A DNA stretch of 27,804 bases from a virus. Shown piece by piece: positions 1-27,804 of the stretch (its first letter is position 1; every line of letters starts with the position of its first letter). The stretch covers positions 1 to 27,804 of IMG/VR virus record IMGVR_UViG_3300047462_000176; one strand, given 5' to 3'. A model generated the notes under the pieces. It was not told the origin of the DNA, searched no databases, and worked only from the letters and a program-made list of their open reading frames with translations. A program made the position numbers and the translations under genes.

Positions 1-226
1 TCTTGAAGCAAGAAAATTAATTGTTTCTCAAGCACAATCAGAAGAATATCCAGATATTTACAGGTTTTTTTATAGAAATCTTGATTTGTTTGGAGACACA
101 ATTGATAAACAAGAAGATGCTTTATTGATTATTAAAGATGGTTTAGTAAATCATTCTTTGGTAGCAGATATTGAAATAAATTTAAGTGCTTGTTTGGTTC
201 AATTATCTCGTTTATCAAGAAATTAA
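1..226 (+). CDS. 44: Clamp-loader ATPase subunit, C-terminal end (T4 gp44-like), partial
   Basis: The reading frame is open from base 2 to a TAA at 224-226 and gives 74 residues, the end of a gene that starts left of the window. The peptide has the character of the C-terminal collar domain of RFC-type clamp-loader subunits: an EYPDIYRFFYRNLDLFG segment, then a helical stretch around DGLVNHSLVADIEINLSAC. This is close to what T4-like phages carry at the end of gene 44. The protein would load the sliding clamp encoded at 18972-19739. The ATPase motifs lie outside the window, so the call rests on the C-terminal domain only. In T4, gene 45 lies directly upstream of 44; here the two are about 19 kb apart. 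Confidence 0.65.
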   Translation, partial: LEARKLIVSQAQSEEYPDIYRFFYRNLDLFGDTIDKQEDALLIIKDGLVNHSLVADIEINLSACLVQLSRLSRN

Positions 227-276
227 ATAGCAATTAAAAAACAATTAATGTATAAAAATAAAAAGGGAAAAATAAA

Positions 277-618
277 ATGAATTATCTTCGCAATAAGCCG
301 TTCTTGGTTCTCACTGTTTATAAAACTCCTGCACGTGGTGTTAAAACTGAACGTAAGGGTTGGGCAACAGTAGCAGAAAACTTTGATGTGAAAATTGTAC
401 CAAATATGAAAAATCGTATCAAAGACAATGATTTGTATTATTCAACATTAATCATTGACGTGTTATCCAGAAGTCTTGTAAAGAATAGATTTTCAGGAAC
501 TACGGAAGATAAAGATATCGTGGATTATTATCTCAGTGAATATTCAGATGTTGTGCAATCTTACTTGCAACAACACCAATCTTTGATTCCTCAGACACCA
601 GTGAATTTGTTTGCATAA
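277..618 (+). CDS. Unknown small protein downstream of the clamp-loader gene
   Basis: A 113-residue protein with no motif I recognise. It starts at an ATG about 9 bases after AAGGG (263-267). A TATAAAAA element at 251-258, one base off the T4 late consensus, lies just upstream. The protein is mixed alpha/beta in character, with a hydrophobic N-terminal strand (FLVLTVYK) and a helical C-terminal third. Its position after gene 44 is where T4 has gene 62 (clamp-loader small subunit), but the length (T4 gp62 is 187 residues) and sequence do not match what I know of gp62, so I do not assign it. Its TAA overlaps the ATG of the next gene as TAATG, which suggests translational coupling. Confidence 0.8.
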   Translation: MNYLRNKPFLVLTVYKTPARGVKTERKGWATVAENFDVKIVPNMKNRIKDNDLYYSTLIIDVLSRSLVKNRFSGTTEDKDIVDYYLSEYSDVVQSYLQQHQSLIPQTPVNLFA

Positions 619-1196
619 TGAGTAAAATATTAAGTTTTGACACAGATGATACGGTTTTGCATTGTTCAAATGCATTAGAGGCATACTGTGAAAATAAACT
701 TGGTATGAAATCCTTGAGAAGATTGCGTGATAATTATTATGTTCACAAAATTTTTGATATAGATGAAGAAACTGCCTATGAATTATGTAGAGATTTTTGG
801 ACAAGCGAACATTTCTTTAATTTAAAACCTATGTCATGCGCCTTGGAAGTAATTCCAAGGTTAGCATCACAAGGTTGGCAATTTGTTACAATCACTGCTT
901 GTCTTGATGACCCATATGTAAAAGAAAATCGTCGCAAAAATATTGAAAATGCTTTTGGTATTAAATTACTTGATGTTCATTGCACACATGGAAAACACAA
1001 AGCGGATTATTTAAAATTATATGACCCAACTATCTGGGTAGAAGACCATTGGCAAAATTGCCAAGCTGGTGCCAAACTTGGGCACAAATCATTTTTGATT
1101 AATAAAACATACAATTTGCATGATTATGAGCCACCATTATTTACAAGAATCAAGGATTGGTACGATGTTGAAAAATATATTCAAGAAAATATTTAA
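618..1196 (+). CDS. HAD-superfamily hydrolase, 5'(3')-deoxyribonucleotidase-like
   Basis: A 192-residue protein with the four HAD motifs in order. Motif I is FDTDDT at residues 7-12, with the nucleophile Asp8 and acid/base Asp10. Motif II is the Thr in FVTITAC (about 89-95). The motif III Lys lies in the HGKHKADYL region (about 125-130), and motif IV is IWVEDHW (about 139-145). Length and layout fit the NT5C-like nucleotidases that phages use to dephosphorylate (deoxy)nucleoside monophosphates and adjust the nucleotide pool. It is coupled to the preceding gene by TAATG, and the next gene begins inside its 3' end. The substrate cannot be read from sequence. A polynucleotide 3'-phosphatase role is a less likely alternative. 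Confidence 0.7.
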   Translation: MSKILSFDTDDTVLHCSNALEAYCENKLGMKSLRRLRDNYYVHKIFDIDEETAYELCRDFWTSEHFFNLKPMSCALEVIPRLASQGWQFVTITACLDDPYVKENRRKNIENAFGIKLLDVHCTHGKHKADYLKLYDPTIWVEDHWQNCQAGAKLGHKSFLINKTYNLHDYEPPLFTRIKDWYDVEKYIQENI

Positions 1197-1566
1197 CAAA
1201 AAAACAAATAATCCAAATTGGATTTCGCCAGATTATTTTGCTGAATTGCTTGGAAAAAAACTAGGATTTTCTAAGCAAGTTATTGACATAACTACAGTTG
1301 TTTTAAATTTCGATTATAATTATGTTTTTAAATTTCAAGATAGCAATGATGAAGCTATTCATAAACAGGAATTGATTGATAATAGTGAAGAAATAATTGA
1401 TAATTTATATGATGAATTATCTCATGATTTAGAAACTCCAATAAAAATATGTCTAATTGGTTGCAATAAAATAATAAATGTTTCTACTGGAAAATATGAA
1501 GAAACATTCAAAGCATTTGTGACTGACCCTGTTTATAAAATAAATCCAGAAAAACATATATTTTAA
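1165..1566 (+). CDS. Unknown 133-residue protein overlapping the HAD gene
   Basis: The frame is open from 1120, but I choose the ATG at 1165 because AAGGA (1152-1156) sits 8 bases before it, inside the end of the HAD gene. The two genes overlap by 32 bases in different frames. The protein begins with a short basic stretch (MLKNIFKKIFNKK), then is mostly acidic, with a hydrophobic core strand around IKICLIGC. No catalytic motif or membrane segment is evident. It is the last gene of the leftmost plus-strand group and ends 14 bases from the end of the convergent gltX gene, with no obvious terminator hairpin between them. Confidence 0.7.
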   Translation: MLKNIFKKIFNKKTNNPNWISPDYFAELLGKKLGFSKQVIDITTVVLNFDYNYVFKFQDSNDEAIHKQELIDNSEEIIDNLYDELSHDLETPIKICLIGCNKIINVSTGKYEETFKAFVTDPVYKINPEKHIF

Positions 1567-1580
1567 GTAATACTCAATAA

Positions 1581-3017
1581 TTATTTTCCAAAAACATCTA
1601 TAGCTTTGCGCAAACGAGATATAACTTCTTCTTCTCCAAGTGTTTGAATAATTGTGTCAATACTACCAGAAGATATTTTGCTACCAGATAAAGCACATCG
1701 CAAAGTAATTGCTACGTCTTTCATTTTCAATTCATATTTTTCTGGAAATGAATGGAAATCTCCACCAATAAAGAAATAACTTAAAAACGATTTGATTATT
1801 TCAATATTTGATGAAAGAACGGTTTTTGCACCATCATCGTATTCTGGCAAAGTATGCAAAAATTCTACTGATTTAATTAATTCATTCCAATTTTTTGCAC
1901 GTTCTTTTAATTCAAAAACCATTTTGTCATTGGCGTTCAAACGATTGTAAAAATTAATATCTGTTTCGTCTTTTGAGAACAAAACTCCAATTCCATTAAA
2001 TCCACGATTAGAAAAAGTACATTCGGAATATATTTTATATTTTACTTCATCTATATTTACTTTCTGAAGGAAATGATAATTTATATTATCTAATTTCTTT
2101 TTGTCAGTACGACTTGGTGATTTGCCAATTTGTGTAATATCAAAACTGGCTATCATTTCCTCCATGGTCATAAAGTCTTTAGCATGCCCCCAACCAAGCC
2201 CTGCAAGGTAGCTACAGACCGCTTCAGGCAAATAACCATCTTTCTCATATGAAAGTAAATCAGGCGCTCCATTGCGCTTAGAATACTTTTTGCCATTTTC
2301 ATCATGAATTAATGGAAGATGTGCAAAAGTTGGCACTTCCCATCCCATAGCTTTATAAATTTGAATTTGTTTATAAGTGTTGGTAATATGGTCATTGCCG
2401 CGAATAACATGCGTAATAAGACTATCATGGTCATCAACAACAACCGCCAACAAATATGTTGGTGTTCCATCAGAACGCATAATAACAAAATCATCTAATT
2501 CTGAATTATTAATAGATTTTTTACCATGAATTAAATCATCAAATTCTGTCACACCATCCAATGGCATTTTTATTCTTATTGATGGTTTTATAGAATTCAA
2601 TGATGGTTCATCAAAATTTGGTTCAATATTAATGGGTGGACGCCACTTCCTATCATATTTAAAACCAATATTTTTTTGAGTCGCGATTTCTCTTTGTTCA
2701 TCTAATTCTTCTTGCGTTGTATAACAAAGATATGCACCACCATTTTTTAAAAGTGTTGAACAAATTTCTTTATGTCTTTCAATTTGTTCTGATTGAACAA
2801 CAGCCAAATCATACTTTGACTGTAATCCCAACCACATTAATCCATTAAAGATATTATCTTCAAATTCTTGTTTTGACCGTTCTTTATCTGTATCTTCAAT
2901 ACGAAGACAAAATTCTCCCTTGTGATGATGGGCAAACAAATAATTGAAAATTGCTGTTCTTGCTCCCCCAATATGCAAATTTCCAGTCGGACTTGGGGCA
3001 AATCTAGTTTTAATCAT
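1581..3017 (-). CDS. gltX: Glutamyl-tRNA synthetase
   Basis: A 478-residue class I aminoacyl-tRNA synthetase, about the full bacterial GluRS length. The ATP-binding signature follows RFAPSPTG as HIGG (residues 15-18). IEDTDKERS (about 40-48), the strongly conserved VDDHD/HVIRGNDH block (195-210) and the KMSKS-type loop as KKYSKRNG (243-250) are all present, so the catalytic core looks intact. The anticodon-binding half, from about residue 320, is more divergent. It would charge tRNA-Glu with glutamate in the host cytoplasm. The catalytic half resembles alphaproteobacterial GltX proteins as I remember them, suggesting capture from such a host (inference). It is the last gene of a leftward operon. 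Synthetase genes in phages are uncommon and usually belong to large genomes. Confidence 0.93.
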   Translation of the reverse strand: MIKTRFAPSPTGNLHIGGARTAIFNYLFAHHHKGEFCLRIEDTDKERSKQEFEDNIFNGLMWLGLQSKYDLAVVQSEQIERHKEICSTLLKNGGAYLCYTTQEELDEQREIATQKNIGFKYDRKWRPPINIEPNFDEPSLNSIKPSIRIKMPLDGVTEFDDLIHGKKSINNSELDDFVIMRSDGTPTYLLAVVVDDHDSLITHVIRGNDHITNTYKQIQIYKAMGWEVPTFAHLPLIHDENGKKYSKRNGAPDLLSYEKDGYLPEAVCSYLAGLGWGHAKDFMTMEEMIASFDITQIGKSPSRTDKKKLDNINYHFLQKVNIDEVKYKIYSECTFSNRGFNGIGVLFSKDETDINFYNRLNANDKMVFELKERAKNWNELIKSVEFLHTLPEYDDGAKTVLSSNIEIIKSFLSYFFIGGDFHSFPEKYELKMKDVAITLRCALSGSKISSGSIDTIIQTLGEEEVISRLRKAIDVFGK

Positions 3018-3035
3018 AACTCATGTTACCATAGA

Positions 3036-3680
3036 TTATATTTTTTGACAAATAAAAAGGGGGAGGAAAAAAGCAATAGTTAATGCTTTGGTTTCTCTAT
3101 CGTAAACGTTTATGCTCAACTCTTTATCGGATATCAATAATTTAGCCATAGAAATGGATGTTAAATCGTTGGTGGAAATCATGAATGAATTATCTTTGGT
3201 ATAAATTTTTGTTTTTTTAAAAATGTTTTTAATTTCGTCTCTTAATTTTTTATTTGGATAATTTGAATCAAAAATCAAAACATATTTATTTTGATTTTCA
3301 TTTAATAAATTCAGCAATCCTTCATTAAAATCGAAAAATAAATATTTCAAACCTTTTCGATTTAAAAGTTTTTCTATATTAGTCATTTCGTTTAAAACCG
3401 CATAATCATTGTTAGAATTTATTTTGGTTATTGTTGTGGTAAATTCTTCAATTACTGTTTCAATTCCTTGAACCAAGTAACAATGTTGCCACGCAAGTAT
3501 TGTTTTTTTATTTTTTGACAAAGTTGGACTACTGCTTAAATCGTAAGGTGCAATACCAGCATCACCTCTTCCAGATAAGTTTTTTCTCTTTAAAATATAA
3601 GCGTTTCTTTTTGGATAAAATAATCCATATTGGGTTTCAGATATGGTCTCATTAAACTCTGGAATGTGTTTTATCTTCAT
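3036..3680 (-). CDS. Unknown protein, paralog of the 4478-3834 gene
   Basis: A 214-residue protein of unknown function. It aligns by eye along its whole length with the other 214-residue product two genes upstream. Shared points are an N-terminal QYGLFYPKRNAYI segment (KYAMFSPKNNQYI in the paralog), a central P-x-L-S-K...IEEF...I-x-K-I stretch, a hydrophobic strand before a DSN/STD turn, and a C-terminal AKLL...ELSINVYD. No catalytic motif is visible. It ends with a hydrophobic tail (IAFFLPLFI) absent from its paralog. The ATG lies 5 bases after the stop of the small frameshifted gene. gltX follows after 18 bases, so the genes probably share a transcript. Confidence 0.75.
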   Translation of the reverse strand: MKIKHIPEFNETISETQYGLFYPKRNAYILKRKNLSGRGDAGIAPYDLSSSPTLSKNKKTILAWQHCYLVQGIETVIEEFTTTITKINSNNDYAVLNEMTNIEKLLNRKGLKYLFFDFNEGLLNLLNENQNKYVLIFDSNYPNKKLRDEIKNIFKKTKIYTKDNSFMISTNDLTSISMAKLLISDKELSINVYDRETKALTIAFFLPLFICQKI

Positions 3681-3685
3681 GGTTT

Positions 3686-3834
3686 CTATTTTAACAACTT
3701 GAACATAATCAAGTCAAACTCATTTTCGAAATAAACACAAGTTTCTTCTGGCGTATATCCAAAACTATATTTTCCTTGACAATGTTCTTTACAAATATCT
3801 TGATTTTGCAATATAACGCATATTTTTTAGACAT
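3686..3834 (-). pseudogene. Small gene broken by a -1 frameshift near its start
   Basis: The ATG at 3834 overlaps the stop of the upstream gene as TAATG, a strong sign of a real coupled gene. Frame 0 gives MSKKYALYCK and then an unconvincing basic tail, ending at a TGA at 3711-3709. The -1 frame continues instead to a TAG at 3688-3686 and encodes a protein-like stretch ending YFENEFDLIMFKLLK. That ending matches the C-terminal module found in the 27491 gene (YFENETDLVLFKLL). One extra A either in the A6 run at 3828-3823 or in the A4 run about 18 bases later would restore a 49-50 residue protein. The cause could be a mutation, a homopolymer sequencing error or programmed slippage. The sequence alone cannot decide. 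Confidence 0.6.
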
Positions 3835-4478
3835 TAGATTATTTTCTCAAGTTCATTATCATAAACTTTAATGTCTATTTCTGCATCTTTCAAAAGTTTG
3901 TATAATGTTATTTTTGTAATATCATCCTCAAATGTAAAATAAAAATACAGACTATAATTCAAATCACTATTAAATCCAGATGCCAGATATAATGGAGTTT
4001 TGCCGTTGTATTTTGGTTCATTCGCCGCCTGACCTGCCATTTTGAAATCTGTACTATAAAAAAAGAAAACAATGTATTTTTTATTTTTAAAATTTGTCAA
4101 CAATTTTAATATACAATTTTCAGAATTAACGTGAACGCCTAAAGCTTGAACGCCTAAAGCTTGTATAGCTTTTTCCATTTTAAAATATAAATTTTTATCT
4201 TTTTCATCTTGTTTATATTCTGTTTTTTCAATTTTTATCTCAAATTCTTGAATATCAACGTCTATATCAAGATGTTTTAAAAACATCGCTTGATTTTTAA
4301 GACAATATTTTTTTGAAAACAACTTTGGATTTTTATCCAAATGATTTTTTGGAAACGGGTTATCTAAAGTGTGTAAATATTTGTTGTAACCAACACGAAT
4401 GTATTGGTTATTTTTTGGACTAAACATTGCGTATTTTTTGTCTGACATGGACCAGATATTAGCATCGTTCAAAATCAA
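3834..4478 (-). CDS. Unknown protein, first gene of the gltX operon, TTG start
   Basis: A 214-residue unknown protein, paralogous to the 3680-3036 product. I keep the TTG start at 4478 because AAGGA lies 6 bases upstream and because the extra N-terminal residues align with those of the paralog. An internal ATG at 4448 (MSDKKYAMF) lacks a clear ribosome-binding site but cannot be excluded. The protein contains a short internal duplication, QALGV twice, from a 15-bp tandem repeat at 4133-4162. Its C-terminus (FEDDITKITLYKLL) resembles the recurring F-x-N-E-x-D...FKLL module. It is divergent from phoH across a 101-base AT-rich gap that must hold promoters for both directions. I saw no clear consensus there. 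Confidence 0.72.
   Translation of the reverse strand: MILNDANIWSMSDKKYAMFSPKNNQYIRVGYNKYLHTLDNPFPKNHLDKNPKLFSKKYCLKNQAMFLKHLDIDVDIQEFEIKIEKTEYKQDEKDKNLYFKMEKAIQALGVQALGVHVNSENCILKLLTNFKNKKYIVFFFYSTDFKMAGQAANEPKYNGKTPLYLASGFNSDLNYSLYFYFTFEDDITKITLYKLLKDAEIDIKVYDNELEKII
4133..4162. repeat. 15-bp perfect tandem duplication inside a coding region
   Basis: GAACGCCTAAAGCTT occurs twice back to back (4133-4147 and 4148-4162). On the coding (minus) strand it keeps the frame and duplicates five residues, giving QALGVQALGV. This looks like a recent slippage event in a gene that tolerates length change. Confidence 0.95.
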
Positions 4479-4544
4479 TGTATATCCTTTTTTTCAAAAA
4501 TAAAACACTATGTTTTTGTTTCAAAAAAATAAAAGTAAATACTA

Positions 4545-4562
4545 ATGAACCAAGAGGTTCAT
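4545..4562 (+). promoter_or_regulatory. Hairpin in the phoH leader
   Basis: ATGAACC (4545-4551) and GGTTCAT (4556-4562) form a perfect 7-bp stem with an AAGA loop. The hairpin ends 5 bases before the phoH Shine-Dalgarno sequence GGAGA (4568-4572). Such a position is suited to translational control or transcript stability, but no binding protein can be named. Confidence 0.5.
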
Positions 4563-4579
4563 GATACGGAGACTAATAA

Positions 4580-5392
4580 ATGCCGCGCAAGTTCGCCAAA
4601 AGAGCAAACAAACCAAACCCTCGCGAAGACCGTAATGAAGTATTTGATGCAAATAAAGAACTTCCAGTACGTTACAGAAAAAACAAATATAAAGATGAAA
4701 ACGGAAATGACATTCATAGAACTGATGACAATTTCGAACATAAATCTAAAAAAATTCAGATAATTCCAAGGAATTTATCACAAGAAAAATATCTTGAAAT
4801 GTTGGAAAACGAAGATAAACATATTATCTTTGCAATGGGCGCGGCTGGTACAGGGAAGACAGTCATTGCTACGCAATATGCCATAAAAATGCTTCAAGAA
4901 GGCAAAATAAAAAAAATTATTTTAACTCGTCCAGCAGTAAGTGTTGATGAACAACATGGATTTTTGCCAGGAACATTAATTGAAAAAATGGCTCCTTGGG
5001 TTGTTCCAATTATGGATGTTTTTAAAGAATATTATTCAGTGTATCAAGTAGAAAAAATGCTTCAAAATGAAGTTATTGAAATTTGTCCCTTAGCATATAT
5101 GAGGGGTAGAAATTTAAAATATGCTATTATTTTAGCTGATGAAATGCAAAATGCGACACCATCACAAATGAAAATGGTTTTAACAAGAATCGCAGAAGGT
5201 TCACGAATGATAATCACAGGTGATTTGAAACAACATGATAGAGGGTTTGAAGCAAATGGTCTAAAAGATTTCGTGGAAAGATTTGAAAGAAAAGGTAGTC
5301 CATATATGGGCGTATGCCGCTTTGGTGCTGGTGATATTGAACGTCATCCAGTTATTGAACATGTTTTAGATATCTATGGAGATGTTGATTAG
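4580..5392 (+). CDS. phoH: PhoH-like ATPase
   Basis: A 270-residue PhoH-family protein. A basic, disordered-looking N-terminus of about 60 residues precedes the PhoH P-loop domain. Walker A is GAAGTGKT at 87-94 and Walker B is ILADEMQN at about 184-191 (Asp187-Glu188). The family signatures LTRPAVSVDEQHGFLPG (115-131) and MIITGDLKQHD (about 210-220) are present. The ATG is 7 bases after GGAGA (4568-4572). PhoH proteins are ATPases linked to RNA metabolism and phosphate stress in bacteria. The gene is a common auxiliary gene of aquatic phages, but its role in infection is not settled. Transcription probably ends at the hairpin just after the stop codon. Confidence 0.93.
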   Translation: MPRKFAKRANKPNPREDRNEVFDANKELPVRYRKNKYKDENGNDIHRTDDNFEHKSKKIQIIPRNLSQEKYLEMLENEDKHIIFAMGAAGTGKTVIATQYAIKMLQEGKIKKIILTRPAVSVDEQHGFLPGTLIEKMAPWVVPIMDVFKEYYSVYQVEKMLQNEVIEICPLAYMRGRNLKYAIILADEMQNATPSQMKMVLTRIAEGSRMIITGDLKQHDRGFEANGLKDFVERFERKGSPYMGVCRFGAGDIERHPVIEHVLDIYGDVD

Positions 5393-5396
5393 AAAA

Positions 5397-5422
5397 ATAT
5401 ACGGGAATTATTTCCCGTATAT
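5397..5422. terminator. Two-way terminator between phoH and the endonuclease gene
   Basis: ATATACGGGAA (5397-5407) pairs perfectly with TTCCCGTATAT (5412-5422) around a TTAT loop. It starts 5 bases after the phoH stop. The TAA of the convergent gene lies in the loop (5410-5408). A-rich sequence on the left and T/A-rich sequence on the right make it usable from both sides. Confidence 0.75.
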
Positions 5423-7300
5423 AAATTTAATTTTTCCACAATCATAGTATCGAGAAAAACCCAAAGATTCCATTGTTTCTTTTTCGGTAGTAATTGTTTC
5501 CAATAAATATTTTTTCTTTATTTTTTCTTTGGTAAAATTGCTCTTATGAAACATTTGATTTCCCCTTACATAATGGTAATCTGGATTGATTATTTTATCT
5601 TCTATAAAACCAGTTTTTCTATAAAGTTCTCCAGAACTATAACTCAAATCTGCAAAGGTTACTATTGGTTCTGAATTCATATTGCGCCAATGTTTAAGCA
5701 TTTTACTGAATATACCACAATGTGTATATTCATCAGAACAAAAACGAACCATTTCAAGTATTCCAGTTCCTCTTTGTCTTCCAAATAACATAACAGCAAC
5801 CAAAGTATTATTTTTATCATATGCACCAATGGATGCGGTGACATGTTGTGGGCAACCTTGAATGTGATATTTGTTAACAAAATTTTTGCAGATAGAAAAT
5901 GATGTATTTTCAACTTTTAATTTTCTTGCTGGTAATCCAGATGGTGTTTTACCACAGAGATTTAGTATTTTATTAAATATGATCTGTTTTTTATCGTTTT
6001 CATCTAACAAATTACTTGGGACCATCAACAATCTTATATTGTTATCATTGCATTTTTTCCATTTATTGTAATGATAATCGTTAGAAATTTTTTTATCTGA
6101 ATGATAATATAATCCATTTATTTCTATACCAACATTATAATCTGGTAAAAATAAATCAATTTCCATACTTTTTCCATTATTATGTTTTATCCCTCGGTGT
6201 CTTGGTTTACAAAAAATATTTTTTTCAGATAACCAATGTTGAATTTCTAATTCATATGAACTATTCCCAAATGGAATTTCATAAAGTCTACGATAATTGC
6301 ATATAGTTGTCCTATTTACTTCAAGTTCAGAAGCAGCAGTATATAATGAGCGCGTAGACATAAAATCTTCAAATTTTTCTTTATCTAATAAAATTGATAG
6401 TGTTTTTTCAGAATAATTTTTATGTTGAGTTATTCTTCCATTTTTTGATATTTGGGTTTCTTGTCTTTCATCAACATGTTTTTTTGATTGTATGGGAAAC
6501 GATGTGCCATAATTTTGTAATGAAGTATTTTTTGATTTTTCTTTAAACTCGGTTTGTACATAATGCCTAATACCAATTTCGTTTTCTCTTTGGTCACATA
6601 TTTCATCATATTTTTTTCTCCATTCATCACTCCCAACGAAATTATCACTGCCGTATCTTTCTTGATTTGTTGCGATAATTTTTTGTTTTATTAAATCAGA
6701 TTCCAATGGACTATCTGTACCGTATCTTTCTTGACAAATGGCTTTTAAATTTTCTTTGTTTTCTTTTGTTGCAAGAAATGTTTTTTCTCCATATTTTTGT
6801 ATATTTGTTTCAAACACTTTGTTTTTCATTGTTTCAGAATGCATTATGTGTTCTACACCAAATCTTTCTTTTGTTGTTTGTGCTCTCTTTAATTTTATTT
6901 TTTCTTTTTCTTCTAAATCTTTTGATTCATATTTATTTTTCATATTTTCTGTATAACAAGGACAATATCTTTTACAAAATTTATATTTAATTGCGAAATC
7001 ATCAAATCTTTTATCTAATCCATGAACACATTTTTTTTCCATTTTGGTTAGAAAAAAATATATTTTTTCACTTATGTTTTCTATATCAGGAACTAAATCT
7101 GATATTTTTTGATTTATTATTTTGTCATGTTTTGCTATATAACGCAAAACAATAATAGCAGCATTTAGTGCATTGTATTCTTGTCCATTATATGGAGCAA
7201 ATCTGATATTTTTGTGGTTTTCTTTTAAATACGAAATAAAATATGTTTTTGTTTTTTCATCATTAAAATTTTCAAGTAAATTAAACCAATCTATTGTCAA
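5408..7300 (-). CDS. Free-standing homing-endonuclease-like protein with DNA-binding repeats and a C-terminal acyltransferase-like domain
   Basis: A 630-residue protein starting at TTG (7300), with AAGGA 10 bases upstream. After an N-terminal helical region with a Cys cluster (about 90-115), residues 140-290 hold repeats of the type E-R-Y-G-x4-x-E-S...K, as in phage endonucleases where such repeats bind DNA. A short helix-turn-helix-like stretch (SLYTAASELEVNRTTICNY) follows. The Vsr/EDxHD-like nuclease core is EIDLFLPDYNVGIEINGLYYHS, with conserved Glu-x-Asp and Glu...His. The C-terminal 170 residues (VAVMLFGRQRG...FADLSYSSGELYRKTGF) form the GNAT-like domain often fused to this family. It probably cuts DNA near its own locus. 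It lies convergent to phoH and resembles a mobile intron-less insertion. The exact target is unknown. Confidence 0.75.
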   Translation of the reverse strand: MTIDWFNLLENFNDEKTKTYFISYLKENHKNIRFAPYNGQEYNALNAAIIVLRYIAKHDKIINQKISDLVPDIENISEKIYFFLTKMEKKCVHGLDKRFDDFAIKYKFCKRYCPCYTENMKNKYESKDLEEKEKIKLKRAQTTKERFGVEHIMHSETMKNKVFETNIQKYGEKTFLATKENKENLKAICQERYGTDSPLESDLIKQKIIATNQERYGSDNFVGSDEWRKKYDEICDQRENEIGIRHYVQTEFKEKSKNTSLQNYGTSFPIQSKKHVDERQETQISKNGRITQHKNYSEKTLSILLDKEKFEDFMSTRSLYTAASELEVNRTTICNYRRLYEIPFGNSSYELEIQHWLSEKNIFCKPRHRGIKHNNGKSMEIDLFLPDYNVGIEINGLYYHSDKKISNDYHYNKWKKCNDNNIRLLMVPSNLLDENDKKQIIFNKILNLCGKTPSGLPARKLKVENTSFSICKNFVNKYHIQGCPQHVTASIGAYDKNNTLVAVMLFGRQRGTGILEMVRFCSDEYTHCGIFSKMLKHWRNMNSEPIVTFADLSYSSGELYRKTGFIEDKIINPDYHYVRGNQMFHKSNFTKEKIKKKYLLETITTEKETMESLGFSRYYDCGKIKFIYGK

Positions 7301-7425
7301 AATATTATTTTCCTTTATTGCGGTTTATTTTATATGTTTTTTATATATTTAGCAATAAACAATATGACAGTGGTTTTTAAAAAAATGATATTGATTCTCA
7401 TGCCTGTTTGTTTTACAAAAAACAA

Positions 7426-8082
7426 ATGGGCACAAGAATTCACAAATCAATTGGTTATTTTATTCCAAAAGATAAATTTTCTGGAGTTATCAAACCAAAA
7501 TATGAAAAGATTTTGGATGATTTGGATTACAACAAAGATGCGGTAATTCATTTCAATGAAATCTTAAAACATCTTATCTGTACTCAAAAAAATAGAATTT
7601 CAAGTTTATTTTTAAAAGAGAAATTTGATAATTTTGTTCCATTAGAATTCATTAATATGATAATGGATTATGATGATTTTGAAGGTTTATTATTTCAATC
7701 ACCAGATTTATATGAGTTAAATCGGCATAATAATGCTATTGATTTTTATGAGGCAATCAAATGCGAAGATGACGCAATTGAGCAAATGTTATTTAAGGTA
7801 AAATATTTGAATTGTCCAATATATCCAGAATCAAAATATGTTTATCTTGGTGGTTTGGATACAACAAATTGCATAATAAATTTTGAAATTGGAAAAAGTT
7901 TTTTTAAATCTGACATAAACTTATTAATTAAAAATAATAACCAGATAAAAGAATGTTTTGCGCCAGAACAAGATAAAATTATTTATATGGCGGCAAAAGC
8001 CGCAAATATTATTGAAGAAAATATTACAGAAGTAGATTTTTGTAATTTTGTCAGACCAGCTATAATTCAAACTTGGGGTTAA
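7426..8082 (+). CDS. Unknown 218-residue protein
   Basis: I choose the ATG at 7426 (MGTRIHKSIGYF). The frame can also start at a TTG at 7408, but neither start has a clear Shine-Dalgarno sequence. No domain is recognised. The protein is acidic in the middle (DYDDFEGLLF...ELNRHNNAIDFYEAIKCEDD) and seems alpha-helical, with no membrane segment. It stands alone on the plus strand between two minus-strand units. Its TAA (8080-8082) and the TAA of the convergent gene (8081-8079) share the palindrome TTAA, with no terminator hairpin. The 120 bases upstream are very AT-rich and may hold its promoter, though I see no convincing consensus. Confidence 0.75.
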   Translation: MGTRIHKSIGYFIPKDKFSGVIKPKYEKILDDLDYNKDAVIHFNEILKHLICTQKNRISSLFLKEKFDNFVPLEFINMIMDYDDFEGLLFQSPDLYELNRHNNAIDFYEAIKCEDDAIEQMLFKVKYLNCPIYPESKYVYLGGLDTTNCIINFEIGKSFFKSDINLLIKNNNQIKECFAPEQDKIIYMAAKAANIIEENITEVDFCNFVRPAIIQTWG

Positions 8083-8369
8083 GCCGCTTTCTTTTCAGAA
8101 GAAGATTTATAACAAAAACTCAAAACAGCGTTGAACCATTTATCTGGTAAATTCGAATTTTGATTGAATTTTATACCACTAATTGTGGTTCCAGAAAAAT
8201 TGCCATTGTTTGTATTATAAATTACCGAAACTGGAATCTTGGCAAAAGTTCCTGTAAAAAATACAGAATCGTGCCCGTTTTCATACAAACTTTTGTCAAA
8301 TAAAATTCCAGCTTTATTGCAAGCATTTTCGATATAACGACAATTCTTAATTACGACAAAAGTTTTCAT
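8079..8369 (-). CDS. Unknown 96-residue protein, last gene of the GC-richer operon
   Basis: A small protein of unknown function with beta-strand character (VSVIYNTNNGNFSGTTISGIKF) and a Lys/Ser-rich C-terminus ending KKAA. The ATG is 8 bases after the ligase-like gene's stop, so it is probably the last gene of the 9995-8079 operon. No catalytic motif, signal peptide or membrane segment is seen. Confidence 0.72.
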   Translation of the reverse strand: MKTFVVIKNCRYIENACNKAGILFDKSLYENGHDSVFFTGTFAKIPVSVIYNTNNGNFSGTTISGIKFNQNSNLPDKWFNAVLSFCYKSSSEKKAA

Positions 8370-8377
8370 ACAACATC

Positions 8378-9001
8378 CTAATAACTGTAATTCTTATTTG
8401 GTTTCCGTATTTTCACTTGTGACTCAGAGTTCGAATGCTCTTTATCACATAGTTTCAATCTGGCTTTTGGGTCTTTCATTACCAACCCTTCATAATGTTC
8501 TTCTGTCAAACTGTCAAACAGATTCAAAAAATCTTTCCTATAATTTTTAACCAACCATGTATGGTCATCAATTACGGTATGGCTTATGCTGCCATCATCT
8601 GTGGTTTTAAATAAATTTTGAAGAATATCTTGTCTTTCTTGTGTGTTTTCGCCGCATAAAAACACACCATCAGCTACTAAAATGTCATGAATATAATTAA
8701 TATTTCTGAAATTTCCTTTGGAATGAAGCAATTCAGCCACAAAAACATACCATCCATTACCAGGAAGGTTCTGAAATGCTGGCAAAGTATTTTTGTTTGG
8801 CGACCATGCTTTATGTTCATCGTTGTGTCTGGTCATGGCACGAATAGATTGCCTATCAGGAGACACACCAAGAACGCTACAGGTGCCATTGAGTTTTATT
8901 TGCGCCAGATACCCAAGGTTCTCGTAATGCCCCACAAACGCCTTTGAAATGGCTTTGTTTGGGCGCGGCGGATATAGGTAACGGAATTCAGGATATTTCA
9001 T
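8378..9001 (-). CDS. Minimal ATP-dependent nucleotidyltransferase (DNA/RNA ligase-like)
   Basis: A 207-residue protein carrying the covalent nucleotidyltransferase motifs in order. Motif I is KLNG with Lys36 as the likely adenylated residue, motif IIIa is FVAELL (Glu90), motif IV is EGLVMK (171-176), and motif V is QVKIRK (195-200). The chain ends only seven residues after motif V, so the usual C-terminal OB-fold is missing. Motif I has Asn where DNA ligases usually have Asp. It would join nicks in DNA or RNA in the host cytoplasm, perhaps with a partner, or have a narrower specificity. The start overlaps the stop of the upstream 31-residue gene as ATGA. I cannot tell DNA from RNA ligase by eye. 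Confidence 0.7.
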   Translation of the reverse strand: MKYPEFRYLYPPRPNKAISKAFVGHYENLGYLAQIKLNGTCSVLGVSPDRQSIRAMTRHNDEHKAWSPNKNTLPAFQNLPGNGWYVFVAELLHSKGNFRNINYIHDILVADGVFLCGENTQERQDILQNLFKTTDDGSISHTVIDDHTWLVKNYRKDFLNLFDSLTEEHYEGLVMKDPKARLKLCDKEHSNSESQVKIRKPNKNYSY

Positions 9002-9093
9002 TTATAACCATGAAAATCTGGCGGGGTGCAAGCGAAACGGTTACAGCTACCGTTGAACATACCCTTGTCTGGTTTTTTGCCTGTTTGTTTCAT
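8998..9093 (-). CDS. 31-residue protein resembling the first half of a phage zinc finger
   Basis: A very short gene defined by overlaps at both ends: its ATG overlaps the preceding stop and its TGA overlaps the ligase-like ATG, both as ATGA. It encodes MKQTGKKPDKGMFNGSCNRF followed by ACTPPDFHGYK. The NGSCNR-x-AC segment matches the first metal-binding half of a small zinc-finger family common in phages (about 60 residues, with a second Cys pair later). Here the second Cys pair is absent, so the protein is either a truncated relative or binds metal as a dimer. The overlaps make translation likely. Confidence 0.6.
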   Translation of the reverse strand: MKQTGKKPDKGMFNGSCNRFACTPPDFHGYK

Positions 9094-9266
9094 GATATAT
9101 TTACTTCACCAATTTTTTGCTGAACCATAAGCAAAGCTTCTTGCCAAACATTCCATGCCTGAATATAAACCGCTTTTTGATAACCATCCTGTTCTGCCTT
9201 GGCTTTCGCCAAGGCAGAATTTTTCATCGTTTCAAATTCTTCAGCAAGAGATTGCAAAACATCCAT
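9090..9266 (-). CDS. 58-residue helical protein
   Basis: An ATG directly after the TAA of the upstream gene (TAAATG) opens a 58-residue frame ending in a TGA that overlaps the next ATG. The product is rich in Ala, Glu, Gln and Lys (LAKAKAEQDGYQKAVYIQAW) and is probably entirely alpha-helical. Function unknown. The coding sequence contains a perfect 12-bp inverted repeat (9192-9219), described separately. Confidence 0.65.
   Translation of the reverse strand: MDVLQSLAEEFETMKNSALAKAKAEQDGYQKAVYIQAWNVWQEALLMVQQKIGEVNIS
9192..9224. promoter_or_regulatory. 12-bp perfect hairpin inside a coding region (GAAA loop in the mRNA; U-run on the other strand)
   Basis: TTCTGCCTTGGC (9192-9203) pairs with GCCAAGGCAGAA (9208-9219) around four bases. 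In the minus-strand mRNA the loop is GAAA, a stable GNRA tetraloop. On the plus strand the stem is followed by TTTTT (9220-9224), the shape of a rho-independent terminator for antisense transcription. The stem is GC-rich, so it should fold strongly in either RNA. Confidence 0.65.
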
Positions 9267-9995
9267 TTACACTTTTGCTTTCTTCTTCGAAGTGGTTTCT
9301 TCAGCAGGCTTGGCGGCAATAATCTTCTCAAGAATTTGAACAGTCTTGAGCATATCGTCTTCTTTCAGGCTTGGGCGGATTGAAGGCACGGCAACAATGT
9401 CCAGAAGATTGCGAATAACCTTGGAATTTTTGAAATTCTTGAACAGATGTTCAATCGCATTTTCGCCCAAAACAGTGGTCTTTACCCCTGGCTGCTTCAT
9501 GAACAAGTCAGAAGGCAATTCACCCTTCTTCATGGCAGGAGCCAAAGCCTTTTCCATTGCTTTCAAAATCTTTTCATCATTCACGTAAGCAGGATTGATG
9601 ATAAAGGTTTCGATGGTTTTCACATTTTCAACCATCGGAAAATCATGGTCTTTGAGCATCGCGATTTCATCTGGCGTCAAAGGCGATGTATCGGGACGTT
9701 CCCGCAACTGGCAAGACGACTCGGCATCATCAACGCCGTTCCAATCCTTGCCGCGAATTTCAACGCCTTTGAAATTTTCTGGCTTATCACCAAGTTTCAT
9801 GCCAGTAACCATAAAATGGTCAAGCATGGAATCTTTGATTTGGACTGCGACGGTTTCCTTCATTGTCTTCATGCTCTTTTCAAGAGCACTGAAAACGGCA
9901 TGGTCAAGAATGCCAGCAATTTCAACGATTGGAGCCTTGCTCTTGGACTTGGGAGCCTTGGTCTCAACAGTCTTTGCGTTATCGAACATACCCAT
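9267..9995 (-). CDS. Conserved-type phage protein of unknown function, first gene of the GC-richer operon
   Basis: A 242-residue protein that reminds me of a family of conserved phage hypotheticals starting MGMFD with a Lys-rich linker. I know no function for that family. After residues 10-22 (KAPKSKSKAP), it is mostly helical, with a SSCQLRERPDTSPLT stretch near residues 92-106 and a Lys-rich end (TTSKKKAKV). Base composition is clearly higher in G+C than in neighbouring genes: one 60-base line (9661-9720) is 34/60 G or C. The ATG follows AGGA by about 10 bases and lies behind a sigma-70-like promoter. High early expression is plausible but inferred. Confidence 0.75.
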   Translation of the reverse strand: MGMFDNAKTVETKAPKSKSKAPIVEIAGILDHAVFSALEKSMKTMKETVAVQIKDSMLDHFMVTGMKLGDKPENFKGVEIRGKDWNGVDDAESSCQLRERPDTSPLTPDEIAMLKDHDFPMVENVKTIETFIINPAYVNDEKILKAMEKALAPAMKKGELPSDLFMKQPGVKTTVLGENAIEHLFKNFKNSKVIRNLLDIVAVPSIRPSLKEDDMLKTVQILEKIIAAKPAEETTSKKKAKV

Positions 9996-10032
9996 TTGAA
10001 AAATTCCTATTTAATGGTTAATCAATAAATGA

Positions 10033-10060
10033 TTTATATCATCAATTAGAATTTTGTCAA
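10033..10060 (-). promoter_or_regulatory. Sigma-70-like promoter of the 9995-8079 operon
   Basis: On the minus strand a perfect -35 TTGACA (10060-10055) is followed after 16 bases by TATAAA (10038-10033), 38 bases before the ATG at 9995. This is the best host-type promoter in the window and suggests early transcription by unmodified host RNA polymerase. Confidence 0.7.
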
Positions 10061-10078
10061 GCGTTTTAATAAAATAAT

Positions 10079-10723
10079 TTAAAGAATTCCAGAAATATAT
10101 TCCAAAATAACGGTTCCAGCACCCAATGAGCCATTTACGGCGTTTATTGTTATATTTATTGGAGTTGTGGCATTAATTGGCACGTAAATTTCATCAGAAT
10201 AAACCCCAACTTGTGATGGAGATATATTGGTTGTTGATACAATTGAATTAAATACACTGGATGACCCAATATCAATTTGAGAATTTGAACCAAACGCTGT
10301 TTTGATAATAACTTTTGCACTTAAAATTGTAACATTGGTAAATGTTCCAACGGTTATTGTTCCAGAAACTTCAGTAAATTCTGTTATGGCGGTTAAAACT
10401 CCTGAACTTATTTGCCATGTAAATGCAGTCCCGGTCCATACTAAAACTTGATTAGGTGCGGTTGGGGCTGGTGTAAAATGTAGAGAATTTGAACCACCAA
10501 CCAATAAAGCATTTGGCGTGATTACTCCAGGACCATCAGTTAATCCAACAAAAGTTGATACACCAGAAGAACCATTGCCTGGAACTACATATGTTTCATG
10601 CGGAACTACAACAGTTGAAGCAACTGTAATTGGTGTTGAAGATGTTCCATGGGTGCTTGGTTCTGGCGAGTAAGTTATACCACCAGAACCAGGAGTGATA
10701 TTAATATCAATAATTGATGGCAT
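10079..10723 (-). CDS. Probable structural protein, tail-fibre/neck-like
   Basis: A 214-residue protein rich in Thr, Ser, Val, Ile and Gly with almost no charged residues, as in beta-rich virion proteins. A central segment (FVGLTDGPGVITPNALLVGG, then an NQVLVWTGTAFTW stretch) is the kind of motif found in phage tail fibres and collar proteins. The C-terminal 90 residues look like a beta-sandwich. The start follows AAGGA by about 8 bases and a late-promoter-like CATAAATA on the minus strand. It is divergent from the tail tube gene, so it is probably expressed late with it. The exact virion location is inferred. Confidence 0.6.
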   Translation of the reverse strand: MPSIIDINITPGSGGITYSPEPSTHGTSSTPITVASTVVVPHETYVVPGNGSSGVSTFVGLTDGPGVITPNALLVGGSNSLHFTPAPTAPNQVLVWTGTAFTWQISSGVLTAITEFTEVSGTITVGTFTNVTILSAKVIIKTAFGSNSQIDIGSSSVFNSIVSTTNISPSQVGVYSDEIYVPINATTPINITINAVNGSLGAGTVILEYISGIL

Positions 10724-10743
10724 TCAATAAATTCCTTTTTAAT

Positions 10744-10751
10744 TATTTATG
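10744..10751 (-). promoter_or_regulatory. Late-promoter-like element for the fibre-like gene
   Basis: CATAAATA on the minus strand (10751-10744) differs from the T4 late -10 consensus TATAAATA at one base and lies about 20 bases before the ATG at 10723. With the plus-strand element at 10794 it forms a divergent pair. Confidence 0.45.
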
Positions 10752-10793
10752 CTTTTTGAAAAAATTTAATTAAATCTGAGTTTAATAAATCTT

Positions 10794-10801
10794 TATAAAT
10801 A
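10794..10801 (+). promoter_or_regulatory. T4-type late promoter for the tail tube gene
   Basis: An exact TATAAATA lies 32 bases before the ATG of the gp19-like gene. T4 late promoters consist of this single element, read by host core polymerase with the gp55 sigma factor and activated by the sliding clamp through gp33. The clamp and a DsbA-like protein are encoded in this window. Confidence 0.65.
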
Positions 10802-10833
10802 AAAGAAAAACAAAAATTTATTTGGAGATTATT

Positions 10834-11430
10834 ATGCCAGTTACTACATTACAAAATCAGGGAATTCCAACAGGTGGCGGAAATATCGCTGCTATTTTAC
10901 AACCAAAAGTAAAATGGAAATTCAGAGTCATTACAACCAATTTTGGAGTATCTGGCTCAAACATAACTTTAACACAACAAGTTGCTACTGTTGGTAGACC
11001 AAAAGTTGGTTTTGAAGCACAGGTTGTTGATTCATATAACAGCCGCGCATATTTTGAAGGTAAAGCTACGTGGGAAACCATTGAACTTGTTGTTCGTGAT
11101 GACGTTACAAATGCTGTTTCAAGTTTAGTTGGCGCACAATTACAAAAACAAATGAATTTTTTCCAGCAAACAACTCCATTATCTGGGTCAAATTATAAAT
11201 TTCAAATGCTTATTGATACATTAGATGGTGGCGATGATACAGTTTTAGAAGAATGGTTTTTAGAAGGTTGTTTTTTAACTGACGTAAGTTATGACGAATA
11301 TGATTATTCTGCCAATGAAGGTATGAAAATTACTATGACTGTTCGTTATGATAATGCAACACAAACTGGTGGTATTATGCCATTAACACCACAATTTACT
11401 GGTATTATTGATGGTGGCGCTATCGCTTAA
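10834..11430 (+). CDS. 19: Tail tube protein (gp19-like)
   Basis: A 198-residue protein starting at the ATG at 10834, with GGAG (10824-10827) 6 bases before it. It has the features of T4 gp19-type tube subunits: an early strand KWKFRVITTNFG, the loop VGRPKVGFEAQVVDSYNSRA, the WETIELVVRDD strand, and near the C-terminus GCFLTDVSYDEYDYSANEGM followed by a MTVRYDN strand. Such proteins stack as hexameric rings inside the contractile sheath. Length is slightly above T4 gp19 (163). It lies behind an exact late promoter and is followed after 34 bases by another tube-like gene, probably on the same transcript. Confidence 0.75.
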   Translation: MPVTTLQNQGIPTGGGNIAAILQPKVKWKFRVITTNFGVSGSNITLTQQVATVGRPKVGFEAQVVDSYNSRAYFEGKATWETIELVVRDDVTNAVSSLVGAQLQKQMNFFQQTTPLSGSNYKFQMLIDTLDGGDDTVLEEWFLEGCFLTDVSYDEYDYSANEGMKITMTVRYDNATQTGGIMPLTPQFTGIIDGGAIA

Positions 11431-11464
11431 TAAATAAGTGAGTATTTAATTAAGGATTTTGGGT

Positions 11465-13162
11465 TTGAGCGTAGAATTACTACAGTCATTAATGCAATCT
11501 CAAACCCAAGCGAGTGATTTCTTTTCACAAACTGGAAGATTTCCAAAACAACAGCATGTTTTTTTGGTTAGGTTTGTAATGAATAATAATTCTGGTGATG
11601 CGGATTTAACTTTTGCGGTTAAATCCGCAGATAAACCAACAGTGAACATAACAACACAAGAATTAAGCCAATATAACAAAAAAAGAGTTGTATATACTGG
11701 TTATAAAAATGCAGATTTGAGTATTGTATTTTATGATTCTGCTGACCAAGCTGCTCAAAGTTTATGGGCTACATATTCGCAATATTATTTTGGTGATTTT
11801 GCTCAAAGTTATACGGCTTTTAGTGATGATATTGAAAATTCAAGTAGCAATTGGATAAGTAATTTAGGTTCTGCTGGTTTTGGGTATACTGCTGCTAATG
11901 GCGGACAAACATCTTTTGGAACACAATTTCTTATAAAATATATTGAAATTTTACAATTTAATGGCGGAACATATGATACTTACACATTAATCAATCCAAA
12001 AATTAGTGTATGTAAATTTGATGGATTAGATTATTCTGCTGATGAAATTTCAACTGTTGAAATGACATTTCAATATGAAGCGGTGATTATTTCTCCTGGT
12101 TCTGGTGGTGCATCATCTGCACAAATTGAAGAGTTTCAACCAGGACAACCATTTTATGGGAATCCCTTAAATATTCCAGCAAGTAATCCAGATACTCCTA
12201 CTGAATTTTATGTTCCAAATTCCATATCAAATGATACTATAACATCAAATATTTTAGGAAGTTTGTTTGGAAATACAGCACCTAATGCAACATTGCTATC
12301 TTCACAAAATTATTATAATACACAAAACGGTGGTGGATTAGGTATATTTGGTAATTTTGTTTTTGGTGCAGAAACACAAGCCACAACATCTATTGCAAGA
12401 AGTATTGGTTCGGCTTTTGCATTTGGCAATCCAAAATTAAAAGCTGCTCTTGGATTATCTGGAAGTGCTATTCCTTCCACAATTAGTGTTCAAATTACAA
12501 CACCATCAACTACAACTAATGCACAAGCATTAGCTGCACAATCAGTTAATAATCCGGCATTGGTGGCTGCATTAGGATTGTCAAATCCATCATCATCAAT
12601 TTATCCAAGTAATCCATTAACGCCTCAAGCTGGAATTGCATCAGATTTATATAATAATGTTTCTTCTATAAGTAATAGTACAAGTTCTGATTCAACTGCT
12701 TCTAATATTGTATCTGCCGCTTTATTGACTGATGCGGTTATTGGAAATTCTAATGGTGGCTCAAAAACATCATCGGGTTTGGCATTATCATCTACTGCTA
12801 TTGGTGCAATAAATGCACAACGTTCTGGCACATCACAATATGGATATAATCCACAAATCACGCCATTTGGTCAGAATTATGGATATCAAGGTCCAAATGG
12901 ATATTCATATTCTGCTCCAACTCCTTATTTACCAGCACAACCTTTTGGTTCTTATGTTCAAGAAGCACAAGCACAAGAAACAGCAATAAAAAATCAAAAT
13001 GTTCCATTACCAACACCAATATATACAACACAAACACAAAATAATATTGGAACTGTAAATGTTGATGATTTAGTACAATCATCGGTAAATGCAAATAATG
13101 ACCAATCTTTATCTGGTACAACATATATTGACCCCATAACTGGCATCTCGTATGATAGTTGA
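11465..13162 (+). CDS. Tail-tube/baseplate-like structural protein with a long low-complexity tail, TTG start
   Basis: A 565-residue product read from the TTG at 11465, 8 bases after AAGGA (11452-11456); an earlier TTG at 11459 is too close to it. Residues about 25-215 have the tube-protein pattern (HVFLVRFVMN, an NKKRVVYTGYKNADLSIVFY stretch, CKFDGLDYSADEISTVEMTF), suggesting a gp19 fold, as in tube or baseplate tube-initiator proteins such as gp48/gp54. The remaining 350 residues are rich in Asn, Ser, Gln, Thr, Ala and Pro with short repeats (GLSNPSS/GLSGSA, SYSAPTPYLPAQ) and almost no charge. The tail is far longer than in T4 tube proteins. Its function is unknown: it could be a tape-measure-like, adhesive or decoration segment. 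Confidence 0.6.
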   Translation: MSVELLQSLMQSQTQASDFFSQTGRFPKQQHVFLVRFVMNNNSGDADLTFAVKSADKPTVNITTQELSQYNKKRVVYTGYKNADLSIVFYDSADQAAQSLWATYSQYYFGDFAQSYTAFSDDIENSSSNWISNLGSAGFGYTAANGGQTSFGTQFLIKYIEILQFNGGTYDTYTLINPKISVCKFDGLDYSADEISTVEMTFQYEAVIISPGSGGASSAQIEEFQPGQPFYGNPLNIPASNPDTPTEFYVPNSISNDTITSNILGSLFGNTAPNATLLSSQNYYNTQNGGGLGIFGNFVFGAETQATTSIARSIGSAFAFGNPKLKAALGLSGSAIPSTISVQITTPSTTTNAQALAAQSVNNPALVAALGLSNPSSSIYPSNPLTPQAGIASDLYNNVSSISNSTSSDSTASNIVSAALLTDAVIGNSNGGSKTSSGLALSSTAIGAINAQRSGTSQYGYNPQITPFGQNYGYQGPNGYSYSAPTPYLPAQPFGSYVQEAQAQETAIKNQNVPLPTPIYTTQTQNNIGTVNVDDLVQSSVNANNDQSLSGTTYIDPITGISYDS

Positions 13163-13183
13163 TTAATTTTTTGAGATTGTAAA

Positions 13184-13699
13184 ATGTTAGATATTATTGA
13201 AAGTATAAAAAACGCAAATCCTGAACGCTCTGTAGCAAGTATAAAACGAAGATTGCTAAAGATGAGTGAAGAAAAAGGTGAGGTTTGTGAAGCTATTTTG
13301 AACTTAACTTGTGAAAAAAATTCTAAAAATAAAACATGGGATGATTTAAGAGAAGAACTTGTTGATTGTTTTATTGTTGCCGTAGATATCGCTCTTACAT
13401 TTGATGTGAATTTTATTTTTACAAATCATATCAGACATTTAGATGTATATGATGAAAACAATTTTATTAAAAAAATGTTGGTAACAGACCATTTATTATC
13501 TTCTTTAATTTTTGAAATAGATGAAGAAGAAAAAGTTTGTTCTTCAAAATCGATTGCTATTTTATTTTTTGAATTAGCAACTTTAGTTTTTCCTGATAAA
13601 GAAAATCCCACACCAGAAGAAATATTTGAAAATTTTTCTTTAGAAATCGAAAGAAAAATCAATAAATGGAAAACAGGAATAAGCAAAATAGTATGCTAA
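13184..13699 (+). CDS. MazG-like nucleotide pyrophosphohydrolase
   Basis: A 171-residue protein whose first half carries the all-alpha NTP pyrophosphatase signature: EEKGE at residues 29-33, then EELVD at 57-61, giving the EExxE...ExxD metal-binding pattern. The second half (LFFELATLVFPD...EIFENFSLEIERKINKW) looks like a degenerate repeat of the same helical fold. MazG-type enzymes hydrolyse nucleoside triphosphates to monophosphates. Phage versions are thought to adjust nucleotide pools, and reports on ppGpp differ. Its stop codon overlaps the start of the next small gene by 7 bases. Confidence 0.75.
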   Translation: MLDIIESIKNANPERSVASIKRRLLKMSEEKGEVCEAILNLTCEKNSKNKTWDDLREELVDCFIVAVDIALTFDVNFIFTNHIRHLDVYDENNFIKKMLVTDHLLSSLIFEIDEEEKVCSSKSIAILFFELATLVFPDKENPTPEEIFENFSLEIERKINKWKTGISKIVC

Positions 13700-13873
13700 T
13701 TCAAAAAGGTGATTTAGTTCAAATTGAAATAGATGGATGTTTATGTTTGGAAAAACCAGAAAAAGTTATTGATATTGTTGATTTTAAAAATGAAAAATTG
13801 GTTTTTTATTGAATCAAGTAACACTGGTATTTCAGAAAAAAATATAATTTTGATAAAAAAATTTGATAATTAA
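13693..13873 (+). pseudogene. Small gene interrupted by a +1 frameshift at a T6 run
   Basis: An ATG at 13693 overlaps the end of the MazG-like gene. Frame 0 gives 39 residues (MLIQKGDLVQIEI...NEKLVFY) and stops at TGA 13810-13812. If one T of the T6 run at 13802-13807 is skipped, reading continues as LVFIESSNTGISEKNIILI and ends at TAA 13871-13873, giving about 59 residues. The joined protein has the look of small phage SH3-like beta-barrels (an initial KGDLVxI strand, later an ISxxNIILI strand). It may be a mutation, a sequencing error or slippage. The 66 bases between it and the next gene hold only AT-rich leader sequence. Confidence 0.55.
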
Positions 13874-13939
13874 TTTTATTGATTTTCTCTTAAATTAAAT
13901 TCTATATGATGAACCACAAATTTTATTGGAGAAATTTAA

Positions 13940-14200
13940 ATGAGCGAATTGGGTGCTATTGGTCCAACTGAAAAAAAGAAACTTGATGACACAATTTCAG
14001 CAGGACTAAGACAATTAGAAGAAATTAGAGATATCAGAGAAAGCCTAAAAGATTTGACAAAAAATGTTGCTGAAGAATTAAATCTTAAGCCAAAGACTAT
14101 CATGGAAGCCATTCGCGTTGCTCATAAAGCAAGTCTGGCTGATAAGAAATTAGAACATGATACAGTAGTAGAAATTTTAGAAATTACTGGTCGCGGCTAA
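13940..14200 (+). CDS. dsbA: DsbA-like double-stranded DNA-binding protein
   Basis: An 86-residue, almost wholly helical protein. It shares the layout of T4 DsbA (89 residues): an N-terminal helix, an EIRDIRESLKDLTKNVAEEL helix, a L-x-x-K turn (NLKPKTIMEAIRVAHK) and a C-terminal acidic helix (HDTVVEILEI). T4 DsbA binds double-stranded DNA and modulates late transcription. The start follows GGAG by 8 bases, and the gene ends 3 bases before the polymerase ATG, so the two are probably co-transcribed. The family is short and weakly conserved, so the match is by pattern only. Confidence 0.6.
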   Translation: MSELGAIGPTEKKKLDDTISAGLRQLEEIRDIRESLKDLTKNVAEELNLKPKTIMEAIRVAHKASLADKKLEHDTVVEILEITGRG

Positions 14201-14203
14201 TTC

Positions 14204-16450
14204 ATGTCTTACATTGATGCGTTCTATGATAGAAAAAAAGATAAAATAAACATTGTAGAGCGCGTCAATGGAAAACGTGTATTAATTGAAAGCAAAAATG
14301 TAAAACATGTGTTTTATTATGAAAATCCTATGGGACATAATAAAACAATTTATGGTCATCAATGTTCGATATATTCAACAAATGATTTCAAGAAATTTCG
14401 TAAAGAATTATCTGAAAAACAAGAAAAACATAGAATATTTGAATCTGATATAAATCCAGTCTTTCGTTATCTTGCAGATAATTATAAGAATGTTCCAGCA
14501 CCAGAATTGAATGTATGTTTTTTCGATATTGAAGTAGATTTAGATATTACTAAAGGATATGCACCAACAGATAATCCGTTTAGTCCTATTACGGCTATTA
14601 CATTATATTTAAGTGAAACAAAATCTTTAATTACTTTGGCATTATGTCCACCAACATTAAAATTGGAACAAGCTAAAAAAATAGCAAGCAATTTTGAAAA
14701 TACATTTTGTTTTTCAGATGAAAAAGAATTGCTTGATATGTTTTTGAATTTGATTGAAAACGCCGATGTGATAACAAGTTGGAACGGAGAAATGTATGAC
14801 ATACCATACACCGTCAATCGTGTTGAAAGAATTTTAGGCAAAGAAGCAACAAAAAGATTTTGTTTATTTGAACAATATCCAAAGGCAAGAGAATATAAAA
14901 AGTTTCAAAAAACATTTAAAACTTATGAATTAATTGGTAGAGTTCATTTAGATTATTTAATTCTTTATCAGAAACACAATCCACAACAACAACAATCTTA
15001 TCGTTTAGATAATATTGGTGAAATTGAAGTTGGGGAAAACAAAATCCCATATGAAGGAACAATTGATAAATTATGGCGAGATGATTTTGATAAATTTATT
15101 GCGTATAATCGTCAAGACGTTGATATTATGGTTAAAATTGATGAGAAGAAAAAATTCATCGAATTATCAAATCAAATTGCGCATGCTAATTGTGTATTAT
15201 TTAAAACAACAATTGGTACAGTTTCATTAGTTGAACAATCAATTATAAACGAAATGCATGAAATGGGTTTAATTGTTCCAAATCGCCCATTTAAAGATTG
15301 GGATAATGAAGATGATTTTGATATTGAAGAAAAGCAGCCAGTAGTTGGCGCATATGTAGCTCATCCAAAAACTGGAAAACATCAACATATTGGTTGTGGT
15401 GATATAAATTCGCTATATCCTTCTGCTATTCGCGCATTAAATATGAGTCCAGAAACTTTGGTTGGACAAATTAGATTAGATAAAACAAATCAATTGGTTG
15501 CTGATAGAATTGCATCTGGTATAGATAGGGCTTCTGCTTGGGAAGGAATATTTATTGCACTTGAAGTGCAACAGATGTTGGACAACACTGATGATATTTT
15601 AACTGTAGATTTTGAAGATAAATTAACAGATGTTATAAACACAAAAACATTTACTGCAAAAGAATTTTACGAATATATTTTCAATCCAAATAACCATTTA
15701 TGTATTACTGCTAATGGAACAATTTTTAGAACTGACGTTGAAGGAATTATTCCAGCATTATTAGAAAAATGGTATAAATTAAGAAAAGAATATCAATTCA
15801 AAGAAAAAGATTTTAAAAACAAATCTTTGCAGAAAGATTTTACAGAACAAGAAAAATTAGAATTTAAAAATCAATCTGTGTTTTTTAATCAGAGACAATA
15901 TGTATATAAAATACTTTTGAATGCATTGTATGGTGCGTTATTAAATGATGCTTTGCGTTTCTATGATGGTAGAATTGGTCAATCTACTACTTTGTCTGGT
16001 CGCACGATTACAAAACATATGAATTCAATGGTAAATGAAATAATAACTGGAAAATATGACTATCAAGGAGAAGCAATTTTCGCAGTTGATACTGATTCGG
16101 TTGCAAAAGAAAGTATAATAAATACAAACTTTGGTGATATTTCTATTGAACATTTGTTTTATATGAATGATATAAAATGGATTGATGGACAAAAAGAATA
16201 TTCAAGAAGTGATAAAATAAAAGTTAAATCTTTTGATGAAAAAACTAATCAAGTTTTATATAAGTGTCCATCTTATGTTTATCGCCATAAAACAAAAAAG
16301 AAAAAATGGAAAATAACAGATACAGAAGGAAATTCTGTTGTTATAACAGAAGATCATTCAATTATGGTTGAAAGAGAAAATAAATTCATTGAAATAAAAC
16401 CAGAAAATGCAATGTTAAATGATATTTTAATTAAAATTATAAATACATAA
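14204..16450 (+). CDS. 43: DNA polymerase, N-terminal part fused to an N-intein (T4 gp43-like)
   Basis: A 748-residue product: 631 residues of family B polymerase plus a 117-residue N-intein. The proofreading exonuclease is complete: Exo I FDIEVD (Asp108, Glu110), Exo II WNGEMYD (Asn194, Asp199), Exo III YNRQD (Tyr301, Asp305). Polymerase motif A is DINSLYPS (400-407), motif B is KILLNALYG (569-577), and motif C begins DTD at 629-631. There the extein stops and the intein starts with Ser632. The thumb and the KKKKY motif are missing here and are encoded at 17751-18641. The stop codon lies in a perfect palindrome. Function in replication should need trans-splicing with the second gene. Confidence 0.93.
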   Translation: MSYIDAFYDRKKDKINIVERVNGKRVLIESKNVKHVFYYENPMGHNKTIYGHQCSIYSTNDFKKFRKELSEKQEKHRIFESDINPVFRYLADNYKNVPAPELNVCFFDIEVDLDITKGYAPTDNPFSPITAITLYLSETKSLITLALCPPTLKLEQAKKIASNFENTFCFSDEKELLDMFLNLIENADVITSWNGEMYDIPYTVNRVERILGKEATKRFCLFEQYPKAREYKKFQKTFKTYELIGRVHLDYLILYQKHNPQQQQSYRLDNIGEIEVGENKIPYEGTIDKLWRDDFDKFIAYNRQDVDIMVKIDEKKKFIELSNQIAHANCVLFKTTIGTVSLVEQSIINEMHEMGLIVPNRPFKDWDNEDDFDIEEKQPVVGAYVAHPKTGKHQHIGCGDINSLYPSAIRALNMSPETLVGQIRLDKTNQLVADRIASGIDRASAWEGIFIALEVQQMLDNTDDILTVDFEDKLTDVINTKTFTAKEFYEYIFNPNNHLCITANGTIFRTDVEGIIPALLEKWYKLRKEYQFKEKDFKNKSLQKDFTEQEKLEFKNQSVFFNQRQYVYKILLNALYGALLNDALRFYDGRIGQSTTLSGRTITKHMNSMVNEIITGKYDYQGEAIFAVDTDSVAKESIINTNFGDISIEHLFYMNDIKWIDGQKEYSRSDKIKVKSFDEKTNQVLYKCPSYVYRHKTKKKKWKITDTEGNSVVITEDHSIMVERENKFIEIKPENAMLNDILIKIINT
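16097..16450 (+). other. N-terminal half of a split intein (117 residues)
   Basis: The insert begins with Ser1 in S-V-x-K-E-S-I-I-x-T-x-x-G, matching intein block A, where Cys1 is more usual. Block B is TEDH (protein residues 715-718), the Thr and His that assist the N-to-S or N-to-O acyl shift. It ends at TAA 16448-16450 without the C-terminal blocks, as expected for a naturally split intein. The insertion lies within the catalytic DTD/S motif of the polymerase. Confidence 0.88.
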
Positions 16451-16476
16451 AGTATTCCGATATCGGAATACTTTAT
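16447..16476. promoter_or_regulatory. Perfect 30-bp palindrome between the first polymerase gene and the endonuclease gene
   Basis: The half-site ATAAAGTATTCCGAT (16447-16461) is followed directly by its exact reverse complement (16462-16476). It contains the stop codon of the first polymerase gene (16448-16450) and is followed immediately by GGGA (16477-16480), the likely Shine-Dalgarno sequence of the endonuclease (ATG at 16492). In RNA it gives a stem of about 12-13 bp. There is no U-run, so it is more likely an RNA stability or translation element than a terminator. Confidence 0.8.
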
Positions 16477-16491
16477 GGGAAAAATAGTAAA

Positions 16492-17619
16492 ATGGTTGGT
16501 AAAAGAAAAACTGAATATTATATTAAAAAATATGGCGAAGAAATAGGCAAACAAAATTATTTGAATATGGTGAAACGTAGAGAAGATAAAGAAACACGAT
16601 TAAAAAACGGAAGATTTATAAAATTAACAGGAAATAATGAAAAAGATATTGCAAACGGAGATGCTATAAAATGCGAAGGGTGTGGTTTGGTTGCATCAAA
16701 TTTACAATCATCACATTTCAAAAGCAAATGTAAAATTAAATCAATTGAAGAATATAAAAAATTATATCCAGATGCTCCATTAAAATCCCAAAATTTAATT
16801 AATCTTTCAAAATTAACCTTTGAAAATTTTATTTTAAAATATGGTGATGAAGAAGGACAAAAAAGATGGAAATCTTATTGTGATAAGCAAGCAGAAGTTA
16901 ATTCTTTTGAATATAAAGCTAAAAAATTTGGTTTTACAAAAGAAGATTTTGATAACTTTAATTTTTCTCGTGCTGTAACTTTTGATAATTTAATAAATCG
17001 GCATGGAATTGAAAATGGAACAGAAATTTGGAAATCATATTGTGAAAAACAAAGATATACAAACACTTTAGAATATTATGTTGAGAAATATGGAAAAGAG
17101 TTTGGAAAAGAAAAATGGCAAGAATATAATAAAGAAAAAGGAAAATCACAAAATCCAGAATGGATTATGGAAAAATATAACGTTTCTTTTGATGATGCTT
17201 TAAAAATACTTAGTGAAAGAAAAATGACCAATGATGGGTTTTCGAGTAATACAGAAAAATTGTTTGTAGATGATTTGTTTAAAAATTTGGGTTATGATTT
17301 ACAATATAGCTATAAAACAAGACAATATTGTCTTTGGAATAATATAGACAAAAAACCAAATTTTTATGATGTTTGTTGTAGAGAAAAAATGAAAATAATT
17401 GAATATTGTGGTGATTATTGGCACGCAAATCCGTTTATGTATCAACCAGATTTTTTATTTAAACAAAGAAATAAAACTGCTAAAAATATATGGGAAGAAG
17501 ATTATAATAAAATAATGACAGCAGAAAAATATGGGTTTAAAATAAAAATTATATGGGAAAGTGAATACTTTAAAAATGGAATTCAAGAATCTATAAAATT
17601 TTTAATGGATGATGATTAA
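16492..17619 (+). CDS. Vsr-like (EDxHD) homing endonuclease between the split polymerase genes
   Basis: A 375-residue protein. Residues 58-98 form a zinc-finger-like unit, CEGCGLVASNLQSSH...KSIEEYKKLYP, of the MucR/Ros type common in phage endonucleases. Residues about 105-215 contain repeated units of the form K-Y/H-G-x-E-x-G...W-x-x-Y-x-x-K, also seen once near the N-terminus and probably DNA-binding. The C-terminal nuclease has EYCGDYWHANP (about 302-312) and then a W-E-x-D-x-N-K-I helix and a KIIWESEYF strand. This fits the EDxHD nucleases related to very-short-patch repair Vsr and to I-Bth0305I. It is coupled to the following gene by TAATG. It probably cleaves polymerase genes lacking the insertion and so spreads the split arrangement. 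The gene is extremely AT-rich. Confidence 0.82.
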   Translation: MVGKRKTEYYIKKYGEEIGKQNYLNMVKRREDKETRLKNGRFIKLTGNNEKDIANGDAIKCEGCGLVASNLQSSHFKSKCKIKSIEEYKKLYPDAPLKSQNLINLSKLTFENFILKYGDEEGQKRWKSYCDKQAEVNSFEYKAKKFGFTKEDFDNFNFSRAVTFDNLINRHGIENGTEIWKSYCEKQRYTNTLEYYVEKYGKEFGKEKWQEYNKEKGKSQNPEWIMEKYNVSFDDALKILSERKMTNDGFSSNTEKLFVDDLFKNLGYDLQYSYKTRQYCLWNNIDKKPNFYDVCCREKMKIIEYCGDYWHANPFMYQPDFLFKQRNKTAKNIWEEDYNKIMTAEKYGFKIKIIWESEYFKNGIQESIKFLMDDD

Positions 17620-17750
17620 TGGAATTAGCTGGTAGAAGCAAAATAGCAAAAATAGAACAATTAGAATACTTTGATGATGAATACGTGTATGATATAGGAA
17701 TTGATAAAGAAACGCCTTATTTTTTTGCAAATAACATTTTAGTTCATAAT
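17619..17750 (+). other. C-terminal half of a split intein (44 residues)
   Basis: The first 44 residues of the second polymerase gene carry block F (YVYDIGIDKETPYFFANN) and block G (ILVHN) with the penultimate His43 and terminal Asn44. Ser follows as the +1 nucleophile at 17751. The length is like other naturally split C-inteins of phage origin (about 35-45 residues). Confidence 0.9.
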
Positions 17751-18641
17751 TCTTCTTATTTTTCTGCATATGAATTTCTAAAAGATAAGCCAGAATACAA
17801 AGATTTTGAATGGTCCAGAGAAAACATCATTGAATTATATGATTCTATCATGGATGCAACTAATGAAACATTTCCTGATTTTATGCAAAAAACATTTCAT
17901 ACAACTTTGGAGAGAGGGCAATTAATAAAAGCTGGTAGAGAATTGGTTGCAAGTACAGCTTTATTCATAAAAAAGAAAAAATATGCCATGATGGTTTATG
18001 ATAAAGAAAATATTCGTTTGGATGTAGATAACAAACCTGGAGAAATGAAAATCATGGGTTTGGATATGAAACGTTCTGATACACCAAAATTCATGCAGAA
18101 ATTTTTAGAAAATATTCTTCAAGATATTCTTACCGATGCACCACAAAGAGATATGTATAATAAAGTAAAAGCATTCAGAGAAATATTTACAGAACGTCCT
18201 GGTTGGGAAAAAGGTTCACCTAAAAAAGTTTCCAATATGACAGAATATTCTGAAAAATTTGAAAATGCATCATCATTAAATATATTTTCGCAAGGTGGCA
18301 AAGGCAAAGTCAATATGCCTGGACATGTTAGAGCATCCATTAATTGGAATATGCTTTGTGATTTATATCATGATTATTATGCAACAAGAATTACAGATGG
18401 TACGAGAATTATTGTTTGTCAATTATTGAAAAATTCTCATAAAATGACTTCAATTGCTTATCCTGTTGATGAAGCACATTTACCAGAATGGTTTAAAAAA
18501 TTACCATTTGACCATCGTGGTATGGAAGAAGTTATTGTTGATATGAAATTAAGCAATCTTGTTGGTGTTCTTGATTGGGATTTATCTCAAACAAAAAATA
18601 ATGACAATGATGAGTTTTTCGTATTCAAAAAGAAAAATTGA
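17619..18641 (+). CDS. 43: DNA polymerase, C-terminal part preceded by a C-intein (T4 gp43-like)
   Basis: A 340-residue product: a 44-residue C-intein, then 296 residues of polymerase starting SSYFSAYEF. Joined to DTD of the first gene this gives DTDSSYFSA, so motif C is rebuilt exactly and the mature enzyme is 631+296=927 residues (T4 gp43 is 898). The fragment contains the KKKKYAMMVYD element (the conserved K-K-x-Y of family B polymerases), the DMKRSDTP stretch, the thumb, and a C-terminal end (FFVFKKKN) that may be the clamp-binding tail. The ATG overlaps the endonuclease stop as TAATG. Supply of this half may therefore depend on translation of the endonuclease. Confidence 0.92.
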   Translation: MELAGRSKIAKIEQLEYFDDEYVYDIGIDKETPYFFANNILVHNSSYFSAYEFLKDKPEYKDFEWSRENIIELYDSIMDATNETFPDFMQKTFHTTLERGQLIKAGRELVASTALFIKKKKYAMMVYDKENIRLDVDNKPGEMKIMGLDMKRSDTPKFMQKFLENILQDILTDAPQRDMYNKVKAFREIFTERPGWEKGSPKKVSNMTEYSEKFENASSLNIFSQGGKGKVNMPGHVRASINWNMLCDLYHDYYATRITDGTRIIVCQLLKNSHKMTSIAYPVDEAHLPEWFKKLPFDHRGMEEVIVDMKLSNLVGVLDWDLSQTKNNDNDEFFVFKKKN

Positions 18642-18687
18642 ATTTAAATAATTTTTTCTATAAGACTGTTTCAAAGGGTATTTAAAA

Positions 18688-18975
18688 ATGAAAAATGAAT
18701 TAATTATTCGTGAATTATGTAGTCGTATTGATGAAAATTTGCATTCGATAATGGAAAAAAGTTCTGATTATGAATTTATGCTTGCTGAACAATCTCATAA
18801 AGATATTCATTTTTTATCAGCAATTCTTTTGCAAAATTTGACGCCAGAACAAATTGAAGAAGAACGTAAAGAAATGGATTTAGCACTAGTTGAATTTCAA
18901 AAAGAACTTGAACAACAACCACAAGCATTAGAACAACTTGATAATTATATAAAAGAAATTGGAAAAAATAAATGA
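18688..18975 (+). CDS. Unknown 95-residue helical protein between polymerase and clamp
   Basis: A small acidic, helical protein with a long Glu/Gln-rich helix at the C-terminus (EERKEMDLALVEFQKELEQQ), possibly a coiled coil. AAGGG lies about 9 bases before the ATG. Its TGA overlaps the ATG of the clamp gene as ATGA, so the two are likely co-translated and it may belong to the replication group. No family is recognised. Confidence 0.75.
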   Translation: MKNELIIRELCSRIDENLHSIMEKSSDYEFMLAEQSHKDIHFLSAILLQNLTPEQIEEERKEMDLALVEFQKELEQQPQALEQLDNYIKEIGKNK

Positions 18976-19739
18976 CAGATTCGATTATTTCAAACACAGT
19001 ATTAAAAGAAGTTGCTGACCAAATAGGTAAAGCATTTGATATCATTAAATTTGTTGGCACAGATGATTCAACAGAATTTCTAGCCAATGATGAAAATAAA
19101 GTATTTTTCCTTAAAGGTGAATTTAAAACACCTGTTCCAGAACTTAAAGGCGAATTTGGTATACCAGATGTTTCGTTATTCAACGGATTATTGAGATTTC
19201 CAAGTTATAATGCTGATGGTGCAAAAATTTCTGTAACAAGAGAAACCAAAACTTTTAATAATAAAGAAATTGAAGAAACGGTTACGGAATTCAAATTCAG
19301 AGATAAATCAAATAAAGGTGCTAATTATCGTACCATGTCTGCACAACATAAAATCATGGAAGATTTGGCAACTGATATTCCAGAAATTCCTTGGGATGTT
19401 TCATTTAAACCAGAAAAATCTAAAATCAGTGAATTTTTTGAATTGGCAAGATTATGTTCTGGATTTTCAGAAAACATTGCTATTTCATTGATCAATAAAG
19501 AATTAATTTTTTCTTTTGGTGATGAAAATGATTCAAGTCATAATGCAAATATGACATTTGCAACTGATGTTGAAGGAATATTAAAGAAAATTTCCTATCC
19601 AACATCATTGATTTTAAATGTTTTAAAAATCGTTGCAAATTCAACATTCGAATTAAAACTATCAAATCGTAGAATTTTTGGTGTTTTTACAGAAAGCGAA
19701 AATGTAAATTATAAGTATTATGTTCGCGGAAGTGTATAA
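18972..19739 (+). CDS. 45: Sliding clamp, DNA polymerase processivity factor (gp45-like)
   Basis: A 255-residue protein (T4 gp45 is 228). The N-terminal half contains the KGEFGIPDVSLFNGLLRF stretch followed by a strand with AKISVTR, the pattern of phage clamps. The C-terminal half has two further strand-rich segments, FATDVEGILKKISYPTSLI and a FELKLSNRRIFGVF stretch. T4 gp45 is a trimer that encircles DNA, tethers the polymerase and, through gp33/gp55, activates late promoters such as the one at 10794. It overlaps the preceding gene by 4 bases. The match is based on pattern, since these clamps diverge strongly. Confidence 0.75.
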   Translation: MTDSIISNTVLKEVADQIGKAFDIIKFVGTDDSTEFLANDENKVFFLKGEFKTPVPELKGEFGIPDVSLFNGLLRFPSYNADGAKISVTRETKTFNNKEIEETVTEFKFRDKSNKGANYRTMSAQHKIMEDLATDIPEIPWDVSFKPEKSKISEFFELARLCSGFSENIAISLINKELIFSFGDENDSSHNANMTFATDVEGILKKISYPTSLILNVLKIVANSTFELKLSNRRIFGVFTESENVNYKYYVRGSV

Positions 19740-19771
19740 ATACATTAAAATAGTATATTATAGGTATAAAA

Positions 19772-20521
19772 ATGAAGAAAAATAAACTCATTCCTTTTCA
19801 TATTCTTCCAGGTTCATGGGGATTAAAGGGTCAAATTTATAAAGAAGCGGAAGCTGCTTATTATCTTGAAGGCGAAGAATTAGAAAGAGAATTAGCTAAG
19901 ATTCGCAATGAAGATAATCCCAAAGAATATAATAGACAACTAATTGAAATTGGTTACAAATATAAAAGATTTTCTTTATACGAAAAAGAAATTAATTTAG
20001 CTGAATATAATTATGAAGGTGTTGATTTAGAAATTAAAAAAATCGAAATTCAACACAAACATAGCAAAATTTTAGGAATTGATAAAGATAGAGAAATTGC
20101 TAAATTAAAAAATGAATTGACAAAAGAAAAAGAAATTGAAATTTCATTTAAAAATGGAATCATTGATGAATACTCCAAAGATATGTCGATTGCAAAATTA
20201 ATTGAAGATGAACAAGAACGAGATTTGGCATTATTGGAAGTTGAGTTTAAACACGGTAAAATTAAAAAAATAGCTTATGAAAAAAACAAGGCTACTATTT
20301 TAAAAGAGCCTTGGGTTGGAACTATTGACCATGGCTTTGATTCTAAAAAAGGAATTAATGGGTTTTATTTTGAATTTGACTGGAATGAATATTGGATTGA
20401 ATACTTGCAATTAAATGGATATGTTGGTAGAACTGATGATGAAATTGTGGAATCATGGTTTTCTGACGTGTGCAACAGTAATATTCCAGATGATGAAAGA
20501 TTAATGGAACGTGAAGAGTAA
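19772..20521 (+). CDS. Conserved-type phage protein with SHOCT-like helical hairpins
   Basis: A 249-residue, highly charged protein. It starts LIPFHILPGSWGLKGQIYKEA and ends with an aromatic-rich domain (FYFEFDWNEYWIEYLQLNGYVG). Between them are several 30-40 residue units that combine an L-A-x-I/L-x-x-E-D stretch with I-E-x-x-x-K-x-G-K/R-I-x-x-x-x-Y-E-K, reminiscent of SHOCT-type helical hairpins. I believe similar proteins exist in T4-like phages of aquatic bacteria, but I know no function. It follows the clamp gene by 32 bases and overlaps the next start, so it is probably in the same transcript. Confidence 0.75.
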   Translation: MKKNKLIPFHILPGSWGLKGQIYKEAEAAYYLEGEELERELAKIRNEDNPKEYNRQLIEIGYKYKRFSLYEKEINLAEYNYEGVDLEIKKIEIQHKHSKILGIDKDREIAKLKNELTKEKEIEISFKNGIIDEYSKDMSIAKLIEDEQERDLALLEVEFKHGKIKKIAYEKNKATILKEPWVGTIDHGFDSKKGINGFYFEFDWNEYWIEYLQLNGYVGRTDDEIVESWFSDVCNSNIPDDERLMEREE

Positions 20522-20900
20522 TCAGCTAACGCCCGAATTTTTAGCTAAATGTGAGAAAGATGGCGTTAAGTTTGAAATGTTTTTGACTTCAGATGTAGCC
20601 AAATTCGTTATGGATTTGGTTAACAGAGAAATTTATGTTTCTCCTTCTGAAGCTGTATTTTGGATGATGGTTGAATATCAACGTTATAATAAACATCAAG
20701 ATTTAAGAGAAGAAGTTCAAAAAAGAGAAATTGAAGAAACAATAAAAGAATCAGAAAATGGAAAACTTTATTCGTCAATCGAAGTTTTTGCATCTTTAGC
20801 GAAATCAGCCGCGTTGAGAAATGAACCAGCAGTATGGGTAAATGACCCATCAGTTTACAACGATGATTTATTAGATGAAGGAGATAACGAGGGATGTTGA
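20511..20900 (+). CDS. Small protein with an antitoxin-like (ParD/RHH-type) N-terminal part, GTG start
   Basis: A 129-residue product if read from the GTG at 20511, which overlaps the preceding gene by 11 bases. The Shine-Dalgarno sequence is poor, and an in-frame ATG at 20577 (MFLTSDVAKF) is the alternative. Residues about 23-90 (VAKFVMDLVNREIYVSPSEAV, followed by a helix, then ENGKLYSSIEVFASLAK) resemble the pattern of ParD-like ribbon-helix-helix antitoxins: a strand, S-x-S-E-A-V, and a C-terminal toxin-binding tail. No toxin of the ParE/RelE type lies next to it. The similarity is weak, and a DNA-binding regulator is an equal alternative. Confidence 0.6.
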   Translation: MKSNQLTPEFLAKCEKDGVKFEMFLTSDVAKFVMDLVNREIYVSPSEAVFWMMVEYQRYNKHQDLREEVQKREIEETIKESENGKLYSSIEVFASLAKSAALRNEPAVWVNDPSVYNDDLLDEGDNEGC

Positions 20901-21337
20901 AATTAGACAATTTCATTATCGATAACATCTTTCAAAAAATAATAAATTATATTCAAAAATCTCCATTTGTTATTGCATATTATTTGTGGGGTTTAACGAT
21001 TGCTTGTCTTTGGGCAAAAAGTATATTTTACAAACAATATTTTGAAATATTTGTAGGTCTTGTTTTAATTTTAAATCAAAATGAATTAACCCAACATATT
21101 AAAACAAAAAGAATGCTGGCTAATCCAATTAGACATTCTCCTGGTTCTTATATTTTTAGAACATTTCTTTTGTTTATATTTGGTGGAATGATTCCATTAA
21201 TTATTTTTAGTGTTGATGGATATAAAATAGATGCAATCATCAATATATTATGGTTGTCTGCAATATACACAAGTTGTTGTTCGTTGCCGCCGCCAAAAGA
21301 AGTAAAACAACCTTTTGATAAAATGGTTTTAACATGA
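20894..21337 (+). CDS. Integral membrane protein, first of a tandem pair
   Basis: A 147-residue protein with three to four hydrophobic segments: about 24-43 (FVIAYYLWGLTIACLWA), 49-62 (YFEIFVGLVLILN), 89-105 (FRTFLLFIFGGMIPLIIF) and a weaker one near 113-127. There is no signal-peptide cleavage pattern, so it is probably an inner-membrane protein. Its start overlaps the preceding gene by 7 bases and its TGA overlaps the next ATG (ATGA). It shares topology and a central NP-I/V-R...FR-x-FL motif with the next gene, suggesting duplication. Function unknown. Inhibition of lysis or host exclusion functions are possible but unsupported. Confidence 0.75.
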   Translation: MLKLDNFIIDNIFQKIINYIQKSPFVIAYYLWGLTIACLWAKSIFYKQYFEIFVGLVLILNQNELTQHIKTKRMLANPIRHSPGSYIFRTFLLFIFGGMIPLIIFSVDGYKIDAIINILWLSAIYTSCCSLPPPKEVKQPFDKMVLT

Positions 21338-21735
21338 AAAATTTTTTCTTTTATATTGATGATAAAATAATTACATCAATCATATTTCTTATGTCTAAAA
21401 TTCGTCTACCATTGTTCCAAACAACATTTGTTGTCTGGATATTAATGATTTTATCATCCTTAATGGGTGGTTATTTTGATAAAAATTATATTATGTATGT
21501 TTATCCGATTATTTCAATTGCGTATATGTTTACTATGATTAATTTTATATCTGTTTTTCTGAATCATGAAATCGTTAATCCAGTAAGAAAAGCATTTATG
21601 CCTATGTTTTTTCGTTTATTTTTAACACTTATAATGATTTCAGCAATTACTGTAGCAGCATTATTACATCATTGGTTTTCTTTAATCACATATTTTCTTT
21701 TATTTTTTGGCACATATTTAATGGCTTGTTTGTAA
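21334..21735 (+). CDS. Integral membrane protein, second of a tandem pair
   Basis: A 133-residue, very hydrophobic protein with about four membrane segments: around 28-45 (TTFVVWILMILSSLMGGY), 52-75, 90-108 (FRLFLTLIMISAITVAAL) and 113-131. The NPVRKAFMPMFFRLFL stretch corresponds to NPIRHSPGSYIFRTFL in the preceding protein, and both start with a short D-N/D-x-I-I segment, so they appear to be diverged paralogs. It is translated from an ATG overlapping the previous stop. A short AT-rich gap of 42 bases with TATAAATT (one base off the late consensus) separates it from the nuclease gene. Confidence 0.75.
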   Translation: MKNFFFYIDDKIITSIIFLMSKIRLPLFQTTFVVWILMILSSLMGGYFDKNYIMYVYPIISIAYMFTMINFISVFLNHEIVNPVRKAFMPMFFRLFLTLIMISAITVAALLHHWFSLITYFLLFFGTYLMACL

Positions 21736-21777
21736 AAACAAATTGAAAAAATAATTTTTTTCTTTTATAAATTATGA

Positions 21778-22809
21778 ATGAAATACGCGATTGTTGATTT
21801 ATCAAATTTATTTTTTAGTATTCGATATGTTGTTCAAGGTGATATAAACGCGAAAACTGGAATGGCATATCATATAATTTTTCGTAGTTTGAAAAAACTA
21901 TATAAAAATTTAAATGTTGAACATATTGTTTTTGCTATTGATGATAGTTCTTGGAGATATTCTGTTTATCCTGCCTATAAAGGAAAACGAAAATTGGATA
22001 GATTATCTAAAACAGAAGAACAACAAGAAGAAGATAAAATTTTTGTTGATGCTTTATATAGTTTAGTTGAATTTTTAACAAATGATACAAATTGCACGGT
22101 TTTAAAAAAAAATAAAATAGAAGCCGATGATTTCGTAGCAGCATGGATTCAATCGCATCCAGACGATGAACATATTATTGTTTCCGCCGATTCGGATTTT
22201 GTTCAATTGCTTGATAAAAATGTAAAAATATATGATGGAATAAAAGATTTACTAATATCAACCGATTGCATCATTAATAAAGATGACAAGAAAGTTGAAT
22301 TTGAAATAGATTCCAAAAATGGAAAAATTAAAACAGGCATTCCATCTGATAATTTTGTTCCAGAACAAGATTGGTGGAAATATGCTCTATTTGTAAAAAT
22401 AATTCGTGGTGATGTTGGAGATGGAATATTTCCTTGTTATCCAAGAGTTAGATACAAAGGCAATTCCAAAAGAGTGGGTATTTTAGAAGCATGGAATGAT
22501 AGAATACCAAAAGGATATGATTGGAATAATTTTATGTTAAGTGAATGGGACAAAACAATTATTGATGGAACTGTTAAAAAAGTAAAAGTTATTGATGAAT
22601 TTAAACAAAATGAAATTCTTATTGATTTAACAAAACAACCAGATGATATTAAAATTTCCATGTTTGAACATATTGAAAAAATAATTGAAAATAAGAAAAA
22701 AGTTAGTCAAGTTGGATTAAAGTTTTTAAAATTTTGTGGTAAACACGATTTGCAATCATTGGCATCAGAAGCAAAATTTCATTCAGAATATTTAAACAAG
22801 GCAGGATAA
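21778..22809 (+). CDS. rnh: 5'-3' exonuclease / RNase H (T4 Rnh-like, FEN1 superfamily)
   Basis: A 343-residue protein with the two-metal nuclease motifs of T4 RNase H: VDLSN (Asp7), FAIDD...WR...YKGKRK (Asp55, Arg60, Lys68-70), EADD (115-118) and SADSD (136-140). The helix-hairpin-helix-like signature IIRGDVGDGIFP (209-219) matches the family's GDxxDNIPG with Asn replaced by Gly. T4 RNase H (305 residues) removes RNA primers and adjoining DNA from lagging-strand fragments with gp45 and gp32. The ATG at 21778 lies 4 bases after another ATG in a frame that closes at once. Its stop codon abuts the next gene's ATG. Confidence 0.85.
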   Translation: MKYAIVDLSNLFFSIRYVVQGDINAKTGMAYHIIFRSLKKLYKNLNVEHIVFAIDDSSWRYSVYPAYKGKRKLDRLSKTEEQQEEDKIFVDALYSLVEFLTNDTNCTVLKKNKIEADDFVAAWIQSHPDDEHIIVSADSDFVQLLDKNVKIYDGIKDLLISTDCIINKDDKKVEFEIDSKNGKIKTGIPSDNFVPEQDWWKYALFVKIIRGDVGDGIFPCYPRVRYKGNSKRVGILEAWNDRIPKGYDWNNFMLSEWDKTIIDGTVKKVKVIDEFKQNEILIDLTKQPDDIKISMFEHIEKIIENKKKVSQVGLKFLKFCGKHDLQSLASEAKFHSEYLNKAG

Positions 22810-23010
22810 ATGGATTTAAAACCGATTAATCGTTTTATTAATAAAGTAAAACAACTTTCTGATTCAAAACAAAAAGATATTAGAATAACTATACCTGAAG
22901 CCATTGAATTGACCGCTTGTATTACGGAATTATTATTAACTAAATTTACAGAAGAAAAAAAATCACTACCACCAACTGTAAATTTTGATGGTGGAAAATT
23001 GAAAAGGTAA
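22810..23010 (+). CDS. Unknown 66-residue protein coupled to rnh
   Basis: The ATG follows the rnh stop directly (TAAATG). The product is helical (INRFINKVKQLSDSKQKDIR, then PEAIELTACITELLLTK). T4-like phages of aquatic bacteria often carry similar very small proteins starting MDLKPIN with the same layout, to my recollection, but no function is known. Confidence 0.65.
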   Translation: MDLKPINRFINKVKQLSDSKQKDIRITIPEAIELTACITELLLTKFTEEKKSLPPTVNFDGGKLKR

Positions 23011-23016
23011 TTTATT

Positions 23017-23457
23017 ATGGATACATTTGGAGTTGCGGCATTTTTACCAGATTGTTCTTTTGAAGTTGAAATACCAAAAGATTCAATTTTAGAATCAATA
23101 AAAGATTTGGACGAATTATTAGATAAACAAAATATTCCAGAAGCAGACAAAATAACTTTTGTTATATATGCTTCTGCTAAAACATCTGTTGATTTATCAA
23201 AAAATACCATAGATGTTGAAACCGCTACATCTGAGTTAGCATATAATTTTGTTTATATTTTTGCAAAAGAACATAAAGATGATTCTATATTTGATAAATT
23301 AAGAGGATTGGTTGGAATTGTTTCCGATGCCGATAATGAATTTTATATCAACGGATATGGTGATAGTAAATCATATAAAGAATGTATTCAAGTATTAAAA
23401 GAAACATCTGATTTAGATGAAGAATTTGATATAACTCCCAAACCAACAATTCATTAA
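23017..23457 (+). CDS. Unknown 146-residue acidic protein
   Basis: The ATG follows AAAAGG with suitable spacing at the end of the preceding small gene. The protein is acidic (many Asp/Glu), alpha/beta in character (DKITFVIYASAK, TSELAYNFVYIFAKEHK) and has no motif I recognise. It ends 9 bases before the phosphatase gene and is probably co-transcribed with it. Confidence 0.75.
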   Translation: MDTFGVAAFLPDCSFEVEIPKDSILESIKDLDELLDKQNIPEADKITFVIYASAKTSVDLSKNTIDVETATSELAYNFVYIFAKEHKDDSIFDKLRGLVGIVSDADNEFYINGYGDSKSYKECIQVLKETSDLDEEFDITPKPTIH

Positions 23458-23466
23458 GAGAAAATT

Positions 23467-24003
23467 ATGCCTCCATTAATTACAATTATGCCGTATTCTG
23501 ATGCTCAATTATATCAGCAAAATTACACTCATGTTTTGAGTTTGACTGAATTTAAACCATCTTTTTATTCAACAAATAATAATTTTATCCATTGGGGAAA
23601 AATGGATGATTCAATTAGAGACATGGGAGAAATTCTTGCACCAACAATGCAAAATCTAAAAAATTGTTTGGAATTTACAAAAAATTTAACATCAGATGAT
23701 AAACTTCTTATTCATTGTCATGCAGGCGTTAGTAGAAGCACTGCTATTGCGGTTGCTGTGTTAATTCAACATGAGATGGATTTTAATGATGCATTTAATT
23801 ATGTTTTGATGATAAGAGATTGCGCCATACCAAATAAAAAAATTGTAGAATTAACAGATAGATATTTTGAATTAAAAAATATGTATGTTGATTTTTATAA
23901 AGATTGGGCGGAAACAGAACAGAAAGATGCTATCATGTTACATAAACCAAGCAAAGAATTGGTTGATGATATGCAAACGTTAATAAACAAAATTATTCTT
24001 TAA
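23467..24003 (+). CDS. Protein tyrosine / dual-specificity phosphatase
   Basis: A 178-residue protein with the complete P-loop signature HCxxGxxRS as HCHAGVSRS (residues 83-91): nucleophile Cys84 and phosphate-binding Arg90. A candidate general acid lies at Asp47/Asp48 (GKMDDSI), about 36 residues upstream as usual for small dual-specificity phosphatases. The helix after the P-loop (TAIAVAVLIQHEMDFNDAF) and the later IPNKKIVELTDRYFEL stretch fit the fold. It would remove phosphate from phosphotyrosine or phosphoserine/threonine proteins, or possibly from RNA or nucleotides as some relatives do. It lies in a run of small accessory genes. The substrate is unknown. Confidence 0.82.
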   Translation: MPPLITIMPYSDAQLYQQNYTHVLSLTEFKPSFYSTNNNFIHWGKMDDSIRDMGEILAPTMQNLKNCLEFTKNLTSDDKLLIHCHAGVSRSTAIAVAVLIQHEMDFNDAFNYVLMIRDCAIPNKKIVELTDRYFELKNMYVDFYKDWAETEQKDAIMLHKPSKELVDDMQTLINKIIL

Positions 24004-24013
24004 GGAAAAGAAA

Positions 24014-24697
24014 ATGTTTAAATTTTTCAAAAAAACAGCAGAAGAAATAAAAGATAAAGCAGCAGAAAAAATTGTTGATATGTATTTTAATGACCCAAAA
24101 AAATCAGTTAAAAATAGTTCATCAAACTCAGCAGCACAACCACACCATAACTATTCTGCTAATAATATCTCTGAAAATGAAATCAAAAAAGTTTATCAAA
24201 TTCCAGTAAAATTTGATTATTTAATGAAATATCATTTCAAAATTTGGGTTAATTCTCAAGATATTTCATTAGATTATTTAAGAAAAGAAATAGACGTTTC
24301 TTCTTTGGAATCTAGCTCATGTTTAAATTTTTACTCAGAGCAAGCCGCCAATGAATTTATGAATTGGTGGAATGATTACAAAAAATTATTTCCAGCAATT
24401 ATTGGAAATAATACAAATACTTTATATCCAATACCAAAAGAAGGATTTATAGAATCTGGATATTTGTGTATTGTTAATTATGACGATGAAAACGCTGGAT
24501 ATGGTAAAGTAGGTCCAGCAATGGATTCTGATAGTTTTAATTTAGAAAATTTCGTAAAATTTCGTCAGCAACGTGATTTGGATTGGGTTTGGATTGTAAA
24601 AAATACAAAAGAAAAAGCATTAATGCTTTATTCAGGATATTGGATGTTTAAAAATCTTGAAGATTATACAATGTTCAAAATGCTGCAAAAAGATTAA
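24014..24697 (+). CDS. Unknown protein, paralog of the 25204-25944 gene
   Basis: A 227-residue protein. An amphipathic, Lys-rich N-terminal helix (MFKFFKKTAEEIKDKAAEKI) and a Ser/Asn/His-rich linker precede a domain shared with the 25204 protein: VYQIPVKF near residue 65, LNFYSEQAANEFMNWWNDY near 104-122, and WVWIVKNTKEKA near 196-207. The C-terminus, FKNLEDYTMFKML, belongs to the recurring F-x-N-E-x-D-x3-F-K-L-L module. The two paralogs are now separated by an inverted dps gene. Function unknown. AGGAAAAG before the ATG serves as ribosome-binding site. Confidence 0.75.
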   Translation: MFKFFKKTAEEIKDKAAEKIVDMYFNDPKKSVKNSSSNSAAQPHHNYSANNISENEIKKVYQIPVKFDYLMKYHFKIWVNSQDISLDYLRKEIDVSSLESSSCLNFYSEQAANEFMNWWNDYKKLFPAIIGNNTNTLYPIPKEGFIESGYLCIVNYDDENAGYGKVGPAMDSDSFNLENFVKFRQQRDLDWVWIVKNTKEKALMLYSGYWMFKNLEDYTMFKMLQKD

Positions 24698-25141
24698 TTA
24701 CTCTATTTTTGAAGTTGCTCGTAACATCCATTGCATTTTGGTATGTGCTTCTAATCTTTCAGCAAGAAAATTAGCCAATCCTTGTTTGTTTTCTTTGTTC
24801 GCAATCTGAAAAGTTTCAGTTAATAAAGCAATCATTGTTCCGTGATTTTCTAACAAATCTAAAATCATATCTGGTGCAGTTGGTACATGTGGTTGCTCTT
24901 CTATTTTACTTAACTCAATCATTCTTGCCAATGATGAAGGCGCATAAGCATTTAATTGTCTAATTTGTTCACCAAAATCATCAATGGATTTCCAAAGAAT
25001 TTTATATTGTTCTTCGAAAAATGGATGAAGAGACGGAAAATGAATGCCTTCAATATTAAAATGATAAGAATGAGTTTTGAAATATAAACAAACTACTGTA
25101 CCGAGACAGTGTTTCATATTTTGAATTAATTGTTCCATCAT
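24698..25141 (-). CDS. dps: Dps-like ferritin (DNA-protecting, iron-storing)
   Basis: A 147-residue protein from the ATG at 25141 (an ATG at 25138 is equally possible; longer starts would add a non-Dps hydrophobic stretch). The Dps ferroxidase ligands are present with exact spacing, counted from the second Met: His26, His38 (12 later), Asp53 (15 later) and Glu57 (4 later), in YFKTHSYHFNIEG...SLHPFFEEQY...IDDFGE. The C-terminal ERLEAHTKMQWMLRA stretch is also typical. Dps forms a 12-subunit cage that oxidises and stores iron using peroxide and can protect DNA. A phage copy may protect viral DNA or manage iron. TATAAATA (25151-25144) lies so close upstream that transcription from it would be nearly leaderless. 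Confidence 0.9.
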   Translation of the reverse strand: MMEQLIQNMKHCLGTVVCLYFKTHSYHFNIEGIHFPSLHPFFEEQYKILWKSIDDFGEQIRQLNAYAPSSLARMIELSKIEEQPHVPTAPDMILDLLENHGTMIALLTETFQIANKENKQGLANFLAERLEAHTKMQWMLRATSKIE

Positions 25142-25203
25142 TATATTTATATTTAAAAAAATATTTAAATAGTTTATATTATAAAAAACTAAGAGAAACA
25201 TAT

Positions 25204-25944
25204 ATGACAACATCATCAAATAATTCTTCATTAAATCCACAAACGGTTTCCATAAGCAACGGAATACCAATTACATATGGCTCACCAACATGTAATTATT
25301 TTACTAATAATGGTGGAGGAATAAATATTTCTAATTCTGGATATATTCAAAATCCTACATATTATAATCCAAATTATGGTTATATTATGCAAAGCCCAAC
25401 ATTTGCCACATCGTCTCCTATGTTCAAAGCATTGAACAAATACACAAACTCAAAAAACAAAACAAAAAAAATAAAAAATATTTTTCAAATCCCTGTTGAG
25501 TTTACTGAAAGTAATTTTGAACAAAGACATTTATTTGTATGGAGAAAAACAAATGAACCATGGGATAATGATGAATTTTTATTAGATAATATGCAAACCA
25601 CAAATAATGGATTGTTAGGAAATCTTAATTTTTACACAGAAAAAGATGCTGTTGATTTTATGAATTGGTGGGATAGATATATTGGTTTCTTTAAAGAAAC
25701 AGATTATAGAAGTTCAATTTATCCAAAATTAAACAAAGGAAAAATTAACGGAGTTTTCATAGAAACATTAAATACAGATACATTTAATTATGCTGCATAT
25801 AATGGTGGCATTGTAAATGAAGATTTATTCAATCAATGGGTTTGGATTGTTAAAAATACAAAAGAAGGAGCAATTCAAATTAATAATGGTTGGATTTTCA
25901 ATAACGAAGCTGATGCTTCATTGTATACATTGCTCTATAAGTAA
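25204..25944 (+). CDS. Unknown protein, paralog of the 24014-24697 gene
   Basis: A 246-residue protein. Residues 1-75 are rich in Asn, Ser, Tyr, Pro and Gly (NPTYYNPNYGYIMQSP) and probably disordered. From NIFQIPVEF (near residue 96) it aligns with the 24014 protein: LNFYTEKDAVDFMNWWDRY, QWVWIVKNTKEGAIQ, and a C-terminal WIFNNEADASLYTLLYK of the recurring module type. The N-terminal parts of the two proteins differ entirely, so only the domain is shared. TATAAAAA (25180-25187) and AAGAGA lie upstream of the ATG. Function unknown. Confidence 0.75.
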   Translation: MTTSSNNSSLNPQTVSISNGIPITYGSPTCNYFTNNGGGINISNSGYIQNPTYYNPNYGYIMQSPTFATSSPMFKALNKYTNSKNKTKKIKNIFQIPVEFTESNFEQRHLFVWRKTNEPWDNDEFLLDNMQTTNNGLLGNLNFYTEKDAVDFMNWWDRYIGFFKETDYRSSIYPKLNKGKINGVFIETLNTDTFNYAAYNGGIVNEDLFNQWVWIVKNTKEGAIQINNGWIFNNEADASLYTLLYK

Positions 25945-25953
25945 GGAATTATT

Positions 25954-26526
25954 TTGACTAATATATTATTCGTGCATGGTGCTGGCGCATCAAAAAAAAG
26001 TTTTAATTGGTTAAATGAACATTTAAATAAGAAAAACAAAATACATTTTTTTTCATATGACATGTATGGAAATATTCCAGATTGTGTAAAAAAAATAAAC
26101 GAGCAAATCGATTTAATAAATGAACCAACGGTTGTTATAGGTCATAGTCTTGGTGGTCTATTAGCAGCAGATGTTTGTGATAACAAAAACGTTGAAAAAA
26201 TTATTACAATGTCAACTCCATTAGGTGGAATATTAGCAGTTGGATTATTTGGTTTAATGAATTCTAATGCAATGTTTAGAGAATTGTTACCATATTCAAA
26301 TATTCTTTATGAAATAAAAAAGAAAAATGTAAAAATAAAAAAACCACACATGGCAATCGTAACAACTCATGGTTTACCAATCATAAGTGAAGAAAATGAT
26401 GGTGTTGTTATGGTAAGCAGTCAAATGTCTTGGGAAACTCCAATATATAAAAAATACGATTTAAATCATTTTGAAGTTCTTATGAGCCAAGAAATACTGG
26501 AAGAAATCAAAAAATTTATTTATTGA
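25954..26526 (+). CDS. Alpha/beta-hydrolase, lipase/esterase-like, TTG start
   Basis: A 190-residue protein starting at TTG, 6 bases after AAGGA (25943-25947). The alpha/beta-hydrolase signs are in order: an N-terminal strand and oxyanion turn FVHGAG (6-11), the nucleophile elbow GHSLGG with Ser65, a STPLGG stretch after the next strand, Asp149 in ENDGVV, and His172 in NHFEVL. The Asp-Gly-Val-Val and STPLGG patterns are typical of lipase- and PGAP1-like enzymes. It probably hydrolyses an ester, perhaps of lipid, but the substrate is unknown. There is no signal peptide, so it acts in the cytoplasm unless released at lysis. Confidence 0.82.
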   Translation: MTNILFVHGAGASKKSFNWLNEHLNKKNKIHFFSYDMYGNIPDCVKKINEQIDLINEPTVVIGHSLGGLLAADVCDNKNVEKIITMSTPLGGILAVGLFGLMNSNAMFRELLPYSNILYEIKKKNVKIKKPHMAIVTTHGLPIISEENDGVVMVSSQMSWETPIYKKYDLNHFEVLMSQEILEEIKKFIY

Positions 26527-26557
26527 AATTTAATTACCGAATTAACTATAATAATTT

Positions 26558-27067
26558 ATGACAAAAATTATTATACTTTGCGGTGTTCCATGTTCTGGAA
26601 AATCAACATATAGAGAGAAATTTTTAAAAAATTTTCCCAAATTTATTTCATTTAGCACAGATGATATGATTGAAGAATGGGCTTCTAAAAACAACATGAA
26701 TTATAGTGAAGCATTTGGTTTTTTAACTAAAAAAACAGATGATGAAACACAACCAACATTGAAAAAATTTGAAAAAGAAATGTTTTCAAATTTTGAAAAA
26801 GCTTTGAGTGAAAATAAATCAATAATTGTTGATAGAACAAATATGAATGTTAAATCAAGAAAACGTTTTCTTGATTTAGTTCCAAAATATTATTCAAAAA
26901 CAGCAATCGTTTTCCAAGTTCCTATAGAAGAATTAAACAAACGTTTGAAAAAACGCGAAGAAGAAACAGGAAAACATATTCCAGAATATGTCATAACAAG
27001 TATGCTAAATTCTTATGAAGAACCAACATTAGAAGAATTTGATAAAATAATTTTTGAGGAACAATAA
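26558..27067 (+). CDS. P-loop kinase, polynucleotide-kinase-like (kinase domain only)
   Basis: A 169-residue protein with Walker A GVPCSGKS (9-16), a STDDM stretch (33-37) corresponding to the RDD region of T4 polynucleotide kinase, the VDRTNMN strand (T4: SDTNLN) and a lid region with Arg/Lys (LNKRLKKREEETGKHIPEYVI). This matches the 5'-kinase domain of T4 Pnk but lacks the C-terminal HAD phosphatase (T4 Pnk is 301 residues). It would phosphorylate 5'-OH ends of RNA or DNA, or a small molecule. The upstream 31 bases have no clear Shine-Dalgarno sequence. The 3' end overlaps the ribosome-binding site of the next gene. Confidence 0.75.
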   Translation: MTKIIILCGVPCSGKSTYREKFLKNFPKFISFSTDDMIEEWASKNNMNYSEAFGFLTKKTDDETQPTLKKFEKEMFSNFEKALSENKSIIVDRTNMNVKSRKRFLDLVPKYYSKTAIVFQVPIEELNKRLKKREEETGKHIPEYVITSMLNSYEEPTLEEFDKIIFEEQ

Positions 27068-27068
27068 T

Positions 27069-27488
27069 TTGCAACCGCTTTATCCGATTTCAGTTTTAGA
27101 ACCAGCCGATGCTTCATTGGGGTATAATACCATCCTACAAGGCTGTATGGTGGTTATTCCATTTACTTTGAATGAGAATGGTGCCATTATTATGAAAGCC
27201 GTCCACGCGGCTCTTACAGAGGATTATTCAATTAAATGTTGGTTTAGTTTACTTCCAAATGGATCACCAATTAATTATGAACCTCCAACGAATGCTACGT
27301 TTAGTTTATTGAGATTGCCTTTTGAAATTGTTGTTTATGACCCTGCTACAGAACCACCAGGAACTTTAAATGGCGAAGAAGTTATGCAAATATTAAATCC
27401 GTTGCCACCAGGGCAATTGTATTTTAATTTATTGAATCTTATCAATAAACAAAATATATTCACGTTTAGTATGACTGTCATTGATTAA
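27069..27488 (+). CDS. Unknown protein, TTG start
   Basis: The frame can start at the TTG at 27054 or 27069. I choose 27069 because GAGGA (27056-27060) lies 8 bases before it and because it begins just after the stop of the kinase gene (27065-27067). The 139-residue product is hydrophobic and Pro-rich with beta character (GCMVVIPFTL, FSLLRLPFEIVVYDPA) and few charges, as in virion components, but no family is recognised. Confidence 0.65.
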   Translation: MQPLYPISVLEPADASLGYNTILQGCMVVIPFTLNENGAIIMKAVHAALTEDYSIKCWFSLLPNGSPINYEPPTNATFSLLRLPFEIVVYDPATEPPGTLNGEEVMQILNPLPPGQLYFNLLNLINKQNIFTFSMTVID

Positions 27489-27490
27489 GA

Positions 27491-27804
27491 ATGCATTATT
27501 TTCCAATCCATACAAAATCAGAATACGGACGTTTGTATTTGTGTGAGTATTTTCGTAATAATACTCTGATATCACATATAGATAATGAAGGTATTTATTT
27601 TGAAAATGAAACGGATTTAGTTCTATTCAAATTATTATATGCATCTGATTTAAATGAAATAGATTACGATTTTTCTAAATTAATAAATCCATCTGAACAA
27701 TTGCAATTAGCTGCTGTTAAACAATATGGACTTGCAATCCAATTTATTAAAAATCCATCTGAACAAGTGCAAATAGCTGCTGTTAAACAAGATGGATATG
27801 CAAT
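27491..27804 (+). CDS. Repeat protein with a small N-terminal module, partial (runs off the window)
   Basis: An ATG 3 bases after the preceding stop opens a frame that is still open at the window end (104 complete codons). Residues 1-50 form a module ending IYFENETDLVLFKLLYA. This matches the tail of the frameshifted 3686-3834 gene and, more loosely, the C-termini of four other proteins here. From about residue 66 it has 22-residue repeats of the form N-P-S-E-Q-x-Q-x-A-A-V-K-Q-x-G-x-A-I-x-F-I-K, like DUF4116 repeats in large phages and bacteria. These usually form helical solenoids for protein contacts. Function unknown. Confidence 0.75.
   Translation, partial: MHYFPIHTKSEYGRLYLCEYFRNNTLISHIDNEGIYFENETDLVLFKLLYASDLNEIDYDFSKLINPSEQLQLAAVKQYGLAIQFIKNPSEQVQIAAVKQDGYA
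27686..27804 (+). repeat. 66-bp tandem repeat encoding 22-residue units
   Basis: AATCCATCTGAACAA occurs at 27686 and again at 27752, exactly 66 bases apart, and the following bases agree with few differences. Nearly two copies are visible before the window ends. Confidence 0.85.

Follow-up and report, generated by a model that had tools for sequence, protein, structure and literature searches.

A DNA polymerase gene divided within motif C

The locus analyzed here raises the question of how a DNA polymerase whose gene is broken directly after its catalytic aspartates can give rise to a complete enzyme. The window, that is, the whole stretch of viral DNA under analysis (27,804 nucleotides, positions 1 to 27,804 of IMG/VR record IMGVR_UViG_3300047462_000176), contains three co-directional genes on the + strand between positions 14204 and 18641. 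The outer two encode parts of a family B DNA polymerase (PolB) and of an intein, and the middle one a homing-endonuclease-like protein. We consider it highly probable that this is a T4-gp43-type PolB of a jumbo-phage-like virus, produced in two pieces and rejoined by a split intein, with a putative homing nuclease encoded between them.

The first gene (ORF 14204-16450, stop codon at 16448-16450) encodes a 748 aa protein composed of the N-terminal part of PolB and an N-intein. Its N-extein (14204..16096, 631 aa) spans the exonuclease domain and part of the palm, presents the motif C aspartates at 16088-16096 and ends in AVDTD. This region matches the PHROG PolB family phrog_262 (E 5e-134) and the Pfam domains DNA_pol_B_exo1 and DNA_pol_B. 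The third gene (ORF 17619-18641, stop codon at 18639-18641, 340 aa) encodes a C-intein and a C-extein (17751..18638, 296 aa), which begins with Ser+1 followed by SYFSAYE, corresponds to a palm/thumb part of PolB and matches phrog_262 (E 2e-41) and phrog_1918 (E 3e-45). Both exteins resemble the intein-less PolB of Sinorhizobium phage Phosso (51-66% identity for the N-extein and 48% for the C-extein), which is uninterrupted at the insertion site (YADTDSSYFSAY), as is the intein-less PolB of Agrobacterium phage Atu_ph07 (YNDTDSAYFTAY).

A reading made beforehand from the letters alone (hereafter, the sequence-only reading) had the first gene run to the Asp-Thr-Asp of motif C and continue into a 117-residue N-intein, and the third begin with a 44-residue C-intein ending in His-Asn before a Ser. 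The ORF coordinates reproduce this layout to the base, and the translations (VDTD/S, the slash marking the junction) place the insertion point directly 3' of the motif C aspartates. Given that the splice point follows the second of these aspartates, neither half alone would carry a complete palm active site. Joining the exteins in silico generates the 927 aa product anticipated by that reading, with junction AVDTD/SSYFSAYE and a restored DTDS motif C (AVDTDSSYFSAYE), as a join at the sequence level. The absence of another intact gp43 gene had been set in advance as a test, and no second PolB was found within the 27.8 kb window; this is a linear fragment of an incomplete genome, so a second PolB could lie outside it.

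Splicing motifs and predicted fold of the intein halves

The N-intein (16097..16447, + strand) starts with Ser1, carries a motif-NX histidine at residue 64 and contains the block B T-E-D-H signature (VVITEDHS). The C-intein (17619..17750, + strand) contains block F (VYDI) and ends in ILVHN, immediately before Ser+1 at 17751. The Ser1 and TEDH assignments of the sequence-only reading are borne out by the translation and by a match of the N-intein to the TIGR01445 model for intein N-termini (E 2.9e-6), and the C-intein matches its C-terminal counterpart TIGR01443 (E 0.003). Searches of the halves against known inteins, which that reading had proposed, also returned the crystal structure of the fused Aes123 PolB1 split intein (9HTH, E 1.8e-8 by sequence to the N-intein) and the PolB16 intein 8CPN (E 2e-4 by sequence to the C-intein). 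Profiles built from some ten relatives, with the window halves among the seeds, matched the window halves with E ~1e-42 and ~1e-19, and a window-led alignment of the N-intein matched the family with E 1e-39.

Among 129 distinct family members, Ser1 and the NX histidine (RHK) are each conserved in 99%, the block B Thr, Asp and His in 100%, the block F Asp in 100%, the penultimate His in 98% and the terminal Asn in 100%. Every one of these catalytic residues is present in the window intein, and its RHK histidine (residue 64) aligns with His68 of the Aes intein. This histidine, of block X or motif NX, has been reported as specific to cysteine-independent inteins, and the window intein combines this residue with the Ser1/Ser+1 pair that characterizes cysteine-independent PolB inteins. 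The N-intein holds one non-catalytic Cys, and the intein is hence cysteine-independent rather than cysteine-free. The N- and C-terminal splicing motifs thus lie on two genes that flank parts of one host protein, as in a split intein. An AlphaFold model of a contiguous family member (L023:5010-5501) is of high confidence (pLDDT 97) and has 9HTH as its best PDB match (TM 0.87), predicting by way of this relative the HINT/horseshoe fold that the sequence-only reading had named as a check.

A putative homing endonuclease gene between the halves

The middle gene (16492..17619, + strand) encodes a free-standing homing-endonuclease-like protein of 375 aa, with a repeat-rich, DNA-binding-like N-terminal part and a Vsr/PD-(D/E)XK-like C-terminal domain at about residues 253-375. 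It matches phrog_22677 (E 2e-55), and its relatives, which occupy the same place in the PolB of several named phages, carry the annotation "VSR endonuclease". Direct evidence for the fold is more distant. Profile matches to Vsr are weak (E ~0.05), and a model of the protein (pLDDT 90) yields weak matches to Vsr 1cw0 (prob 0.97, TMt 0.52) and I-Bth0305I 3r3p (prob 0.91, TMt 0.63) at E 0.12-0.31, with no match under E 0.001 in the fold search. Residues D293, E304 and H311 are invariant among 54 nuclease sequences and are kept in the window; they are conserved acidic and His residues of putative catalytic role. Taken together, the protein likely belongs to the Vsr/EDxHD group, which upholds at a distance the Vsr-like endonuclease of the sequence-only reading.

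The same reading had likened the locus to a "fractured gene", and a nuclease ORF between intein halves is indeed what the window and several named phages contain. Dassa et al. (2009) reportedly described "fractured genes" in which split-intein halves flank a free-standing EDxHD/Vsr-like nuclease gene; those cases are said to comprise gp41, nrdA/nrdJ and IMPDH in marine metagenomes, unlike the PolB of the window. The nuclease stop codon and the C-half start codon overlap (TAATG), from which we infer that the two genes are probably translationally coupled. In co-infecting phages whose polymerase gene lacks the intein, the nuclease would most likely cut that gene near motif C, and repair would then copy the block of intein and nuclease into it (homing).

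The middle gene might instead be a decayed or otherwise used nuclease within a fixed, immobile locus. This has some basis in the family, where 23 of about 129 split loci present no recognizable nuclease and several retain only fragments, and in the weakness of the Vsr fold match in the window. Most split loci, however, hold the same Vsr-like family as the window (Hef-like genes occur in 4), the window ORF is full length with its three invariant residues intact, and close pairs of loci differ by the presence of the gene, making an inactive, immobile locus the less likely option, if one still to be reckoned with.

The pairs are best illustrated by L038 (contiguous) and L041 (split), which share 94-96% identity to either side of a nuclease insert of about 0.9 kb. 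The contiguous gene of L038 retains in its reading frame the C-half start region of the split form (AAAGGTAAAAAAATGGATATTGAAAG), which argues for a split-to-fused reversion by deletion. The comparison hence points to loss of the nuclease by a deletion, probably between short repeats, that re-fused the gene. Campylobacter phages CP21 and CC_R7, as well as other pairs, show the same presence or absence of the nuclease, and in L049/L070 and L032/L034 the nuclease has been lost or reduced while the gene is still split. Presence/absence pairs at 94-96% identity, which bear on homing only indirectly, were counted in favour of a spliced polymerase with a homing nuclease.

Known split PolB inteins and the case for splicing

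This layout had been described and tested before in other phages, and the window provides a new, diverged example. The sequence-only reading left open if this site in motif C was known; it is, from Aes508, CP21, PTm1 and MIJ3, all at DTD/S. The same three genes are found in named phages. In the record of Aeromonas phage Aes508, the annotation reads "intein-containing split DNA polymerase precursor", both intein parts are marked, and a VSR-like gene separates them; Tenacibaculum phage PTm1 is annotated likewise with a split intein at DTD/S, and Campylobacter phage CP21 has a split intein at DTD/S with a Vsr-like gene between the halves. For Pseudomonas phage MIJ3, a split PolB intein at DTD/S with a different endonuclease was published in 2019 (PMC6892783). 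Trans-splicing in vitro has been demonstrated for the Aes123, CP21 and LCGC14 PolB split inteins (PMC11923092, PMC12707363; see also PMC13014065 for relatives), with natural purified Aes123 splicing to only about 30%.

The Aes123/Aes508 PolB1 inteins share with the window the gene, the DTD/S site, the Ser1/Ser+1 pair, a split at the usual endonuclease position, the aligned NX His (Aes position 68) and, in Aes508, a VSR-like nuclease between the halves. They differ in phage group and in an N-intein only about 28-35% identical to that of the window, and the Aes508 polymerase has one more upstream break (gp43A/gp43B) and a group I intron. MIJ3 and PA5oct have DTD/S, the split layout and a related jumbo-phage PolB (N-intein 38-40% identical), but encode a Hef-like/HNH-type endonuclease between the halves instead of a Vsr-like one. 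CP21 and LCGC14 also bear Ser1/Ser+1 split inteins in phage-type PolB for which trans-splicing has been shown (PMC12707363), yet they belong to other phage lineages, and CC_R7, a near relative of CP21, has a contiguous intein. The mini-intein of Salicola phage SCTP-2 interrupts the same motif (43% identity over the N part), but is contiguous, lacks a nuclease gene and sits at YGD/TDS, two codons upstream. Archaeal, Mimivirus and Nanoarchaeum pol-c inteins likewise occupy PolB motif C, and that of Nanoarchaeum is split, at the neighbouring YGD/TDS (pol-c) site (PMC549080); they lie at D/TD, two codons upstream of the window intein, which is therefore not a pol-c allele. The archaeal YAD/TDG site was confirmed in L194.

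On the model of the tested relatives, the N-intein at the end of the first protein and the C-intein at the start of the third would associate into a HINT domain. Ser1 would then be esterified by the Asp of DTD, Ser+1 would take over the N-extein, and cyclization of the terminal Asn would leave the exteins joined as a 927-aa polymerase with motif C restored. In weighing this account together with homing, the limited identity of the N-intein to the tested Aes-type intein (about a third), its one non-catalytic Cys, the weak nuclease fold match, the partial splicing of Aes123 and the linear 27.8 kb fragment were counted against it.

The polymerase pieces might otherwise form a non-covalent two-subunit enzyme, with intein halves that are relics or act solely to clamp the docked pieces together. 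Split intein-less polymerases do exist, since the Atu_ph07 PolB is encoded in two adjacent CDS, with the break elsewhere and motif C unbroken, and the additional gp43A/gp43B break of Aes508 is a further instance. The break in the window, in contrast, falls between motif C residues, relatives splice in vitro, and each splicing residue is retained by the window and by 98-100% of a diverse family, which would not be expected of relics. We therefore regard a two-subunit enzyme as improbable. An assembly or sequencing error breaking a contiguous intein-containing gene, a form known among relatives, is scarcely credible: an intact nuclease ORF of 375 codons, opened by its own start, separates the two halves, and dozens of independent contigs as well as isolate genomes repeat this layout.

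Two insertion sites in motif C and twin inteins

The split-intein polymerase of the window was placed in its family through profile searches of viral contigs, taken together with named phages; profiles were needed, as the window nuclease and C-half used as single queries against viral contigs returned almost no matches. The survey identified 162 paired motif C intein records, drawn from phage genomes and contigs and including some contigs that overlap or are duplicates. A single site for all of them can be ruled out, as the junctions fall in two registers 6 bp apart: DTD/S (85 split, 25 contiguous) and the classical pol-c site YGD/TDS, or D/TD (42 split, 7 contiguous), with 3 records unassigned by the script. 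On a quick intein tree with many weak branches, the site label needs 5 changes, compared to about 35 for shuffled labels, suggesting that inteins at the two sites belong for the most part to separate lineages; on the same tree the split or contiguous state requires at least 24 changes. As read from these sequences, the split and contiguous forms appear to interconvert. Wide occurrence in cellular genomes was not seen in one genome scan, which returned 8 loci, all on contigs of MAGs that may in part be viral.

Both sites are occupied in three loci (L021, L023 and L077), in the order YGD/intein/TD/intein/S. A Vsr-like gene splits the first intein of L021, whose second intein is contiguous, as are both inteins of L023 and of L077. 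The twin copies retain all catalytic residues and are about 30-40% identical to each other, which rules out a recent duplication or assembly repeat; the L023 copies also fall into different site lineages. If both twins were spliced, Thr-Asp would remain as a two-residue middle extein containing a catalytic aspartate. No twin motif C inteins were present among named phage records, and the sole candidate parallel returned by a single literature search is the double inteins of haloarchaeal MCM (PMC10643990). Overall, motif C is probably a double target, with two intein sites (D/TD and DTD/S) that each have their own lineage within a shared family switching between split and fused forms, and with three twin-intein phages in which two splicing reactions would take place around Thr-Asp and its catalytic aspartate.

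Candidate expression signals at the nuclease junction

The last codons of the N-half contain a match to the T4-type late promoter core, TATAAATA (16438..16445, + strand). Directly after it starts a perfect 32-nt palindrome (16446..16477, + strand) that overlaps the N-half stop codon, lies just upstream of the nuclease ribosome-binding region and is predicted to form an RNA hairpin (-19.5 kcal/mol, fold z -5.7). Its role as an intrinsic terminator is ruled out from the sequence by the lack of a T-run after it on the + strand. In the window alone, TATAAATA is not significant (5 found, 5.6 expected). Among relatives, it occurs on the coding strand in 15 of 74 nuclease-bearing junctions (2 on the reverse strand), compared with 11 of 399 other ORF ends, a difference for which the Fisher p of 4e-7 is optimistic because related loci share ancestry. 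The 7-mer ATAAATA is found on the coding strand in 44 of these junctions and on the reverse strand in 4. Stable hairpins (z < -2.5) are present in 30% of nuclease-bearing junctions versus 8.5%, and the ribosome site or start codon of some relatives lies inside the hairpin. These signals resemble the late-promoter/hairpin control described for I-TevI, segB, mobE and seg43 (PMC2988022). By analogy, we predict that the nuclease gene is under T4-type late promoter and hairpin control, extending this mode of homing endonuclease regulation, as a prediction, to the PolB motif C family.

Implications for split intein evolution

With the window, the small group of Ser1/Ser+1 split inteins, which are sought for protein ligation independent of thiols, gains a diverged member that carries a nuclease gene. 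More unusual among the findings are the twin inteins and the series of split and fused forms. The assembled set makes the origin and reversion of split inteins testable, as it comprises closely related loci that differ in the presence of the nuclease gene, genes still split after its loss, genes re-fused with the former start codon retained within the intein, and twin inteins at neighbouring sites.

Diversity of PolB motif C inteins

Twin inteins were identified in motif C of the family B DNA polymerase (PolB) in the phage contigs L021 (5004-6890), L023 (4524-5501) and L077 (5004-6005), occupying the YGD|TD and DTD|S sites and leaving the dipeptide Thr-Asp as the middle extein. Contiguous (L038:5004-5483) and nuclease-split (L041:3981-5400) inteins were found in polymerase genes that are 94-96% identical, and the old C-half start codon region is still in frame within the contiguous gene. 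Only short Vsr-like fragments were observed between the PolB halves of L032, L035, L051, L129, L137 and L152, as expected for decaying homing endonucleases.

Both halves of the split PolB intein of Desulfovibrio/Nitratidesulfovibrio phage 7757 (L015:2458-6996) bear a block-B-like stretch, which reads DEDH in the N-half and TEDH in the C-half, a pattern resembling an overlap or partial duplication of the intein halves. In Prevotella phage Lak-C1 (L014:3880-7187) the PolB intein is split and accompanied by a Vsr-like gene, and the N-half contains an in-frame stop codon immediately 3' of DTDS. This is consistent with stop-codon recoding, a known trait of Lak phages, and may conceal the split intein from standard annotation.

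Additional features of the window

A second homing-endonuclease-like gene (5408-7300, minus strand; DUF7487, phrog_3339) adjoins a PhoH gene. Its product shows 32% identity over 260 aa to that of the Hef-like gene located between the PolB halves of phage PA5oct.

Further instances of the T4-type late promoter core motif TATAAATA were detected at 10794-10801 and 19735-19742 (plus strand) and at 25144-25151 (minus strand). Since each lies within roughly 40 nt upstream of a gene start, on the coding strand, their placement suggests that this phage uses T4-type late promoters. The window also encodes a dual-specificity phosphatase (23467-24003), a ferritin/Dps-like protein (24701-25153, minus strand) and a glutamyl/glutaminyl-type tRNA synthetase (1581-3017, minus strand; PF00749, E 2.5e-89), the latter in line with a large-genome phage.
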